Positions 1 to 64,000 of a DNA stretch of 64,000 nucleotides are shown here, piece by piece. Every line of letters begins with the position of its first letter. The stretch's first letter is position 1. Position numbers and translations under genes: made by a program. The notes under the pieces are model-generated. The model made no database searches. It saw nothing but the letters and a program-made list of their open reading frames with translations, and was not told the origin of the DNA. The stretch is from Breznakia pachnodae (GTDB taxonomy: Bacteria > Bacillota_I > Bacilli_A > Erysipelotrichales > Erysipelotrichaceae): contig NZ_JAUSUR010000005.1 of NCBI RefSeq assembly GCF_030814225.1, positions 62,001 through 126,000 of the forward strand, read 5' to 3'.

Positions 1-1
1 T

Positions 2-136
2 CTACTGGCGGTTTATAAGTACAATCATAAAAATAAGACAATCGAAACATTGAAACCTAAAAACGTATATTCAATTGACAATACTACAACATTAGTTGCT
101 GAGATAATTGAACTACGACGTAAACCCAAAGTATAA
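2..136 (+). CDS. C-terminal end of an unidentified protein (partial)
   Basis: An open frame enters from the left window edge and ends at a TAA at 134-136, giving 44 residues that finish EIIELRRKPKV. No family is recognisable from this fragment. A hairpin terminator follows 5 bases later, which fits a real gene end. The start lies outside the window. Confidence 0.5.
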   Translation, partial: LLAVYKYNHKNKTIETLKPKNVYSIDNTTTLVAEIIELRRKPKV

Positions 137-141
137 AACTG

Positions 142-164
142 CCCCTGTGAGTTATTCACAGGGG
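142..164. terminator. Bidirectional hairpin terminator
   Basis: CCCCTGTGA (142-150) and TCACAGGGG (156-164) form a perfect 9-bp stem with a 5-base loop between convergent genes. The minus-strand transcript runs into a TTTTAT tract after the stem. The stop codon of the minus-strand repair gene sits inside the loop. Confidence 0.75.
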
Positions 165-1264
165 TTTACTGTAATAGTTATTGATGTAGTTTCTTTACCA
201 TTCACAAGAAGTGTAAATCGATGTTTTCCAGGATAATGAATACGTGTCGATAAATCAAGCCATGAATATTTCTTACAACCCTCTAAAACAACCTTTCCAA
301 TAATTTTTTGATCTTTTAAATGAAAGATCTTTTTTGATGTTGTCTTGTTTGCTTTCACAAACTCTACTGCTAACCCAAGTTTTACTTTTATCTCACTATC
401 ACTTTGTACAGTTACTTTATAATTTAAAATACTTGTATCTTTGTTAATTACAGCTTTCTTTTCACACACCTTTAAAGTTGCTTTGCTAACTTTAATTGGA
501 ACATCTTCACAGGCATATCCCATTAACTTCATTACTTCAGGGTGCCCATGTTTACGCAAGGTTCTGGTACCATGTTGCAGAATCCATGCAACTTCAGGAT
601 TATCCATTCCCCACTCCTCAATAATTTCAACTACAGTTTCTGGAATATCCTTAGCTAAGTCATTAATATTGTTTGCAACACTTCTTCTGACATATAGCGA
701 TTCATCATTCTTTAGTCTACTTAAAATCGCAACAATTTTATCAGTATGCGTAAACAAATCTTCTACTTGCTTCCCCCATGGTAAACGAGGACGAATCCCC
801 TCGCTGGATAATCTACGTAAATGCTCATTTTTACTCTTGCTCCATTTTTCCATCTGTTTCATTGTTTTCTTGAAATCATAAGTTAAAAAGGTTCGGATTG
901 CAAACTCTGCCGAATTCTTTTTCGTAAACTTTTCCATTGCTTTCATCGAAGCACTCCACTGCTCTTTTGAACATCCATATAAACTTACATAGTCGTTTAA
1001 AAATATATAATAAAATCCATCAATACGAATTGGTAATTGATCTAACACCGTAATAGATTGCTCATAACTTAAATCACTATTATCGTGATAACCTTTCGCA
1101 ATCGTTATCATTCTTTCTCTTAATGTTTGTTCTTCCCATTGTTCACCTTCAAAACACTTTAAAAAGTTGTTTTTCTTAAATGTGTTATCAAATTGTGAAA
1201 AATCTTCTGCTAATTGTTGCAAGAAAGGTTCATCATAATGATCTTTTAATTTTTTCATACTCAT
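152..1264 (-). CDS. AlkC-like DNA alkylation repair protein
   Basis: The 370-residue protein has an alpha-helical HEAT-like body (WGKQVEDLFTHTDKIVAILSRL, then ESLYVRRSVANNINDLAKD, then PEVAWILQHGTRTL) followed by a beta-rich C-terminal domain of about 100 residues (from about 265) that resembles an Ig-like fold. This layout matches the AlkC branch of HEAT-repeat alkylpurine glycosylases, which excise alkylated bases such as 3-methyladenine. The ATG at 1264 is chosen because GAGGT lies 7 bases upstream; a second ATG two codons in has poorer spacing. It is monocistronic. A separate AlkD-type protein is encoded at 22557-23270. Family identity is good; substrate is inferred. Confidence 0.85.
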   Translation of the reverse strand: MSMKKLKDHYDEPFLQQLAEDFSQFDNTFKKNNFLKCFEGEQWEEQTLRERMITIAKGYHDNSDLSYEQSITVLDQLPIRIDGFYYIFLNDYVSLYGCSKEQWSASMKAMEKFTKKNSAEFAIRTFLTYDFKKTMKQMEKWSKSKNEHLRRLSSEGIRPRLPWGKQVEDLFTHTDKIVAILSRLKNDESLYVRRSVANNINDLAKDIPETVVEIIEEWGMDNPEVAWILQHGTRTLRKHGHPEVMKLMGYACEDVPIKVSKATLKVCEKKAVINKDTSILNYKVTVQSDSEIKVKLGLAVEFVKANKTTSKKIFHLKDQKIIGKVVLEGCKKYSWLDLSTRIHYPGKHRFTLLVNGKETTSITITVNPCE

Positions 1265-1400
1265 ACACGATACCTCATACCAGCCATTCTACCATATTCG
1301 CTAGTATTGTGTGAAAAGTTGTGAAATATAAAAAAGGCTTTAATTTTTGCCTATTTATCATATAATATAAATCATACATCAAATAGAAAGGATGAGTTAA

Positions 1401-1805
1401 ATGGGTAAAATTAAGAATGCTCTATATCGTTTCTTGCAAGGTCGTTATGGAAATGACCAATTAAATAAATTTATCTATGTAATATTATTTGCAGTATTAC
1501 TATTAAATTTATTTGTAGTGAAATCTTCTTATATGACGATCGCAACTTATCTGTTATTAGCAATTTTATTATTTCGTACATATTCTAGAAATATCTACAA
1601 AAGAAGAATGGAAAACACTAAATTCTTGAATCTGACAAAACCTATTCGTAGACGTTTTTCGATTCTGTCAAAAAACAGAAAGGACAAAGCAAATAAATAT
1701 TATTTATGTCCAAGTTGTTCTCAAACGGTTCGTGTCCCTAGAGGAAAAGGAAAGATTGAGATTAAATGTCCAAAGTGTCAGACAAAATTCACAAAATCAA
1801 CATAA
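1401..1805 (+). CDS. Small membrane protein with C-terminal zinc ribbon
   Basis: This 134-residue protein has two hydrophobic segments (about residues 25-40 and 45-58), a basic linker and a C-terminal CPSC...CPKC zinc ribbon (about 102-128). The ribbon resembles the short rubredoxin-like or zinc-ribbon ends of many Firmicutes membrane proteins of unknown role. The start is supported by GAAAGGA upstream of the ATG. It is a single gene with its own terminator. No function is assigned. Confidence 0.8.
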   Translation: MGKIKNALYRFLQGRYGNDQLNKFIYVILFAVLLLNLFVVKSSYMTIATYLLLAILLFRTYSRNIYKRRMENTKFLNLTKPIRRRFSILSKNRKDKANKYYLCPSCSQTVRVPRGKGKIEIKCPKCQTKFTKST

Positions 1806-1810
1806 CAAAA

Positions 1811-1842
1811 AAGCTCTGCGATTAAACCGCAGGGCTTTCTTA
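1811..1842. terminator. Bidirectional terminator between convergent genes
   Basis: AAGCTCTGCG (1811-1820) pairs with CGCAGGGCTT (1828-1837) with one G-T wobble around a 7-base loop. A-rich sequence lies on the left and T-rich on the right, so it can stop both the zinc-ribbon gene and copB. Confidence 0.8.
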
Positions 1843-3819
1843 TAGATGTAGTCTCATTGCATTGATTGCAACTATAATTGTACTTAATGACATTAGAATT
1901 GCTCCTATTGCAGGACTTAACACAATTCCAATTGGAGCAAACACTCCTGCTGCTAGTGGTATCGCCAGGATATTATATCCTGCTCCCCACCAGAGATTTT
2001 CTTTCATTTTACGATGTGTCTTTTTTGCTAAGTGAAGAAACATTGTAATCTTTGAAAGATCGTTTTTGACCAATAACATATCCGCACTATCTTTGGCAAC
2101 ATCGGTGCCATTACCAATTGCCATGGACACACTGGCATTCGCAAGTGATGGCGCATCATTTACACCATCTCCAACCATCATAATCGGATGGTCTTTTTTT
2201 AACTCTTTCACTTTATCTGCTTTATCTTGTGGTAATAACTGTGCATAATACTTCTTAATTCCCAGATACTCTGCAATTGTTTTTACCGCATCTGCATTAT
2301 CTCCACTCATCATAATTGGCTCAATGTTCATATCATGCAAATTCTTTATAAGATCCATTGCTTCTGGTCGTAACTGGTCAGCAAGTGTCACCATTCCAAC
2401 AGCCACATTATCAATTACTAAATAACTGATGGTATTTCCTTCCTTACTATAGGTATCATATAGTTCTTTATCATAGCTAATATTATTTGAAATAAGATAA
2501 TCTTCATTTACAATCTTTATATCTTTACCATTCACATTCCCACTCATTCCTACCCCTTGGACTAATTCCACATCATCGGTAGGATAACCTTCTATCTTCT
2601 TAGATTCAGCTGCCTTCAAAATACTCAAAGCGATTGGATGACTTGAATGTTTTTCTAATGTTACAAAGTATTCAAATACTTCTTTTTCAGTATATTCTTT
2701 ATTAAGTGACAGTAAATTTGTCACTTCGAAAGAACCTTGAGTTAATGTCCCTGTTTTGTCCATAGCTAGATATTCTAAATTCTCTACACTTTCCCATACA
2801 TTCTTGTTTTTAATTAACACTCCCTGATTTGCAGCGATACCAGTTGCTCTCGCAATAACCAAAGGAATCGCTAAGCCTAGTGCATGAGGACAGGCAATAA
2901 TAAAGACACTAATCATTCTTTCCATTGCCACATTCCAGTCCTTACCAGTTACGCCCCATATAATAAAGGCAAGAATACCAACGGTTAAGGCAATATAGAA
3001 CAACCATCCTGCAACCTGATTTGATTTGGTTTCAATCTTTGTCTTCTGGTTTTGAGTTGTCTGTACTAACTCTAGTACCTGAGACAGATAGCCTTCTTGT
3101 CCATTATGACTTGCAATCATATAAAACGATGTATTTCCATTTATTGAACCACCAATTACCTGGTCTTGCTTTTTCTTCATAATCGGTTTTGACTCTCCAG
3201 TTATAATAGATTCATTCACAACTGCACTACCTTCATCAACAATACCATCTACTGGTACTTTGTCATTCGCTCTAACAAGCAAACGCATTCCTTGTTTCAC
3301 TTGATCAAGAGCTATCTCTTCTTGTTTATCACCGTTTACTACAATCGCTGTGGATGGCAGTAACTTAGCAATACTGTCCAGTTCACTGTTTGACATCATA
3401 AGGGATTTCATTTCCATCCAGTGGCCAAATAACATAATTAATGTTAACGAAGCAAACTCCCAGAAATAGTTCATTACATGCATATCTGATTTTATAATGT
3501 CATTCATAATAAACGCATATACACTATAACCATAAGATACACCTAATCCCATTGAAACAAGGGTCATCATTGCTGGTTTTCTATCTTTTAATTCACTGAC
3601 TGCTCCACTAAAAAAAGGCCTTCCACCATAAATCAATAAGATTGTTGCTAATACTAACACAACTATTTCTGATCCTTCAAATGTAAATTGAAATGGTAAG
3701 TTCACTCCCATCATTGGTGATAATACCAAAATAGGAATACTTAATACCAATGATACAAAGAAAACCTTTTTAAAATTCATCATATGATGGTGTCCCATCA
3801 TTCCACCATGTCCTTCCAT
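1840..3819 (-). CDS. copB: Copper-translocating P-type ATPase (CopB class)
   Basis: A P1B-type ATPase exporting copper across the membrane. It shows the phosphorylation motif DKTGTLT (about residue 353), TGES in the actuator domain, the hinge GDGVNDAP (about 548) and, in the transport helix, CPH (ACPHALG, about 309). CPH rather than CPC marks the P1B-3/CopB branch. The N-terminus is His/Met-rich (MEGHGGMMGHHHMM) and there is no HMA domain, also as in CopB. I place the start at the ATG at 3819, with GGGG 8 bases upstream, rather than a GTG nine bases earlier. It has its own promoter with a palindrome over the -10 region. Confidence 0.93.
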   Translation of the reverse strand: MEGHGGMMGHHHMMNFKKVFFVSLVLSIPILVLSPMMGVNLPFQFTFEGSEIVVLVLATILLIYGGRPFFSGAVSELKDRKPAMMTLVSMGLGVSYGYSVYAFIMNDIIKSDMHVMNYFWEFASLTLIMLFGHWMEMKSLMMSNSELDSIAKLLPSTAIVVNGDKQEEIALDQVKQGMRLLVRANDKVPVDGIVDEGSAVVNESIITGESKPIMKKKQDQVIGGSINGNTSFYMIASHNGQEGYLSQVLELVQTTQNQKTKIETKSNQVAGWLFYIALTVGILAFIIWGVTGKDWNVAMERMISVFIIACPHALGLAIPLVIARATGIAANQGVLIKNKNVWESVENLEYLAMDKTGTLTQGSFEVTNLLSLNKEYTEKEVFEYFVTLEKHSSHPIALSILKAAESKKIEGYPTDDVELVQGVGMSGNVNGKDIKIVNEDYLISNNISYDKELYDTYSKEGNTISYLVIDNVAVGMVTLADQLRPEAMDLIKNLHDMNIEPIMMSGDNADAVKTIAEYLGIKKYYAQLLPQDKADKVKELKKDHPIMMVGDGVNDAPSLANASVSMAIGNGTDVAKDSADMLLVKNDLSKITMFLHLAKKTHRKMKENLWWGAGYNILAIPLAAGVFAPIGIVLSPAIGAILMSLSTIIVAINAMRLHL

Positions 3820-3879
3820 TTTTAACACCCCACTATCTTAAATATATGGTATCACTACCCTTTTGATTTGTATATTAAG

Positions 3880-3918
3880 ATACTCCGTGCAGTATAAATC
3901 AATGATGGTATATATCAA
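3880..3918 (-). promoter_or_regulatory. copB promoter with overlapping palindrome
   Basis: On the minus strand, TTGATA (3913-3918) and TATACT (3891-3896) are separated by 16 bases. ATACT-ccgtgc-AGTAT (3880-3895) is an inverted repeat over the -10 element and start site, where a copper-sensing repressor such as CsoR would act. No such regulator gene is in the window, so the regulator is inferred. Confidence 0.5.
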
Positions 3919-3956
3919 TAATTTAACGATTACTACTATACTAATTCAAATTAACA

Positions 3957-4080
3957 TGATAAAATAGAAATGGCTTAAATAGCCAGTCTCTTTATATGGA
4001 TGTTTGATATTCTCACTTATTATTAATCAAACATCTTTCTCTCTTCGACATACAGTATAATATTGTATGTCGTTTTATTT
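3957..4080 (+). ncRNA. Candidate small RNA with three hairpins, plus strand
   Basis: An extended -10 (TGA-TAAAAT, 3957-3965; the -35 is poor) precedes three hairpins: TGGCT/AGCCA (3971-3985), GATGTTTGAT/ATCAAACATC (3999-4008 with 4026-4035) and CGACATACA/TGTATGTCG (4046-4072), the last followed by TTTTATTTT. All three stems are perfect. There is no open frame with a ribosome binding site. The unit ends tail-to-tail with the minus-strand RNA at 4094-4183. Confidence 0.45.
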
Positions 4081-4093
4081 TGGCTAGCTCTAA

Positions 4094-4183
4094 ACAAAAA
4101 AAGAGCTTTCGCTCTTATATTATCTATTAGGGTGTAAAACAAGGTAGGAAGATAGGAAAGGGATATTTACACCTTGTTTTACT
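4094..4183 (-). ncRNA. Candidate small RNA with C-rich loop, minus strand
   Basis: On the minus strand TTTACA (4211-4216) and TATAAT (4189-4194), 16 bases apart, place a start near 4182-4183. The RNA would begin with a perfect 12-bp stem, GTAAAACAAGGT (4171-4182) with ACCTTGTTTTAC (4134-4145), closing a 25-nt pyrimidine-rich loop (4146-4170) that contains CCCTTTCC and TCTTCCT. It ends with AAGAGC-gaaa-GCTCTT (4101-4116) and seven U. The roughly 90-nt unit encodes no protein. A single-stranded C/U-rich loop is the usual seed type of Firmicutes sRNAs that pair with Shine-Dalgarno sequences. I do not recognise a known family. Confidence 0.65.
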
Positions 4184-4188
4184 TTTCT

Positions 4189-4216
4189 ATTATAGCATAA
4201 ATGTAAGCGATGTAAA
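4189..4216 (-). promoter_or_regulatory. Promoter of the minus-strand small RNA, with cre-like site
   Basis: TATAAT (4189-4194) and TTTACA (4211-4216) with a 16-base spacer. TGTAAGCGATGTAA at 4202-4215 differs from the CcpA cre consensus (TGWAANCGNTNWCA) at one position and covers the -35 element, suggesting catabolite control of the RNA. Confidence 0.6.
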
Positions 4217-4299
4217 TACCTAATTTTTCGAAATGTTTATTTAATGAAAATATCTCATTATCAGTATAATTACTTAATCTTTACACCTATTGTATATAA

Positions 4300-4587
4300 C
4301 TATTCACGTTCCTGTACTGTAACTTTCACTTTATCGCCATTTGCCTTATTTAATTTCTTTCTAATATCTTTTAGAATTCCAATAATATAGCAAATACTGC
4401 CGTCTTTATTTTTAATTCCCATATTCACAACACTACCATCATATGGGATTCCATCAAAGGTAACATGTACCTTTGCACGTCCTTTACCAAACTCATCTCT
4501 GACATTATATGGGAACACAACATAAGCTCCTCCCTTTTCTGGTATCTCAACAATCTCTGTTTCATATTCATATACTTTTGTATTCAT
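4300..4587 (-). CDS. DUF1905 domain protein
   Basis: A 95-residue beta-rich protein with the DUF1905 pattern: YVVFPYNVRDEFGKGRAKVHVTFDG, then YDGSVVNMG and a closing KLNKANGDKVKVTVQ. Function is unknown in the family. AAAGGAG lies 7 bases before the ATG. It stands alone, between the TetR gene and the small-RNA region. Confidence 0.8.
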   Translation of the reverse strand: MNTKVYEYETEIVEIPEKGGAYVVFPYNVRDEFGKGRAKVHVTFDGIPYDGSVVNMGIKNKDGSICYIIGILKDIRKKLNKANGDKVKVTVQERE

Positions 4588-4672
4588 TAGGATTCTCCTT
4601 TCACTGTTATTTATACAACCAATATAGCATTATTGGTTGTTTTTCTTATGATTTTTGCTCTATAAGAAGTAG

Positions 4673-5305
4673 TTATTTAAGTTTTACTTTAGATCTTTTT
4701 GAAAATTGATCAAATGCAGTATTTAAGAAAGCAAAACTTCCTTCAGGCGATTGTAGACTTCGTTCTAAAACTTCACTAAGCATTTTAAACTTCTGATGCA
4801 TCTGGTTTGCTGACCAAGTAAAGATTCCATAATCAAATACAAAGCAAAATTCTGAAAGAATCAGTTCTGAAAAGGCATCAGGATAACTGCAGTTAAACAT
4901 TCCTTCATTATTTCCTTGTTGAATAATTGATGAAAGAATTGGAGAAAGTGCCAATAGAATTGTGGCTAATGATTTCTGATGTATATATGCATTTTGTGTT
5001 TCGTGCAAATAATGGTCAACTGAATTCTCAACACTTGAAGCATAGTATGTCTGTATTAATATTGCTATCTTTTGAATTGCATTACCATTACTGTCTTGCA
5101 GAATATTCTCACAATTCTCAATAATCTTTCCATATTGACGATCAACAAGTGCATCCAATATCTCTTCCTTTGATTTAAAATAATAATAAATACTACCTTT
5201 ACCAATTCCCGCCTGTCTTGCTATATCACTAACCGAACATGCAGCACCTTTGTCATTAATAATCAATTCCTGCATAGCATCTAAAATCAATGTTCGTTTA
5301 TTCAT
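4673..5305 (-). CDS. TetR family transcriptional regulator
   Basis: 210 residues with an N-terminal TetR helix-turn-helix (CSVSDIARQAGIGKGSIYYYFKSKEEIL, about 25-52) and a ligand domain without obvious relatives. It is divergent from the isoprenylcysteine-methyltransferase-like gene at 5443, and the shared promoter region holds one perfect and one imperfect operator. This makes autoregulation and control of that gene likely. AAAGGAG is 7 bases before the ATG. Confidence 0.9.
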   Translation of the reverse strand: MNKRTLILDAMQELIINDKGAACSVSDIARQAGIGKGSIYYYFKSKEEILDALVDRQYGKIIENCENILQDSNGNAIQKIAILIQTYYASSVENSVDHYLHETQNAYIHQKSLATILLALSPILSSIIQQGNNEGMFNCSYPDAFSELILSEFCFVFDYGIFTWSANQMHQKFKMLSEVLERSLQSPEGSFAFLNTAFDQFSKRSKVKLK

Positions 5306-5340
5306 CAGAGCACTCCTTTCTTTCTTATTATCTTTTAGTA

Positions 5341-5424
5341 TTATAGCATAATCACAAAAAGTTGACCACTAGTCGAAAATATACTATAATGATGTCATAA
5401 GATTTTCGACCACTGGTCGAAAAC
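5341..5424. promoter_or_regulatory. Divergent promoters with two TetR operators
   Basis: For the plus strand, TTGACC (5363-5368) and TATAAT (5386-5391) are 17 bases apart. For the minus strand the -10 is TATAAT at 5341-5346, with its -35 inside the same operator. A perfect inverted repeat TTTTCGACC-3-GGTCGAAAA lies at 5404-5424 over the plus start site, and an imperfect copy TTGACC-3-AGTCGAAAA at 5363-5380 covers the plus -35. Both promoters can therefore be blocked by one repressor. Confidence 0.75.
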
Positions 5425-5442
5425 TGTCTTGGAGGACTTATT

Positions 5443-6072
5443 ATGAATGATTCAGCAACATCACACTATGGAAATTGGATAGCTGTTCTTATCTGGATTC
5501 TTATCTATGGAGTATTTCTTTTCTTTATTCCCTTCTACAAAAAAAGCCAACGCAAACCTGCAACAGCTTATATGGCATTTATTATTGCATATGCATTAGA
5601 AATGTTTGGTATCCCTATGAGTATGTATTTTGTCGCATGGGCATTTGGTAAACAATTACCAGATGGATTTCTTTGGGGACATACACTAAACGCCTATATT
5701 GGTCATTGGGGTATGTATATCTGTATTTTACTAAATGTTTTAGGTGCCATCATCATCTTTTGTGGATGGAGAAAAATTTATAAGAACTATTGGAAACATG
5801 AAAGGGGTGAAGGTCATCTAGTTACTGATGGTATTTACAAATATATCCGACACCCTCAATATACAGGGTTTCTTCTAATTCCCCTTGGAATGATTTTTGA
5901 ATGGGCTACAATTCCATTATTAATTATGTATCCAATTTTAGTCGTCATCTATTATCGATTGGCTAAAAAAGAGGAACAGGATATGATAAAAGAATTTGGT
6001 GATGATTATAAAGAATACATGAAAAGAACAAATATGTTTATTCCTAACCCATGGAAACATAAAGTTAAATAG
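5443..6072 (+). CDS. Isoprenylcysteine carboxyl methyltransferase-like membrane protein
   Basis: 209 residues with about five membrane helices and the ICMT/PEMT signature near the C-terminus: VTDGIYKYIRHPQYTGFLLIP (about 126-146) and a following EEQDMIKEFGDDYKEYMKRT. The family uses S-adenosylmethionine to methylate lipids or prenyl/cysteine carboxylates; bacterial substrates are mostly unknown. TGGAGGA precedes the ATG. The TetR protein encoded divergently probably represses it. Confidence 0.85.
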   Translation: MNDSATSHYGNWIAVLIWILIYGVFLFFIPFYKKSQRKPATAYMAFIIAYALEMFGIPMSMYFVAWAFGKQLPDGFLWGHTLNAYIGHWGMYICILLNVLGAIIIFCGWRKIYKNYWKHERGEGHLVTDGIYKYIRHPQYTGFLLIPLGMIFEWATIPLLIMYPILVVIYYRLAKKEEQDMIKEFGDDYKEYMKRTNMFIPNPWKHKVK

Positions 6073-6075
6073 TTA

Positions 6076-7452
6076 CTATTGATATGATTCTATCAACGCT
6101 TTAAGTTTAACTAAAGAAGTTTCCAATTCCTTTTCTGACTTCACAGAAGATAAAGCTATACGAATGTAAGATTGTTTTACTTGCTCACCAACAACAAACT
6201 GATGAGATCCAAGTATACGAACTTCATGTTGTGTAGCTTTTTCTTCAAACTCTTTAGCATTAATAGAATCAGGCAATTGAATCCATTGAAAGAAACGTAT
6301 ATTTGGTGTATGAGAAGGAAACTGTCTTTTGAATATCTCTGTATACCGCTTTGCTTTTCTTCGTTTCTTTCTAACCATTGTTTTAGCTACCTTAGTATCA
6401 ATCAGTCTTGATACGATTTCTGCAGATAATGCATTCCCTTTTAGATTCACATTAATTGCAGTATCTAGAATACATTCTCTTAAAATTTCAGGTACAACAA
6501 CAAAAGCTACTCTAAGACCTGCACTAAACTCTTTTGAAACTCCATGCACATAAATCGTCTGCTCAGGAATAATTGATATCAATGGTGTAACTGGTTCATC
6601 TAATAAAAAGTTATAGGTTTCATCTTCAATCAACAACAATTCATATTCTTTTATAATCTTGGATAATTCTTTTTTTCTAGCCACCCCCATAATCGTATTT
6701 GTAGGATTGCTTAATGTAGGCATTAAGAATATTCCTTTGATTTCTTTATTACTACATTCCTGCTTTAATACTTTAGGCAGCATTCCCTCTTGATCACCTT
6801 CAATTGGAACTAAACGAAGATTCAATTGATTTGCCAGTTTCACAAAGTTTGTATATGTATATTTATCAACTGCTATACGATCACCAGGATGAAACATTGC
6901 AATCAGTAATATGGTTAATGTATTTTGCACTCCAGGAAAAATTGCTATTTGGTCTTCACTTACTTCTACGTTAAGTTCCTTTAACCATCTTTTTGCGGAT
7001 GCTATCTGTGATTTTGTCCCTATTGGTGAATCATAAGTGAATAATGTTAATGCATTGGGTTGTCGAAGGACTTCTTGTGCTACTTTCAAAGAATAATGAT
7101 CATATTCATAATAAGGTTCTACCAAACCTAGATTCGTAATTTTTTCATTTGCTGATAAAAACATATCATTTTTCTCTACACGATTTTGAGATACAAAGGT
7201 TCCCTTTCCAGTAATTCCATAAATATATCCGTTCAATTCACAATATTTAAACGCTTTCGTTATTGTGCTCAAATTGAGGTCAAGATAGTCTGCAAGTTCT
7301 CTTTGTGGAGGTAGTTTCGTATTTGCTTCTAATACTCCCTCTTCAATATCAGTAATTAGTTCATTTGCAATTGAAAGATAGATTGGTTTCTTTAACTTAC
7401 TCTTGTTTGGTATCCATGACATTGGATAATCATCAAATGAATTTATTGGCAT
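6076..7452 (-). CDS. MocR-type regulator (GntR HTH + PLP aminotransferase domain)
   Basis: An N-terminal winged helix (GVLEANTKLPPQRELADYLDLNLSTITKAFKYCELNGYIYG) is fused to a fold-type I aminotransferase domain. The latter shows LSNPTNTIMG, EDETYNF and a VHGVSKEFSAGLRVAF segment containing the PLP lysine. MocR/GabR/PdxR proteins sense PLP adducts and activate metabolic genes. The start is the ATG at 7452, preceded by AAAGGAG with 8-base spacing; an in-frame TTG further upstream would place the ribosome site inside the gene. The target is unknown. Two direct repeats lie just upstream. Confidence 0.9.
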   Translation of the reverse strand: MPINSFDDYPMSWIPNKSKLKKPIYLSIANELITDIEEGVLEANTKLPPQRELADYLDLNLSTITKAFKYCELNGYIYGITGKGTFVSQNRVEKNDMFLSANEKITNLGLVEPYYEYDHYSLKVAQEVLRQPNALTLFTYDSPIGTKSQIASAKRWLKELNVEVSEDQIAIFPGVQNTLTILLIAMFHPGDRIAVDKYTYTNFVKLANQLNLRLVPIEGDQEGMLPKVLKQECSNKEIKGIFLMPTLSNPTNTIMGVARKKELSKIIKEYELLLIEDETYNFLLDEPVTPLISIIPEQTIYVHGVSKEFSAGLRVAFVVVPEILRECILDTAINVNLKGNALSAEIVSRLIDTKVAKTMVRKKRRKAKRYTEIFKRQFPSHTPNIRFFQWIQLPDSINAKEFEEKATQHEVRILGSHQFVVGEQVKQSYIRIALSSVKSEKELETSLVKLKALIESYQ

Positions 7453-7472
7453 ACAACACACTCCTTTTTTCA

Positions 7473-7511
7473 ATTATACACCATACAATATATGCTTATC
7501 TACCATACAAT
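7473..7511 (-). promoter_or_regulatory. Direct-repeat operator at the MocR promoter
   Basis: ACCATACAAT occurs twice, at 7480-7489 and 7502-7511, with start-to-start spacing of 22 bases (two helical turns). A TATAAT -10 for the minus strand is at 7473-7478. Direct repeats on one face of the helix are typical of dimeric MocR/GabR binding. Confidence 0.6.
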
Positions 7512-7523
7512 TTTTAATTAAAA

Positions 7524-7550
7524 AAAGTCACTCTATTAAAGAATGACTTT
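7524..7550 (-). terminator. Terminator of the UvrA-like gene
   Basis: AAAGTCATTC/GAGTGACTTT on the minus strand (one G-T pair), followed by a T tract. It overlaps the stop codon region. Confidence 0.75.
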
Positions 7551-9963
7551 ATAAATATTTCCCTGTTATCGATTTTGAATGTTGTTTAATTTCTTCAGGT
7601 GTTCCCTGAGCAATTACTTCTCCACCTTTTCCCCCTCCATAAGGACCTAAATCAATCACCCAATCAGAATCATTGATCACTTGTGTGCTATGCTCAACAA
7701 CAATCACAGTATCCCCTTCATCTACCAATCGATTTAACAATACTAAGAAATGTTCAACATCCAAAGGATGGAGTCCCATTGTTGGTTCATCAATTAGATA
7801 TAAATTCTTTTTATGTTTGCTCTTCATCAGTTCAGATGCCAGTTTTAATCGTTGTCCTTCTCCACCAGATAATGTAGTTAAGGATTGACCTAGTTCTAAA
7901 TATTCAAGTCCTACATCAGACAGTAGATTTAACTTCTTCATAATTGTTGGATATTGTTTGAAGAATGAGAGTGCTTCTTCAATGGATAAATGTAGAACAT
8001 CCGAAATAGACTTCTTATTTAGTTTGATTTCCAACACCTCTGCCTTGAATTGCTTCCCTTGACACACTGGACATACAGTTGTGATGTTTTCAAAGAATAA
8101 AAGATTGTTTTCAACATATCCCAATCCTTCACAGTGTTCACATCTTCCTTTACTATTAAAGGAAAAGTATTGGCTATTATATCCTCGTTGCTTACTTTCA
8201 TCTATACTAGCAAACAATTTGCGTATATCATCAAGTAATCCAGAATAAGTTGCAACATTCGAACGTTTCATTCTTGTGATTTGTTGTTGATGAATTGGGA
8301 TAATCTGATCAAAACTCTCGATTCCAGTTACATCTATTTGCTTTGCCAGTAAGTCAAAAATCAATGTTGATTTCCCTGAACCCGATACACCACTCACACT
8401 AGTAAAACAACCAATTGGAAATGATACTGTTATATCTTTTAGGTTGTGTAACTTTGCATGATGAATCGTAAACCATCCATGAATCGCTTTACGATACTCC
8501 TGCTTTACGTTATGTTCGCTATTCAAGTATTTACCTGTAACAGAATGTTCTTGCCCTAGAATTTCATTGTATGTACCCTGAGCAACTACATAACCACCAT
8601 GTTTTCCTGCACCTGGCCCCATATCAATAATATAGTCTGCTGCTTTCATCACATCCGTACTATGTTCAATTACAACAACTGTATTTCCTTTATCTTTCAA
8701 TTCTTTTAGTGCGTCAATCATGCCCTCACTATCTTGAGGATGAAGTCCTACTGTGGGTTCATCAATAATATACAATACTCCTGTAATATCTGAGTCTAAC
8801 GTCGCAGAGAGTTTAATTCGTTGTGCCTCTCCTCCAGATAATGTAATCATCTGTTGATCAAGAGTTAGATATCCAAGTCCTATTTTAATTATTCTTTTTA
8901 ATTTTATTTGTAAATCATATAAATAATCATGAACCAATCTCTTTTCCTGCTCACTAATCACTTCTCCTAATTCATTAATCCAGTCGTACAGCTCTACTAA
9001 TGATTTTTTAGACAATTCTGGAAGTCTTATCTCTTGAACAGTTACACTTCTTGATAATTGATTTAGTTTTTCTCCATGACAATCAGGACAAGTATCTTGT
9101 TTGAAGTATTGTTTTACTTGCTCCATCTTTTCCTTCACTCTATTCAACAAATAGGATTCAAGACCATCAAATCTCCCTTTCTCTACTGTTTTAGGAAATT
9201 CAAGATCTTTATATTTCTCTTTAATAACTGGTTGAGTAATACCATACTTCAGAATTAATAACGCATCTTCATGTAAATTGGATACTTGCTCATTCTTCTT
9301 ATATGGAATAGAAAAAGCATCCAGTGCTTTATAAAACGATTGAACCTGATAATCTTTATATTTATGTTTCCAGAAATCAACCGCACCTTCTTCTAGAGAT
9401 AAATCATCATGCAACACTCGATTCCAATCAATCTCTAATGTCTTACCAGTTCCCTGACATGTGAGACAACTACCTTCTTTTGTATTATAGGAAAAGTGAG
9501 AACGTGTAAGTTTATCCATACGATAATTACAATATGGACAATCCATATATACGCTAAAGGTATGATCATGAAATTCAATATCTTCTCTACTGTCAGAGGA
9601 AGCTATTTCTTTATGGCAATTCGGACAGATACGATGACCCAGTTTTTCATATATCATTCTTAGTTCAGTATAAATTGCCGTTTGTGTTCCTACCGAAGAT
9701 CTGGGATTTCGGTTTGCAAACTTCTGATCAACAATTACTGCAGGTGATGTATTCTTTATGGAATCAATTGCAGGACGATGAATCCCCTGATAACCAATTG
9801 CCTCAAGATATTGTCGCTGACTCTCCTGATATAAGGTATCAATTGCAAGCGATGACTTACCTGAACCAGAAACACCCGTAATAACAACAAATTTATTTTT
9901 TGGTATGTTTACATCAATATTCTTTAAGTTCTTTTCTTTCGCACCAATAATTTTAATACACAT
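7549..9963 (-). CDS. UvrA-like ABC ATPase (short UvrA2-type)
   Basis: 804 residues, shorter than the roughly 940 of canonical UvrA. It has two ABC modules: Walker A GVSGSGKSSLAIDT (about 29-42) and GVSGSGKSTLIFDL, signatures LSGGEAQRIKLS and LSGGEGQRLKLA, and insertion zinc-finger cysteines (CPNC...CPYC, CLTC, CEHC...CPVC). The early segment GYQGIHRPAIDSIKNTSPAVIVDQK matches the second UvrA class found near drug-resistance and stress genes, which lacks part of the UvrB-interaction region. It probably binds damaged or drug-modified DNA rather than acting as the housekeeping UvrA. GAGGTGA precedes the ATG. Confidence 0.9.
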   Translation of the reverse strand: MCIKIIGAKEKNLKNIDVNIPKNKFVVITGVSGSGKSSLAIDTLYQESQRQYLEAIGYQGIHRPAIDSIKNTSPAVIVDQKFANRNPRSSVGTQTAIYTELRMIYEKLGHRICPNCHKEIASSDSREDIEFHDHTFSVYMDCPYCNYRMDKLTRSHFSYNTKEGSCLTCQGTGKTLEIDWNRVLHDDLSLEEGAVDFWKHKYKDYQVQSFYKALDAFSIPYKKNEQVSNLHEDALLILKYGITQPVIKEKYKDLEFPKTVEKGRFDGLESYLLNRVKEKMEQVKQYFKQDTCPDCHGEKLNQLSRSVTVQEIRLPELSKKSLVELYDWINELGEVISEQEKRLVHDYLYDLQIKLKRIIKIGLGYLTLDQQMITLSGGEAQRIKLSATLDSDITGVLYIIDEPTVGLHPQDSEGMIDALKELKDKGNTVVVIEHSTDVMKAADYIIDMGPGAGKHGGYVVAQGTYNEILGQEHSVTGKYLNSEHNVKQEYRKAIHGWFTIHHAKLHNLKDITVSFPIGCFTSVSGVSGSGKSTLIFDLLAKQIDVTGIESFDQIIPIHQQQITRMKRSNVATYSGLLDDIRKLFASIDESKQRGYNSQYFSFNSKGRCEHCEGLGYVENNLLFFENITTVCPVCQGKQFKAEVLEIKLNKKSISDVLHLSIEEALSFFKQYPTIMKKLNLLSDVGLEYLELGQSLTTLSGGEGQRLKLASELMKSKHKKNLYLIDEPTMGLHPLDVEHFLVLLNRLVDEGDTVIVVEHSTQVINDSDWVIDLGPYGGGKGGEVIAQGTPEEIKQHSKSITGKYL

Positions 9964-10046
9964 ATTCTCACCTCCATTGGGTTTTCCATTATATCATGAA
10001 CCTATTGCTATGACTATAAGATTATTATATCCTCAATCCAATTAAA

Positions 10047-10072
10047 AAGATGCCTATTAATTCAGCATCTTT
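10047..10072 (-). terminator. Terminator of the PTS/deaminase operon
   Basis: AAAGATGC/GCATCTTT with a 10-base loop; the minus-strand transcript then has a U run. Confidence 0.7.
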
Positions 10073-10080
10073 GTTTTCAT

Positions 10081-10785
10081 TTATTCAGCTACATCTCGCA
10101 TAACAATCATTTCAACATTATCATGAAGCCACAAGAATGATGCAGGTAAAGTAGTTGAGATTTCTTTCTTCATAAGTTTCTGATAAACTGCTTTTTTATC
10201 AGCACCATTCACTAAAAAGATAATCTTCTTCGCATTCAATATCTCATAAAGCCCTAAGGTGACACCTTGCGTAACTACTTGATGATTTAACATATCATGT
10301 GTTTGGCTTAGCGCATCTAACTGTACTACATGAGCATTTGGTATCAGATATTCACCGGGTTCATTTAATCCTAAATGTCCATTTTTACCTAATCCTAGAA
10401 TACATATATCTAATGGACGTTCATTTAATTTATTATGAATCGTTTCACATTCTTGTTGAATGGTATTTGGATCAGCCTGAAATGATAGAAACTGTTCTGA
10501 TTTAATATCCAATGGCTCTAAAAAATAAGTTTTGAGAAAACTCTCGCATGTTGATGGATTATCCAAAGGAAGACCTACCCATTCATCTAGCTTTGTCCAT
10601 AATACGTGATCAATATTTAAATTCACCTGTTTTACCATATCGATAAAATTCTTATACATCCCCATAGGTGAAGCACCTGTTGCTAAACAACAATTCAAAT
10701 CATTCTTTTGTTTTACTGCTTCAAATAACTGGATAGCTGCTAATGCACTTAATTCTTCATACGTATCAGTAATTGTAATCTTCAT
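10081..10785 (-). CDS. Glucosamine/galactosamine-6-phosphate deaminase-isomerase family
   Basis: 234 residues of the NagB/6-phosphogluconolactonase superfamily: LATGASPMGMYKNF (about 34-47), LDEWVGLPLDNPSTCESFLKTYF, and ILGLGKNGHLGLNEPG (about 129-144) with the catalytic region. As the last gene after mannose-family PTS genes, it most likely converts an incoming amino-sugar 6-phosphate to a ketose phosphate plus ammonia, in the manner of NagB or AgaI. The exact sugar is not readable from sequence. An intraoperonic hairpin separates it from the IID gene. Confidence 0.85.
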   Translation of the reverse strand: MKITITDTYEELSALAAIQLFEAVKQKNDLNCCLATGASPMGMYKNFIDMVKQVNLNIDHVLWTKLDEWVGLPLDNPSTCESFLKTYFLEPLDIKSEQFLSFQADPNTIQQECETIHNKLNERPLDICILGLGKNGHLGLNEPGEYLIPNAHVVQLDALSQTHDMLNHQVVTQGVTLGLYEILNAKKIIFLVNGADKKAVYQKLMKKEISTTLPASFLWLHDNVEMIVMRDVAE

Positions 10786-10799
10786 AAATCTCTCCTCTC

Positions 10800-10830
10800 A
10801 AAAATAAGAACCTGACTTACAGGTTCTTAT
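10800..10830 (-). terminator. Intraoperonic terminator/attenuator
   Basis: A perfect 11-bp stem, ATAAGAACCTG (10804-10814) with CAGGTTCTTAT (10820-10830), is followed on the minus strand by five U. It sits between the IID and deaminase genes, so it would lower deaminase expression relative to the transporter or stabilise the upstream mRNA 3' end. Confidence 0.7.
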
Positions 10831-10835
10831 CATTT

Positions 10836-11636
10836 CTATAATAAACCGATGAAAGAACAAGCAATTGCAAGTGCAATCGTTCCTAAAATAAGAACTACTG
10901 GACTTACTTGTTTTTTCTTAAGTAAGTAGAATATACCTAAAGTATAAAGCATTGGTAAGAAGTTTGGAATAATCTTGTCAAAGAATTCTTCTTGAACAGG
11001 TACTTCAATTCCACCATCAACCTTAATAATTGGTAATAATGTAATACTTACGTAACTAGCAATCAATGCTCCAATAACAGTGATTCCTGGAATCGTTGCA
11101 GAGTTTGATATAATCTCTGAGTTTTCTGTTAGCATATCAATTGAACGGGTACCAAGACGATATCCCAGTTTCGTCCAAACAATACGTAATAACCAGATAA
11201 CAACATATACTGATACAAAGATAATTGGTCCTAAGATATTACCTTGTGCCGCAAATGAACAAGAGATACCTGCAACAATTGGTAATAATGTAAACCAGAA
11301 GATTGCATCTCCAATTCCTGCAATAGGTCCAAACAATGCAACTTTCAGACCTTTGATTAAATCACGACTTTCTCCACTTTCTTCAAGTGAGATAAGTAAA
11401 CCTAATAAGAATCCAACAAAGTTAGGGTGTGTGTTAATGAATTCCATATTATCAATCATTGCTGCACTTAATCCTTCTTTGTCATCTCCATATATTTTTT
11501 CTAATGCTGGTAATTGAGCCCATGTCCAACCACCGGCTTGCATTCTTTCATATGAGAAAGATGCTTGTAGTAAAGATGAACGAATACCTAACGTCGTTAT
11601 ATCTTTATCGCTTAATACTTTTTTAGATTCCCTCAT
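10836..11636 (-). CDS. PTS mannose/fructose/sorbose family IID component
   Basis: 266 residues opening with the IID pattern (LGIRSSLLQASFSYERMQAGGWTWAQLPAL), the GPIAGIGDAIFWFTLLPI segment and a hydrophobic C-terminus. With IIC it forms the membrane channel of the sugar phosphotransferase. Its start overlaps the IIC gene by 14 bases and GGAGG lies 8 bases upstream, so the two are translationally coupled. Confidence 0.95.
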   Translation of the reverse strand: MRESKKVLSDKDITTLGIRSSLLQASFSYERMQAGGWTWAQLPALEKIYGDDKEGLSAAMIDNMEFINTHPNFVGFLLGLLISLEESGESRDLIKGLKVALFGPIAGIGDAIFWFTLLPIVAGISCSFAAQGNILGPIIFVSVYVVIWLLRIVWTKLGYRLGTRSIDMLTENSEIISNSATIPGITVIGALIASYVSITLLPIIKVDGGIEVPVQEEFFDKIIPNFLPMLYTLGIFYLLKKKQVSPVVLILGTIALAIACSFIGLL

Positions 11637-12417
11637 GTTCAGTACCTCCAGTCTTTTCTAATGCTTCTTCAATATCTACTTTCCTTTGTTTTGCACCATA
11701 GAAGTCTAGCAATGCGAAGATTGTTCCTAATAACGCAACTGGTAATAAGTTAGACATTTCAATATATGTAGCCATTAAGAAACCAGCGATTAAATAAGGA
11801 ATATATTTTGTTTTCATCATAACTCTTAATAACATACCAAATCCAATTGCAGGTAAGATTCCACCAGCTACTTCTAATCCATGTGTAATAAATTCTGGAA
11901 GTGAGTTTACAAGTGAACTCATTGCATCTTGAGCAACAAATGTACATAAGAATACAATTAGCCCATAAGAAAGTGCAACAATTCCCATTGTAGTAAGGTT
12001 TAATTTTCTAAATCCAGCAACATCTGCAGTTTCAGCATAGTGATCTGCTTTTCCCATAAAGAATGAGAATGTTGAATAGAAGAATAAAATAACGTATTGC
12101 ATCAAGAATGAAAATGGTAGACATAAACCTAATGCGATTTCTGGACTTGAACCTGTTGTGTATGCTAATACAGTTCCCATAAATCCAGCTAATACTGGGT
12201 TTGGAGGTTGGGTTCCACCTGCTGGTGTCAATCCAGCAAATGCCAGTTCAATCAACGCTCCACACTTTAATCCTAATACAACATCACCTAAAATAAATCC
12301 TGTTATTGTTGATACTACTAATGGTCTAAAGATAAAGAACGCTTCTAGCCAATAGTCAATACCAATGATAATTGCAGCAATTGCAAGCATTATCCCTTGA
12401 ATTAATGTAATTTCCAT
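11623..12417 (-). CDS. PTS mannose/fructose/sorbose family IIC component
   Basis: 264 residues, strongly hydrophobic, with IIC hallmarks GAFAGLTPAGGTQPPNPVLAG-like sequence (LAFAGLTPAGGTQPPNPVLA) and several membrane helices. It carries the sugar-binding part of the channel. GGAGAAAGAGT precedes the ATG. It lies 20 bases after the IIB gene in the same operon. Confidence 0.95.
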   Translation of the reverse strand: MEITLIQGIMLAIAAIIIGIDYWLEAFFIFRPLVVSTITGFILGDVVLGLKCGALIELAFAGLTPAGGTQPPNPVLAGFMGTVLAYTTGSSPEIALGLCLPFSFLMQYVILFFYSTFSFFMGKADHYAETADVAGFRKLNLTTMGIVALSYGLIVFLCTFVAQDAMSSLVNSLPEFITHGLEVAGGILPAIGFGMLLRVMMKTKYIPYLIAGFLMATYIEMSNLLPVALLGTIFALLDFYGAKQRKVDIEEALEKTGGTEHEGI

Positions 12418-12437
12418 ACTCTTTCTCCTTTTTTTAT

Positions 12438-12911
12438 TTATTTAATAACTTCTTTTGAATCCCCTGGTACATCCTGACAATACACTTGAATTCCTTTGTC
12501 TACCAAAAACTTAAGGTCTTCCATATCTTTATCATCAACATATACTTTTTTGGTGATTGAGCGTTTTCCTTCACTGAAATGCATGTTACCTACATTCACT
12601 TCTGTGATTGGAACCTTTCTCTCAACCAGTTCACGAACATCTGCAGGTGTACGAGCAACTATAAATATTTTTTGTGATGGTGCTGCCTTACTGATGATTT
12701 CAGCTGTATGTTCAATTGTGAAGAAACGAATTCCTGCACCTGAAGATTTTGCTGTAACTTCCATAAGGGTTTGTTGCATTTTGTCGCTAGCTACTACATC
12801 ATCTGCAACAATAATCAAATTTGCACCAATTGTTTTTGTCCAAGTTACTCCTACCTGTCCATGCACAAGTCGATTATCAATACGTGTTAACACTATATTA
12901 GGTTCTGCCAT
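12438..12911 (-). CDS. PTS mannose family IIB component (operon copy)
   Basis: 157 residues with the IIB active-site motif RIDNRLVHGQVGVTW; the histidine in VHGQV accepts the phosphoryl group from IIA. It is the first gene of the sigma-54-controlled operon, with GAGGAGGTGAGAGT before the ATG. No IIA domain is fused to it and no IIA gene occurs in the cluster, so the phosphate donor must come from elsewhere in the genome. Confidence 0.95.
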   Translation of the reverse strand: MAEPNIVLTRIDNRLVHGQVGVTWTKTIGANLIIVADDVVASDKMQQTLMEVTAKSSGAGIRFFTIEHTAEIISKAAPSQKIFIVARTPADVRELVERKVPITEVNVGNMHFSEGKRSITKKVYVDDKDMEDLKFLVDKGIQVYCQDVPGDSKEVIK

Positions 12912-12938
12912 ACTCTCACCTCCTCTTCACCTTTCATA

Positions 12939-12956
12939 TAGCAAAAAGTGTGCCAA
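12939..12956 (-). promoter_or_regulatory. Sigma-54 promoter of the mannose-family PTS operon
   Basis: TTGGCACACTTTTTGCTA on the minus strand matches the -24/-12 consensus. GG (12953-12954) and GC (12941-12942) are exactly 10 bases apart. Transcription would begin near 12930, about 18 bases before the IIB start. An 8-bp palindrome, TGTCGACA, lies at 12962-12969. Confidence 0.92.
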
Positions 12957-12980
12957 CATACTGTCGACACACAAATATCC

Positions 12981-15719
12981 TTAGTCTAAGTCAGTTTTGA
13001 AGTAATTTTGAATCAACAAAATTTCTGCTTCAGGTACCTCGACACTATATCTGCTTTCCACGACACTAAGTGCTTCCTGACATACTTCTACAAACTTACT
13101 ATACTTTTTCAACTTTTCTTCCTGATGTTCAATATAGGAAACTTCATTCCTTAATATCAGTCGTTCAATCAAACAACTCAAATGAACATATAACCCTGCT
13201 TTGGTAATCATACTAAGTTCTGAATTTAATCGTTTCTCAATATCTACTACTACATCTTCCACATCGTCTATTAACTTCTCAGCATTTAATATCGTTAAAT
13301 GATTTACGATATTAAGTAATGTAAAGTTCTTCATCAACTTTGATTGGAAGGCTTTCATTTCTTCTACTGATGTATATTCTGATATTAAATTATTTAGTGT
13401 ATCAATATCATTGTTCATCACCAGATTTTCCACTGGTATGAATGGTAAGGTATCAACTCTTGGATCCAAGGTTCCTACAATCATTACCACATCATATTTC
13501 AAGAACACTGGATCATTGATTCCATTTTCTATTAATGACTGATAATCATATGGAATAATTGTTACTGGTACTTTCTTAGGAATACTGTCATATAACAGTT
13601 CACTAATCTTTTTAGCAGCACCAAATCCAGTAGCACAAATTGTTAGTATTACTTTCTGACGTTCTTTTGCCTCGATATACTTCGTAGAAATCGTAAATGT
13701 ATCTTCAATCTCCTGTAGCATCATAATCGTTGATTTCCCTTTCACAAGGTCTTCTCCAACCTGTAATGCAAGTTTTGTATTTACATTGTTGATGATAGAA
13801 ATATTACAATCCGTAATAGGTTTCATCTGCTTGTAGATATCTTCCAATGAACCCATATCAACCAACAATATCAATTCCTTAAATCCTGTTTTACGTTTCA
13901 GATATTCATTTAACTGTTTTACGATCTTCTCTGTAGTTACGGTCAACTCCATATCAATTCCATCAAATACATATGCATCCAGCAGACGATTACATGCATT
14001 GGCAATACTACTGGCAGTTGAATACCCATGGCAGAGAATAACCGCAACAGTTGCAGATGATTCCATCTTTTCAAGAGAAATCAAAGAGATGGTCAGTATT
14101 GACAGCATTAGATTATCGAGTTCAACATCTAAGTTCAACTCCACATTATCTACAATTTCTCTAGCAATTACAAACTCTCTAGGTGCATGATTCTCTAATA
14201 ACTCCAACACCTTATCGATTTCAGTTGTGTTTGATGATACCCACATCTTGGCATCAATTACATTCTTTGCGTATTCATTAATCATATTTGCATAAATATT
14301 AATTTCATTATTAGAAATTGTAATACTGTACTTATTAATAACAATCGAATAAATTTTATCCAATATCTTTAGCAGATAATTTTCACTTACCTTTTTACGA
14401 TAACGATTCTTATATAGTAAATAGTCTGTATAATTTTGAACAATACTTTTTAAATCACTTACCAACATTGCAAATGGAATGTTCTCCTGCTGATTCTTTT
14501 CGAATCGTACCAGTAAACGATGATACAGCTGAACTAACATATTAGAGTTTCCAAATGATCCTTTTAGTTTTGAAAGTGGAATCATAATATCTCTGGTATC
14601 ATCTCCACCCTTTAACTGAATGCTAGGGAATGTCTCTAAAATATAATCTGGTAAATCTCTAACATAAATACCTAAGGTATCTTTAGAACTCTGGTCATTT
14701 AGAAAAGCTGAAGCACATGCTGCTTTAATCGCATTTTTCATTCCACCAACATTCCCACTGAAATGAAAGTCCATAAATACCTGATATACTAAATTGCTTA
14801 TTTCAATATTCTTTTGTAGGCGTATCGCCTCTTCATTAAACACTGAGTATAATAATTGTTGTTTTTCAATGAGTGGTCGATCCTTAAGACTAGGTACATT
14901 TACCATAATTGGTATTCTTCTCAGTAATGTCTTTAATAATACATCTTGTGGATCTTCAGTAGTCGCAAATACGATTCGACAATGCGAGTACAACCAGTTT
15001 TCATTATCACCTAATTGATGATACATTCCTTTATCCATAAAAAAGAAGAGTTTCTCCTGACACTCTGCTGGAAGACAATGTACTTCATCTAAAAACAGCA
15101 ATCCACCATCAGCAACTGCAATTAGTCCAAGATTATCTTCTTTGGCATCGGTAAATGCACCTTTCACATGCCCAAATAAATTGGATGTTAATAACTCTGG
15201 ATTGTTTGCATATTCACTACAGTTCACCGAAACAAATGGTTTATCTTTTTCAATAATACCCTGATCAACTGCAAACTCATACAACAGTGAAGCAATCATA
15301 CTCTTACCGGTTCCGGTAGGACCATGAATCAACAATGGTAAGCCATGATCAGGATAACTAATAGCAGCCTTACACTGTTCCACTACACTTCGTAAACTGT
15401 CATTACTTCCAATCAACTTGGCGAAATTCTTTGTATCTTTTTCACCCAATGAAAAGAACTCATCCAAAGAGTCAAAAATTACAGTATCAATTGTTTTTTG
15501 AAAGACTTGCTCCACTTCTTTTTTAGTATAGAAATAAACAGGTCTTGTATTTATTTTAATTACTTTTCCTTGCTTCACTAACTCATTTAAATATTGACTT
15601 ACTGTATTACGACTTACATTTAAATCAGCAGCTATCTTCAGCGCTGTAAAGCAATCCGCTTCCTTTATACCATACTCCAGACAACGCTTTTCTAGTTCCT
15701 TATAAATTGTATCTTGCAT
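12981..15719 (-). CDS. LevR-type sigma-54-dependent PTS regulator
   Basis: 912 residues. In order: N-terminal helix-turn-helix (ALKIAADLNVSRNTVSQYLN), AAA+ domain with Walker A GPTGTGKS (about 131) and Walker B LLFLDEVHCLP (about 205-215), a PRD domain, an EIIA-Man-like domain with HGYSTASS (about 560), an EIIB-like domain with CATGFGAA (about 694) and a second PRD with HLSCLIERL. Such proteins activate sigma-54 promoters and are tuned by PTS phosphorylation. The sigma-54-contact loop reads GAFTDA (about 186-191) instead of GAFTGA. It lies directly upstream of the -24/-12 promoter and 10 bases after a second IIB gene. Confidence 0.93.
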   Translation of the reverse strand: MQDTIYKELEKRCLEYGIKEADCFTALKIAADLNVSRNTVSQYLNELVKQGKVIKINTRPVYFYTKKEVEQVFQKTIDTVIFDSLDEFFSLGEKDTKNFAKLIGSNDSLRSVVEQCKAAISYPDHGLPLLIHGPTGTGKSMIASLLYEFAVDQGIIEKDKPFVSVNCSEYANNPELLTSNLFGHVKGAFTDAKEDNLGLIAVADGGLLFLDEVHCLPAECQEKLFFFMDKGMYHQLGDNENWLYSHCRIVFATTEDPQDVLLKTLLRRIPIMVNVPSLKDRPLIEKQQLLYSVFNEEAIRLQKNIEISNLVYQVFMDFHFSGNVGGMKNAIKAACASAFLNDQSSKDTLGIYVRDLPDYILETFPSIQLKGGDDTRDIMIPLSKLKGSFGNSNMLVQLYHRLLVRFEKNQQENIPFAMLVSDLKSIVQNYTDYLLYKNRYRKKVSENYLLKILDKIYSIVINKYSITISNNEINIYANMINEYAKNVIDAKMWVSSNTTEIDKVLELLENHAPREFVIAREIVDNVELNLDVELDNLMLSILTISLISLEKMESSATVAVILCHGYSTASSIANACNRLLDAYVFDGIDMELTVTTEKIVKQLNEYLKRKTGFKELILLVDMGSLEDIYKQMKPITDCNISIINNVNTKLALQVGEDLVKGKSTIMMLQEIEDTFTISTKYIEAKERQKVILTICATGFGAAKKISELLYDSIPKKVPVTIIPYDYQSLIENGINDPVFLKYDVVMIVGTLDPRVDTLPFIPVENLVMNNDIDTLNNLISEYTSVEEMKAFQSKLMKNFTLLNIVNHLTILNAEKLIDDVEDVVVDIEKRLNSELSMITKAGLYVHLSCLIERLILRNEVSYIEHQEEKLKKYSKFVEVCQEALSVVESRYSVEVPEAEILLIQNYFKTDLD

Positions 15720-15729
15720 AATGCCCTCA

Positions 15730-16212
15730 CTATTTTACTTTAATTTCATTTATTCTCTCTCTTGGGCTTCCTGGAACATCCTGATAATAGATGTATACCC
15801 CCTCATGCAAGAGATATTCTAGATTTTCGATATCTTCCTCATCTACATACACTTTCCTCGTTACCATCACTTTGCCACGCTCATAGTGCATATTCCCTAA
15901 ATTTACTTTATCAATTGGTAAGCCATGTTCATACAGTTGACGTATTGCTTTCGGTGTTTTCACTACCAAAAATATTTTCTGATTACTATCCACTTCTAAA
16001 AAGCGCTTAATAAAATCATTTGTCATATAAAAGCGAATATTTACGTTTGATGATTTCGCTACACTTTCCATCAGTTTCTGACTGAAACGATCATAATAGG
16101 TTTCATCATCTACAACTACAATCGTATCAACATTCAGACTATTAACCCATGTAACACCAACCTGTCCATGAACCAATCGATTATCGATTCTTGATAACAC
16201 AATCTCTGCCAT
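15730..16212 (-). CDS. PTS mannose family IIB component (regulatory copy?)
   Basis: 160 residues, clearly paralogous to the operon IIB (RIDNRLVHGQVGVTW and QDVPGSPRE conserved). It sits first in a unit with the LevR-type activator, not with the channel genes. The close coupling suggests it may serve as a phosphoryl carrier for the regulator; that role is inferred. AAAGGAGACATGTT precedes the ATG. Confidence 0.92.
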   Translation of the reverse strand: MAEIVLSRIDNRLVHGQVGVTWVNSLNVDTIVVVDDETYYDRFSQKLMESVAKSSNVNIRFYMTNDFIKRFLEVDSNQKIFLVVKTPKAIRQLYEHGLPIDKVNLGNMHYERGKVMVTRKVYVDEEDIENLEYLLHEGVYIYYQDVPGSPRERINEIKVK

Positions 16213-16287
16213 AACATGTCTCCTTTATTTATATTCATAATACCACAAATTATAATTTATATTTCTCTGGATTTAACCAAGAAAAAA

Positions 16288-16306
16288 CGATATCTATGAA
16301 ATATCG
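16288..16306 (-). terminator. Terminator of the PNPOx-like gene
   Basis: CGATAT/ATATCG stem followed on the minus strand by six U (16282-16287). Confidence 0.65.
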
Positions 16307-16315
16307 CTTAATTTA

Positions 16316-16777
16316 TTAATCTTCTTCAGGCGCAAAATCAATTTCCTTTACTGATTTCTCTTCAAAGTTAATATGATATCCTTTGCCCTTTGTATGAAAG
16401 AATCCTGATATCAGTTCTGCCTTTACAAAACACATATGTTCATCTTTTTCATTGTTATGTGCGAAGTACCAAGGTGTAAACACTTTAGTCAGTGTTTCTC
16501 TAATTTCTTTGTTTTCTTCTTTTAATGGATGTCCTACATTGTATGCCTTTGCCTTAAAACTTGTAAAGTTATTACAGAACGATACATTAGGATTTTCATC
16601 TAGTTCTTTTACTTTTCTAGATGAAGCATAGGTAACAATCCAGAATGCTCCATCTTCATAATAAATATCAACTACCCTCTGTGATGGAATATTATCCTTT
16701 GCAGTTGCTAACACAAAATAAGAATCCTTTCCATATAATTCACTTAGTATTTTTAGACTCTCTTCATAATTTACCAT
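16316..16777 (-). CDS. Pyridoxamine 5'-phosphate oxidase-fold flavoprotein
   Basis: About 153 residues with the split-barrel FMN-binding pattern: YFVLATAKDNIPSQRVVDIYYEDGAFWIVTY, then ASSRKVKELDENPNVSFC. Small PNPOx-like proteins bind FMN, F420 or haem; substrates are usually unknown. I start at the ATG at 16777, which has GAGGG at suitable spacing; the ATG two codons earlier abuts the ribosome site. Single gene with its own terminator. Confidence 0.85.
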   Translation of the reverse strand: MVNYEESLKILSELYGKDSYFVLATAKDNIPSQRVVDIYYEDGAFWIVTYASSRKVKELDENPNVSFCNNFTSFKAKAYNVGHPLKEENKEIRETLTKVFTPWYFAHNNEKDEHMCFVKAELISGFFHTKGKGYHINFEEKSVKEIDFAPEED

Positions 16778-16840
16778 AGTCATTCCCTCTTTCTTTATTT
16801 ATTATTCTATCATAACTTTATCCAAAAAATGCAAAGAAAA

Positions 16841-16862
16841 AATCACCTTTGTAAAGATGATT
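16841..16862 (-). terminator. Terminator of the peroxide-stress operon
   Basis: AATCATCTTT/AAAGGTGATT on the minus strand, with one U-G pair, followed by U6. It overlaps the DUF1801 stop codon. Confidence 0.7.
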
Positions 16863-17233
16863 TATTTACTGCTTATTTCTTTTATACGAAACTGTGTCAT
16901 ATTTTTAATAAGCTCTTTTGGTATTTCCTGTTTTGCATAAAATTGAATTGCATTCTTACTAGTATCTCTATACTCTGCTAATTCTTTTTTAAATGAAGCT
17001 TTGGTTGCGGGAGTTATATAGAAGGCAACTCCAACCTTTACTGTTGCAATCTGTACCAAGAATTTTCCTTTGTAATAGTATGCAGGCGCACCCCAAGCAA
17101 TCTTCTCACTGATTTCATCAGATGCAGACATAATTGCACTACGTAAAGCTTCTAGTTGTTCTTTACTGCGTTCATCTACAACGCTAACAAACTCATCATA
17201 GGTCTTAGCAACATCTTTCTTTTTAGTATCCAT
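16862..17233 (-). CDS. DUF1801 / YdhG-like protein
   Basis: 123 residues with the YdhG/DUF1801 pattern (SEKIAWGAPAYYYKGKFLVQIATVKVGVAFYITP). Members have a frataxin-like fold and have been proposed as iron chaperones. It is the last gene of an operon with glutathione peroxidase and OhrR, so a role in metal handling under peroxide stress is plausible but inferred. The ribosome site is weak. Confidence 0.8.
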   Translation of the reverse strand: MDTKKKDVAKTYDEFVSVVDERSKEQLEALRSAIMSASDEISEKIAWGAPAYYYKGKFLVQIATVKVGVAFYITPATKASFKKELAEYRDTSKNAIQFYAKQEIPKELIKNMTQFRIKEISSK

Positions 17234-17251
17234 CTTATACTAGCCTTATTA

Positions 17252-17680
17252 TTAATCTAACGTATTCAGTACTTTATATAATAACTGATATAACGTCATT
17301 GCATCTTCTGGTGAAAGGTTGATACAACTTCCAATCTTTTCAGGAATATCTTTTGCAGAGTCTTGAAGGTTCTTTCCCTTCTTTGTAAGTTTCACTACCA
17401 AGTTACGCTCATCATTCTTGTCTCTGACACGACTAACCAGACCTTCACCTTCCAGTTTTTTTAGAAGTGGAGTCAGTGTACCAGAGTCAAGAAATAACTT
17501 CTGACCTAAGGTTTTCACATTCATACTTTCTTCTTCCCACAACACTAACATCGTTATATATTGTGTATAAGTTAGACCTATCTCATCAAGAAAAGGTCGA
17601 TACTTTCGTACAACCTCTTTTGAGCAGGCATAAAGTGGAAAACACAATTGATTTTCTAATTTTAATGAATCTACTGCCAT
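17252..17680 (-). CDS. ohrR: OhrR-type MarR family peroxide sensor
   Basis: 142 residues of the MarR family. The N-terminus LENQLCFPLYACSKEV carries the OhrR reactive cysteine (Cys13) in the family's characteristic LCFxLY context, plus a second cysteine at 19. The winged helix is VKTLGQKLFLDSGTLTPLLKKLEGEGLV. OhrR represses peroxide defence genes until its cysteine is oxidised by organic hydroperoxide. It lies 19 bases after the peroxidase gene, downstream of a consensus OhrR box. Confidence 0.9.
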   Translation of the reverse strand: MAVDSLKLENQLCFPLYACSKEVVRKYRPFLDEIGLTYTQYITMLVLWEEESMNVKTLGQKLFLDSGTLTPLLKKLEGEGLVSRVRDKNDERNLVVKLTKKGKNLQDSAKDIPEKIGSCINLSPEDAMTLYQLLYKVLNTLD

Positions 17681-17699
17681 ATCTTTCTCCTAATTATTT

Positions 17700-18173
17700 C
17701 TATAGTAACTTTATTATATCACTTTCTAGCTCTTCTGGCTTCTTTGTTGGCGCAAAACGATCAACAAGATTTCCATCACGATCTATTAAGAATTTCGTGA
17801 AGTTCCATTTTACCTTAGATCCAATTAGACCTGATTTATGTTTTTTTAAATAAGTGAAGACTGGACTTTCATTTGATCCGTTTACATCAACTTTAGCGAA
17901 ACGCTTAAATGTTGTCTGATAATTCATCTGACAAAACTCACCGATTTCCTTATCAGTCCCTGGAGCCTGATGTCCAAACTGATTGCAAGGAAAATCTAAG
18001 ATTTCCAAACCTTGGTCTTTGTATTTATCATATAACTCCTGCAAACCTTCGTATTGTGGTGTAAATCCACACCCAGTTGCTGTATTCACAACCAATAATA
18101 CTTTTCCTTTATATTCAGATAAACTAACATCTTTACCTTCTGCATCAACTGCTGTTAAATCATATAAACTCAT
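17700..18173 (-). CDS. Glutathione peroxidase family thiol peroxidase
   Basis: 157 residues with NTATGCGFTPQYEGL, where Cys replaces selenocysteine, then FPCNQFGHQAPG and WNFTKFLIDRDG. Bacterial cysteine homologues usually use thioredoxin rather than glutathione to reduce hydroperoxides. GGAGG precedes the ATG. It is the first gene of the OhrR-controlled operon. Confidence 0.93.
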   Translation of the reverse strand: MSLYDLTAVDAEGKDVSLSEYKGKVLLVVNTATGCGFTPQYEGLQELYDKYKDQGLEILDFPCNQFGHQAPGTDKEIGEFCQMNYQTTFKRFAKVDVNGSNESPVFTYLKKHKSGLIGSKVKWNFTKFLIDRDGNLVDRFAPTKKPEELESDIIKLL

Positions 18174-18197
18174 AATGATACCTCCATATGTATTGTA

Positions 18198-18234
18198 TAC
18201 AATTTAATTGTACTCCATTCAAGACGAATGTCAA
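18198..18234 (-). promoter_or_regulatory. Promoter with OhrR box for the peroxidase operon
   Basis: TTGACA (18229-18234) and TACAAT (18207-18212) lie 16 bases apart on the minus strand. TACAATTTAATTGTA (18198-18212) is a 15-bp palindrome matching the known OhrR operator form TACAATT-A-AATTGTA and covering the -10. An adjacent ATTGTATACAAT (18192-18203) overlaps it. Confidence 0.85.
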
Positions 18235-18308
18235 TCTTTAATCAAAGAAATTACAAAACCAATATTTCTTTCGTGTTATAATAAATGATGTAAAAGGAGG
18301 AATATGTT

Positions 18309-18809
18309 ATGGATTTATTAGTTTCAAGAAGAAGTTGCCGTTCGTTTACAGATAAAGAAGTCTCTAAAGAGGTACTTGATAAAATTCTTTATGCAGGTAT
18401 ATGTGCACCAAGTGCAAAGAATCGTCAAAATACAAAACTCCTTGTCTTCCAAGATAAAGAAGTAATTCAACAGTTATCAAAACTAAATGCAAGAGTAATG
18501 AATAGTGATGGGGACCCATTCTATGGTGCTCCAATCGTAGTTGTTGTATTCTATCCAAATGATGCAGCTACAGGTATTCAGGATGCAAGTTTGGTTATGG
18601 GAAACCTAATGAATGAAGCATATGCACAAGGTGTTGGTTCTTGTTGGATTAACCGTGCCAAAGAAATGTTTGAATTTGATGAAGGAAAAGAAATCCTTAA
18701 GAAATATGGATTGGAACAGTATATTGGAGTTGGTTGTTGTATCTTAGGTGACCCTACTGGAGAACCTAGAGAAAAGACAGTTGATACTTCAAGAATAATC
18801 TATGAGTAA
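18309..18809 (+). CDS. Nitroreductase family protein
   Basis: 166 residues with the FMN-binding nitroreductase pattern: SRRSCRSFTDKEVSKEVLDKIL (6-27), CAPSAKNRQNTKLLVF (32-47), and VGSCWINRAKEMFE. The family reduces nitro compounds, quinones or flavins with NAD(P)H. AAAAGGAGG precedes the start. It stands alone, with a strong bidirectional terminator shared with pepA. Confidence 0.9.
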   Translation: MDLLVSRRSCRSFTDKEVSKEVLDKILYAGICAPSAKNRQNTKLLVFQDKEVIQQLSKLNARVMNSDGDPFYGAPIVVVVFYPNDAATGIQDASLVMGNLMNEAYAQGVGSCWINRAKEMFEFDEGKEILKKYGLEQYIGVGCCILGDPTGEPREKTVDTSRIIYE

Positions 18810-18810
18810 A

Positions 18811-18851
18811 GAAAAAATAGTCGAATCTTTTATCATTCGACTATTTTTTTA
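18811..18851. terminator. Bidirectional terminator between nitroreductase and pepA
   Basis: ATAGTCGAAT (18817-18826) and ATTCGACTAT (18835-18844) form a perfect 10-bp stem, with six A before and eight T after. Confidence 0.85.
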
Positions 18852-18861
18852 GTATATATCC

Positions 18862-20292
18862 TTATTTATCAAACAATGCAGCCATTGTTTTCGCCATTGC
18901 TCCAGTAGCACCTTCACTTGCTAATGGGTTGACTTTGGCATCATAACTTGTACCTGCAATATCTAAATGAATCCATTGTGTTCCCTTATCTACAAACTCT
19001 TCCAAGAAACAAGCAGCCACACTTGATCCTGCTCCTCCAGCTTTTGAATTTACTAAATCAGCAACACTGCTGCTTCTAAGCATTTCATGATAATCATTGT
19101 CTAGAGGTAATCTCCAGATTTTTTCATTACTTATCATTGCAGCTTGTTCAAAGTCTTTGAAGAATGTTTCATCATTCGCAAATGTTCCTGTATAAGATTT
19201 ACCTAACGCCATAATTACTGCACCAGTTAATGTAGCAATATCAATTACACGTTTTGCTCCTAGTTGTTGAGCATAGGTAATTCCATCCATCAAGATTAAA
19301 CGTCCTTCTGCATCTGTATTGGTAATTTCAACTGTTTTCTTTGATAGTGATACAAGAACATCATCACAGTTATATGCTTCTCCTGAAATCATATTTTCAG
19401 TTGAAGGAATAATTGCATATACATTTGCTTTTAACTTACGCTTTGCAATTATTTCCATTGCACCAAGTACATTAGCAGCACCACACATATCACTCTTCAT
19501 TGCAATCATACCTGCAGCAGACTTCAAATTATATCCACCACTGTCAAATGTGATTCCTTTTCCTACAAGTGCAGTATATGGTTCATCACCAGCACCATTG
19601 TATTTCAATACAATTAAACGAGCTTCCAGTGCACTACCTTGATTTACACCTAAGATTCCACCAGCTCCAATTTTTTCTAATTCTTTGTTTGTTAGAATAT
19701 CTGCCTCTAACTTGCATTCATCTGCAAGTTTTTTCGCATAGTCAGCTAAATCTAGTGGTGTCATATAATTACTAGGCATATTACCTAATGTTCTAGCATG
19801 ATTAACAGCTTCACCCATTATTACCCCTTTTTCAATATCAGCAGTTATATCTTCTTTTCCTACCACCTCATAAGTTACTTCAGCTTTTGCTTTTGCATCA
19901 ATCTTTGTGAACTCATATCCAGCAATTGCTTGAGTTTCCGCAAACAATGCAGCAAGCGCATGTTCATCAAACTTTTCAGTTCTCGCTGAACGAATGTGTA
20001 CAGTAATACTTTTTTCTTTATTTGATTTCACTAAAGCACCAAATGCTTGTTGAAGTCCAGTTACTGTAATATCTTCTTCTTTTCCTAATCCTACAAATGT
20101 AATTGATTTAAATGGTAGTTTTCCTAATGTATATACTTTTGTTATCTTACCTAATTTACGATCAATTTCGTCTTTTAATTCATAACCTAACCCATCACGA
20201 AGCTTCCCACAAATATCTCTTCCCTCATAAACAGGATAAAGAACATCTGCTTTTGAATCAATGATGTGTTCTAATTCTGATTGCTTTATCAT
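18862..20292 (-). CDS. pepA: Leucyl aminopeptidase, M17 family
   Basis: A cytosolic two-metal aminopeptidase releasing N-terminal residues. The M17 signature NTDAEGRLIL is present, with the preceding VGKGITFDSGGYNLK metal/substrate segment and MKSDMCGAANVLG. The N-terminal macro-like domain is shorter and more divergent than the catalytic part. I start at MIKQSELEH (20292), because GAGAGG lies just upstream and would be coding if an earlier ATG were used. Confidence 0.93.
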   Translation of the reverse strand: MIKQSELEHIIDSKADVLYPVYEGRDICGKLRDGLGYELKDEIDRKLGKITKVYTLGKLPFKSITFVGLGKEEDITVTGLQQAFGALVKSNKEKSITVHIRSARTEKFDEHALAALFAETQAIAGYEFTKIDAKAKAEVTYEVVGKEDITADIEKGVIMGEAVNHARTLGNMPSNYMTPLDLADYAKKLADECKLEADILTNKELEKIGAGGILGVNQGSALEARLIVLKYNGAGDEPYTALVGKGITFDSGGYNLKSAAGMIAMKSDMCGAANVLGAMEIIAKRKLKANVYAIIPSTENMISGEAYNCDDVLVSLSKKTVEITNTDAEGRLILMDGITYAQQLGAKRVIDIATLTGAVIMALGKSYTGTFANDETFFKDFEQAAMISNEKIWRLPLDNDYHEMLRSSSVADLVNSKAGGAGSSVAACFLEEFVDKGTQWIHLDIAGTSYDAKVNPLASEGATGAMAKTMAALFDK

Positions 20293-20381
20293 AATATTAC
20301 CTCTCTTCATCTGTTTTCCATTATACTATTTTTTAGACTATAAAAGTAGGATTTAACAACCATTTATATAAATTTGTTACT

Positions 20382-20861
20382 CTAATCTAACTTGAAGGTA
20401 ATAGTTACTGTAGGATTCTCTCTTAATAATGTACTAAAAGAATCTATATCTTCCACATATCCCAGCTTAATATATCCACCATAAGCATTATCAAATGATT
20501 CATAGAATACAACAAGCGTACGATTTGACCAATACATAATCTCTCCACTTTCCATCTTTTGTGGCCGAGTTGTATCCATCATACTCAAATCTATATTTAA
20601 ATCATACTTCTTTTCATTATTATTTAAATCGTCCATTACAATCGTTAATGGAAACAACTGAATAAATTCTTTAGTTGCATCATTGTCATATAGTTTCGCA
20701 GTAAATTCTACTGAATCAATTTCAACAACTATTGAAATTAATTCTTTAGAGGTTTCTGCCTCCTCTGCTTTCTCATTTTCTACAAGTGAAGTGTTTTGAT
20801 TTGAACACGAACTGATCAAAAAACTCATCATCAAAGTTATAAGAATTTTAACTCCTTTCAT
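20382..20861 (-). CDS. Lipoprotein with cyclophilin-like fold
   Basis: About 159 residues. A signal peptide ends in a lipobox (LISSCSN), followed by an acidic linker and a C-terminal domain with the cyclophilin-like pattern (NNEKKYDLNID, GEIMYWSNRTLVVFYESF, YIKLGYVEDI). Proteins of this type often sit beside LysR regulators and acetyltransferases, as here; function is unknown. The ATG at 20861 is preceded by GAGGAG, and the stop of the acetyltransferase gene lies 1 base away, so the two are coupled. Confidence 0.82.
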   Translation of the reverse strand: MKGVKILITLMMSFLISSCSNQNTSLVENEKAEEAETSKELISIVVEIDSVEFTAKLYDNDATKEFIQLFPLTIVMDDLNNNEKKYDLNIDLSMMDTTRPQKMESGEIMYWSNRTLVVFYESFDNAYGGYIKLGYVEDIDSFSTLLRENPTVTITFKLD

Positions 20862-20862
20862 A

Positions 20863-21453
20863 TTACTCCTCTGGTACAATCTTTATTACTTTAGCAGGCA
20901 CACCAGCAACAATTGTATTCGCTTCAACATCCTTGGTTACAACTGCACCTGCTGATATAATTGCATTCTCATTTACTGTCACTCCAGGCATCACTGTAGC
21001 ACCTACACCAATCCAGACATTCTTCTTTATATGAATTTTTTTATTTGTTGTTATATGACGTTTATCAGGATGTAAATCATGATTAATTGTAATCAAATTT
21101 ACTTTAGGCCCAATAAAGCAATTATCTTCAATTGTAATTCCACCTCGATCCATAAACTCACAACAATGATTTATAAAAACATTTTTACCAAGCTTAATAT
21201 TCTTTCCGAAATCTGTATAAAACGGAGGTAAAATCCATGTTGAGGCATCAATATCTTCCCCAGTTAATCTAGAAAATATTTCTCTAACTTCTTCTTTTGT
21301 ATGATAACCAGTATTTAACTCTGCTATTATTCTTTGCGCATCTTCAATAATCTCACTAATTATTTCAAACCCTTCTACCTTTGATGATAATGGAAAACCA
21401 TTTAAATCTTTATATAGTATTTCTTGTTTTATATTGTTCATAATTTCATTCAC
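20863..21453 (-). CDS. Maltose/galactoside O-acetyltransferase family
   Basis: 196 residues of the LacA/Maa/NodL left-handed beta-helix family: HTKEEVREIFSRLTGEDID near the N-terminus, then NVFINHCCEFMDRGGITIEDNCFIGP and VWIGVGATVMPGVTVNENAIISAGAVVTKDVEANTIVAGVPAK. These enzymes acetylate sugars using acetyl-CoA. It diverges from the LysR gene at 21613, its likely regulator. The start is uncertain because no good ribosome site is visible. Confidence 0.9.
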   Translation of the reverse strand: MNEIMNNIKQEILYKDLNGFPLSSKVEGFEIISEIIEDAQRIIAELNTGYHTKEEVREIFSRLTGEDIDASTWILPPFYTDFGKNIKLGKNVFINHCCEFMDRGGITIEDNCFIGPKVNLITINHDLHPDKRHITTNKKIHIKKNVWIGVGATVMPGVTVNENAIISAGAVVTKDVEANTIVAGVPAKVIKIVPEE

Positions 21454-21612
21454 ACATAATAGTTAATTTTATATTATTATGTATCTTCTCCTTCATATAA
21501 ATTATAAGCAACAAAAGCAATTATGTTAAATACCTATATCAAATATTCTGCAATGCTTTAAAAGCATATTTGTAAATGATATAATTATATTATCAGATAA
21601 GGAGTAATCATT

Positions 21613-22503
21613 ATGGAATTACGTGTTCTTAAATATTTTTTAGTTGTCGCTCAAGAAAGAAACATTTCAAAGGCAGCAAATATTCTTCACATTACACAAC
21701 CAACTCTATCGCGACAATTAAAAGAATTAGAAAATGAATTAGGAGTTATACTTTTTGTTCGTGGAAATCGCAAAATAACATTAACTGAAGATGGAATGTT
21801 TTTGCATAAACGAGCAGAAGAAATTATTTCACTCACAGAGAAAACAGAAGTTGAAATTAAAGTTCCCAATCAGGCATTAAACGGAACAATCTATATTGGT
21901 GGTGGTGAAACTCATGTAATGAAATATCTAGCAAAAACAATGAAAAACATTCAAAAGAGGCATCCTCTTATTAAATTTAATCTATATAGTGGAAATGCTG
22001 ATGACGTGATTGAAAAATTAGATAAAGGATTAATTGATTTTGGGATTATTATAAGTCCTGCAAATATAGATAAATATGATTCTCTTGAACTACCAGGACA
22101 TGATACTTGGGGAATCCTAATGCATAAAGACTCCCCTCTATCTCATAAAGATAGTATTTCTCCAGTTGATTTGATGAAAGAACCGCTTATTTGTTCAGTT
22201 CAGTCTTTTGTACATACTAAGATATCAAATTGGTTTCATAAAGATTACGATAGTTTAAACATTGTAGCAAACTATAATCTAATTTATAATGCATCACTAC
22301 TTGTTGAAGAAAAGATTGGATACGCTATTGGTTTAAAAGATTTGATCAATACTAGTGGAAACAGTAATTTATGTTTCATTCCACTAAAACCTAAACTAGA
22401 ATCAAGTCTTAATATCATTTGGAAGAAACATCAAGTTTTCTCAAAAACTAATGAGGTATTCTTAAAAGAGTTGATTTCAACAATAAATAATATACATGAA
22501 TAA
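21613..22503 (+). CDS. LysR family transcriptional regulator
   Basis: 296 residues with the LysR N-terminal helix-turn-helix (FLVVAQERNISKAANILHITQPTLSRQLKELE) and a periplasmic-binding-like sensor domain. AAGGAG precedes the ATG. It is divergent from the acetyltransferase/lipoprotein operon, a standard LysR arrangement for control of that operon. Confidence 0.93.
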   Translation: MELRVLKYFLVVAQERNISKAANILHITQPTLSRQLKELENELGVILFVRGNRKITLTEDGMFLHKRAEEIISLTEKTEVEIKVPNQALNGTIYIGGGETHVMKYLAKTMKNIQKRHPLIKFNLYSGNADDVIEKLDKGLIDFGIIISPANIDKYDSLELPGHDTWGILMHKDSPLSHKDSISPVDLMKEPLICSVQSFVHTKISNWFHKDYDSLNIVANYNLIYNASLLVEEKIGYAIGLKDLINTSGNSNLCFIPLKPKLESSLNIIWKKHQVFSKTNEVFLKELISTINNIHE

Positions 22504-22540
22504 AGGAGGTACATCATATCAAATGCACCCCCTTTTATTA
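22503..22540. terminator. Bidirectional terminator after the LysR gene
   Basis: AAAGGAGGTACAT (22503-22515) pairs with ATGCACCCCCTTT (22523-22535) with few mismatches, followed by TTATTATTT. It lies between convergent genes. Confidence 0.65.
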
Positions 22541-22556
22541 TTTGTAAATCGATTTA

Positions 22557-23270
22557 TCAGCAACGAACATTTTTTCGTTTAAACCCAATTCTATTTTTAT
22601 CAATTGCTTTTTTTATTTCGTTTTCAGCACTTGATACTTTTAGTTTCTTATCATCACGATATACATCAATTTCCCCTATTTCTTGTGCAACTTCATATGC
22701 TTTCTCATGTAGTAGTAAATAAGAAACACCAACTGCAGCAACAAAACTGTTCATTGCATATCTTGCACGATTTGGTGCACTATGGATATTTGCTTTCACT
22801 TCATCCAGCATCTTAGATAGTTTCACAGTATCAAATACATCATCACTTTGATTGCCTAATAACCAACAATAACAACTAAACCCTGCAGACATATATAACT
22901 CTTTCTCTGTTTTAATCCATCGATCTGCAACTTCTTGAGCGAAGCTTGTTTCTGCTAATGTTACAGCAACAATATAATCTGAAATCATATGAAAGTATGC
23001 GCTCTCCATCCATTTATCAAAGTTATCTTCACTCATAGTTTCTACATTAGCAATAACTCCTGCAAGATACATTGCATCATAATTCCCACTTGCATATAAC
23101 TCATTCGCCAATTCCTGATTACCATGATATTTTTTATCTAAAGGCTTCATCGCACCAGTGGCAACACCAAATAATGGTTCCTTGGCACCTTGACCTATAT
23201 AAATTTTTTTTGTACGTTCACTTGAAAGTTTTTCTAATTCTTCCATTACAAGTTCGAAATCTATCTTCAT
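22557..23270 (-). CDS. AlkD-type DNA alkylation repair protein
   Basis: 237 residues of the AlkD-type all-helical HEAT-like family: LFGVATGAMKPLDKKY near the N-terminus, YLAGVIANVETMSEDNFDKWMESA, and the AMNSFVAAVG helix. These glycosylases remove alkylated purines by capturing the DNA backbone. It ends with a basic tail. AAAGGA lies upstream of the ATG. It follows a GNAT gene by 16 bases, so the two may be co-transcribed. Confidence 0.85.
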   Translation of the reverse strand: MKIDFELVMEELEKLSSERTKKIYIGQGAKEPLFGVATGAMKPLDKKYHGNQELANELYASGNYDAMYLAGVIANVETMSEDNFDKWMESAYFHMISDYIVAVTLAETSFAQEVADRWIKTEKELYMSAGFSCYCWLLGNQSDDVFDTVKLSKMLDEVKANIHSAPNRARYAMNSFVAAVGVSYLLLHEKAYEVAQEIGEIDVYRDDKKLKVSSAENEIKKAIDKNRIGFKRKNVRC

Positions 23271-23286
23271 CTTTGTACATTTCCTT

Positions 23287-23760
23287 TCATAATAGTATTT
23301 TCATTATATACTCTTCTTCATTTTCATCAATCACTTGAAAACCTAAATTTAAATACATATTATAAGCATAATTATCTTTTTGAACCGCTAAGGATGCTTC
23401 TTTATAACCTTTTCTCTTAAGCAGTTTCAACATTTCCTTCATCAGTGCATTTCCAACACCTTTTCCTTGGTATTGCTTCAATACTGAAATCGCAAACTCT
23501 GGAGTAGTTTCATCAACATTTCCAAACCCTTTAATATTTCTTACCCATACAGCACCAATTAAATTATTATCAATTTCTACACATAAACAATAATCATCTT
23601 TTTGAGTTCCAAAGTTATCAATATAAATGAATATCTCAGGTTCGTAAATAATTGATTTAGGGACTAAATTATCCTTATCTTTTTGAAATATTGCTTCATA
23701 TAAAAAAGTTTCTAATAGTTTATATTCTTGTTTCTTCATTTCTCGAATCTTATACTTCAT
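23287..23760 (-). CDS. GNAT family N-acetyltransferase
   Basis: About 157 residues with the acetyl-CoA-binding motif QYQGKGVGNALMKEMLKLLKRKGYKEASLAVQ and a C-terminal NYAYNMYLNLGFQVIDE. The substrate is unknown. I start at MKYKIREM (23760), with AGGAAAGG 7 bases upstream, rather than an earlier ATG overlapping that site. It lies between the AlkD gene and an orphan gene on the same strand. Confidence 0.88.
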   Translation of the reverse strand: MKYKIREMKKQEYKLLETFLYEAIFQKDKDNLVPKSIIYEPEIFIYIDNFGTQKDDYCLCVEIDNNLIGAVWVRNIKGFGNVDETTPEFAISVLKQYQGKGVGNALMKEMLKLLKRKGYKEASLAVQKDNYAYNMYLNLGFQVIDENEEEYIMKILL

Positions 23761-23786
23761 CTTAATACCTTTCCTCATAATTATTA

Positions 23787-24770
23787 TTAGTCTTGATATA
23801 AAATGTTATGTCGTTTCAGAATCTCATTAATCCTTGAAGGATTTGATGTCATACACATTGCTTTTTTCAAATTGGGAAATTGTTTTAATTCTTCATCACT
23901 AATGTCATTTACATCAAATGCTTCATCTTCTCCATCCCATTGTGGTGCAATATTAGCATAGATTTCATCTCCACCATCCATATTAATCACAGTTATCTCT
24001 TTTGCCAATTTTTTCGGAATAGGCAATTCTTTAAAATAATTCAAAACTTCTTCAATTGGATCCATACTATCTAAGTTTAATTTTTCCTCTTTATATTGCT
24101 TAGCAAATTCATATACATCAAAATAAGGTTTTAATAATTCTAAATCGTAAATAAGAATCTGTAGAATTGATAATTTAAAGTTTAAATTATCAAATTTTAA
24201 AACCTCTCCATTAACCTTTTTAATTGTATAATCCCTAACTTCACTTGATTTTGGTCTTGGTGGATTATAAGAAATAGAAATCGGTGCATTTGGTTTATTT
24301 CCCATTTTGTAATATACACCTTTTTGCTTGCTCCAGTAAATTAAGTTAAAGTCACCAATTCCAGTGCGCTCATTATGTTTAAAAAAGATATTAATAGGTC
24401 TTTCATTAAGTGATAAATCAATTTTACAAACTCTATTTGGTAATACTTTTTCTCTCCACTTGGATTCCACTTTATCTCCAAAATACATAGATACATTAAC
24501 AATGTTGTGCTTTTCATCAATATAAGCCTTACGATGTTTCAGATATATACACTCTTTATCACATGTATTAAATACCATCCCAACATCATGAAAGATATAA
24601 CTTATTTCACGCTCTTCATGAATAACCTCAGGTTCACCTAAAACTGATATTACATCATCAATTGACAAAGGAAATTCCAATTTCATTCCATCTAATTGCA
24701 TATAGTTATTATTGAAATTTATACGTTCAACAACTGTCTTATTCTTTTTAAACTTGTCAAATATACTCAT
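23787..24770 (-). CDS. Uncharacterised protein, DUF6892-like C-terminus
   Basis: 327 residues, soluble and acidic towards the C-terminus. A beta-rich N-terminal half (MQLDGMKLEFPLSIDDVISVLGEPEVI) is followed by a half resembling DUF6892-type proteins (FKLSILQILIYDLELLKPYFDVYEFAKQY; EITVINMDGGDEIYANIAPQWDGEDEAFDV). I recognise no catalytic motif. It follows the ankyrin protein gene by 14 bases with its own GGAGGGAG site, so the pair form an operon. Orphan proteins of this sort are often immunity or contact-dependent factors, but that is a guess. Confidence 0.7.
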   Translation of the reverse strand: MSIFDKFKKNKTVVERINFNNNYMQLDGMKLEFPLSIDDVISVLGEPEVIHEEREISYIFHDVGMVFNTCDKECIYLKHRKAYIDEKHNIVNVSMYFGDKVESKWREKVLPNRVCKIDLSLNERPINIFFKHNERTGIGDFNLIYWSKQKGVYYKMGNKPNAPISISYNPPRPKSSEVRDYTIKKVNGEVLKFDNLNFKLSILQILIYDLELLKPYFDVYEFAKQYKEEKLNLDSMDPIEEVLNYFKELPIPKKLAKEITVINMDGGDEIYANIAPQWDGEDEAFDVNDISDEELKQFPNLKKAMCMTSNPSRINEILKRHNILYQD

Positions 24771-24784
24771 GCTCCCTCCAAATA

Positions 24785-25840
24785 CTACCTTCGATAGTTT
24801 ACCTGTTTCAATGTAATTGGTTCTGGATTATCCAATACCCATTCTACTGCCATTTGAGTCCAACGATATAGTTCCTCTTTATCCACGTTTCGTTTTTTTA
24901 TTTCTTTAATCAGGTTTGTTAACTCTGAAAGAATTTTTTCTTTGCATTTTCCTTTTGATAAATAATCTAGAAAAGCATCACACATCTTACGATATTCACC
25001 ATCCCAGTTTACACCACCATTATCAAGCAGTTCTCTTGTGACTTTTCCAGTAATTCTAACTGCTTCGCCTTGTAATGTAGTTGCGTGTCCCTGACCTGGT
25101 ACCAACAATTCCCATAGTTCCTGATGTTGGTCTTGCCATTTCGTAGTGTTCACTACTATTTTAGCAGTCCCATCGTTCATAATTCTTTTAGGAACTGATT
25201 CTACATCAAAAAGTTGATAAAGTCCATTTAATGCACATTCCATACTTTCTATAAAATCAGGATTAATCTGATTGCGATAAAATTCAAAATCAGTTCCAAT
25301 CCTTGTAACTTCTTTACGCATATCTTCTGTAACCTTGTCACCTTGTTCTAATAGATATTTCGCAATATCATATGCTGCTTCTAAATCAATATTTCTCACG
25401 CCTCGTAACATTGCATATAGTGGCGTTGCATTCGCATTGTTTAGCGCAGTTATATCTGCACCAGCATCCAGTAGCAATTTTACATTTTCAAACTTAAAAC
25501 TGGTTGCTGCACTATGTAGTGGTGTATCCCCCATATAATCCCTCACTGCAATATCAGCACCCAATTCAATTAGTAATGCCACACTGGAATTAAAATAAGT
25601 AGCATGATAATCCAATGGTGTTCTTTTCCATCTTCCTACATAATTTACATCTCCACCATGTTCAACATACCAACGGATAATATCCTCAGGTATATCTCGA
25701 TAAGAAATAATTGTATTCTGATTGTATGTATTATATGCTTCAATCTGACAATCACTCAGAATATCAATCAATGCATCAATGTCCTTCGTCTTAATTAATT
25801 CATCAACCACTTTAGGAAGTGTTTTTCTTTTAGTTGCCAT
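24785..25840 (-). CDS. Ankyrin-repeat protein
   Basis: About 351 residues. Ankyrin repeats cover about residues 55-160 (YVEHGGDVNYVGRWKRTPLDYHATY; LIELGADIAVRDYMGDTPLHSAATS; LLLDAGADITALNNANATPLYAML), followed by an uncharacterised C-terminal half. No signal peptide or membrane helix. I choose the ATG at 25840 because GGAG is 6 bases upstream; the earlier ATG lacks a good site. It is the first gene of a two-gene unit with the DUF6892-like gene. Confidence 0.85.
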   Translation of the reverse strand: MATKRKTLPKVVDELIKTKDIDALIDILSDCQIEAYNTYNQNTIISYRDIPEDIIRWYVEHGGDVNYVGRWKRTPLDYHATYFNSSVALLIELGADIAVRDYMGDTPLHSAATSFKFENVKLLLDAGADITALNNANATPLYAMLRGVRNIDLEAAYDIAKYLLEQGDKVTEDMRKEVTRIGTDFEFYRNQINPDFIESMECALNGLYQLFDVESVPKRIMNDGTAKIVVNTTKWQDQHQELWELLVPGQGHATTLQGEAVRITGKVTRELLDNGGVNWDGEYRKMCDAFLDYLSKGKCKEKILSELTNLIKEIKKRNVDKEELYRWTQMAVEWVLDNPEPITLKQVNYRR

Positions 25841-25890
25841 GTTTTTCTCCATTTATATAACTGTTTCCTTAAATTCATTATAAGACAAAA

Positions 25891-25928
25891 AGAGAATATA
25901 AGATATAACATAATATCTCATATTCTCT
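25891..25928 (-). terminator. Terminator of the MATE gene
   Basis: AGAGAATAT/ATATTCTCT with an inner AGATAT/ATATCT stem; the minus-strand transcript ends with five U. Confidence 0.8.
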
Positions 25929-25938
25929 TTCTCTTATA

Positions 25939-27300
25939 TTAACTTACTATGTCTTCGCCAAAACCATGAATCCAATCTGCTTTCTTATAGTAGATAAAGA
26001 AAGTGACAGAACTCAAGAACCAAGTTAGTGGATATACCCAATATACAACATCAATTGAGTTTACAATGTTTCCCATAATCGTCAAGAAACTTACTCGTAC
26101 TACACACCAGAACAATAACATTACAATCATTGGAACGACTGGTTTCCCTGCTCCTCTTAGTATCGCTGAAATACAATGAGAATAAGCAAGCAGGAAATAG
26201 AACAGTGCGGAGGTTCTGGCTCGATCAGTTCCAAACTGCACAACTTCGGAATCACTATTAAAAATCATAATCAGTAGTGGTGCACCAATAAAGATAATAA
26301 TACCAACTATCTGCGCAATCGCCATGGAACATAACATTCCAAACTTTGCACCCTTTAAGGTTCGCTCTTTATTGTTCGCACCTAAATTCTGACCAACAAA
26401 AGTTGTCAGTGCCATGGTGAAACTAGTGATTGGCAAGAAAGCGAATCCTTCAATTCTTGAATATGCTCCACAACCAGCCATTGCCATCTCACCAAATGCA
26501 TTGATATTCGATTGCACAACAACATTTGCAATCGCAATAATTGAATTCTGTAGCCCTGATGGCAGACCATAACGAATGATTTGACTTAGCATATCTTTAT
26601 CAAAACCAATTTTTTTGATTGTTACTTTATAGACATCATCAGTTTTTACCAATCGATACAAACACAAGAGTGCACTACAGAACTGCGCAATAATTGTGGC
26701 TACTGCTGCAGAGCCTACTCCCATATTAAATCCTGCAATAAATACAATATCCAATACAACATTGATAATTGATGAAACAATCAAATAGTATAAAGGATGC
26801 TTACTGTCTCCAATTGCCTGTAAGATACCAACAAAGATATTATACATAACAAGTCCTAAAGAACCTGCAAAATATATTTGAAAATAACTGACCGATTGAG
26901 GTAATACATTTTCTGGTGTTCCCATCAGTTCTAATATCATTGGCGCCAATACAACACCAGCAATTGTTAGAATTACACTTGCAACTAAACCTAACGCAAT
27001 CGTTGTATGAATCGCCTTTTGCATACTTTCATAATCTTTTGCCCCAAAATATCGAGCAATAACAACACCAGCTCCCATGGCGATCCCATTGAAGAATCCA
27101 ACCATCAGAAAAATCAAGTTCCCTGATGAACTAACTGCTGCTAATGCACTACTTCCCAGAAAATTCCCTACGATTAGTGAATCGGCTGCATTATAAAGTT
27201 GCTGAAATAAATTCCCTAAAAACAAAGGCATTGCAAAAAAGATAATCTTTTTCCAGATGGTTCCCTCTGTCATCAAACTCTTTGAATCCGTTATATCCAC
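25939..27300 (-). CDS. MATE family efflux transporter
   Basis: About 453 residues with 12 predicted membrane helices in two related halves. The first half begins MPLFLGNLFQQLYNAADSLIVGNFLG, the usual MATE opening (DinF/NorM type); the second has GLPSGLQNSIIAIANVVVQSNINAFG. It exports drugs or metabolites using Na+ or H+ gradients. I propose a GTG start at 27300 (VDITDSK) with GGAG upstream. The longer ATG options lie inside the promoter (TTAACA and TATTAT at 27336-27364), which would put the start codon before the transcript. Confidence 0.9.
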   Translation of the reverse strand: MDITDSKSLMTEGTIWKKIIFFAMPLFLGNLFQQLYNAADSLIVGNFLGSSALAAVSSSGNLIFLMVGFFNGIAMGAGVVIARYFGAKDYESMQKAIHTTIALGLVASVILTIAGVVLAPMILELMGTPENVLPQSVSYFQIYFAGSLGLVMYNIFVGILQAIGDSKHPLYYLIVSSIINVVLDIVFIAGFNMGVGSAAVATIIAQFCSALLCLYRLVKTDDVYKVTIKKIGFDKDMLSQIIRYGLPSGLQNSIIAIANVVVQSNINAFGEMAMAGCGAYSRIEGFAFLPITSFTMALTTFVGQNLGANNKERTLKGAKFGMLCSMAIAQIVGIIIFIGAPLLIMIFNSDSEVVQFGTDRARTSALFYFLLAYSHCISAILRGAGKPVVPMIVMLLFWCVVRVSFLTIMGNIVNSIDVVYWVYPLTWFLSSVTFFIYYKKADWIHGFGEDIVS

Positions 27301-27335
27301 ACTCTCATCTCCAATTCTTTTTTTCGCTAACATAT

Positions 27336-27364
27336 ATAATATCAAAATAAAGTTGTTTTGTTAA
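27336..27364 (-). promoter_or_regulatory. Promoter of the MATE gene
   Basis: TTAACA (27359-27364), a 17-base spacer and TATTAT (27336-27341) on the minus strand. The predicted start near 27329 supports the internal GTG start codon. Confidence 0.65.
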
Positions 27365-27401
27365 TAAAATTCAAAAGACATTTCAATCACAAAAGAAAAG
27401 C

Positions 27402-27425
27402 ACATACTTGAATCTTCAAATATGT
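27402..27425 (-). terminator. Terminator of the alpha/beta hydrolase gene
   Basis: ACATATTTGA/TCAAGTATGT on the minus strand with a 4-base loop, then GCTTTTCTTTT. Confidence 0.65.
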
Positions 27426-27434
27426 ACCTGTCTA

Positions 27435-28205
27435 TCATTCATCCTTGTAAAAAAAATCCATACTTAACTGATAAAACAATTCTGGATTGCTCATCATTGC
27501 TGGATGTCCACCAGCATCAAATAAATAATAATTACCATGACCTATCTTGGTAATCATTAATCCATAGACCTTTTCAAAGTATTCAGGATCAATTGCTCCT
27601 ACATATTCATCCTTTTTACTTCCAGTCAAAAGAATCTCAGGTTTTAATGAACTTAACTCCTTATGAAAGAACTTACCAATATTTATAGCATGCTCAATAA
27701 TCGCATTCGTATCATTATCAACTACCTGATTCCAGTCATCTCCATGCATTGCAGCGTAGAATGCCTTTGTATCTTCATCTTTTTTCGATTCCGCTCTTTC
27801 TACATCAGCATTTACAACAAACTCCACCAATGGTGTTTCACCCTCAAAACTATCTGCAATAACTTTATTTACTAATTGTGGTGCTTCAAGTGCAACATTG
27901 ATTGCAACCAATGCGCCACCACTCGTACCAATCAAATTAACATTTTTGTAATTCTTTTCTTTTAAGAATGCTATTACCTGCTGCGCTTCATAAAACCATA
28001 AGTCAGCTGGGAACTTATCAAGTCGATCCGATTTACCATGACCTAAGAAATCAATCAGGATCAACTTGTTATTCGCTTCATATAACGAAACAACCTCTTC
28101 AAACATATTTGATGACGCTGTATTTCCATGAAGCAATAACAGTGGTGTACCACTACCTAATTCCCTGTAATATATTTTTTTATCATTAAATTTAAAATAG
28201 CTCAT
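27435..28205 (-). CDS. Alpha/beta hydrolase
   Basis: About 256 residues with the alpha/beta hydrolase core: oxyanion segment LLLHGNTASSNMFE (about 22-35), nucleophile elbow GTSGGA (about 92-97) and catalytic His near GHGNYYLFDAGGHPAMM. The reaction is not predictable. The ATG at 28205 has GGGGG 7 bases upstream; the ATG two codons earlier abuts it. Immediately upstream is an orphan palindrome beside the -10 element. Confidence 0.88.
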   Translation of the reverse strand: MSYFKFNDKKIYYRELGSGTPLLLLHGNTASSNMFEEVVSLYEANNKLILIDFLGHGKSDRLDKFPADLWFYEAQQVIAFLKEKNYKNVNLIGTSGGALVAINVALEAPQLVNKVIADSFEGETPLVEFVVNADVERAESKKDEDTKAFYAAMHGDDWNQVVDNDTNAIIEHAINIGKFFHKELSSLKPEILLTGSKKDEYVGAIDPEYFEKVYGLMITKIGHGNYYLFDAGGHPAMMSNPELFYQLSMDFFYKDE

Positions 28206-28231
28206 ATTCATTCCCCCAAATCCAAATCACA

Positions 28232-28247
28232 ACTTACAGTAAGTATA
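28232..28247 (-). promoter_or_regulatory. Palindromic operator at the hydrolase promoter
   Basis: ACTTAC-A-GTAAGT (28232-28244) is a perfect 6+6 palindrome overlapping the minus-strand -10 TATACT (28242-28247). No repressor gene is adjacent; HxlR- or MerR-type regulators use sites of this look. Confidence 0.45.
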
Positions 28248-28305
28248 CCATATCATTATAGATCTGACCTCATATATTAGGTTTGAAATGAACTATTCTT
28301 ACCTT

Positions 28306-28911
28306 TTAATAATGAACTTCATTTGCATGTTCCACCCATTTAATAAATGTATGATTACTAATCTGAAGCCTTCGCCCTGCTTCTCTTTGGCTGATGGTAC
28401 CATCAAGCCACATTTGCAAAATCATTTCAAAATCATCTGGTTTTTCTTTTTGTGGTCGCCCAAACCGTATCCCTCTCTTTCTCGCCTCTCTTATGCCCTC
28501 TGCTTGTCGTTGTCTAATATTCTCTCTTTCTACCTGAGCTACATACGATAATACCTGTAATACCAAATCTGCAATAAACTTTCCAGTGATTCCATTAATT
28601 TGATTTCTTGTATCCAATAATGGAAAATCAATTACTGCAATATCTACGTCTTTATCAATTGTAAGAAACTTCCATTGTCGAATAATCTCATCATAATTCC
28701 TGCCCAATCGATCAATCGACTTTACAAATACAACATCATTTGGTTTAAGTTTCTTAAGCAATCGCTTGTATGCTGGTCTTTCAAAACTTTTTCCAGATAC
28801 TTTATCAATAAAAATATCTTGTCTTGGAATCTCCAGTCTCTTCATATCTGCCATCTGCCTGTCAATATTCTGATTCTTCGTAGATACTCTAACATAGCCA
28901 TAGTATTTCAT
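28306..28911 (-). CDS. Serine recombinase (Tn3 resolvase/invertase family)
   Basis: 201 residues with the resolvase N-terminal catalytic domain (YGYVRVSTKNQNIDRQ, with the catalytic serine at about 10, and FVKSIDRLGRNYDEII) and a C-terminal helix-turn-helix (GTISQREAGRRLQISNHTFIKW). It is full length for the family. No transposase, inverted-repeat ends or clear res site lie nearby, so it looks like a remnant of, or an escape from, a mobile element. AGGAGG lies 10 bases before the ATG. Confidence 0.9.
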   Translation of the reverse strand: MKYYGYVRVSTKNQNIDRQMADMKRLEIPRQDIFIDKVSGKSFERPAYKRLLKKLKPNDVVFVKSIDRLGRNYDEIIRQWKFLTIDKDVDIAVIDFPLLDTRNQINGITGKFIADLVLQVLSYVAQVERENIRQRQAEGIREARKRGIRFGRPQKEKPDDFEMILQMWLDGTISQREAGRRLQISNHTFIKWVEHANEVHY

Positions 28912-29040
28912 TTCTCTTGTTCCTCCTAATTAGACCTTAATTATGAGGATATCACATTACCAAGACTTAGTCATTAAAATGAAAATGCCTTAAAAATAAA
29001 AAGCAAAGACAACTACAATAAAATTTCTTTTCACTTCTAA

Positions 29041-29093
29041 TTGACAAATCAAATATTCTTACATATAATTAAACGTGTATTAAACATGTTTAA
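29041..29093 (+). promoter_or_regulatory. Consensus promoter and operator of the first TetR module
   Basis: TTGACA (29041-29046), 17 bases, TATAAT (29064-29069). Immediately downstream is a 14-bp perfect palindrome TTAAACATGTTTAA (29080-29093), with a further half-site TTAAACGTG before it. The position fits autorepression by the TetR gene it precedes. Confidence 0.8.
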
Positions 29094-29109
29094 TTATGGC
29101 GAGGTACTT

Positions 29110-29676
29110 ATGAAAAAAAATGATACAAAGCAAAAGCTGATTGACACTACAAAACAATTATTAAGTGAAGAAGATTACAAAAATATTACTGCAAGAGAAA
29201 TTTCAAAGCGGGCAGATGTTAATCTGGCAATGATTAATTATAACTTTGAATCTAAGGACGAACTTGTAAAACTTGCAGTTAATGAAATCATCTCTGAAGA
29301 GTTTTCCAAAAACTTTACACTTGAAGAACTTACTAATGATTCTTCAAAAGAACAATTGAAGAAACTGCTTTATCACACCTGCGAAATAACACTTAAATAT
29401 AAGGAGTTAACTCAATTGTCAATTCCATACATATTATTAAACGAGGAAATCAAACTACCTTTTGATCTTTTACCATTCTTTCTAAATTATTATGGAACTA
29501 CAAAAAGCGAATCACAATGTAAAGTATTAGCTTTTCAATTAGTTTATAGTCTGCAACTTATCTTCTATCGCTACAATGATTTCTACAACTATTCAGGCAT
29601 TAACATTCTTAATAAAGATGAATTACATAAATTCATTGATTTTAATGTTGATACATTTCTAACAGGAGGAAATTAA
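29110..29676 (+). CDS. TetR family regulator, module 1
   Basis: 188 residues with a TetR helix-turn-helix (ITAREISKRADVNLAMINYNFESKDELVKLAVNEI, about 25-60). It is clearly paralogous to the TetR at 30797: ADVN.A.INY.F.SKD.L...AVN is shared. I start at MKKNDTK (29110), which has GAGG upstream; longer frames begin at the -35 element. It is followed by two small membrane protein genes, 2 and 378 bases downstream, in one unit. Confidence 0.88.
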   Translation: MKKNDTKQKLIDTTKQLLSEEDYKNITAREISKRADVNLAMINYNFESKDELVKLAVNEIISEEFSKNFTLEELTNDSSKEQLKKLLYHTCEITLKYKELTQLSIPYILLNEEIKLPFDLLPFFLNYYGTTKSESQCKVLAFQLVYSLQLIFYRYNDFYNYSGINILNKDELHKFIDFNVDTFLTGGN

Positions 29677-29678
29677 TT

Positions 29679-30053
29679 ATGAAACTTAATTATAAAAAAA
29701 TAAGCATTATCTGTTTTATCGTAAGTATCCCATCCCTCATTATTGTAGATTGGTATTTCCAAGACTATGGGCTACTGTCACTTTCTACACTTATAACCTT
29801 AGGATTAATTTTTGATCAAGTAAACCGAATACAATCAACTAGTATTATCAATAACTCTCATCAATTCAAAGTAAATCGATACTTAAAATTAGTTGCATTG
29901 ATTTTATTCATTCAGGTACCAGTTACTATTATTTATATAAATCAGATAAAACCAGACTTAGGACTACTTCTTGGATTTACTCTCATCTTACTTGGAATTA
30001 TAATAGATCAGATAGCAAGAATAAAATTCACTTATATCAAAGGAGTGAACTAG
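29679..30053 (+). CDS. Small membrane protein with internal duplication
   Basis: 124 residues, about four hydrophobic helices. The two halves are related: LITLGLIFDQVNRIQ and LILLGIIIDQIARIK each end a two-helix unit. No known family is recognised. GGAGG lies upstream and the TetR stop codon is inside the leader, so the genes are coupled. It may be a subunit of a small exporter or a membrane sensor; neither is supported directly. Confidence 0.7.
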   Translation: MKLNYKKISIICFIVSIPSLIIVDWYFQDYGLLSLSTLITLGLIFDQVNRIQSTSIINNSHQFKVNRYLKLVALILFIQVPVTIIYINQIKPDLGLLLGFTLILLGIIIDQIARIKFTYIKGVN

Positions 30054-30054
30054 T

Positions 30055-30243
30055 ATGAATACAATATTAAGAATCCTTGGGATTGTATCTATTGTTTTAC
30101 TATTATGCACCATTCTTTGTGGATTATGGGTGAAATTCCATCCAGAAGGGAATGATATGAATTTCCATTTCCTTCTATCTATATCTAGTGTATGTATTTC
30201 CCTTCTTACGATTGTATTATTTATGTTTCAATATGAATTTTAA
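30055..30243 (+). CDS. Two-helix membrane miniprotein, module 1
   Basis: 62 residues with helices at about 7-27 and 39-58 around a short loop (CGLWVKFHPEGNDMNFHFLL). It is related to the 68-residue protein at 31372: CGLW.K, then NxxFHxL and SLxTxxLFxFQ are shared. AAAGGAG precedes the ATG and the preceding stop codon is 1 base away. Function unknown; always in second place behind a paralogous TetR here. Confidence 0.72.
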   Translation: MNTILRILGIVSIVLLLCTILCGLWVKFHPEGNDMNFHFLLSISSVCISLLTIVLFMFQYEF

Positions 30244-30245
30244 GA

Positions 30246-30276
30246 AAAGTCAGTTACTTTAAGTAGCTGACTTTTT
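30246..30276. terminator. Bidirectional terminator ending module 1
   Basis: AAAGTCAGTTAC with GTAGCTGACTTT (one wobble/mismatch), followed by a T run, between convergent genes. Confidence 0.75.
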
Positions 30277-30279
30277 ATA

Positions 30280-30648
30280 CTAATAAAACAAACACCATCT
30301 CACACCATATTTATCAATTAGGTCTGTCATATAAGGACTGTAATTTGTTTCTCCTAAAGGATGTAAGATTGTTGCATCTTGCTTAAGCACTTCATATGCC
30401 TGATCAATCAAACTCTTTTCCTCTGGCTTAAAATGTAGACAGAACTGCATAGCATTTCCTGTTACCACTGTATCATCACTACATTCAGCAACTGATAGAA
30501 TCTGTCCATAAACGTTCACCTCAGAGTGATAATACGTTCCATCATCATTCTTAACATGAGAGCCTAAACTTGCGTTAAACGCCTTTATATACATCTCAAC
30601 TGCCTTGTCACTACCTTTTACATATACCTGCATTAATGTTCTTTCCAT
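30280..30648 (-). CDS. VOC superfamily (PhnB/glyoxalase-like) protein
   Basis: 122 residues. The single VOC domain has the PhnB-like order: MQVYVKGSDKAVEMYIKAFNASLGSHV, DDGTYYHSEVNVYGQILSVAE, and a terminal DKYGVRWCLFY. VOC proteins bind a metal and act on or sequester small molecules. GGAGG precedes the ATG. It is inserted, in opposite orientation, between the two TetR modules. Confidence 0.85.
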   Translation of the reverse strand: MERTLMQVYVKGSDKAVEMYIKAFNASLGSHVKNDDGTYYHSEVNVYGQILSVAECSDDTVVTGNAMQFCLHFKPEEKSLIDQAYEVLKQDATILHPLGETNYSPYMTDLIDKYGVRWCLFY

Positions 30649-30727
30649 TTACTTTCCTCCAAACTGTTCCAAATAATAAGTAAATATATTTATTGCTTTT
30701 ATTATATCAGAAAAAATCTCATGATAT

Positions 30728-30782
30728 TTGACATATTCTGATTTTGATGATAATATTTAATCATGATTTAATCATGATTAAA
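30728..30782 (+). promoter_or_regulatory. Promoter and operator of the second TetR module
   Basis: TTGACA (30728-30733) and TAATAT (30751-30756), 17 bases apart. A 16-bp perfect palindrome TTTAATCATGATTAAA lies at 30767-30782, with an overlapping near-palindrome TTTAATCATGATTTA at 30756-30770. The CATG core is shared with the operator of module 1. Confidence 0.8.
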
Positions 30783-30796
30783 TATTAGGAGGTATT

Positions 30797-31360
30797 ATGA
30801 CTACAATCGATGCTAAAGAACAATTACTACAGACTGTTATTAAAATGATGAAAAATACAAAAGATATTAATAAAATTACAAATCGTCAAATCGCTGCAGA
30901 GGCTGACGTTAATAGTGCACTAATCAATTATTACTTTCAATCAAAAGACAACCTATTATTAGAAGCTGTTAATACCCATATGGAAAACCTATATAAAGAT
31001 ATTATGGAATCTATTTCGAATGAATCAAATCCTGTAACACGATTGAAATCAATGTTGATGAAATTCTTGGAACTTGGAATATCACAATACAAGTTTGTGA
31101 AGATTCCAGTATCTGAAGAAATGAAAACTGGAGGAATAACAACCAATAAAATGATACAACAGACATTAAAAGAAATATACAAAGAGGATAAATCTGATTT
31201 TGAGTTACAGATTCTTGCTTCTCAGATTCTTCTTCCCCTTCAAACAATATATTTACACATTGATGAATATAAAAACTATTTAGATGTGACTTTAGATAAT
31301 ACTCAAATACTACATCAGTTAGTTGATTCAATTTTTACTAATTTAAATATTAATGAGTAA
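30797..31360 (+). CDS. TetR family regulator, module 2
   Basis: 187 residues with helix-turn-helix ITNRQIAAEADVNSALINYYFQSKDNLLLEAVN (about 24-56), paralogous to the TetR at 29110. The ligand domain differs. TAGGAGG precedes the ATG. It is followed 11 bases later by a two-helix miniprotein gene and then a flavodoxin gene. Its operator overlaps its own promoter region, implying autorepression. Confidence 0.88.
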   Translation: MTTIDAKEQLLQTVIKMMKNTKDINKITNRQIAAEADVNSALINYYFQSKDNLLLEAVNTHMENLYKDIMESISNESNPVTRLKSMLMKFLELGISQYKFVKIPVSEEMKTGGITTNKMIQQTLKEIYKEDKSDFELQILASQILLPLQTIYLHIDEYKNYLDVTLDNTQILHQLVDSIFTNLNINE

Positions 31361-31371
31361 GGAGCAAATTT

Positions 31372-31578
31372 ATGAAAAAAGTAACAAGTCTATTTATGAT
31401 TACAACATTTCTATTCCTTCTGTCTACAATGATCTGTGGACTATGGATGAAGTCAGCTACAAGTGTGACTTCTGGGAATCTGTCATTTCATTTAATCTGT
31501 GGTATTCTATCCATCATTTCTTTATTTATCACAATGATTTTATTTTTCTTTCAAAACCGACAAAAGCGAGGTGCATAA
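31372..31578 (+). CDS. Two-helix membrane miniprotein, module 2
   Basis: 68 residues with two hydrophobic helices around a Ser/Thr-rich loop (ICGLWMKSATSVTSGNLSFHLICG) and a basic tail (QNRQKRGA). It is the counterpart of the 62-residue protein at 30055. AAGGAG precedes the ATG. The tail codons carry the ribosome site for the following flavodoxin gene. Confidence 0.75.
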   Translation: MKKVTSLFMITTFLFLLSTMICGLWMKSATSVTSGNLSFHLICGILSIISLFITMILFFFQNRQKRGA

Positions 31579-31579
31579 C

Positions 31580-31999
31580 ATGAAAATTGCTATTTTATAT
31601 ACAAGTAAATCTGGTGCTACAGAAGCATGCGCAATGTATATTTCATCACAATTAAAAGATTCTCAATTATTTGATTTAGCTTCTGACTCTTTAGATATCA
31701 ATGATTATGATATATTATTTATTGGTTCTGGGATTCGAATGGGTAAATTCTATAAGCCTTTTATTAAATTTATAAATACGAATTTAGATATTCTAAAACA
31801 AAAGAAATGTATTCTCTTTGTTTCTAACAATTATCCTGAAACATTAGAGAAAAGTATAAAAAAATCTTTTAGTAATAACAATTTAAATAACTTTGAAATA
31901 ATCAGTTGTGGAGGAGTTCCACCATTTAATAAAATAACGAACACTGACTGGATTAATAAAGAGCGAATCGATGAAGCAATAAAAAAGCTTACTATCTGA
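31580..31999 (+). CDS. Flavodoxin-like protein
   Basis: About 139 residues with the FMN phosphate loop YTSKSGATEACA near the N-terminus, DYDILFIGSGIRMGKFYKPFIKF (a pattern also seen in HemG-like flavodoxins) and CILFVSNNYPE. It would carry electrons through FMN or act as a small oxidoreductase. I start at MKIAIL (31580), with GAGGTG upstream, after the miniprotein stop at 31578. Last gene of TetR module 2. Confidence 0.85.
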   Translation: MKIAILYTSKSGATEACAMYISSQLKDSQLFDLASDSLDINDYDILFIGSGIRMGKFYKPFIKFINTNLDILKQKKCILFVSNNYPETLEKSIKKSFSNNNLNNFEIISCGGVPPFNKITNTDWINKERIDEAIKKLTI

Positions 32000-32007
32000 T
32001 TACAAGC

Positions 32008-32035
32008 AGGAGAGCCTACATGAGTAGACTCTCCT
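32008..32035. terminator. Bidirectional terminator after the flavodoxin gene
   Basis: AGGAGAG-c-CTAC (32008-32019) pairs with GTAG-a-CTCTCCT (32024-32035) around a 4-base loop, then ATTTTG. Confidence 0.75.
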
Positions 32036-32870
32036 ATTTTGATATATTTTCTAATAGTTCTTTGTATCGTTTTGTTGCCAGTTCACTTGGCTCCTTCTTC
32101 TTACAAAAATTAAGTTTCGCAAGTTTTGGTACAACTCTTTCTACGACAACCATACCATCTTCCATCTTACTTTCTAAAAGTGCTAATGCCTCTAAAAACC
32201 TTTTATCTTTTTTCGCACAATCATAAAATGATAATACATACAGATAATAGAATATATTATATCCTCTAAATGGATATTCAACTTCCTTGAACAGTTTTCC
32301 TATCCCATAATGACAGGGACTAATTGGTTTCTTTATATCCCAATGATTCAAAAGAAACATTACTGCATTATCTAATTTCTTATCCTTATTTAGTAAATCT
32401 GTCTGGCGAAAAATATCCAATGCAATAAGAGTTGTGATCGGAGTTGAATACTCTGTTTCCTCTCCCCTTCCAAAACTATACTTATTACACTTCCATCCAC
32501 CATCACTCTCTTGTGTTTGCAGGAAGTAATCGATTGTCTTCTGAATGCGTTCATCACTTACATATCCCAACTTGCACAACACATTTGCAGCCAATACAGT
32601 GTGACAAGGATACATACCTCCTGCAGGTGCGGTTTTAAATCGTCCATCTTCTTTCCATGTACTAAATATCAACTCAGCAGCATCTTTAAACAATGGGTCT
32701 GAGTTGGGTACACCAAGTTCTATCAGATATTCTAAACTCTCCAGTGTAGTAAATGGTGCACCTTTTAGTAACTTCTTATCTGGGGTACTCCATAACTTAT
32801 CACCATTATCATGTTGATGCGATAAAATCACTTGAATATCATCCTTATATAACTGATCCTTATTCGTCAT
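32034..32870 (-). CDS. Terpenoid-cyclase/prenyltransferase-like alpha-alpha toroid protein
   Basis: 278 residues with toroid repeats such as TTLESLEYLIELG, IQKTIDYFLQTQESDGGWKC and LDNAVMFLLNHW. The QESDGGW-type motif is typical of the alpha/alpha-barrel found in terpene cyclases and prenyltransferases. No cyclase DxDD or QW array of full length is present, so it is probably a lone-domain protein of unknown activity. GGAAGAGG precedes the ATG. Confidence 0.75.
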   Translation of the reverse strand: MTNKDQLYKDDIQVILSHQHDNGDKLWSTPDKKLLKGAPFTTLESLEYLIELGVPNSDPLFKDAAELIFSTWKEDGRFKTAPAGGMYPCHTVLAANVLCKLGYVSDERIQKTIDYFLQTQESDGGWKCNKYSFGRGEETEYSTPITTLIALDIFRQTDLLNKDKKLDNAVMFLLNHWDIKKPISPCHYGIGKLFKEVEYPFRGYNIFYYLYVLSFYDCAKKDKRFLEALALLESKMEDGMVVVERVVPKLAKLNFCKKKEPSELATKRYKELLENISK

Positions 32871-32952
32871 AGTAACCTCTTCCTATCATGTGACATTAAT
32901 GGTCATTCGATAGCTAAATTATAGCATTCCTATTAAACTAAGAAAATAGAAA

Positions 32953-32972
32953 AAGCCTCATTTCTGAGACTT
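32953..32972 (-). terminator. Terminator of the choloylglycine-hydrolase-family gene
   Basis: AAGTCTCA-gaaa-TGAGGCTT on the minus strand, followed by TTTC. Confidence 0.65.
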
Positions 32973-32976
32973 GTCC

Positions 32977-33969
32977 TTATCCTAATTCATAGAATTCTAT
33001 TTCTTTTGTTAGTGGATACTCTTTCACTTCATGAATCGTTTCTAGCATATCTTTAGTTATTGATAATCGTTTAATTTCTGGATTATCATATGTTCTAATA
33101 TAATACGCAGTTTCATTTACACTCATCACTGAAATATATTGTGTATAATCAAGAGCTCCATCCGCTTTAATAACCGCTCCTTTTGGTATATCAAGATTTC
33201 CTAACACATGATAAATACTATTTACACCTTGTTTCGCTGATGTTATTTCCGGTAACGATTCTTTCAAAAATAATGCACGAACAAATCGTTCTGGTGGTGT
33301 ATATCCTCCTGGTAAACCTTGCGTACCTGAACCTTGTCCAAATGCATGCGCTTCAGTGTCTTTAAACATTTTATTTGAACGAGGAGTATTTTGTAAATAG
33401 ATATAGTTATTTAAGTTCTGAATATGCCAATTTAAATCTGGGCTATTTGTCATAACTCCAACCTCATTATTCTTAATCAACAATTCGCCTGATTCACTTT
33501 CTAATGTAACTGTTCTTCCACTTCTATCATAAACAATATAATGTAATGGAGGCGTTCCTCCTAAAAATTCAATTGTTGATGATACCAATCGAATATCATC
33601 TATTCTCTTTTCTAATTCATTAATATCTTTTAAATTTCCTAAAATCCACATGATCAGTTCATGAGGAGCAACATTAACTTTTCCTTCTACTACTGTATCA
33701 TGATACTTCGCTTCATTTGGATAATATAATTCAGCAATTGCCAGACCATGTTCATTGATTCCATCTGCAAAAAAGTAGTTATGTCCTATCTTCTTTCCTG
33801 CACCAACAAAACCATACTTTGATGTATGAGTAGCATCATTTGCCACATCACTATACCACTGATAATTTCTTGGTGCATAGACAATTCTTGCATCCAATTC
33901 AAACCCAAAATCCATTGTACGTGCTAAAAAATTATTCCCTTTTGTTTCCAATGTTATACTTGTGCACAT
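32977..33969 (-). CDS. Choloylglycine hydrolase / penicillin V acylase family enzyme
   Basis: 330 residues. The start at 33969 gives MCTSITLE, placing the N-terminal nucleophile Cys at position 2; an in-frame GTG further upstream would bury it. Other family features are ARTMDF (Arg17, Asp20), a TNSPDLNWH asparagine region and SGTQGLPGG...RFVRA. At the position that tends to be Asn in bile salt hydrolases the sequence reads LYYP (Tyr), as in penicillin V acylases, so substrate is open. It hydrolyses linear amides of conjugated bile acids or acyl side chains. AAAGGAAAG lies upstream. Confidence 0.92.
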   Translation of the reverse strand: MCTSITLETKGNNFLARTMDFGFELDARIVYAPRNYQWYSDVANDATHTSKYGFVGAGKKIGHNYFFADGINEHGLAIAELYYPNEAKYHDTVVEGKVNVAPHELIMWILGNLKDINELEKRIDDIRLVSSTIEFLGGTPPLHYIVYDRSGRTVTLESESGELLIKNNEVGVMTNSPDLNWHIQNLNNYIYLQNTPRSNKMFKDTEAHAFGQGSGTQGLPGGYTPPERFVRALFLKESLPEITSAKQGVNSIYHVLGNLDIPKGAVIKADGALDYTQYISVMSVNETAYYIRTYDNPEIKRLSITKDMLETIHEVKEYPLTKEIEFYELG

Positions 33970-34102
33970 ATTATTCACTTTCCTTTCATTTCACTTAATT
34001 ATATTGAAGCAAAAACAATAACAGAAAGCAATTTAGATACTCATTATTGTACATTTTTATGATGATGATATAATTAAGATACACGTCAAATAGGAGGCAC
34101 CT

Positions 34103-35131
34103 ATGAAACTGAAATTAGAAAGAGAATTTAATCCATATCTTGAAATATTAGGACTATTATCCTACAGCATAAATTTTGAGTTAAGTAAAAAAGAGACAAT
34201 TGATGAACTAAATTCACTAGGTATAGCAGGTAAAGTTTTTTATGATACTCATTTTCAAACTTGGGAAAAGGTTATTCTACAGTTTAAAAAAGAGATGAAA
34301 TCTAACAGTTATTATGAATTCTTCTTCCCTGAACATTCTTCAATTGATAAAACTCTTACATATATCTATCTGTCACTAACAACAGAGCATATCGATTTAA
34401 TCAAATCTGCTGATGTGAAGAAATCTGAATTACAGATGATTCTAATTGAATTAATATTGCATTCATTTGATGATGAAGTTTCGTCACCAGAAGAAGTTAC
34501 AAATGATTTCTATGAATATCTATCAAAACTTGAAGCCTCTGAGTTTGATAAATGGAAATTATTTACGTTATATCAAGAGCCTATTAAATATTTTCAGGGA
34601 CTGATTAATTTAATTGAAGTTAATATTCCCTTGTATGAAAAACTATACAATCAAAAAGAGATTATTAATTATATAGATCATCAGATTAATATATTAGAAA
34701 ACGAAGAGATGAATGAAGAAATTCTAATAGCTTCTCTTGCTCCAGATTCTTTAATTTATCCAACACTTATGCATCCGCTTGCTCAAATTGTGCTGGATAC
34801 TAAATCCTATTATGGATTATTAAACTATGAGATATTTAGATCAGATACATTCTCAGCTACAATTGATGAAAACATTATTATTAAGTTAAAAGCATTATCA
34901 GATAAAAGTAAACTTCAAATTCTAATTGCTTTGAAGAAACGCCCAATGTATAGTTTAGAAATTGCTGAAGAGTTGGAACTCACTGCTGGTACTATTTCTC
35001 ATCATATGAATGTATTAGTTGGTGCCAACTTAGTAAAGATAGAAAAGCAATCAAGTAAAGTTTATTATCAAATAAACGAAGATGGTATACATGCAACCAT
35101 CACAAAACTAAAATCTTTATTATTTGATTGA
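34103..35131 (+). CDS. ArsR-like winged-helix regulator with long N-terminal domain
   Basis: 342 residues. The N-terminal ~250 residues are helical and unrecognised; the C-terminus is an ArsR-type winged helix (ALSDKSKLQILIALKKRPMYSLEIAEELELTAGTISHHMNVLVGANLVKIEKQSSKVYYQI). No metal-binding cysteines are seen in the helix. TAGGAGG precedes the start, and TTGTAC/TATAAT form a promoter. Two operator-like repeats at its 3' end and just after it suggest control of the ABC exporter that follows 71 bases later. Confidence 0.85.
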   Translation: MKLKLEREFNPYLEILGLLSYSINFELSKKETIDELNSLGIAGKVFYDTHFQTWEKVILQFKKEMKSNSYYEFFFPEHSSIDKTLTYIYLSLTTEHIDLIKSADVKKSELQMILIELILHSFDDEVSSPEEVTNDFYEYLSKLEASEFDKWKLFTLYQEPIKYFQGLINLIEVNIPLYEKLYNQKEIINYIDHQINILENEEMNEEILIASLAPDSLIYPTLMHPLAQIVLDTKSYYGLLNYEIFRSDTFSATIDENIIIKLKALSDKSKLQILIALKKRPMYSLEIAEELELTAGTISHHMNVLVGANLVKIEKQSSKVYYQINEDGIHATITKLKSLLFD

Positions 35132-35172
35132 TATCAAATTAGTTTGACATACATCAAATTGTATATTACAAT
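35123..35172 (+). promoter_or_regulatory. Doubled operator and promoter of the ABC exporter gene
   Basis: TTTGATTGATATCAAA (35123-35138) and TTTGACATACATCAAA (35143-35158) are inverted repeats 20 bases apart. The first contains the regulator's stop codon. The second overlaps the -35 TTGACA (35144-35149); the -10 is TACAAT (35167-35172), 17 bases on. Confidence 0.75.
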
Positions 35173-35202
35173 CCTCTTATAAACATTATAGGAGGATTTT
35201 TC

Positions 35203-36915
35203 ATGAAAAAATGTTTAAACAAACATAAAGGACTTTTCATTATATCAATCATATTAGGTATCATATATGCGATTGGTACAGTTCTAAGTTCTAAGATATT
35301 ACAGAATGTAATTGATGCTGCTTTAGAAGGAAATATGGATGAGTTTAAAGAAATATTACTCTTTACTATTATCTTTCTAATTGGAATCAGCATTCTTACA
35401 TATGTATATGGCTACTTGAATATCAAACTAAAGAATGTTCTCTTACAGGATTATCGAGAAGATATTTATAGTGGTGTTATGAAAATGAATTATAAGGAGT
35501 TTAATAGTCAGAATACCGCAGACTATATTTCAGCATTAACCAATGATATAAAAATGATAGAAGAAAATTATCTGACTTCCCTATTACTTGTGATTCAGTA
35601 TGTGTTTATTTTTATCGCAACATTAATTATGCTGTTTATGCTTAATCTCATTGTTACAATCTCATTAATTATAAGTGTATTACTTATGTTTATTGTACCT
35701 AGTGTGTTTGGTAAAAACTTACAGGAAAAACAAGATATGGTATCTAGTAAGTTAACTCAGTTTACCGCAAAAACAAAAGATATTTTATCTGGATTTGAAG
35801 TAATTAAAACATTTAATGTATTCCATCATTTTAATAAAATATTTACAAGTGCTAACAAAGAAGTTACTGATAATAAAATGCAGGCAGATGGCTTACTTGT
35901 CTTAAATGAAAGTGTATCCAGTCTGTTAGGAACTCTATGTCAGTTTGTAGTCGTATTTGTATCTACTTACCTAATTCTTCAAGGAGAGATTACTGCAGGA
36001 ACCACAGTAGCATTAATTCAACTAAGTGGAACCTTTATTATGCCAGTTATCACAATCTTAAGTAATTTCCCTAAAATCAAGGGAATCGAACCAATTATCA
36101 AAAAACTGGATGCAATTGCTGATTTAAACAATACTAACACTGCAGTAAGTGAAGCAATTAACTTTAATGATACAATTGAAATCAATAATTTATCTTTTGC
36201 ATATGATGAAGTTCAAGTATTAAATAATGTAAGTACTAAGTTTGAAAAAGGAAAGAAATATGCAATTCTTGGTAAGAGTGGTTGTGGAAAAACTACATTA
36301 ACGAAATTAGTGTCTGGCTATTATGACTCATACAGTGGAATGATTTCTTATGATGGAAAGGACATTAAAGAGTTTTCGGTTCAATCCTCAAATAACTTAA
36401 TTTCTACTATTCACCAAAATGTATATATGTTTGATACCAACATTGAAAATAATATTACCCTATATGATACGTATCCAGAGGATACATTATATTCTTCTGT
36501 GAAAAATAGTGGAATTGATAAATTTATTCACGAACAGGCAGATGGGCTTAATTCAGAAGTTGGGGAAAATGGTAATAAACTATCAGGTGGACAAAAACAA
36601 AGAATTGCAATTGCTCGTGCATTAATCAAAAATACACCAATTCTTATTCTTGATGAAGGAACATCCGCAATCGATCGTCAGACTGCTCATGAAATTGAAG
36701 GAGAACTTTTAAAACTTAATGACCTTACACTCATAACGATTACTCATAATCTGGATGTTGAATTACTGTCAAAGTACGATGAAATTATATATATGGAAAA
36801 TGGTTGCATTAGTGAATCCGGTCCCTTTGGTGAGCTAATAAGCAAAGAAGCAAAATTCTCACACTACTTTAATAATACTTTAAATGAATTTGAAGCAAAT
36901 GGATCTATTAATTAA
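35203..36915 (+). CDS. ABC transporter, fused permease-ATPase (exporter type)
   Basis: 570 residues. Six membrane helices in the N-terminal half, then an ATPase with Walker A LGKSGCGKTTLTKL (about 360), Q-loop region, signature LSGGQKQRIAIARAL and Walker B LILDEGTSAID followed by the H-loop THN. It would work as a homodimer exporting drug, lipid or peptide. TAGGAGG precedes the ATG. It is likely controlled by the ArsR-like regulator upstream and ends at a good terminator. Confidence 0.93.
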   Translation: MKKCLNKHKGLFIISIILGIIYAIGTVLSSKILQNVIDAALEGNMDEFKEILLFTIIFLIGISILTYVYGYLNIKLKNVLLQDYREDIYSGVMKMNYKEFNSQNTADYISALTNDIKMIEENYLTSLLLVIQYVFIFIATLIMLFMLNLIVTISLIISVLLMFIVPSVFGKNLQEKQDMVSSKLTQFTAKTKDILSGFEVIKTFNVFHHFNKIFTSANKEVTDNKMQADGLLVLNESVSSLLGTLCQFVVVFVSTYLILQGEITAGTTVALIQLSGTFIMPVITILSNFPKIKGIEPIIKKLDAIADLNNTNTAVSEAINFNDTIEINNLSFAYDEVQVLNNVSTKFEKGKKYAILGKSGCGKTTLTKLVSGYYDSYSGMISYDGKDIKEFSVQSSNNLISTIHQNVYMFDTNIENNITLYDTYPEDTLYSSVKNSGIDKFIHEQADGLNSEVGENGNKLSGGQKQRIAIARALIKNTPILILDEGTSAIDRQTAHEIEGELLKLNDLTLITITHNLDVELLSKYDEIIYMENGCISESGPFGELISKEAKFSHYFNNTLNEFEANGSIN

Positions 36916-36916
36916 T

Positions 36917-36940
36917 CATTGATAATATCAATGGTTTTTT
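36917..36940 (+). terminator. Terminator of the ABC exporter gene
   Basis: CATTGATA-a-TATCAATG (36917-36933) then G and six T. Confidence 0.7.
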
Positions 36941-36954
36941 ATTTGAATTAAGGG

Positions 36955-36984
36955 TTGACACCACTATGTTAACATTGATAACAT
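36955..36984 (+). promoter_or_regulatory. Promoter with inverted repeat before the TetR/EFR1 pair
   Basis: TTGACA at 36955-36960, with inverted repeat ATGTTA-7-TAACAT at 36966-36984 lying downstream of it, where a TetR dimer could block transcription. Confidence 0.55.
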
Positions 36985-37004
36985 TTGATTATGGAGATAA
37001 TAAT

Positions 37005-37577
37005 ATGAGCTATCACAAAAAAGACTTAAAGATAAAAATACTAGATAAAACATATGAGTTAGTTAATCAAAAAGGTTATCAAAAGGTATCTGTAAGAATG
37101 ATTGCACGTGAACTAAGTGTATCATCAACTGCTATTTATAGGCATTATGAAAGTTACTCAGATCTCATGAATTATGTAATTGAAAAAGGTGATCATGTGT
37201 TCTCAGATTATTTACTGAGAAACTATAATGAAAAACTATCGCTTTTTAAACAACTGCATATAATGGCAGAAAACTATATTACTTTTGCTCTTGATTACCC
37301 TTTTCTATATGACTTAATGTTTATTAGTGAATATACACCAATTACATCTGAAGCAGATATGATATGTGATCTTGAGACCCAAGGTATGAGTCAGTTAATT
37401 TCTATTGTAGATAAAATAATTAAAGAGAAGAAACTGAATACGGATTTAAAAAACTTATTGACACACTTGTGGGCATATATTCAGGGATATTCATATCTAA
37501 TACGGTTTCATCATTTTGAAATTGACCATAAATTACTAGAAGAAGCAATTAAAGGAATACTGGGAGGAAGTAAATGA
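37005..37577 (+). CDS. TetR family regulator
   Basis: 190 residues; helix-turn-helix VSVRMIARELSVSSTAIYRHYESYSDLMNYVIE (about 25-57) and a C-terminal domain of the TetR_C_33/WHG-like sort (YPFLYDLMFISEY). I start at MSYHKKD (37005) with GGAG upstream; a longer frame begins inside the operator region. Its stop overlaps the next start as ATGA, so it is co-translated with the flavodoxin-ferredoxin gene. Confidence 0.88.
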   Translation: MSYHKKDLKIKILDKTYELVNQKGYQKVSVRMIARELSVSSTAIYRHYESYSDLMNYVIEKGDHVFSDYLLRNYNEKLSLFKQLHIMAENYITFALDYPFLYDLMFISEYTPITSEADMICDLETQGMSQLISIVDKIIKEKKLNTDLKNLLTHLWAYIQGYSYLIRFHHFEIDHKLLEEAIKGILGGSK

Positions 37578-38341
37578 AAACATTAGGTTTATATTTTAGT
37601 GGTACTGGAAACAGTAAATATTGTGTAGAAGAATTTATGAAAGCAATTAATGAAGAAACCCATCTATCTTCAATTGAAGATAAGAACGTTATTTCACTAA
37701 TTAAAGAAGCAGATAGTATAATTCTTGGTTATCCAGTTTATTATAGTAATCTTCCTCTTATCCTAAAGGATTTTATTAAATCAAATCACCAGTTATGGAA
37801 TAACAAACAAATATTTCTTATTGCAACACAGGGAATGTTTAGTGGTGATGGTAGTGGTTATTGTGCAAGATTACTGAAAGAATATGGTGCCACTATCACT
37901 GGTGGTATACATATCAAAATGCCTGATAACACAATTGATGTAAAAGCATTAAAGAAAGATACTATCAAGGAACAAGAAATAATTGAACAAGCAAAAACAA
38001 CTGCACAAAAAGCTGCAAAGTTATATATGCAAGGTAATGCACCAAAGCATGGATTGAATCCAGCATCACATATACTAGGGCTATTTGGTCAAAGACTGTG
38101 GTTCTCTAGGATGGTAAAAGAATACAAGGATCATCCCAAAATCAATCGTGACAAATGTATTGGTTGCAACAAGTGTGTAAGTTGTTGTCCAATGCAAAAC
38201 CTTTCATTAAACAATGATAATAAAGCTATTCACACTAACAAGTGTACCCTTTGTTATCGCTGTGTCCATACCTGTCCTACACAGTCAATCGCATTGCTAG
38301 GAAAACAAGTGGTACATGATCAATCCACACTAATAAAATAA
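37574..38341 (+). CDS. EFR1-type flavodoxin-ferredoxin protein
   Basis: 255 residues: N-terminal flavodoxin domain (LYFSGTGNSKYCVEEF, then ILGYPVYYSNLP) and a C-terminal 2[4Fe-4S] ferredoxin (CIGCNKCVSCCP and CTLCYRCVHTCP). It moves electrons between FMN and iron-sulphur clusters in anaerobic metabolism; the partner is unknown. It is coupled to the TetR gene by a 4-base overlap. GGGAGG precedes the ATG. Confidence 0.92.
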   Translation: MKTLGLYFSGTGNSKYCVEEFMKAINEETHLSSIEDKNVISLIKEADSIILGYPVYYSNLPLILKDFIKSNHQLWNNKQIFLIATQGMFSGDGSGYCARLLKEYGATITGGIHIKMPDNTIDVKALKKDTIKEQEIIEQAKTTAQKAAKLYMQGNAPKHGLNPASHILGLFGQRLWFSRMVKEYKDHPKINRDKCIGCNKCVSCCPMQNLSLNNDNKAIHTNKCTLCYRCVHTCPTQSIALLGKQVVHDQSTLIK

Positions 38342-38344
38342 AAC

Positions 38345-38380
38345 AAGTTCACAATCTGTAGTTATACAGTTTGTGAACTT
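38345..38380. terminator. Bidirectional terminator after EFR1 gene
   Basis: AAGTTCACAA-t-CTGTA pairs with TACAG-t-TTGTGAACTT with a 4-base loop, then TTAT. Confidence 0.75.
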
Positions 38381-38914
38381 TTATAAATATGGCTTAGGAT
38401 TCATCATTCGAGTCACAAGTTTACCATATGCATATTGAAATATCTGGATATAACCCTTTAAATCAATATCCTCACCAAGATACATAATATCAACTTTTTG
38501 TCCAAATACGATTAATGATAATTTTGAGTCTATAAATCCATTTCTTTTATAAAATTTTTTACGAGCAACTCGTTCATCATAATTATCAGCAGCTATTTCT
38601 TTAGTGCTTTCTAATTCTAAAAGAATTGTCTTGTTTTTATACTGCTCTTTTAATAACTTAAGTGCTTTACTACCATATCCTTTTCCTCTTCCATCTTCTA
38701 CAATTGCAAAGTAATCCAGATAAATTGTATCTTTAATTTCCAATACAATCATAAATCCAACATATTTATTTTCATCCAACAATGAATATAATGTTATCGT
38801 TTTTGGATTGCGATGAAATAAAAACCATGGCCTTCTCTCCATTCTTGGAAAAGCACGCTTATATAACCTATGCGATAACTCATATTCATCTTGTGTTGCT
38901 TTTCTTATAATCAT
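38381..38914 (-). CDS. GNAT family N-acetyltransferase
   Basis: 177 residues. The acetyl-CoA motif is VEDGRGKGYGSKALKLLKEQYKN (about 72-94), followed by ELESTKEIAADNYDERVARKKFYKRNGF. Substrate unknown. The start overlaps the stop of the LspA-like gene as ATGA, so the two are translated together. Confidence 0.88.
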   Translation of the reverse strand: MIIRKATQDEYELSHRLYKRAFPRMERRPWFLFHRNPKTITLYSLLDENKYVGFMIVLEIKDTIYLDYFAIVEDGRGKGYGSKALKLLKEQYKNKTILLELESTKEIAADNYDERVARKKFYKRNGFIDSKLSLIVFGQKVDIMYLGEDIDLKGYIQIFQYAYGKLVTRMMNPKPYL

Positions 38915-39435
38915 AAAATCCCCTTTCCTGTATTCTTTTTAGTCCAATAATTTAAATACTCACTAATTGATATATGTCTATTATATAAAAGTCCTAAGAT
39001 AATGAAAATAATTTCAAAAATTGTCAGATAACAGTCTTTAAAATCAAAAGTGAAGAAACCTGTTATTTGAATAAAGTCTAAACTTCCTCCCCAGAATAGT
39101 TTATCAATCAAACTGCAAATACTTCCTGCCAAACCGAATATGACAATCAACTTTACAGAATTACTAACATGATTTACTTTATATTTATAAAACTTATAAC
39201 CAGTAATCAACAAACCAATTACAATAATATTTATGATTACCATCACCCACATATTCGAAAGAATATCAATAAAGTTACCAGCGAAAGAAAGATTTGTATT
39301 TTGAACTGGATGAAACTTTAAAAATCCAAATGTGAACCTAATATCCATAAACATATTATATATGAGTAGCTTTACTGCTTGATCAATTATAATCAGTATT
39401 GTAACTGGAACTAAATAGGGCTTAAAATCTTTCAT
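38911..39435 (-). CDS. Divergent signal peptidase II (LspA-like)
   Basis: 174 residues with four predicted helices and the LspA landmarks: IIDQAVKL (DQ..K, about 19-26), NTNLSFAGN, CSLIDKLFWGGSLDFI with the first catalytic Asp, and FTFDFKDCYLTIFEI with the second. Signal peptidase II cleaves prolipoproteins before the lipid-modified Cys. The flanking residues depart from the housekeeping pattern (GNLIDR, FNxAD), so this is probably a paralogue with a narrower role. GGAG lies 5 bases before the ATG at 39435. Confidence 0.82.
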   Translation of the reverse strand: MKDFKPYLVPVTILIIIDQAVKLLIYNMFMDIRFTFGFLKFHPVQNTNLSFAGNFIDILSNMWVMVIINIIVIGLLITGYKFYKYKVNHVSNSVKLIVIFGLAGSICSLIDKLFWGGSLDFIQITGFFTFDFKDCYLTIFEIIFIILGLLYNRHISISEYLNYWTKKNTGKGIL

Positions 39436-39568
39436 GAATTCTCCTGTCTTTATTCTTATATAATCGTCTTCTATTATATCATGTCTATCAAAACTTATAT
39501 TGATATTATAATTATGGTAAAGCATTTTTTATGGATTTAATATATAATTTAAGTAATGAGGTTATTCT

Positions 39569-40465
39569 ATGGAAATTAACTATATCAAGGAATTTGTAAT
39601 ACTAGCTGATGTGAAAAACTACTTGGAAGCTTCTGAGTTGCTTTTCATTTCTCAATCATCACTCTCAAAACATATCAAGTCATTAGAAAGAGAGTTAGGT
39701 GTTTCATTATTTGAGCGTACAACTAGAAGTGTGCACTTAAGCGAATATGGAGAAACATTTTTAGAATATGCGAAAAAGATTGTAAATCTGCAGTATCAAT
39801 ATACTACTGCATTGATTAATCAGTCTAATAGCTTCCAGCATACGATAACCATTGGATCTATCCCAATCATGGCACCATACAATATAACGGATGCGATTAT
39901 GGAATTTAAAAAAGAAAATACGAATTTTGCTGTTAACTTAGTTGAAGATGATTCTTCACAGTTAAAGGAACAACTTCGAAATGGAACCTGTGAACTTGCA
40001 TTTATAAGAGATAATGATGAACGTGAACCAGAATTTTCTAAGTTGCCTTATACTACTGATAACTTAGCAGCAATTCTACCAAAGAATCATCCATACGCAA
40101 AAGAAAAGTATCTCACATTAGAACAACTACAGCACGAAGATTTTCTATTACTTCAACCTGGATCTGTTCTTTACAACTTATCAGTTAAAATATGTAATGA
40201 TGCAGGTTTTGAACCAAATATAGTATTTACTGGTCAACGAGCAGAAAATATTATTGATTTAATAGAAAAAGGTATGGGAATCTCTTTACTGATGAAAAAG
40301 ACAACAAGTTATCTTTCAAATACGAATATTCAAATTGTAGATATCTATCCTGAAGTATACACACAAATTAAGATTTATTATAAAAAAGATGCAGTATTAT
40401 CTACTGCAGCGAAGCACTTTATTGATTCAGTAATATTAAATCAAAAAGTCAATTCAATTGAATAA
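39569..40465 (+). CDS. LysR family transcriptional regulator
   Basis: 298 residues with helix-turn-helix FVILADVKNYLEASELLFISQSSLSKHIKSLERELGVSLFERT and a LysR effector domain. GAGG precedes the ATG. It converges on the PTS/hydrolase operon at 40485-45953 and may regulate it, though the operon promoter lies 5.5 kb away. Confidence 0.93.
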   Translation: MEINYIKEFVILADVKNYLEASELLFISQSSLSKHIKSLERELGVSLFERTTRSVHLSEYGETFLEYAKKIVNLQYQYTTALINQSNSFQHTITIGSIPIMAPYNITDAIMEFKKENTNFAVNLVEDDSSQLKEQLRNGTCELAFIRDNDEREPEFSKLPYTTDNLAAILPKNHPYAKEKYLTLEQLQHEDFLLLQPGSVLYNLSVKICNDAGFEPNIVFTGQRAENIIDLIEKGMGISLLMKKTTSYLSNTNIQIVDIYPEVYTQIKIYYKKDAVLSTAAKHFIDSVILNQKVNSIE

Positions 40466-40482
40466 TTGAACTGACTTTTTTT
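40444..40482. terminator. Bidirectional terminator between LysR and PTS genes
   Basis: AAAGTCA-a-TTCAATT pairs with AATTGAA-c-TGACTTT around a short loop, with A and T tracts on the two sides. Confidence 0.8.
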
Positions 40483-40484
40483 CT

Positions 40485-41888
40485 TTATGCGATTTCTTCG
40501 TCTTTTTTAGCCCCAAGAATCATTGCGACTGCAAGTGCCAAGATAAAACTGATAATCGCACCAACAACTAATCCAATGAATCCCATATCAACTCCATCCG
40601 GACTAAGGAAACAAGGTAATCCTAAAGGACCTGATGCTCCAAATTCATATAATTTTGCTCCTGAGAATCCAGCGATTGCTGAACCAATCCCTGCTGATAC
40701 AAAGGTTGCCCACATTAGTTTCTTTCTTGGAATAAGTACCCCATATAGCGTCGGTTCATTCACTCCAAAGAAAGTTGATATAAGCGCTGGTACTGCAATA
40801 TTTCTCTCTTGTGTACTCTTAGTTCTAATGATTACACCAATTACTGCACCCATACATGCCATTGCACCTGAGAAGATAAGAGGATTGATCATATCATATC
40901 CATAGTTTGCTACATTTAATGCAAACATTGGAATAACTCCCCAGTGTAATCCAAACATAACTAGAACTGACCAGAAGGTACCCAATAGTAATCCAGCAAT
41001 ACCTGGGTTAATACCAATTAACCCCTTAACAATTTCACCAAGAATATCTTGAAGTGCTACTGCAACTGGTCCAATGATAATTAATGCAATTGGTACTACA
41101 ATAAGTAATGTTAAGAATGGAACAAAGAATGATTTTACTACTGATGGTAAAATTCTGTTCAATACTTTATCGACTTTTGATGCTGCATATACAGTTAAGA
41201 TAATTGGAATAACCGTAGATGCATATCCTGGTGTAATAACAGGAATGTTTAAGAACGTAATATATACATTCTGTTCAAAAATAGTTCCTGTAAATAGTGT
41301 ATATAATGGTTCCAGTGAAGTTAATGCTACAATTGAAGGATATACTAAGACCGCTCCTAATGTAATTCCTGTAACTTCTTTAATTTTAAATCTTTTTGCT
41401 GATGACCATCCAAGTACAATTGGGAAGAAATAGAACAATGCATCTCCAATTGCATTTAATATAATATAGGTACCATCTGTATTTGACATCCAATTTGCCA
41501 ATACAAATAATCTTAATAACGCCTTAATCATTCCACTTGCTGCCAACATTCCTAAACATGGTTGGAAAATTTCCATAATCATGTTTAAGAAACGATCAAC
41601 TGGTGATTTCTTCTCATCACTTTTTACTGGTGCTTCCATTTCAAATCCACCAAGTTTTATTAATTCTGCATATACATCTTCCACATGAGTACCTACCACT
41701 ACCTGGTATTGTCCTCCTGCTTCAATAATATCTAGTACTCCATCTAATTTTTTTAAAGCTTCCGTATTTGCTTTACCATCATCTTTTAGTTTAAAACGTA
41801 AACGAGTAACACAATGTGTAACACTAATTACGTTATCTTTTCCTCCAACATATTTGATGATATCCTCACATAATGCTTGATATTTCAT
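40485..41888 (-). CDS. PTS EIIBC component, glucose/beta-glucoside superfamily
   Basis: 467 residues. N-terminal IIB with the phosphorylation site THCVTRLRF (Cys about 26) and GVLDIIEAGGQYQVVVG; C-terminal IIC with about 10 helices (IMEIFQPCLGMLAASGMIKALL; FGVNEPTLYGVLIPRKK). It takes up and phosphorylates a sugar or glycoside; FGVNEP is common in the beta-glucoside/sucrose/trehalose/N-acetylmuramic group. The IIA is a separate gene 12 bases upstream. Last gene of the hydrolase/PTS operon. Confidence 0.93.
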   Translation of the reverse strand: MKYQALCEDIIKYVGGKDNVISVTHCVTRLRFKLKDDGKANTEALKKLDGVLDIIEAGGQYQVVVGTHVEDVYAELIKLGGFEMEAPVKSDEKKSPVDRFLNMIMEIFQPCLGMLAASGMIKALLRLFVLANWMSNTDGTYIILNAIGDALFYFFPIVLGWSSAKRFKIKEVTGITLGAVLVYPSIVALTSLEPLYTLFTGTIFEQNVYITFLNIPVITPGYASTVIPIILTVYAASKVDKVLNRILPSVVKSFFVPFLTLLIVVPIALIIIGPVAVALQDILGEIVKGLIGINPGIAGLLLGTFWSVLVMFGLHWGVIPMFALNVANYGYDMINPLIFSGAMACMGAVIGVIIRTKSTQERNIAVPALISTFFGVNEPTLYGVLIPRKKLMWATFVSAGIGSAIAGFSGAKLYEFGASGPLGLPCFLSPDGVDMGFIGLVVGAIISFILALAVAMILGAKKDEEIA

Positions 41889-41900
41889 ATATTTCTCCTT

Positions 41901-42395
41901 TTATTTCCTTTCGCAATAAATAGCGATTTCACTTTTTCCTTGATTTACTTCTTGATTGACACATTGAAAGTCACAGATATAGTTATCTGAATTTGTTATA
42001 ACCATTGAAGTAATCAAATCAATCTGATTTTGCTTCATGAATTCTCTGTCAATTTGAATTAAGGGAGTCCCTACTTTTACTGTTTGATTTACTGAGACTA
42101 GTGTATCAAACCCTGCTCCCTCCAATTCCACTGTATTGACACCAATATGTAATAATAATTCCATTCCACTCTTCGTCTTTATTCCGATTGCATGTTTGGT
42201 TGGTGTAACTACTTTTATCGTACCTTGGATTGGTGAATACAAAGTATTTCCATCATAGGTAAAAGCAACACCATCACCTAACATTCGACTTGAAAACATT
42301 TGATCAGGAACACAAGCTATATCAAGACACATACCATTCACTGGTGCATAAATCTTATTATCTGCTTGAGTATCCTTTTTTAAAAACTGAAACAT
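41901..42395 (-). CDS. PTS EIIA component, glucose type
   Basis: 164 residues of the EIIA-Glc fold with the active-site histidine in LLLHIGVNTVELEGAGF (about 89-105) and the preceding HAIGIKTKSGMELL. It passes phosphate from HPr to the EIIBC encoded next. GAAAGGA precedes the ATG. Confidence 0.93.
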   Translation of the reverse strand: MFQFLKKDTQADNKIYAPVNGMCLDIACVPDQMFSSRMLGDGVAFTYDGNTLYSPIQGTIKVVTPTKHAIGIKTKSGMELLLHIGVNTVELEGAGFDTLVSVNQTVKVGTPLIQIDREFMKQNQIDLITSMVITNSDNYICDFQCVNQEVNQGKSEIAIYCERK

Positions 42396-42411
42396 TGTTA
42401 TCCTTTCGTAT

Positions 42412-43656
42412 TCAAATTTTACTATCGTTTAATCGTTTCGATGCTAGTATAAATTTTTTAATTATTTTTTCAGGATCACCTTTTGGTATTTTACTACCAA
42501 TGGTTTCAAACGATAAACCATATTCTTCCTTTGGCATAAAGTATTCATAATATCCATTAGTGTAACCACAAATAATACCTAGAGATATTGTAGAATCTTT
42601 CATCTCAATACCAAACTTTGATCCTAGCTCACCTGGAAATACAAAGAGTTGAATATTTCCTAAATTAATAACAACACCCTTTATATCCAAATGATAATTA
42701 TGAACATCTAATTCTTTCTTTAAATTATGTATTTTCTTTTCATAAAATTCTATTTTATCTTCATTATTTTCTTCAGCAAGTTGCTCTTGCATCTTATTAA
42801 TTTCAATTGTCAATTCTTCATGTACTGTTTCCATATTATGATGGATTACATGAAATAGTGTTTGATAACGAATTGAACCTAATATAATTTCATTGTTTGT
42901 ATCAATTTCACTAATGTGTTTGGCAAGTGCAGTAGAAACACGTTCTAGTTCGTGAAAGTCACTTCCCTTACGTTCATTTCGATTACTGCTGTCAGCTGCT
43001 GCTCCAACAATCATTGCTGGATAGAATCCAAATGAATCATATAGTTTCTTACTTACTTCACCAGCTAGATCACTTGTAAGCATTGTGTTATCCGCACTAA
43101 GCACAGTTGAATGTACTGCCCAGTTAACAAACCCTGCAAATGGTTTTCCAGCTTCATCATGAAACTTTACAACTATCACTTCATTATCAGCTAACTGTCC
43201 AGGGTGATTACGATTGCCATAATAGCCCCTTATTACTTCTTTTCCATAAGCTGCAGTTGCTGTTTGCAAACTATCTAAACAGTCCTCATAACTGCTTAAA
43301 ATCGTTTGTATAAAGAAATCATAATATTCTTGATCAAACTTATTTGTATACCAGCTGCGATGATAAGAAACTACAGATGAATGATCATGGGTAGCACACA
43401 ACAACACAAGATCTCTTTCAATACCATATTTATTATGTAGTAATGTTTTTACATCATCAGCCATTGATTCTTCAAACTCAATAACATCTGCACTAAAAAT
43501 AAATACTTTTTTTCCATCTTGTTCAAACAATAATGAATTACAATAAATATCATCATGAACACCTGTTGCTGGCTCATAACGATTATCACTACGATAGCCA
43601 ATTAGATAGAACTCCTTTTCAGGCGTTAAACAATATCTTGAACTTCCTACTTTCAT
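42412..43656 (-). CDS. Ceramidase-like hydrolase (copy B)
   Basis: 414 residues related to the N-terminal domain of neutral/alkaline ceramidases: KVGSSRYCLTP..., FIFSADVIEF, LLCATHDHSSVVSYH (the family's THTHS motif region, with both histidines kept), and FVNWAVHSTVLSADNTMLTSDLAG. An inserted coiled-coil-like stretch lies at about 275-310. The family is a zinc amidase, but bacterial members act on varied substrates. Paralogous to the upstream gene; GAGGTGA precedes the ATG. Confidence 0.78.
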   Translation of the reverse strand: MKVGSSRYCLTPEKEFYLIGYRSDNRYEPATGVHDDIYCNSLLFEQDGKKVFIFSADVIEFEESMADDVKTLLHNKYGIERDLVLLCATHDHSSVVSYHRSWYTNKFDQEYYDFFIQTILSSYEDCLDSLQTATAAYGKEVIRGYYGNRNHPGQLADNEVIVVKFHDEAGKPFAGFVNWAVHSTVLSADNTMLTSDLAGEVSKKLYDSFGFYPAMIVGAAADSSNRNERKGSDFHELERVSTALAKHISEIDTNNEIILGSIRYQTLFHVIHHNMETVHEELTIEINKMQEQLAEENNEDKIEFYEKKIHNLKKELDVHNYHLDIKGVVINLGNIQLFVFPGELGSKFGIEMKDSTISLGIICGYTNGYYEYFMPKEEYGLSFETIGSKIPKGDPEKIIKKFILASKRLNDSKI

Positions 43657-43671
43657 TTCTATTCACCTCAC

Positions 43672-44892
43672 TTATTTCTTCTTTATTCGTTTAAGTTTAT
43701 CAATAATACAATTACATAGCATTTCAGCAGATCCCTTTGCAAACATTGAATTCATTGCTGCATAGGTATTACGCTCATATGCTGACTTCTCTGCCATATA
43801 TTTTGCACCGCCATTTACCATTGTTACAACTAGGGTATTAGTAAATGGTGAGTGTTTTCTGATTTCATCGCCAATAATACTGGTAAGTTCAGGCTTTACA
43901 CCAATCAGCGCAATATCTCCTAAAATGATAACATCACTCCTTAACTTGTGATTTCCACCTTCCATATATAGATAGTATTTGGATGGTTTAATATCACTAA
44001 GTTTTTCAGGCATTCTTTGGCCTTTCAAATCACATTCAACAAAATCAATTACAAAATCAACTGCATTTTCTAATTTTACAATCTTATTTACACTTTGAAC
44101 AACCTCATTACCAAACTGTTGAGCTAAGCGATTCATCTGAAGAAACCCATCAGAACCCAACTTGTCATCGATTGCTGTAAACACTGGTGACTGATCACCA
44201 GCAGCACCAATTAAGAACATAGCTATCATCTCATCATCATATTGCTCTTCAATAAATGAAGATGTAGCACCACTAAGATCTGCACTTACACTGCATGTGC
44301 TATCTTTCATTACAGATGACTGTATATCATAATTATATAGTATTGCCAGTACTTTTCCATCAAGTGTCTTAAAACATACACTTTTAAGTTGGTTACTTGA
44401 ATAACCATTTGGATTTTTTCCCAACCAATAACCATTATCTGTGGATATATCACGATTAACATTGAAATGAGCTTCATTCGTGTTATAACCTACCTGTACT
44501 TCTTTTGCTGTTTTTATCGCTTGTAATACTGCTTTATATGTTGCATCTTCAATTGCATTACATAACAGTTCATTCTTTGTTTTTAATTCTTCATTTTTTA
44601 GTGCACTTTTTGAACGTACATGAGGTGCATTGAATGTATGCGTTGTTGTAATCCAGATATTATCTATAGATACATCACAGTTTTTGCTTATTAACTCCTT
44701 TAATTTTACGATTTCATAATCTTTAAGTGAAGTTAATTCTAGTGAGACAATCACAACTGACTCATTACTTTGAATATAAAGAACACGCACATGGAGTTCA
44801 TCATGAATATCTGTAAATGTCTCTATTGGAAATAAACTATCTGGAAGAAGAATTACTTCTTTTCCAATTCCTACTTTTAACTGTTGGTTCAT
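43672..44892 (-). CDS. Ceramidase-like hydrolase (copy A)
   Basis: 406 residues, same architecture as copy B: KVGIGKEVILLPD, VIVSLELTSLKD, IWITTTHTFNAPHVRSKS (the THTHS motif reads THTFN, losing the second His), SVSADLSGATSSFIEEQY and FLIGAAGDQSPVF. The loss of that His suggests altered or absent metal chemistry. It lies 26 bases after the amidohydrolase gene and 15 before copy B. GGAGG precedes the ATG. Confidence 0.75.
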   Translation of the reverse strand: MNQQLKVGIGKEVILLPDSLFPIETFTDIHDELHVRVLYIQSNESVVIVSLELTSLKDYEIVKLKELISKNCDVSIDNIWITTTHTFNAPHVRSKSALKNEELKTKNELLCNAIEDATYKAVLQAIKTAKEVQVGYNTNEAHFNVNRDISTDNGYWLGKNPNGYSSNQLKSVCFKTLDGKVLAILYNYDIQSSVMKDSTCSVSADLSGATSSFIEEQYDDEMIAMFLIGAAGDQSPVFTAIDDKLGSDGFLQMNRLAQQFGNEVVQSVNKIVKLENAVDFVIDFVECDLKGQRMPEKLSDIKPSKYYLYMEGGNHKLRSDVIILGDIALIGVKPELTSIIGDEIRKHSPFTNTLVVTMVNGGAKYMAEKSAYERNTYAAMNSMFAKGSAEMLCNCIIDKLKRIKKK

Positions 44893-44918
44893 GATACCTC
44901 CTTCGCATTCTTAATCCT

Positions 44919-45953
44919 CTACTTAATATGATACAATCTTTGCGCATTTTTATATAGAATTAAGTTCTTTTCTTCTTCACTGATATCCAATTCTCTTACA
45001 AACTGTGCACCATTCATCATCCATTCTTTTCTGACTGGATAAGAAGAACCATAGATAATATGATCAGCACCCAATACAGATACTGCACATTCCAGTTGTT
45101 CTTTTCCCCATGGTTGTGCATGAGACATTTCAAAGTAAACATTATTTTTAAATTGGTACTCAAGAGAATCATTACTATTTTCGAATCGCTTCACTTCATC
45201 ATTACTTGTTGTTTTCTTTGGCAAAAGCATATTTGCGATTGCAAAGAATCCACCACCAAGCATTGAATGTACAAATTTAAGATTAGGGTATTTCTCAAAA
45301 AAACCACTAAATAACTCTCTACCAATTGCGGTTGTCTGATCCACACATCTTCCATAAGAACGTCTAAGATTGTTGTATTCATAAATAGAATCATATTGAA
45401 CTGGTACTGGAGTATGATGAATATAAACTGTTGTTTCTTCTTCATTTAGTTTCTTAAAGAAATCTGCAAATATTTCATCATCCAGATACTTCTCTCCATA
45501 ATGAGCACACAACTGAATTCCATTCATTCCCAGGTCTTCTCTGCATCTTTTTAATTCCTTGAAACATTGTTTACTGGCAAACGGTGGAAGTACTGCAAGA
45601 GGAATCAATCTACCTTCACTCTTTTGTGCATATTCATACATTCCATCATTGAACTTCTTGCATGTATCAAGTGACATCCATTCATGACATCCAGGTATTT
45701 TCAATACTGCCTTATCAATACCGGCTTGATCCATGTCCGCTAATTGTTGTTCAATACGGTACTCACCCTGTACATAATCCAAATTATGATAACCCGTTGG
45801 TTTCTCAATACTTATTAAATTATGTTCACTCTGGTGATGTAAGTGTGCACTTGTTCCATAAGCTTTTGGTACTTCAGACATAAATTTTTCGCTCTCTTCT
45901 TCGCTTTCAAAAATGTCTTCTAAAAACCAATATATATTAGCATCTATAACCAA
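44919..45953 (-). CDS. Amidohydrolase-fold protein with altered metal ligands
   Basis: 344 residues of the amidohydrolase-2 (PF04909-type) TIM barrel: LADMDQAGIDKAVLKIPG, LAVLPPFASKQCFKELKRC, TTVYIHHTPVPV, LKFVHSMLGGGFF, ADHIIYGSSYPVR. The N-terminal HxH (usually DxHxH) reads DANIYW, and the late GSD reads GSS, so the usual metal site is largely missing. A TTG start with GGAGG 8 bases upstream fits best. First gene of the PTS/hydrolase operon. Confidence 0.82.
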   Translation of the reverse strand: MVIDANIYWFLEDIFESEEESEKFMSEVPKAYGTSAHLHHQSEHNLISIEKPTGYHNLDYVQGEYRIEQQLADMDQAGIDKAVLKIPGCHEWMSLDTCKKFNDGMYEYAQKSEGRLIPLAVLPPFASKQCFKELKRCREDLGMNGIQLCAHYGEKYLDDEIFADFFKKLNEEETTVYIHHTPVPVQYDSIYEYNNLRRSYGRCVDQTTAIGRELFSGFFEKYPNLKFVHSMLGGGFFAIANMLLPKKTTSNDEVKRFENSNDSLEYQFKNNVYFEMSHAQPWGKEQLECAVSVLGADHIIYGSSYPVRKEWMMNGAQFVRELDISEEEKNLILYKNAQRLYHIK

Positions 45954-46058
45954 TTATTTTACCTCCTTTTCTTTACACTCTCATTCTACGATAGAACCTA
46001 AAACATCAGCAATTCCATTTCTAAGCATATTTATTCCAAAACAGAATAAATAAAAAAA

Positions 46059-46082
46059 CTGCTGACTAATATAAGCCAGCAG
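46059..46082 (-). terminator. Terminator of the radical SAM/GroEL operon
   Basis: CTGCTG/CAGCAG stem with inner pairs, followed on the minus strand by seven U (46052-46058). It overlaps the last codons of the GroEL gene. Confidence 0.75.
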
Positions 46083-47709
46083 CGCTATCGTTAATAAGTT
46101 GTTGATTCAAATCCTTCTTAATAATACTATCCATTGATGTATCAACTAACACACTTTCAGTTGTTAAAATAAGCGAAGCAATACTTGAAGCAGATTGAAG
46201 GGCAACCTTCTCCACCGTACTAGGATCAATAATACCAGTTTCAAACATATCCACAAGTTCCAATGTATGAATATTATATCCAGTAACCGCATCTGTTTCC
46301 TCCAATCGCTTAATGTATGGATGAATATTCTTAACTCCAGCATTGATTAGAAGTTGATTAATTGGTTCTTTTAAACTATCAATAATAATCTGCAATCCAA
46401 TACACTCATCAATTGACGCCTCTTTTAAGTAACTTTGAAGATACTTTGCTGTATTCAAGTACGCCAAACCACCACCAGGCAAAATACCTTCTTTAATCGC
46501 AACTCTTGTAGCACAAAGAGCATCTTCAATTTTCATCTTCTTTTCTTTCATCTCTAATTCACTTAATGCACCAACCTTTAAAATAGCTGCTGACTCAGAT
46601 AAATTAGCCAATCGTTGCTCCAAACGATCCCTTTCAAACTCACTTGATGCATGATCCATAAGATGCGCAATCTGTTCTCTCTTTTGAGTCAGTTGCTCTT
46701 CATTGGCTTTTCCTTCAACAATCATTGAAGACTCTTTTTCCACTACGATTTGCCCTGCTCTTCCCAAATCTTCTATGTTTACACCCTCAAGAGTTAATCC
46801 CAACTCTTTATCTATAACCTTTCCACCAGTAACAATCGCTATGTCTTCTAGAATCTCCTTTCTTCTCTCATGCGTTGAAGGAGCTTTTATCGCAACTACA
46901 TTTAATATATTCTGTACCTTATTTAGTATCAGTGTAGACAATACTTCCTCACTAATTGCATCCGATATCAAGACCAAACTACCATCTACTTCAATTAACT
47001 TTTGAAGGATGTCTGCAATTTGCTCAATATTATCTATTTTTTCACCAGTAATTAAGAAATAAGGATTCTTAAATTCCGTTAGTGATTTCCCCTGATTGTT
47101 AACCATATAAGGTGAAATATAACCTTCATCAATTGTATATCCCTGTACAATTTCAAGTTCCGTTATTGTTGATTTTGATTCCTCAATTGTAATCAGTGCC
47201 TTATCACCAATCTGTTCAATCGCATTTGCAAGCAATTCTCCAATTTCTGCTTCACCAGATGAAATAGCTGCAATATCACGCACTTGTATTGGAATTACGA
47301 TTTCCTGCGTTGATAATGTAAGATGTTTGATTGCCAGATCAACTGCTTTTTTCATACTGCTTTTGATCATCATTGGGTTACATCCTTCATCAATATAGCG
47401 TACACCTTCATTGATCATTTTCTGAGCAAGCAGAATTGCTGTAGTAGTTCCATCACCTGCCAAATCATTTGTCTTAAGTGCTACCTCCTTCACTAGTTCA
47501 ATACCAACATTCTCAAATGGTTCTTCTAATATGAACTCCCTAGCGATGGTTGCACCATCATTGGTAATATATGGACCTGTATATTCATTGGCAATTACCA
47601 CATTTCTCCCCCTTGGCCCAAGTGTGGCTTTGATTGTATCTGCTAACTGATCAATCCCATCCATTAATGACTTTCTAGCCAGATCATTCGATATAATTTT
47701 CTTTCTCAT
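46066..47709 (-). CDS. groEL: Divergent GroEL chaperonin (paralogue, no GroES)
   Basis: About 547 residues, full length for Hsp60: TIKATLGPRGRNVVI, ITNDGATIAREF, TNDLAGDGTTTAILLAQKM, VATRVAIKEGILPGGGLAYL. It departs from housekeeping GroEL in many positions and ends INDSAAGLY instead of a GGM-rich tail. There is no groES gene next to it. It follows the TIGR03915-type DNA protein by 23 bases, in an operon driven by a LexA-like repressor region. I start at MRKKIIS (47709), with AAGGAGAG 6 bases upstream; a TTG two codons earlier is unlikely. Confidence 0.9.
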   Translation of the reverse strand: MRKKIISNDLARKSLMDGIDQLADTIKATLGPRGRNVVIANEYTGPYITNDGATIAREFILEEPFENVGIELVKEVALKTNDLAGDGTTTAILLAQKMINEGVRYIDEGCNPMMIKSSMKKAVDLAIKHLTLSTQEIVIPIQVRDIAAISSGEAEIGELLANAIEQIGDKALITIEESKSTITELEIVQGYTIDEGYISPYMVNNQGKSLTEFKNPYFLITGEKIDNIEQIADILQKLIEVDGSLVLISDAISEEVLSTLILNKVQNILNVVAIKAPSTHERRKEILEDIAIVTGGKVIDKELGLTLEGVNIEDLGRAGQIVVEKESSMIVEGKANEEQLTQKREQIAHLMDHASSEFERDRLEQRLANLSESAAILKVGALSELEMKEKKMKIEDALCATRVAIKEGILPGGGLAYLNTAKYLQSYLKEASIDECIGLQIIIDSLKEPINQLLINAGVKNIHPYIKRLEETDAVTGYNIHTLELVDMFETGIIDPSTVEKVALQSASSIASLILTTESVLVDTSMDSIIKKDLNQQLINDSAAGLY

Positions 47710-47732
47710 AAACAACTCTCCTTGTATGTGTC

Positions 47733-48497
47733 CTATTCCTGTGTTTCAGGAAGATATTTCCAATATTTCTTTGGCATAAAACTTCGTTGACATCTTTTAT
47801 TCTCACGTTCTTTAATTGCAATATTCTTAAAGTAGTCCTTCCATAATTTTAGATACTCATCTTCTTTTTCATTTTCAACCATTGATAAATCCATAGTAGT
47901 TGAATCTACAACAATAAATTCTTTACGATTGTATAAAGCTATTCGCATTCTTCCTTTATCATGAATCATCCAAATTTCCTGGCTTAAACGACTACTAAAG
48001 TGATCAGCAAGAAACTCCAAGATATCATTATCAGACTCATACTCTGCATACAGAAAGTTATTTGACATCTGAGCAAAACGAATAAATCCAGAGAATCGAT
48101 GTGCTTCATATTTTACATTCTGACATAATCGTTGTACTTCGATTACACAATCAATACTCTTCATAAAATTAACACGTTTCCCATGCTTAAAGGCATAGAT
48201 TATATAATGCAAAATTGGTAATTCCTTTTTCTTATTACCTGACAGAAATGCAGTATATACATAATATAAAGTAAAATCTGAAATTCGATCTCTTATCATG
48301 TTCACAATATATTGTGAATCATCCAAGTTTGTTGGAACTACTACAGGGATATCCAGCAAATTCTGAATATACTCTTTTTCTTCCACTACATCACTGGGTA
48401 TCTTTTTCTCTTTAAAGCATTTGTAAGCAATGGTTAATAAACCCTCAAGTGTTCCATCATATAAATAAACTTCTTCTACAATTGACCAGTGATGCAT
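47733..48497 (-). CDS. TIGR03915-type DNA metabolism protein (radical SAM partner)
   Basis: 254 residues: EEVYLYDGTLEGLLTIAYKCF near the N-terminus, a helical middle, HRFSGFIRFAQMSNNFLYAEYESDNDILEFLADHF, then a C-terminal YLKLWKDYFKNIAIKERENKRCQRSFMPKKYWKYLPE. This protein family is nearly always paired with a putative DNA-repair radical SAM protein, as here. Its function is not established. The first 22 bases overlap the radical SAM gene. Confidence 0.88.
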   Translation of the reverse strand: MHHWSIVEEVYLYDGTLEGLLTIAYKCFKEKKIPSDVVEEKEYIQNLLDIPVVVPTNLDDSQYIVNMIRDRISDFTLYYVYTAFLSGNKKKELPILHYIIYAFKHGKRVNFMKSIDCVIEVQRLCQNVKYEAHRFSGFIRFAQMSNNFLYAEYESDNDILEFLADHFSSRLSQEIWMIHDKGRMRIALYNRKEFIVVDSTTMDLSMVENEKEDEYLKLWKDYFKNIAIKERENKRCQRSFMPKKYWKYLPETQE

Positions 48498-49744
48498 TGT
48501 ACTTCATCCTTCATCGTTGGTTCAAATAAGGATAATTGAACCGATTTTGATGTTTCAATCAACTGTTTTCGCTCATCATGAATAAGTGCACTTGAGATTA
48601 GATTAGTATTAAAGAAAGAAGAACTTGAGAAGTACTTGCCATCGCATGTAATAAAGTATTTTGCTCTTTTTAATACCACTCTCATCTTCTTTAAACTTTC
48701 AAATGTAAGTTTATTGTACTTTCTTGCAGCAATAATTTTCTTGGCAGATAACACTCCAACCCCTGGAATCTTAAGTAACGTATAATAATCTGCTTTATTG
48801 ATTTCTACAGGAAATTGATCCAGATTACGTAAAGCCCAATCCGCCTTTGGATCAAGCAAGGTATTGAAATTCTGATGATCCTCATCTAATAAATCTTCAA
48901 CCTTAAATCCATAAAATCGAAGTAACCAATCTGCCTGATAAAGACGATTCTCACGTAGCAGTGGAGGCTTTTCAATGGCTGGTAGCAAATCATCATTATT
49001 TAGTGGTACATATGCAGAATAGTAGACGCGTTTCATATTCAGTTTGTCATACATTCCTTCCGCAAGTGCCAGAATCTTATGATCTGTATCAGGTGTAGCA
49101 CCAATAATTAACTGCGTTGTCTGCCCTGCTCTTACAAATTTGCAATCTTCTTTCACCGTTTTCTTAATGTACTTCATTGGTTCCAGAATTCCCTCTTTTT
49201 CTTTATTTGGGGCCAGAAGTTTTAAACTTTGACTGGAAGGTAATTCAATATTGATACTCATACGATCGACTAGCAGTCCCAATTTATTAATTAAATCCTG
49301 ACTTGCTCCAGGAATCGTCTTCGCATGTATATAACCATTAAACTTATGCTCTTTCCTTAGAATACGAACTGCCTCACATAAACATTCCATTGTATAATCA
49401 GGATTTTTAATTACCCCTGAACTAAGAAACAATCCTTCTATATAGTTGCGCTTATAGAAGTTAATCGTTAAGTCAGCAATTTCTCTTGGTGTGAAACATG
49501 CTCGTTCAATATTGTTGGATGCTCGATTCATGCAATACTTACAATCATAAATACATGAATTCGTCATCAGAATCTTAAGCAATGAGATACAACGACCATC
49601 AGATGAGAAACTATGACAGATGCCACATAACTTCGCATTTCCTATTCCATCTTTGGTATTCTTACGATCACTACCACTAGAACTACATGAGACATCATAC
49701 TTTGCACTATCCGCCAATATTCTCAATTTGTCAGCAACTTCCAT
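48476..49744 (-). CDS. Putative DNA modification/repair radical SAM protein
   Basis: 422 residues. The radical SAM cluster motif is CIYDCKYCMNR (about 67-77), followed by a TIM-barrel core and a C-terminal helix-hairpin-helix (LLKIPGVGVLSAKKIIAARK, about 325-344), which suggests DNA binding. It matches the TIGR03916 type. It is the first gene of the operon, divergent from the LexA/HdiR-like repressor gene. GGAGG lies 7 bases before the ATG. Confidence 0.92.
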   Translation of the reverse strand: MEVADKLRILADSAKYDVSCSSSGSDRKNTKDGIGNAKLCGICHSFSSDGRCISLLKILMTNSCIYDCKYCMNRASNNIERACFTPREIADLTINFYKRNYIEGLFLSSGVIKNPDYTMECLCEAVRILRKEHKFNGYIHAKTIPGASQDLINKLGLLVDRMSINIELPSSQSLKLLAPNKEKEGILEPMKYIKKTVKEDCKFVRAGQTTQLIIGATPDTDHKILALAEGMYDKLNMKRVYYSAYVPLNNDDLLPAIEKPPLLRENRLYQADWLLRFYGFKVEDLLDEDHQNFNTLLDPKADWALRNLDQFPVEINKADYYTLLKIPGVGVLSAKKIIAARKYNKLTFESLKKMRVVLKRAKYFITCDGKYFSSSSFFNTNLISSALIHDERKQLIETSKSVQLSLFEPTMKDEVQCITGQL

Positions 49745-49766
49745 TATGTAACCTCCGTTTCAAAAA

Positions 49767-49871
49767 TTACGTTTACGTACTTTTTACAATTTAATTATAC
49801 TCGTTAATTACGTAATTACAATACAAAAACGTAATTTTTTTATTTCGATTAACTTCAAACTTGCATTTACG
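49767..49871. promoter_or_regulatory. Repeated TTACGT/ACGTAA operator region
   Basis: Between divergent genes. TTACGT occurs twice in tandem (49767-49778), a 14-bp palindrome TAATTACGTAATTA spans 49805-49818, ACGTAA recurs at 49829-49834, and TTTACG lies at 49866-49871. The array overlaps the promoter regions of both the radical SAM operon and the self-cleaving repressor gene. Confidence 0.7.
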
Positions 49872-49906
49872 CACTATATTTCATATAATATAAATGAGGT
49901 GATTAG

Positions 49907-50521
49907 ATGCAACTAAATGAGTATATACGAATCAAAAGAAAAGAGCTAAAGCTCACAATCGAAGATGTTGCTAAATTTGTAGGGGTCAGCATGCCTACAG
50001 TTACTCGTTGGGAGTCCGGTGAAATAAAGAACATTAAAAATGATAAAATATCAAAACTGGCTACTGTATTAGAAATCGATCCACTTGTATTAATCGGGTG
50101 GGATGATGAAGCAGAGGTACAGGAATCAAAGAAAATGAAACCAATTCTTGGGTTTGTAAAAGCCGGATATGATTTAATTGCCAATGAACAACTGTTAGGT
50201 TATGAAGAAGTAACTACTGCTGAAATGAATAAAGGTGATTTCTTTCTTCAGGTCAAGGGTGATTCGATGATTGGATCTCATATTTTTGATGGAAGTAAGG
50301 TCTATGTAAAATCGCAACCGGATGTTTCTTCTGGAGATATTGCAGTTGTATTAATTGATGGTGAAGAGGCTACCATCAAGCGTGTAATCAAAGAGAAAAA
50401 CCTCCTTATTTTGGAAGCAACAAATCCTGATTATGAGAACAGATACTTTACTGCACAGGAAGTAAAAGAACTGCCTGTAACCATTATTGGTCGAGTAGTT
50501 TCTTGTAAGAATGAGTTTTAA
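49907..50521 (+). CDS. LexA/HdiR-like self-cleaving repressor
   Basis: 204 residues: an XRE-type helix-turn-helix (LTIEDVAKFVGVSMPTVTRWESGEI, about 16-40) fused to an S24 peptidase domain with cleavage site VKAG (Ala-Gly at about 84-85), catalytic Ser in KGDSMIGS (about 119) and Lys in ATIKRV. It resembles HdiR/ImmR rather than winged-helix LexA. DNA damage via RecA filament would trigger self-cleavage and release repression. GAGGTGA precedes the ATG. Confidence 0.9.
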   Translation: MQLNEYIRIKRKELKLTIEDVAKFVGVSMPTVTRWESGEIKNIKNDKISKLATVLEIDPLVLIGWDDEAEVQESKKMKPILGFVKAGYDLIANEQLLGYEEVTTAEMNKGDFFLQVKGDSMIGSHIFDGSKVYVKSQPDVSSGDIAVVLIDGEEATIKRVIKEKNLLILEATNPDYENRYFTAQEVKELPVTIIGRVVSCKNEF

Positions 50522-50532
50522 ATAGTAATAAG

Positions 50533-50577
50533 AAAGCACAGAAAGTAATTGAAATTTCTTTCTGTGCTTTTTTTTAT
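50533..50577. terminator. Bidirectional terminator after the repressor gene
   Basis: AAAGCACAGAAAG (50533-50545) and CTTTCTGTGCTTT (50558-50570) form a perfect 13-bp stem, followed by T7. It stops both converging genes. Confidence 0.85.
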
Positions 50578-51197
50578 ATTGTTTTTGCTGGGATTCCAAC
50601 TACTGTCATATTGCTTGGAATATCTTTTATAACAACTGATCCTGCACCTACAATAACATTCTCACCGATTTCAATATTATGAATAACTACACTCCCTATT
50701 CCCATCCATGTTTTTCTCCCTATTTTACAATTACCAACAATTGCTGCATTTGGTGATACATTTACATAATCGCATATCGTACAACCATGCTCAATGATTG
50801 AACCAGTATTAACAATACATCCTGTTCCAATATGCGCTTTTGCATTGATAAGCGCATTAGGTAATATCGTAGTCCCTATTTCTACCACTGCCATTCGACT
50901 TATAACTGCAGTAGGATGAATAATGGTCGCAAGTTTAACTCCTCTTCTTATTACTTGTTTGATTTTTTCTTCTCTTACCTGATTATCCCCTGTCGCCACA
51001 ATTACTTCATGGTAAGAATCAAGTAACACATCAAGATTTATTTCATCTTCATCATAGATTTGATAACCTGTAATCTTACAATTATGTTTCTCTTTTATCA
51101 TTAGAAAATCAATCTTAGCATAACAATTCATTTCAATTGCAGCATCTAATGTCACAAGACCCTGATCACCTGTACCCCATATTAATAGACTTTTCAT
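50574..51197 (-). CDS. NeuD/PglD-like sugar acyltransferase
   Basis: 207 residues. An N-terminal Rossmann-like part (SLLIWGTGDQGLVTLDAA) is followed by left-handed beta-helix repeats (IGTGCIVNTGSIIEHGCTICDYVNVSPNAAIVGNCKIG; IGENVIVGAGSVVIKDIPSNMTVVGIPAK). This layout matches NeuD, PglD and PerB, which acetylate amino sugars for sialic-acid-like or bacillosamine pathways. It follows the PHP gene by 9 bases, within the T-box-controlled unit. Confidence 0.88.
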   Translation of the reverse strand: MKSLLIWGTGDQGLVTLDAAIEMNCYAKIDFLMIKEKHNCKITGYQIYDEDEINLDVLLDSYHEVIVATGDNQVREEKIKQVIRRGVKLATIIHPTAVISRMAVVEIGTTILPNALINAKAHIGTGCIVNTGSIIEHGCTICDYVNVSPNAAIVGNCKIGRKTWMGIGSVVIHNIEIGENVIVGAGSVVIKDIPSNMTVVGIPAKTI

Positions 51198-51206
51198 ATT
51201 CCACCA

Positions 51207-52013
51207 TTACTTAAATTTTATTTCATCGACGAAATTTAGTGGAATATCTTTCAAAATTTCCATTGCCAGATTTTCTCGATTCTTCTCGAGTAGTGTGATT
51301 GGTGAATGAGCATCATAGCCAAATACCACTTTACAACCATAAGTCGCAATAATCTCCCAAAATTCTCTAAATGGATATGGGTATCGTTCTTCATAAATAA
51401 TATCTTTGTTTTTATTACTAACCACATAACTTTTCTTTCCATAATGAAATCCATTTAAATTAATCTCCAAAGGAATATCATAAGCAATACTAGCCTGCGC
51501 AATTCGATGTGTCGCTTCTACACAAGTCGAAGAAAAACTACGTCTTCCTAACATAAAATAATCTGGATGCGCTACATAAGTAATCATTTCTGTATCTAAT
51601 GCTTTCTCAATTTGAGAAGTATATTGAAGTACATCTTCATCACCGCAATAGCAATCATACTCATATCCAATATATTTGCAGTGTTGTCCCAATATCAGAT
51701 AATCACTGTATTCATACATCTCTTTCAGATACCCTATATGACTATCCATATACTCTACTTCAAATCCTACCTTAATATCTATAATTCCCTCATACTCCTT
51801 CTGCAGTTTTCTCATACTCGCAAAGTATTCATCTTTACTCTCATAATACATCCGACATGTTGGTAGTCTCATTTCTTTATAAGGGATGTGTTCACTGAAT
51901 CCAAGCAATTGAAATCCCGCATCTATCGCACTTTCCACATACTGTATATCTAAACCGTCTGCATGACCGCACCTTGCTGTATGTGTATGAATATTAAATT
52001 TTTGTTTTTTCAT
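51207..52013 (-). CDS. PHP-family phosphoesterase (HisK-like histidinol phosphatase)
   Basis: 268 residues with the PHP metal motifs: NIHTHTARCGHADG (8-21), LLGFSEHIPY, VGFEVEY, ILGQHCKY, YVAHPDYF and VFGYDAHSP. This matches the HisJ/HisK polymerase-and-histidinol-phosphatase type; the biological substrate need not be histidinol phosphate. AAAAGGAGG precedes the ATG. It is the first gene behind a T-box leader and is coupled to the NeuD-like gene. Confidence 0.87.
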   Translation of the reverse strand: MKKQKFNIHTHTARCGHADGLDIQYVESAIDAGFQLLGFSEHIPYKEMRLPTCRMYYESKDEYFASMRKLQKEYEGIIDIKVGFEVEYMDSHIGYLKEMYEYSDYLILGQHCKYIGYEYDCYCGDEDVLQYTSQIEKALDTEMITYVAHPDYFMLGRRSFSSTCVEATHRIAQASIAYDIPLEINLNGFHYGKKSYVVSNKNKDIIYEERYPYPFREFWEIIATYGCKVVFGYDAHSPITLLEKNRENLAMEILKDIPLNFVDEIKFK

Positions 52014-52053
52014 GTTATTTCCTCCTTTTTGTTCATGAATAATAATGCTTAAA

Positions 52054-52071
52054 CTACTTCTTATTTTTCAT
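52054..52071 (-). CDS. Five-codon mini-ORF after the T-box
   Basis: On the minus strand ATG-AAA-AAT-AAG-AAG-TAG (MKNKK, stop) lies right after the T-box terminator with a full AAGGAGAG site 5 bases upstream. It lies 40 bases before the PHP start. It may be a leader peptide, a remnant start or chance. Confidence 0.3.
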   Translation of the reverse strand: MKNKK

Positions 52072-52089
52072 AGTAGCTCTCCTTCGCGC

Positions 52090-52325
52090 ACAAAAAAAGT
52101 ACGCTCCAACAGGAACGTACTAATACGCGGTGCCATCCTGATTCGTACTACAAAAAAGAGTACGCATCTTAATTTAGAGATAACGCTCATCAAGGCGGAA
52201 TCATCTACTGAAGTTCAATGATTCAACTCCACAAGTGTAATCCGTAATCTTCAATGTTCTCATCTTCCACCACCATGAGTTCGCTATACATCTTGTATCA
52301 CTTAATCTTGTATCATCGTTTATAC
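52090..52325 (-). promoter_or_regulatory. T-box riboswitch leader
   Basis: The minus strand carries the T-box core AGGATGGCACCGCG at 52121-52134, then a terminator AGTACG-TTCC / GGA-GCGTACT with seven U (52091-52120). Upstream is a long Stem I (about 52214-52314). A 17-base-spaced promoter sits at 52330-52358. T-box leaders read uncharged tRNA to control amino-acid genes. A specifier loop reading GGAUUACA suggests UAC, but the core bulge is UGGC, which predicts a G73 tRNA; Tyr (A73) and His (C73) do not fit. Confidence 0.88.
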
Positions 52326-52329
52326 CATT

Positions 52330-52358
52330 AGTATAAATTGTGGTAATTTCAAAGTCAA
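52330..52358 (-). promoter_or_regulatory. Promoter of the T-box/PHP unit
   Basis: TTGACT (52353-52358), 17 bases, TATACT (52330-52335) on the minus strand. It abuts the end of the preceding GNAT gene. Confidence 0.75.
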
Positions 52359-52362
52359 CTAT

Positions 52363-52860
52363 TTATCTGATATTCAATTTATAAATTAATTCTCCATCAT
52401 CTGTGGTTAATAGTTTTAACCCTAATTTCTCCAAAAGTTTTATAGAAGCAACATTGTCTGGTTCAACACCTGCAAGAATTGAAGTAAACCCTTTTTTCTT
52501 TGCCCAATCAATAATTCCATTTGCAATTTCAAATGCATAACCTTTCCTTGAAAAGTTTGGATGAATGGTATAACCAATCCAAAGATTATCATCTTCACTA
52601 TTTAAATATACATCTCCAATTAAATCATTGGATTCCTTACTGATAATCGCTAATTGCATTCCCTTTTCTATAGAAAGGTTATGAAGCAATGATTCTCTAT
52701 ATTCTTCTTTCGTAAGTCCTTTGAATCCTTGGTAACGCATCCAATCTTCATTATTTCTATATTCGATAAATGAATCTAAATCAGACTCCATAAACATTCG
52801 TACTTTACACCTTTGAGTTTCAAAACTCAAATCTTTTAATGTTAGCTTTACCTTTTCCAC
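52363..52860 (-). CDS. GNAT acetyltransferase, RimJ/RimL-like
   Basis: 165 residues of the RimJ/RimL type: FETQRCKVRMFMESDLDSFIEYRNNEDWMRYQGF, LWIGYTIHPNFSRKGYAFEIANGIIDWA and the C-terminal AGVEPDNVASIKLLEKLGL. Substrate unknown; relatives modify protein N-termini or small molecules. It begins with GTG, supported by GGAGG 9 bases upstream. Confidence 0.9.
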   Translation of the reverse strand: MEKVKLTLKDLSFETQRCKVRMFMESDLDSFIEYRNNEDWMRYQGFKGLTKEEYRESLLHNLSIEKGMQLAIISKESNDLIGDVYLNSEDDNLWIGYTIHPNFSRKGYAFEIANGIIDWAKKKGFTSILAGVEPDNVASIKLLEKLGLKLLTTDDGELIYKLNIR

Positions 52861-52965
52861 GTGACAGTTCCTCCAATTACCTACTTATTATACTACATCT
52901 GCACTTATTACTATACCGTTTCAAAAAAAGGAAGAACTTTTAGGTAATTTCCATAACTTATATTT

Positions 52966-53457
52966 CTACTTTAGTGGATCAATTGTGAAGTTACCATTTT
53001 TATCTTGTTTTACTACATATTGCTCCCACTCTCCATATTTAATTTCAGTAGTTAACTCTACCGTTCCAAATGGTTTAACTTTTCCTGATTCTACATCTTC
53101 ATCAGGATAGGTATCGTCATATAGTTTTAACTTCACTTTTAGTTTTCCTAATTCACCATCTAATTCCTTATTAAAACCAAAACTTGGAAAAGAACCATAT
53201 TCAATCTTTTCATTACCAATAACACCTGCAAATTGGTTCTCTACTTCCCCATTATTATCAATATACTCAAAAACCATAACTTCCAAACCTAGACTATCAT
53301 CTAGTCCATTAGTTATAAATACATAGTAGTCATCTTTTGACTGGTCTTCAATCTTTGGCGACATAAATTCTTCCTTCTCTTTATTGTTTTCTGCGTTGGC
53401 GCAACCAACAGCTAGACAAAACAATGGAATAATTAAAAACAGCAATATTCTTCTCAT
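52966..53457 (-). CDS. Putative lipoprotein of unknown function
   Basis: 163 residues: signal peptide MRRILLFLIIPLFCLAVGC with lipobox AVGC (Cys19), an acidic linker and a beta-rich domain (YYVFITNGLDDSLGLEVMVFEYIDN; GKLKVKLKLYDDTYPDEDVESG). It should be membrane-anchored outside the cell. No family recognised. GAGGAGG precedes the ATG. It diverges from the DUF218 gene across a 161-base gap containing an inverted repeat. Confidence 0.78.
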   Translation of the reverse strand: MRRILLFLIIPLFCLAVGCANAENNKEKEEFMSPKIEDQSKDDYYVFITNGLDDSLGLEVMVFEYIDNNGEVENQFAGVIGNEKIEYGSFPSFGFNKELDGELGKLKVKLKLYDDTYPDEDVESGKVKPFGTVELTTEIKYGEWEQYVVKQDKNGNFTIDPLK

Positions 53458-53518
53458 AACTCTTCCTCCTCGTGTAATTACATCTTAAAGTAGAATATCT
53501 GTTTCTTCCATTTCCTTC

Positions 53519-53558
53519 GCTTACATTTATCTTACAGTTTTGTTAGGTAAATGTAAGC
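53519..53558. promoter_or_regulatory. Spaced 11-bp inverted repeat between divergent genes
   Basis: GCTTACATTTA (53519-53529) and TAAATGTAAGC (53548-53558) are perfect complements 18 bases apart, without a T tract, between divergently transcribed genes. This suits a regulator bound at two half-sites rather than a terminator. Confidence 0.5.
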
Positions 53559-53617
53559 CATCATTTCTTTATTTGTCGTTGATGATTTGATACAATGAAA
53601 ACTGCGAGGAAGATGAT

Positions 53618-54361
53618 ATGAATAAATTTCAAAAAGTAAAATACATATGTTATCTGATTGTAGGGGTTCTCTGCGTAGTTAACATGTTTCCATGGTTTAA
53701 TATCTTTACCATTCTGCTAGCTATTGGAGGAGTTTTATTAAGCGCTTATGCAATTATCTGTTTAAGAAAACAAAAAAATATATTAGGTGATTTACCAAAA
53801 CCATTTCGATACATATGCAGATTTGTAGTTATAGCATTTATTATTAGCTTTGTAGCCATTGAATCACTGGTGATTGTTAACGGGTTTAAAAAAGATGATA
53901 TCAAACCTGATTACATTATTGTATTAGGTGCTGCAATTAAAGAAGATAAACCGAGTACTGCACTTCGTTATCGTTTAGATGAAGCATATGAACAATATAT
54001 GAAACATCCTTCTGCTACTATTATTTGCAGTGGTGGAAAAGCAGAGAATGATGAGTATAGTGAAGCAGAAGTTATGAGAAACTATTTAGTTGATTTAGGT
54101 GTTCCAAAAGATAAGCTTATTCTTGAGGACAATTCTTACACCACTTATCAGAATCTAAAAAAATCTTATGCGCTGGTTGACGACAAAGATGCCAAATTCT
54201 TAATTGTTACTAATAACTTTCATTCATTTAGAGCAAAGTTAATTGCTGATAAACTTGGAATGAATGCTTACAGTTCTCCATCACAAAAGATATTTGGAGG
54301 ATTTACTTCAAGTTATATAAGAGAATATTTCTCTGTCATTAAAACAGTTGTGTTCGATTAA
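53618..54361 (+). CDS. YdcF/SanA-type DUF218 membrane protein
   Basis: 247 residues. About three N-terminal helices, then a DUF218 domain: PDYIIVLGAAIKEDKPSTALRYRLDEAYEQY, IICSGGKAENDEYSEAEVMRNYLVDLGVPKDKLILEDNSYTTYQNL and LIVTNNFHSFRA. Family members (ElyC, SanA, YdcF) act in envelope maintenance, possibly in undecaprenyl carrier use. GCGAGGA precedes the start. Confidence 0.88.
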   Translation: MNKFQKVKYICYLIVGVLCVVNMFPWFNIFTILLAIGGVLLSAYAIICLRKQKNILGDLPKPFRYICRFVVIAFIISFVAIESLVIVNGFKKDDIKPDYIIVLGAAIKEDKPSTALRYRLDEAYEQYMKHPSATIICSGGKAENDEYSEAEVMRNYLVDLGVPKDKLILEDNSYTTYQNLKKSYALVDDKDAKFLIVTNNFHSFRAKLIADKLGMNAYSSPSQKIFGGFTSSYIREYFSVIKTVVFD

Positions 54362-54368
54362 AACAAAA

Positions 54369-54404
54369 AGCCCAGATTTGAAGAATATTTCAAATCTGGG
54401 TTTT
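54369..54404. terminator. Bidirectional terminator after DUF218 gene
   Basis: CCCAGATTTGAA (54371-54382) and TTCAAATCTGGG (54389-54400) form a perfect 12-bp stem, followed by TTTT. Confidence 0.85.
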
Positions 54405-54405
54405 C

Positions 54406-55323
54406 TTATGACTCTTTTGGAGCAAGTACTTTTAATTCTTGTTTCAACACTTTACTCTTAATTGGAACCGAACTACTTGGATCACCATCAATCCTTGTCT
54501 GTACTTTTTTCTTTTTATCTTTATTTTGTTTTTCAATCGTCATCTCTGAAGTCTGAAAATAGTGAATTTCAGGCATATCAGAAAAATCACTACGAAGTAA
54601 CTTAGGCAGATAACGAATTAACTTACCTATTGAAAGCTTTGACATTGTCAATACATGCATATAGCCATCGTCAACTTTAGCATCTGGTGTAAATGCAGAC
54701 ATTCCTCCAACCGAATCTGTCATTGTCACAAGTAAAAACATGATTCGTTCTTTTAGTTCACCTTCATCATGCTTGATTACTAGTGAATAACCTCGATATT
54801 TCTTAAGCACTCTAAGAAAATCAATCACATAGGCTAGTGGTCCAAACTTTCTTTTCTTTTCTGAGGTTACATTAATAGCTGCATCAGCAAGTAATCCAAT
54901 TGTCATACTGCTAATCATATAGTCTTTATTTACTTTAGCAATATCAATATTTCGAATATTTCCTTCTTCTACAATTTTAATTGAATCTTCAAATTTAGTT
55001 GGTATCTTCAATGCATTTGCCATATTATTTACTGTGCCAAGTGGCATAATGGCTAATTTGGAGTGATTACCACCATCGATAATTCCTCCAGCAATCTGAT
55101 TGATTGTTCCATCACCACCAATGGATACAATTAACTCATACTTCTCCTGCGAACATTTCTTTGCAAATTTATAAGCATCCTTGCTGTCCTTTGTTGCATG
55201 CATTTGTATATCTATATCTTTATACTTATCTGATTGTTCTAATTGTTCTTTTACTTTTTTTGCATTCTTTTCTGATTCTCCAGAACCTGATTCTGGATTA
55301 TATATAATTGAAATCTTTTTCAC
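54406..55323 (-). CDS. Diacylglycerol kinase-type lipid kinase (YegS/DgkB family)
   Basis: 305 residues with the DAGK catalytic pattern: IIYNPESGSGESEKNA (5-20), IVSIGGDGTINQIAGGI (about 64-80), and LAIMPLGTVNNMANALKIP. It phosphorylates diacylglycerol or a related lipid in membrane phospholipid recycling. A GTG start at 55323 is supported by GGAGG 9 bases upstream. It lies 30 bases after the PAP2 phosphatase gene; the two probably form one unit. Confidence 0.9.
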   Translation of the reverse strand: MKKISIIYNPESGSGESEKNAKKVKEQLEQSDKYKDIDIQMHATKDSKDAYKFAKKCSQEKYELIVSIGGDGTINQIAGGIIDGGNHSKLAIMPLGTVNNMANALKIPTKFEDSIKIVEEGNIRNIDIAKVNKDYMISSMTIGLLADAAINVTSEKKRKFGPLAYVIDFLRVLKKYRGYSLVIKHDEGELKERIMFLLVTMTDSVGGMSAFTPDAKVDDGYMHVLTMSKLSIGKLIRYLPKLLRSDFSDMPEIHYFQTSEMTIEKQNKDKKKKVQTRIDGDPSSSVPIKSKVLKQELKVLAPKES

Positions 55324-55353
55324 TGTCCTTATCCTCCTTGCATCCCTTTTCCT

Positions 55354-55878
55354 TTAAAGTATATTCGTAAATATTAAATGAGTTCCAAAACTACATAAGC
55401 AACCAATAATGATACCAACAATCACATCACTTGGATAATGCACTCCAACATATAACCTTGAAAACGCTATTAGAAATGCCAATACCACAAGAAATATCTT
55501 TATATAAGTATTATCTATATTCATATACGCACCAATTGCAGCAAATGCACTTGCACTATGTCCTGAAGGAAACGAAAAGTCCCTTGGAAAAGCAATCAAT
55601 GCCTGTAAATCAGTAAAATACTCATATGGTCTTATTCTAGCCACTCCAGGCTTTAAAATTAAATGTACAATAACTGCACATATCAATAACGAAACGAGTG
55701 ACTGCAGTCCTAATTTGCGTGTCTGCTGGAAACAAATCAATATGATTGCACTTATAATCCAAAACACTCCTGATAGCATTGTAATGTACTTCATGATTAC
55801 GGTTAACCAACCAGAGCGTAAGTGTTCCTGAATAAAATATAGAATCATATGATCCCAATCATTAATCGTTTCTAACAC
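55354..55878 (-). CDS. PAP2-family membrane phosphatase
   Basis: 174 residues with about five helices and the PAP2 triad motifs KPGVARIRP (about 76-84), PSGHSA (about 102-107) and SRLYVGVHYPSDVIVG. Small Firmicutes members dephosphorylate undecaprenyl diphosphate or phosphatidate. The GTG start at 55878 has GGAGGG upstream. With the lipid kinase downstream, it fits a lipid-phosphate cycle at the membrane. Confidence 0.92.
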   Translation of the reverse strand: MLETINDWDHMILYFIQEHLRSGWLTVIMKYITMLSGVFWIISAIILICFQQTRKLGLQSLVSLLICAVIVHLILKPGVARIRPYEYFTDLQALIAFPRDFSFPSGHSASAFAAIGAYMNIDNTYIKIFLVVLAFLIAFSRLYVGVHYPSDVIVGIIIGCLCSFGTHLIFTNIL

Positions 55879-55981
55879 ATTATCCCTCCTCTATTAATTA
55901 TCTATTGTTTATATGATAACTGGTTTTCCTAAGTTTTTCCATTAAGGTAATCAATAAGAAAAGAAATGACTACCTTAGTAA

Positions 55982-56599
55982 TCACTTCTCTAAATCTTTA
56001 ATTAACTTTTGAACTCTTTTTAATTGTGAAATAGATAATTCATCTTTACGTTCTTCTAATACTTTTAAAAATTCAGTTTTATTATCACTATTTATACAGA
56101 TTGAAATTCTTTCTGCATGTTGTGGAATTTCTTTTGCACGACAAGTTCTAAGATGTTCCATTAACATAGGAAATATTGCAACTTCATATCGTTTATCAGC
56201 CATACATACCTTCGCAAACACTGACATACTATTATCAATCGTAATTACACTGCCATTTTTATAAGCACTAATCACTTTATCAATCTGCGTGAAAATTGCA
56301 CTTGGTACTTCTTCAGCAATCGTATTTAATGCAGTCATAGCTCCCCATACCAATCGATTATTGGAACTAGTCAATAGGTTTAAAAAATCATCTGCATAAT
56401 CTCTAATCAACTTTGGATTTCTTTCGCCTATTTCATATAACACTTTAATACTATCATTGGCAATCGCCTTCTTCTGAGTTAACCCACCAACAATTTCTTT
56501 TATTCCTTCTGCATCTTCATTCTTAACTAATTCTTCTGCTAACTCAATATTAGGTTCTTCATCATTTCTGCCTAAATTGGTTGCTAGTCTTTCTATCAT
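55982..56599 (-). CDS. HEAT-repeat protein of unknown function
   Basis: About 205 residues, all helical, with HEAT-like repeats (AIANDSIKVLYEIGERNPKLIRDYADDFLNLL; RLVWGAMTALNTIAEEVPSAIFTQIDKVIS). Likely a protein-protein scaffold. No enzymatic motif. I start at MIERLAT (56599), which gives better spacing to AAGGAAGG than the ATG two codons earlier. It is followed by the PAP2 gene, about 100 bases away. Confidence 0.75.
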   Translation of the reverse strand: MIERLATNLGRNDEEPNIELAEELVKNEDAEGIKEIVGGLTQKKAIANDSIKVLYEIGERNPKLIRDYADDFLNLLTSSNNRLVWGAMTALNTIAEEVPSAIFTQIDKVISAYKNGSVITIDNSMSVFAKVCMADKRYEVAIFPMLMEHLRTCRAKEIPQHAERISICINSDNKTEFLKVLEERKDELSISQLKRVQKLIKDLEK

Positions 56600-56665
56600 A
56601 ATCATACCTTCCTTATCTAGCGTTATTGTATCACTATCACTTCATCATTCAGAGTAATTTGAATG

Positions 56666-57235
56666 TCAATTTTCATTTAACTTAACGTAAAGTGGTTTAT
56701 GATTGTTTTTAACTTTATTGAAATCTAAATTATCTATATTATATTGTTCATCAGGATATTCCACAAATACATCAAACAGACTTAATACATTGTCTTCTAT
56801 CTCAACACAACCAATTTTAAAACTATATATTTTAAACAATTCATCGAGCAATTGATAAAATAATATATATTCACTTTTTTGAATTCCAACCTGATTCCAT
56901 TCTTCAACATCAAACTGTGATCCAAAAAAAATAAAATCTACAAGCACTAAAGCAGTTGAAATCCTAGTAATTTCAATTAATACTTTGCGTTTTTTATTAA
57001 TGTAAATATATCCATTTAAGTTTAGGTTATGAATAGTTCTGTTGTCATCATAATTGTAACCTTTTTCAAATTCTAATAGTTTTGTCTGTAAATCATTCTT
57101 TTGAACTTCTATAGAAATAGGTAACGAATTAAAACTATTTATCAACCCCATTATAGTTTCACAACTATTATCTGTAGTTTCCAATACAAAACTGACCTCC
57201 AGAAACGGCCCACCATTTATCCAATTATTTTCCAT
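56666..57235 (-). CDS. Uncharacterised protein
   Basis: 189 residues, soluble, acidic C-terminus, alternating beta and helix (LNGYIYINKKRKVLIEITRISTALVLVDFIFFGSQ). No known family is recognised. Its size and composition resemble immunity-type proteins, which is only a guess. It lies 34 bases downstream of a lipoprotein gene on the same strand. AAAGGAAAAG precedes the ATG. Confidence 0.65.
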   Translation of the reverse strand: MENNWINGGPFLEVSFVLETTDNSCETIMGLINSFNSLPISIEVQKNDLQTKLLEFEKGYNYDDNRTIHNLNLNGYIYINKKRKVLIEITRISTALVLVDFIFFGSQFDVEEWNQVGIQKSEYILFYQLLDELFKIYSFKIGCVEIEDNVLSLFDVFVEYPDEQYNIDNLDFNKVKNNHKPLYVKLNEN

Positions 57236-57269
57236 TTTCTTTTCCTTTATAAATCTCTATATTAATTAC

Positions 57270-57881
57270 TCAAAAATAAACAATATCCGATATCAATACA
57301 TTTTCCTTATTATAATACGAAATCACAATATGCTTACTATCTAAATCACCATCTTCTATTTCAATATGATCAATCATAGTAAACTCATCTCCCATTAAAA
57401 CAATGTCTTGCGTATCCAACCTGAATCTTGATATTTCAGTTTCAGAAAATATATCTATAATGACAATCTCCAATACTTTTTCATTCTTAATTACATCATA
57501 ATCAATTACTGCAACATAGGTACTAGAGTTTGTTAGTGGATTATAATATGTTTTTGGCTTATAATTTTGACTGTAGTATGTTTTATAAAACACACCTGTC
57601 CCTGCGCCTTTCTTAATTGTTATTAATCCATTTTCATTTGTAATATTAGGTATTCCAGCACTACTTTTACCCTCATACGTGATATCTTTTCCATAGTTAA
57701 TACTCCACTCACAATGTTGATGCTGTGAATCACAGTATATCTCATAATTGACATCTTTAATAACTAACTCCAACTTCTCGTTATCTTCATTAGAAGTTTT
57801 TTCTTTTTCCGTTTCAATATCAGACAATCGACATGCAGTCAATACAAAAATACTTATTAAACTAAGAATTATCTTTTTCAT
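57270..57881 (-). CDS. Putative lipoprotein of unknown function
   Basis: 203 residues: signal peptide with lipobox LTAC (MKKIILSLISIFVLTACR), a charged linker, then a beta-rich domain (YEIYCDSQHQHCEWSINYGKD; STYVAVIDYDVIKNEKVLEIVIIDIF). No family recognised. CGGAGG precedes the ATG. Upstream is the 291-residue orphan gene, 25 bases away, and downstream the 189-residue orphan. Confidence 0.72.
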   Translation of the reverse strand: MKKIILSLISIFVLTACRLSDIETEKEKTSNEDNEKLELVIKDVNYEIYCDSQHQHCEWSINYGKDITYEGKSSAGIPNITNENGLITIKKGAGTGVFYKTYYSQNYKPKTYYNPLTNSSTYVAVIDYDVIKNEKVLEIVIIDIFSETEISRFRLDTQDIVLMGDEFTMIDHIEIEDGDLDSKHIVISYYNKENVLISDIVYF

Positions 57882-57906
57882 TCTTCCCTCCGATAATTAT
57901 TTTACT

Positions 57907-58782
57907 TTAGTTCCCCTTAAACATTATATTATGCAGTTTTGATAAACTATCTTCATCTTTTTGTAAGACTACTTTTTCTTTTTTTAAAATATCCATCACT
58001 GACAATACAAAAGCATATGTATCCACAAACCTTCTTTTTACATCTTCTTTATCGAACTGTTGAACTAGGTTGTATCGTTCTTCTATGTACTCTGGAATCA
58101 ATAAATCATTCGTCCTCAATTTATCATAAAAGTAATTCAAAATATCATCTATATCAACCTCAAGCATTTTATCATTCAAATATCCTTTACTACTAATATA
58201 GTAGAAATACGAATCTGAATTTCTTTTCGTACGTTCTGGTATACTATCAAATAGTTTTTTATTATCTCTGTATTCGTTTAATGTATCATTCGTTCCAAAT
58301 AATTCAACAAACTTCTCGTTATACTGAATTGTCCAACTATAATCATCTGGCTGAATTAATGGATATAACTCAAGATTTTCAAAGATATCATCCTTTTCAC
58401 CTTCAATTTTATTCACAATAGAAATGAAATATTTATTAATATTATCTGTAATATAATTAAGTACTTCCTCATTTAAAGTCAAATCAGCTGTTAATAATTC
58501 AAATCGATTAGAAGCACTTCGTGGCTCACTAAATTGAAATGAATAAATTCTCTCACCTTTGTATTCAACAATACAATATACTTCAAGTATAACACTTCCT
58601 TTATGTAAGTTATTATCTACATAGTTATAATGACTGCTATAAAAACTCAATCGATATACAAAATCCTTATTTTTCTTTTTTATGACATTTGACTTCAATA
58701 ATTTATAACCATCTTCTTTATAAGAACTATAAATTATTTCTAATGCATTTTGAAAGTAATCTGCTGGTCGTAAATTTTGCAT
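57907..58782 (-). CDS. Uncharacterised protein
   Basis: 291 residues, soluble. The N-terminal half (MQNLRPADYFQNALEIIYSSYKEDGYKLLKSNVIKKKNKDFVYRLSFYSSHYNY) has a helix-then-strand layout reminiscent of DUF4304-type proteins, without a firm match. The C-terminal half is helical and highly charged. First gene of a run of three orphan genes (291, lipoprotein, 189 residues). TAGGAG precedes the ATG. Confidence 0.65.
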   Translation of the reverse strand: MQNLRPADYFQNALEIIYSSYKEDGYKLLKSNVIKKKNKDFVYRLSFYSSHYNYVDNNLHKGSVILEVYCIVEYKGERIYSFQFSEPRSASNRFELLTADLTLNEEVLNYITDNINKYFISIVNKIEGEKDDIFENLELYPLIQPDDYSWTIQYNEKFVELFGTNDTLNEYRDNKKLFDSIPERTKRNSDSYFYYISSKGYLNDKMLEVDIDDILNYFYDKLRTNDLLIPEYIEERYNLVQQFDKEDVKRRFVDTYAFVLSVMDILKKEKVVLQKDEDSLSKLHNIMFKGN

Positions 58783-58844
58783 ATGAACAAATCTCCTATT
58801 ATTTTAATCATATAGTTCCCTACATTTGATGTCAATCCAAAATA

Positions 58845-58887
58845 AAATCCAGTCGCAATTAAATACTCAATAGTTATGACTGGATTT
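58845..58887 (-). terminator. Terminator upstream of the orphan gene run
   Basis: AAATCCAGTC (58845-58854) and GACTGGATTT (58878-58887) form a perfect 10-bp stem; the minus strand continues TTATTTTGG. Confidence 0.65.
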
Positions 58888-58891
58888 TTAA

Positions 58892-59356
58892 TTAATACTC
58901 ATTTTTTATCACAAAGAATGACCCTCGAATCGACCCTGCTAATTTTGATTTTTGTCTTGCAAATTTAAATTTACCCTCTAACTCTTTTGGAACTTCCATT
59001 CCTTCTGATAACTTAAAACCGACAGCTCGTTTCTTGGAATCATTTATCGTATACATTACATTCACTTCAAGTCCATTCTCATAAAATACATAAGCCATTT
59101 GAATATTATCAACTTGAAACATTGAAGTTTCTAGTGGTCTAGAAGAGAATTCAATATCTCTTTCCTTCTTTAGTATAGAATTTACATAATCAAGAGTTTT
59201 TGTGTCTTTATCTGCTTCTTCAACAACAAACTCATGATTGTATTTATTTTTCAAATATCTTGCTTCATTTGCGCGTAAACCTGCTAATGCAGACGCGACT
59301 GGTGAAGACTGTAAGCCAACGGTAGAAACATTATCAAATTCTACTGCAAAAGCCAT
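58892..59356 (-). CDS. Uncharacterised small protein
   Basis: About 154 residues: MAFAVEFDNVSTVGLQSSPVASALAGLRANEARYLKNKY, then a beta-rich half (MFQVDNIQMAYVFYENGLEVNVMYTIND) and a basic C-terminus. No family recognised, no signal peptide. I start at MAFAVEF (59356), with GGAG 8 bases upstream; earlier GTG codons overlap that site. Single gene. Confidence 0.68.
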   Translation of the reverse strand: MAFAVEFDNVSTVGLQSSPVASALAGLRANEARYLKNKYNHEFVVEEADKDTKTLDYVNSILKKERDIEFSSRPLETSMFQVDNIQMAYVFYENGLEVNVMYTINDSKKRAVGFKLSEGMEVPKELEGKFKFARQKSKLAGSIRGSFFVIKNEY

Positions 59357-59454
59357 AGTCACCACTCCTTTCCATCTATAAGGAAATTATAGTTCTGCTA
59401 GACATAATAAGCAAAGTATATGCTCGAAGCTAAATCATTAACATATTGAAAGAA

Positions 59455-60390
59455 TTATTTAACTAGTAATTCATTAAATTCTCGAATTGTTTCTTTTGAT
59501 ATTCCTCTATATTTGGATTCAAGATTATTCTCATAACAATGTTTTAACACTTCTTTGGTTTTTAATTCAAAGTCATGATAATTTTCCATATCTTCTGTAT
59601 TCATCCAACTCCCCCATGAGGTATTAAAGAATACTTGTGTATAAACTGGTAACTGTAATACAGGTTCAAAGAAACGTGTATAGAAATCAAAATAACGTTC
59701 ACGATTATTAGCACTATTATAACTATACTGATTAGAAGAGAATGTAGCTGCACATCCATTAGATGTAGCATACTTCTCTCCCTGTTGTCCAATTAAATTC
59801 ATAGACCAGTCAAAACCAATAAAATGGGAATTCAGCACATCCTCAACTGTTGGTTTCTTTTTTGATACATAGTCTGTGTAAATAAAGCGCATATCTCCTT
59901 TCTTCTTAAAGAATTCACTTGTAGCTACTACAACTATTCCATAATCATCATTTGGATATTGAAAGCACAAAGCATCACCAGTTTTAAAAGGTCCTTCAAT
60001 TTGTATAGGCGGTTTTATTCGCTTCTTAGCTTTCGTGCGTGGGACTGACAGTTTTTCAATCAACTTTGCAACTGCTTTTTCTCTTTGCTTAAGAAAGATT
60101 TTATCTGCACCCATAGCTTTGGCGACCTCTAAATCATAATCATTTTTTTGAATATCTTTTATTTCCATAAATAATTCATCATCTAACGATTGTGTTTCCC
60201 ACAGACATAAGGCCAAAGAAAACAATACATCGTATTTTGTTTCTACATCTTCTAAATCACTTTTGCACTTTACCAATAGATCATTCTTTATCTTAATTGG
60301 TTCTTCACCTTGATTATATTGTTCAAAGAAGTATTCATATACTTCCATTGATGTATCATTATCTTTAATTCCTGCTCCCCATGTTCCCAT
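59455..60390 (-). CDS. DUF4259 domain protein
   Basis: 311 residues opening MGTWGAGIKDNDTSMEVYEYF, the diagnostic DUF4259 start, then DVLFSLALCLWETQSLDDELF. The C-terminal part (GDALCFQYPNDDYGIVVVATSEFFKKKGDMRFIYTDYV) is a second, unrecognised beta-rich domain. Function unknown; DUF4259 proteins are often found as isolated accessory genes. GGAGG precedes the ATG. Confidence 0.82.
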   Translation of the reverse strand: MGTWGAGIKDNDTSMEVYEYFFEQYNQGEEPIKIKNDLLVKCKSDLEDVETKYDVLFSLALCLWETQSLDDELFMEIKDIQKNDYDLEVAKAMGADKIFLKQREKAVAKLIEKLSVPRTKAKKRIKPPIQIEGPFKTGDALCFQYPNDDYGIVVVATSEFFKKKGDMRFIYTDYVSKKKPTVEDVLNSHFIGFDWSMNLIGQQGEKYATSNGCAATFSSNQYSYNSANNRERYFDFYTRFFEPVLQLPVYTQVFFNTSWGSWMNTEDMENYHDFELKTKEVLKHCYENNLESKYRGISKETIREFNELLVK

Positions 60391-60444
60391 TATATTTCCT
60401 CCATTCTTATTACTTATATACTGCCTGATTTCATTATAGCAAAA

Positions 60445-60476
60445 AAGGATAGTAGATATCGATATCTATTATCCTT
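60445..60476 (-). terminator. Terminator of the GH3 gene
   Basis: AAGGATA-g-TAGATATC with GATATCTA-t-TATCCTT, long near-perfect stem; minus strand continues TTTTTTGC. Confidence 0.8.
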
Positions 60477-60489
60477 AGTTATACAATTA

Positions 60490-62712
60490 CTATTTATACT
60501 TATTTACTCTTTCATCTTGAATAACACCTGTATAATTCATACCAAATGCAAAGTCATAGACATTACCTGCAGTATCAACATGACACTCCATATCTCCTGC
60601 AACATCCTCAGCTTGTTGTTCCACCGTTAGCATGTCTTTTGGCATTTGGAAAGGCAATAATGCCTGTGGTTCAAAATCACCACAGATACAGTCTAAAATC
60701 GCTTGTGTCTGGGCAGAGAAATGAACAAGTAATCCATCTATCTTATCTTCAAATTCTTTAACAATTGTAGGATTTGCTGCGTTCAATACAACAATTACTG
60801 GTTTGTCCGGCATTGCTTCTCTAGTTTCAAGAATAATATCTAAATCTTCACTATTTGTAGGTACAGTTGTCTTTCCTTCATAACTGCGGTTTACTACTTT
60901 ATCTCGCTTATCGCTTGCAATACTCTCGATGCGTGTACCTTTAGCTGTATATGGTTTGTACTGTAATGATATTGGATAATATTCTCCATCTTTATACCCT
61001 ACGGTTTTTGGTGAATCAATACATACAATGGAGAAATCAGCTAACGATGGATCTTCCACTACCTCATAATATTTCTCTACTAACTTAAAGTCTAATGGAT
61101 GTTCTTCTCTTGCTGGTGATACTCTTCCAAACCAGTCAATGCTTTCATGAATTCTGCGTTTAGGAATATATACCTTCTTCTTTTTCTGCATTGGTAAACA
61201 TTCATTATTCTTAAGTAATATAATCGATTTCTGCTGTGCTACATATCCCTCATCCATATGTTCAGGGCATCCAACTAAAAAGTCACTGTCCTGTGGATTT
61301 AAATAAGGATTTTCAAATAAATTACATCTGAATATATTTCTCAGCAAACGTCTTGCACAATCCTCAAAGAGATTGCGCATGTTTGTTTCACCATATTTTT
61401 CACTCCCCAGTTTATATGCTTCCATAATAGGTTCTACTTTATTTACTCCACCAAATTGATCAACACCAACTAATAAAGCCTTCAGATAACGCTCAGACAA
61501 ACTTAAATCTTCTACGCCAAAACTTTTACCAGTAAGGAATGAATCAATCTGATCAATGTCCAAGATTACATTCCAGTCGGAACATACAACACCATCATAT
61601 GCATATTTTTTTCTTAATAAGTCATCAATGATATATTCACTAAATGCATTTGCGATATTATCATGATTCTTTTTATCTTGATTATAAGAAATTGTATAAT
61701 ATGGCATAACTGCACTCGCGTAGTTTGTGCCATTTGTAAGTTTAAACGCTCCATCGATAAATGGTTTTAAGTGTTCATCAAAGTTATTACCAGGATAGAC
61801 TGCAAACTTACCATAGCCAAAGTGAGCATCTCTTCCAGCTTCACCACTTCCACCTCCTGGCCAATGCTTCACCATTGCATTTACAGAATCACTTCCCCAA
61901 CCACCTGTTCCAGTGGTTTGAAATCCATCACAATATGCTTCAGCCATTGCTGTTGCAAGTTTCGTATTTTCACCAAAGGTCCCACTAAATCGTGACCATC
62001 TTGGTTCTGTAGCTAAATCTATCTGTGGTGATAGTGCAGTTGTAACTCCAATTGCTCGATATTCTTTTGATGCGATCTTACCAAACGTTCTAACTAGTTC
62101 GCTATCAAACGTAGCAGCTAATCCCAGTGGCTGTGGCCATATCGAGATATCGCCTCCTGCTCCTGCATCATACTCGGTATTAGCACTTGCAGTATGTCTT
62201 GGATCACTACTTATATTCGCTGGGATACCTAAGCGTTGTCGTTCACAAAATGATTGTATTCCATTTGACCACATCGCACTTATTTCAGCATAATCCACTT
62301 GTGTAAGTAAAATATGTCGTCCATAATCTTTCACAATAAATTCTTTCTGTTGGTCTGTCAGTTCCCAGATATCCACATCACTGTCATCGTAACATTTCCC
62401 CCCATAGGTGCCAGCAAAGAATGCACCCATTCCTGTATTCTCAACCGTCACACTCATATGTGAACTATACAGCATCAGTCCAGCAATATCTTTTATTTTC
62501 ATTTTTTCAATTAAATTATCAATCCGTGTTTCATAATCTAAACGCCAATCCTCATAAGGATCTAATATACCATTCCCATCTAAGTCTTTAAACGCATATC
62601 CATCATCTTCAATTATATCCACTTCACTATCTCGTGCAATTGCGATTGTTGCACCATTATTATTCCTATAAATTATATGATCATTATATGTTTCAATTGT
62701 ATATTTCTTCAT
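60490..62712 (-). CDS. Glycoside hydrolase family 3 protein (beta-glucosidase-like)
   Basis: About 740 residues. The GH3 N-terminal barrel shows SDPRHTASA, AMVKHWPGGGSGEAGRDAHFGYGKFAVYP and the nucleophile region GVVCSDWNVI; a C-terminal sandwich follows (SIILLKNNECLPM; PVIVVLNAANPTIV). It hydrolyses beta-glycosides from the non-reducing end. There is no signal peptide. An unusual EF-hand-like loop, DLDGNGILDPYED (about 44-56), precedes the barrel. I start at the ATG at 62712, with GGAG 5 bases upstream. Confidence 0.93.
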   Translation of the reverse strand: MKKYTIETYNDHIIYRNNNGATIAIARDSEVDIIEDDGYAFKDLDGNGILDPYEDWRLDYETRIDNLIEKMKIKDIAGLMLYSSHMSVTVENTGMGAFFAGTYGGKCYDDSDVDIWELTDQQKEFIVKDYGRHILLTQVDYAEISAMWSNGIQSFCERQRLGIPANISSDPRHTASANTEYDAGAGGDISIWPQPLGLAATFDSELVRTFGKIASKEYRAIGVTTALSPQIDLATEPRWSRFSGTFGENTKLATAMAEAYCDGFQTTGTGGWGSDSVNAMVKHWPGGGSGEAGRDAHFGYGKFAVYPGNNFDEHLKPFIDGAFKLTNGTNYASAVMPYYTISYNQDKKNHDNIANAFSEYIIDDLLRKKYAYDGVVCSDWNVILDIDQIDSFLTGKSFGVEDLSLSERYLKALLVGVDQFGGVNKVEPIMEAYKLGSEKYGETNMRNLFEDCARRLLRNIFRCNLFENPYLNPQDSDFLVGCPEHMDEGYVAQQKSIILLKNNECLPMQKKKKVYIPKRRIHESIDWFGRVSPAREEHPLDFKLVEKYYEVVEDPSLADFSIVCIDSPKTVGYKDGEYYPISLQYKPYTAKGTRIESIASDKRDKVVNRSYEGKTTVPTNSEDLDIILETREAMPDKPVIVVLNAANPTIVKEFEDKIDGLLVHFSAQTQAILDCICGDFEPQALLPFQMPKDMLTVEQQAEDVAGDMECHVDTAGNVYDFAFGMNYTGVIQDERVNKYK

Positions 62713-62735
62713 TATTGCTCCTTCCCACAATATAA

Positions 62736-62766
62736 AATAGAGAGAAATATATTGTTTCTCTCTATT
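62736..62766 (-). terminator. Hairpin between the permease and GH3 genes
   Basis: ATAGAGAGAAA (62737-62747) and TTTCTCTCTAT (62755-62765), a perfect 11-bp stem, followed on the minus strand by TTTTATATT. It ends the permease transcript or caps the GH3 leader. Confidence 0.65.
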
Positions 62767-62828
62767 ATTTTAACGTATATTATCGCATTTTGATATAGCA
62801 GTTTTTTATACTATAACTGAATATTATT

Positions 62829-64000
62829 TCACTTCTTTAAAGAAAATATAAAAATCCCTGAAATCATTGTGGATATCAGACACAAAATAACAGTAATCCC
62901 ATAAAATATAAGGACTGCTGAAATTTCGAATGAATCATCAAATAAATTTGTAAGTTCTTTAGTTGTATAGTTAGGCACATATTCTTGAATACTATAGCCA
63001 TAAGACGATTCATAATCATTTTCTTTTGGTATTTGCTGTGTAGTAACAGTATCATTTAACACCTTATTACCTAAAGTAGTTCCAACTGGTATTGCTAATG
63101 TAGCAACAGCTATAATGATTGCAATTACTTTCATTGTAACTTTAAATAAAGCACTACTGCTTATTTTATTATTTTTAACGATATCTTGTCGTTTTCTTTT
63201 GAGAATAAAAATCATTAACAAGCAAAGCATAATAAGGCTAAAGCCAATAGCAATATATAATCCTATGTTCAAATTACTATTTAGTTGATCGATAGATGTT
63301 GTGATTTCATTTAAAGCATTTGATGTATCCGATATCATATAATATTCAGGAATCAGTTCATTCACTTCCTCTTTAAATTCATTTAACATGGAATTATCTT
63401 TCAATACAAAGATCGGCTCAATATAAATATCCTGACTTCCTGGAAGTTCTCCATAATTTGCCATTACTCCTGTATAAGTATCTTCAATATTTGTAATCAA
63501 TTTATTGGAACAATAGATAACATTTTCTTTCATTCCAGTCTGCCATTCTTTATTGGTAGTTTGATCTGGATTCATCTGTTTCACAATCCCTGTCACTTTT
63601 AGTTCGCGCTCAATTACTGCAATTGTAGGTGCATCATCACTAACTCCAACTATCTTCCCCTCTTCATCCACATCTGGTTCATAGATTACTTCAGAGAATT
63701 TAAAAGTTGACCCAACTGATAACTTATTCAATTGCGCAAATTCTTGCGCGACTACAACTACATTATCTCCATTAGTTATTTCAACTTCACTAAAGGTTCT
63801 TCCATCAACCAACGTCATTATACCTTCTTCTACATCCATAATATTTGGATACTCAACACCAGTCAGTTCAAAAAAACCCTCATCCATCTCTTCTCCATAG
63901 TATGATTTCAACTCTTTCGTTGAAAAGGAATAGGTAGTATGATAGTCATAATAGTCGACAAATTCTAAATCAGCAATTTTATGAATGAATTCTTCATCCA
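62829..64000 (-). CDS. FtsX/MacB-type ABC permease, N-terminus beyond window
   Basis: An open frame runs from the right edge to the stop at 62829. It shows a MacB-like extracytoplasmic domain (VDGRTFSEVEITNGDNVVVVAQEFAQLNKLSVGSTFKF; LKVTGIVKQMNPDQTT), then membrane helices (LYIAIGFSLIMLCLLMIFILKRKRQ; VIAIIIAVATLAIPVG) and a final helix pair. No stop precedes it in the remaining 89 bases, so the apparent TTG start at 63911 is not the real start. The motif usually following the first helix (KEIGILLALG) is missing. Its ATPase partner is not in view. Confidence 0.78.
   Translation of the reverse strand, partial: DEEFIHKIADLEFVDYYDYHTTYSFSTKELKSYYGEEMDEGFFELTGVEYPNIMDVEEGIMTLVDGRTFSEVEITNGDNVVVVAQEFAQLNKLSVGSTFKFSEVIYEPDVDEEGKIVGVSDDAPTIAVIERELKVTGIVKQMNPDQTTNKEWQTGMKENVIYCSNKLITNIEDTYTGVMANYGELPGSQDIYIEPIFVLKDNSMLNEFKEEVNELIPEYYMISDTSNALNEITTSIDQLNSNLNIGLYIAIGFSLIMLCLLMIFILKRKRQDIVKNNKISSSALFKVTMKVIAIIIAVATLAIPVGTTLGNKVLNDTVTTQQIPKENDYESSYGYSIQEYVPNYTTKELTNLFDDSFEISAVLIFYGITVILCLISTMISGIFIFSLKK

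Follow-up and report, generated by a model that had tools for sequence, protein, structure and literature searches.

The textbook chaperonin is a general machine that depends on its GroES lid. The genes considered here encode a radical SAM protein of the family TIGR03916, which we take to be COG4277, a partner protein of the family TIGR03915 (DUF4130) and a GroEL. PMC3765255 links DUF4130 to UDG and to SplB-like radical SAM proteins, and in PMC8565304 a COG1573-COG4277 operon belongs to the SOS network of Bacteroidetes. Both families and the SOS control are common to the cassette described below; unlike in this cassette, a chaperonin is not a component of the pair in these published accounts. 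The words "chaperon" and "groel" are absent from PMC3765255, and no chaperonin link was seen in the accessible parts of the literature on DUF4130 or COG4277, preprints and many subscription papers being outside the scope. A literature search of the same scope revealed no mention of TIGR03916/TIGR03915, and no published description of a chaperonin in an operon of this pair was found.

Stand-alone groEL genes are known: 834 of 5,658 groEL genes have no neighbouring groES, although the same survey states that a groEL which is the only one of its genome is invariably accompanied by an adjacent groES (PMC5406781). GroEL2 of Myxococcus and others are extra GroELs without an adjacent groES, as in the locus studied here; the Myxococcus copy still needs groES, in contrast to the likely GroES-independent copies described below. 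A precedent comes from Escherichia coli, whose UmuC and DNA polymerase IV are both targets of GroE (PMC12046405 and PMC10359629, citing Donnelly and Walker 1992, Layton and Foster 2005 and Petit 1994): a chaperonin is needed there for a DNA-damage response protein, as is proposed here. The E. coli chaperonin is the general heat-shock GroE working in trans, whereas the present one is probably dedicated, apparently co-transcribed and SOS-controlled. Finally, HdiR of Lactococcus and Streptococcus is a self-cleaving S24 repressor which takes the place of LexA and regulates its own gene as well as those of error-prone polymerases (PMC9578287, PMC8565304). The repressor in our locus differs in that its putative divergent target is the operon with the chaperonin.

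The window, a 64-kb stretch of the genome of Breznakia pachnodae, contains one apparent transcription unit on the minus strand (49744-46066) with the order radical SAM, TIGR03915, GroEL. The radical SAM gene (48476-49744) encodes a putative DNA modification/repair protein, COG4277-like, with a C-terminal helix-hairpin-helix. It matched TIGR03916 with 645.6 bits (cut-off 343.5) and PF04055 above the cut-off; the HHH_3 match was slightly below its own cut-off. The adjacent gene (47733-48497, minus strand), which shares 22 nt (48476-48497) with the radical SAM gene, encodes a putative DNA repair partner matching TIGR03915 (235.5 bits, cut-off 112.25) and PF13566 (163 bits), so that both members of the pair passed the curated cut-offs. 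The AlphaFold model of this partner had a pLDDT of 93.8. No useful sequence match to solved structures was found for either protein, and a DHH-phosphoesterase-like fold for the partner was set aside, since only weak, partial matches were obtained (TM ≤0.40). The third gene (46066-47709, minus strand) encodes a divergent GroEL of 547 aa, hereafter GroEL2. Its open reading frame spans 46066-47715, and the start codon is either ATG at 47709 or TTG at 47715. The TIGR03915 stop and the ATG are separated by exactly 23 bases (47710-47732), which contain the Shine-Dalgarno sequence AAGGAGAG.

GroEL2 matched PF00118 with E=8.8e-65 and 219.7 bits (Pfam cut-off 34.3) and passed two GroEL subfamily models, NF000592 and NF009487. 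With the TIGR02348 equivalog it scored 561.6 bits, a near miss of the cut-off of 582.1. By these sequence models the protein is divergent yet clearly a GroEL. It keeps the ATPase residues D52, D87, D398 and D495 and the motif GDGTTT. Its tail, ending in KKDLNQQLINDSAAGLY, has no GGM repeat; the tail is a weak discriminator, GroEL1 of the same genome (AAMPSMY) being GGM-poor as well. No groES was found in the neighbourhood, and no CIRCE element (≤3 mismatches) in the window. The locus thus differs from the canonical groESL operon in having no groES upstream, no GGM tail and no CIRCE. The preliminary description had reported a divergent GroEL without GroES and the GGM tail lying 23 bases behind the repair pair, under a LexA/HdiR-type repressor region; the gap, the TIGR02348 score, the neighbourhood and the tail confirm the former, and the repressor region proved to be real.

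The repressor gene (49907-50521, plus strand) is divergent from the operon and encodes a protein with HTH_3 and Peptidase_S24 domains. The HTH is of CI type, a residue check showed the cleavage site Ala86-Gly87 and the dyad Ser120/Lys158 in place, and the protein is putatively self-cleaving and of HdiR type. Upstream of the radical SAM gene, TTGTAA-16-TATAAT (49794-49821, minus strand; 10/12) is the top-scoring sigma-70-type match of the region. At the other end, a terminator-like element (46058-46083, minus strand) with a 10-pair stem followed by TTTTTTATTT overlaps the GroEL stop codon. The number of promoter-like and terminator-like matches was not above that in shuffled sequences, and the argument lies in their placement, not in their count. 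A cluster of ACGTAA/TTACGT operator-like repeats (49767-49834) lies over and beside the promoter-like site; the window contains 24 of these hexamers in all, and five of them fall in the 162-nt intergenic region around that site. From this sequence arrangement we infer that the site may act as the promoter of the operon, under control of the divergent repressor. No promoter-like site was found in the 23-nt gap before GroEL, which leaves no room for a separate promoter.

The rest of the genome provides a second PF00118 protein, the housekeeping groEL behind groES (G000:C1:407267-408763), with two CIRCE elements upstream of groES. This supports the view, at the level of sequence, that GroEL2 is not the housekeeping chaperonin. 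According to the preliminary description, a role of the chaperonin in the DNA-damage operon would be contradicted if GroEL2 were the only GroEL of the genome and constitutively expressed, or had its own promoter, and it proposed looking for housekeeping groES-groEL elsewhere. That operon is present on contig C1, and the short gap and the lack of CIRCE in the window speak against separate transcription. GroEL2 shares 42% identity with the housekeeping protein and falls outside the housekeeping clade (support 100/97); a recent duplication of the housekeeping groEL was therefore ruled out. Orthologues of GroEL2 were detected neither in 58 near relatives nor in 392 genomes of the phylum, where only housekeeping-level matches occurred. 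No match to the canonical LexA model TIGR00498 above the cut-off was present in the genome. It has only two S24 proteins, that of the window and one at C1:195601, whose gene faces an ORF for a Y-family (DinB/UmuC-type) polymerase and lies near an SRAP-like ORF, both named by reading the translations. By analogy, this pattern fits an HdiR-type stand-in for LexA, as in Streptococcaceae.

The three-gene cassette recurs in an uncultured family of Bacilli (f11), where over 40 loci carry it, and this recurrence in independent loci places the arrangement beyond chance. Among 80 TIGR03916 loci retrieved with the radical SAM protein of the window as the query, 19 had the order radical SAM-TIGR03915-GroEL, with GroEL directly after TIGR03915. 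All of them formed one clade of uncultured genomes labelled as Bacilli, Clostridia, Erysipelotrichaceae, Tenericutes or Mycoplasmatota. An adjacent chaperonin was not seen in the remaining 61 loci, two of which end inside TIGR03915. TIGR03915 and GroEL share bases at 37 of 40 f11 junctions (median spacing -4 nt). Of 21 cassette genomes searched, 20 encode no PF00118 protein other than the operon GroEL, and GroES (PF00166) is absent from the same 20, mostly draft metagenome assemblies; only G440 departs from this, with a further groES-groEL. Identical searches of control genomes found PF00118 in 14 of 14 and PF00166 in 11 of 14. The cassette genomes thus differ from those of the published survey (PMC5406781): their sole GroEL is joined to a repair operon, and GroES is undetectable. 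TIGR03916 relatives with <60% identity are also carried by plasmids.

In the radical SAM tree, the protein of the window grouped with seven loci labelled Clostridia that lack GroEL, and this group and f11 stood together, apart from the remaining 51 loci. A single clade of GroEL2 and the other cassette GroELs was compatible with the data (AU p 0.41), and GroEL2 did not group with them firmly, so that the arrangement in the window could be of separate origin from the family cassettes.

Among 395 genomes of the class, TIGR03916 occurred only in the window genome and in 15 genomes of f11. All of these carriers have GroEL, and 203 genomes of the set have none. Within 154 f11 genomes, 23 contained both radical SAM and GroEL, one only radical SAM, three only GroEL, and 127 neither (Fisher p 4e-23). 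The discordant cases were a TIGR03915-GroEL locus cut at a contig end (G595), a remote homologue below the cut-off (G629), a canonical-like GroEL (G587) and a different, short chaperonin (G624). On an rpoB tree of 109 f11 genomes the cassette was patchy, the supported branches requiring no fewer than 8-9 changes. GroEL went with radical SAM in eight of eight independent contrasts (p 0.008); this was a quick tree of one marker gene and draft genomes, with 85 of the negatives included and the G590 row left out. Across 19 genomes, GroEL distances correlated with those of radical SAM (rho 0.84) and TIGR03915 (0.80) but not with those of rpoB (0.17), and the partial correlation was 0.84 (permutation p 0.001). 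The three genes therefore move and are lost together, and the cassette is transferred as a unit, independently of the host marker.

LexA boxes (CRAAC-N4-GTTYG, ≤1 mismatch) were present in 33 of 45 f11 cassette promoters, against 0.58 expected from shuffled sequences. In most cases the box lies 25-45 nt ahead of the start codon, at the expected place of the -35 element. The same box was found upstream of 21 of 24 readable lexA genes, and lexA itself in most f11 cassette genomes. It also occurred at 28 of 51 radical SAM loci without GroEL. SOS control of the TIGR03916/TIGR03915 pair is thus widespread, in keeping with the Bacteroidetes account, and the chaperonin joined it. The three-gene module with its SOS wiring in f11 supports the earlier proposal that the chaperonin is wired into a DNA-damage operon together with repair genes: composition and order are conserved, the genes are co-inherited and co-transferred, and LexA boxes precede them in relatives.

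With the three genes kept as a unit in dozens of bacteria that are only distantly related, a joint function of the chaperonin and the repair proteins is very probable. Our preferred explanation, which we regard as likely, is an SOS-induced chaperonin dedicated to the repair pair as its client and probably GroES-independent in f11. In undamaged cells, the cassette would be kept off by LexA in f11 and by the divergent self-cleaving HdiR-type repressor in the organism of the window. DNA damage would lead to cleavage of the repressor and release of a single polycistronic mRNA, on which gene overlaps or short gaps would allow the chaperonin to be made in step with both repair proteins. It would then fold or assemble one or both partners. 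Possible clients are each of the two proteins alone and the complex that they form; the radical SAM protein, which carries an iron-sulfur cluster, and the complex appear more plausible than TIGR03915 alone. In cassette genomes without GroES the chaperonin would act without the lid, and in the organism of the window it might borrow the housekeeping GroES. Judging by the apical residues given below, GroES independence of the f11 cassette GroEL is likely. Points against the preferred explanation are the many repair pairs with no chaperonin next to them, the housekeeping groESL of the organism of the window and the possibly separate origin of its operon. The more specific proposal of a mobile SOS cassette, in which a GroES-independent group I chaperonin is switched on by DNA damage and serves one repair enzyme pair only, has in our opinion slightly better than even chances.

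The main rival, in our judgement an unlikely one, is that the ring is a working part of the repair machine (a scaffold, an ATPase or a DNA-loading platform) and not a folding chaperone. Such a role would also account for the obligate co-inheritance. It agrees with the fast evolution of GroEL (median divergence 0.58 vs. 0.30 for the radical SAM protein) and with the pattern of its conservation. The apical domain is the least conserved domain of the f11 cassette GroELs, and their positions 199, 234, 264 and 265, which are GroES/substrate contacts, are mostly changed. At the same time, none of the 44 cassette GroELs compared deviates at D52, D87, D398 or D495, and GDGTTT is kept apart from single substitutions at G86 and T91. 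However, the predicted structure of one f11 protein (pLDDT 90) is a complete three-domain GroEL, and the PDB entries most similar to it are Cpn60/Cpn10 complexes (TM ≤0.80). Moreover, the window GroEL keeps most canonical apical residues (Y199, Y203, L237, L259 and N265, with L234A and E238Q changed). The repair pair is also encoded without an adjacent GroEL in many bacteria, which indicates that a dedicated chaperonin is not always needed.

A general stress chaperonin captured by SOS control, refolding damaged proteins broadly with no special client, seems less probable still. The operon GroEL is indeed the sole chaperonin of cassette genomes, and groEL of E. coli is UV-induced (Krueger and Walker 1984, cited in PMC12046405). 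This explanation fits poorly because the cassette GroEL is never retained without the repair pair, while a generally useful chaperonin should sometimes persist alone. In addition, about 127 of 154 f11 genomes show no chaperonin, and CIRCE, a usual GroE control element, is missing from the window. Neutral hitch-hiking of three functionally independent genes on a mobile segment would agree with cassette distances that do not follow the host tree, and is nevertheless very improbable. The order and overlapping junctions persist in 40 deeply divergent loci with conserved ATP residues, and the lack of any conserved fourth gene downstream in the f11 loci compared gives no sign of a larger carrier element. 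A pattern scan yielded no viral-contig relatives of the radical SAM protein or GroEL2, and a phage origin was set aside. As to an assembly or binning artefact, most carriers are metagenome-assembled and the contamination listed for the window genome is 5.7%; with dozens of independent assemblies, contigs of up to 209 kb and the unit of the window itself intact, we consider it hardly credible.

In the cassette family, genomes that otherwise manage with no chaperonin have, time and again in evolution, retained or gained one solely in company with the two repair proteins. Such cassettes offer a natural minimal system for asking what makes a protein chaperonin-dependent, whether GroEL can act without GroES and what the uncharacterised TIGR03916/TIGR03915 pair does. 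For this pair, its chaperonin is a first biochemical handle.

The closest relatives of the window radical SAM protein were found at MAG loci labelled Clostridia (L044-L050), where the radical SAM-TIGR03915 pair is present without an adjoining GroEL and is preceded upstream by LexA-box-like sites. The predicted structure of the TIGR03915 protein (window 47733-48497) was confident (pLDDT 93.8). No close fold match for this model was found in PDB; DHH phosphoesterases and RecJ-like proteins resembled it weakly and only in part (TM at most 0.40). The downstream side of the operon (window 42412-45953) is occupied by a separate metabolic cluster, namely a tandem pair of ceramidase-like proteins (PF04734; cut-off passed only by the 42412-43656 copy) and an amidohydrolase (PF04909).

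Among the 21 cassette genomes tested, only G440 contained an additional groES-groEL (G440:C137; L151, L178). Its GroEL shared only 38% identity with the housekeeping GroEL of the window's genome, and may represent contamination or a separate acquisition. In the uncultured Bacilli family that carries most cassettes, a short (about 457 aa), very divergent chaperonin-like protein (L211, G624:C9:26355-27488; 24% identity to GroEL2 of the window) was not part of any radical SAM cassette, and a remote TIGR03916-like protein (L212, G629:C6; 37% identity, under the cut-off) was encoded with no chaperonin adjoining.

Besides the repressor in the window, the genome of B. pachnodae encodes another HdiR-type S24 repressor (C1:195601-196032, L370), located opposite a putative Y-family (DinB/UmuC-type) polymerase ORF and close to a putative SRAP-like ORF, both named from their translations. 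No canonical LexA was found in this genome at the TIGR00498 cut-off; therefore, the SOS response of this organism may be run by HdiR-type repressors.
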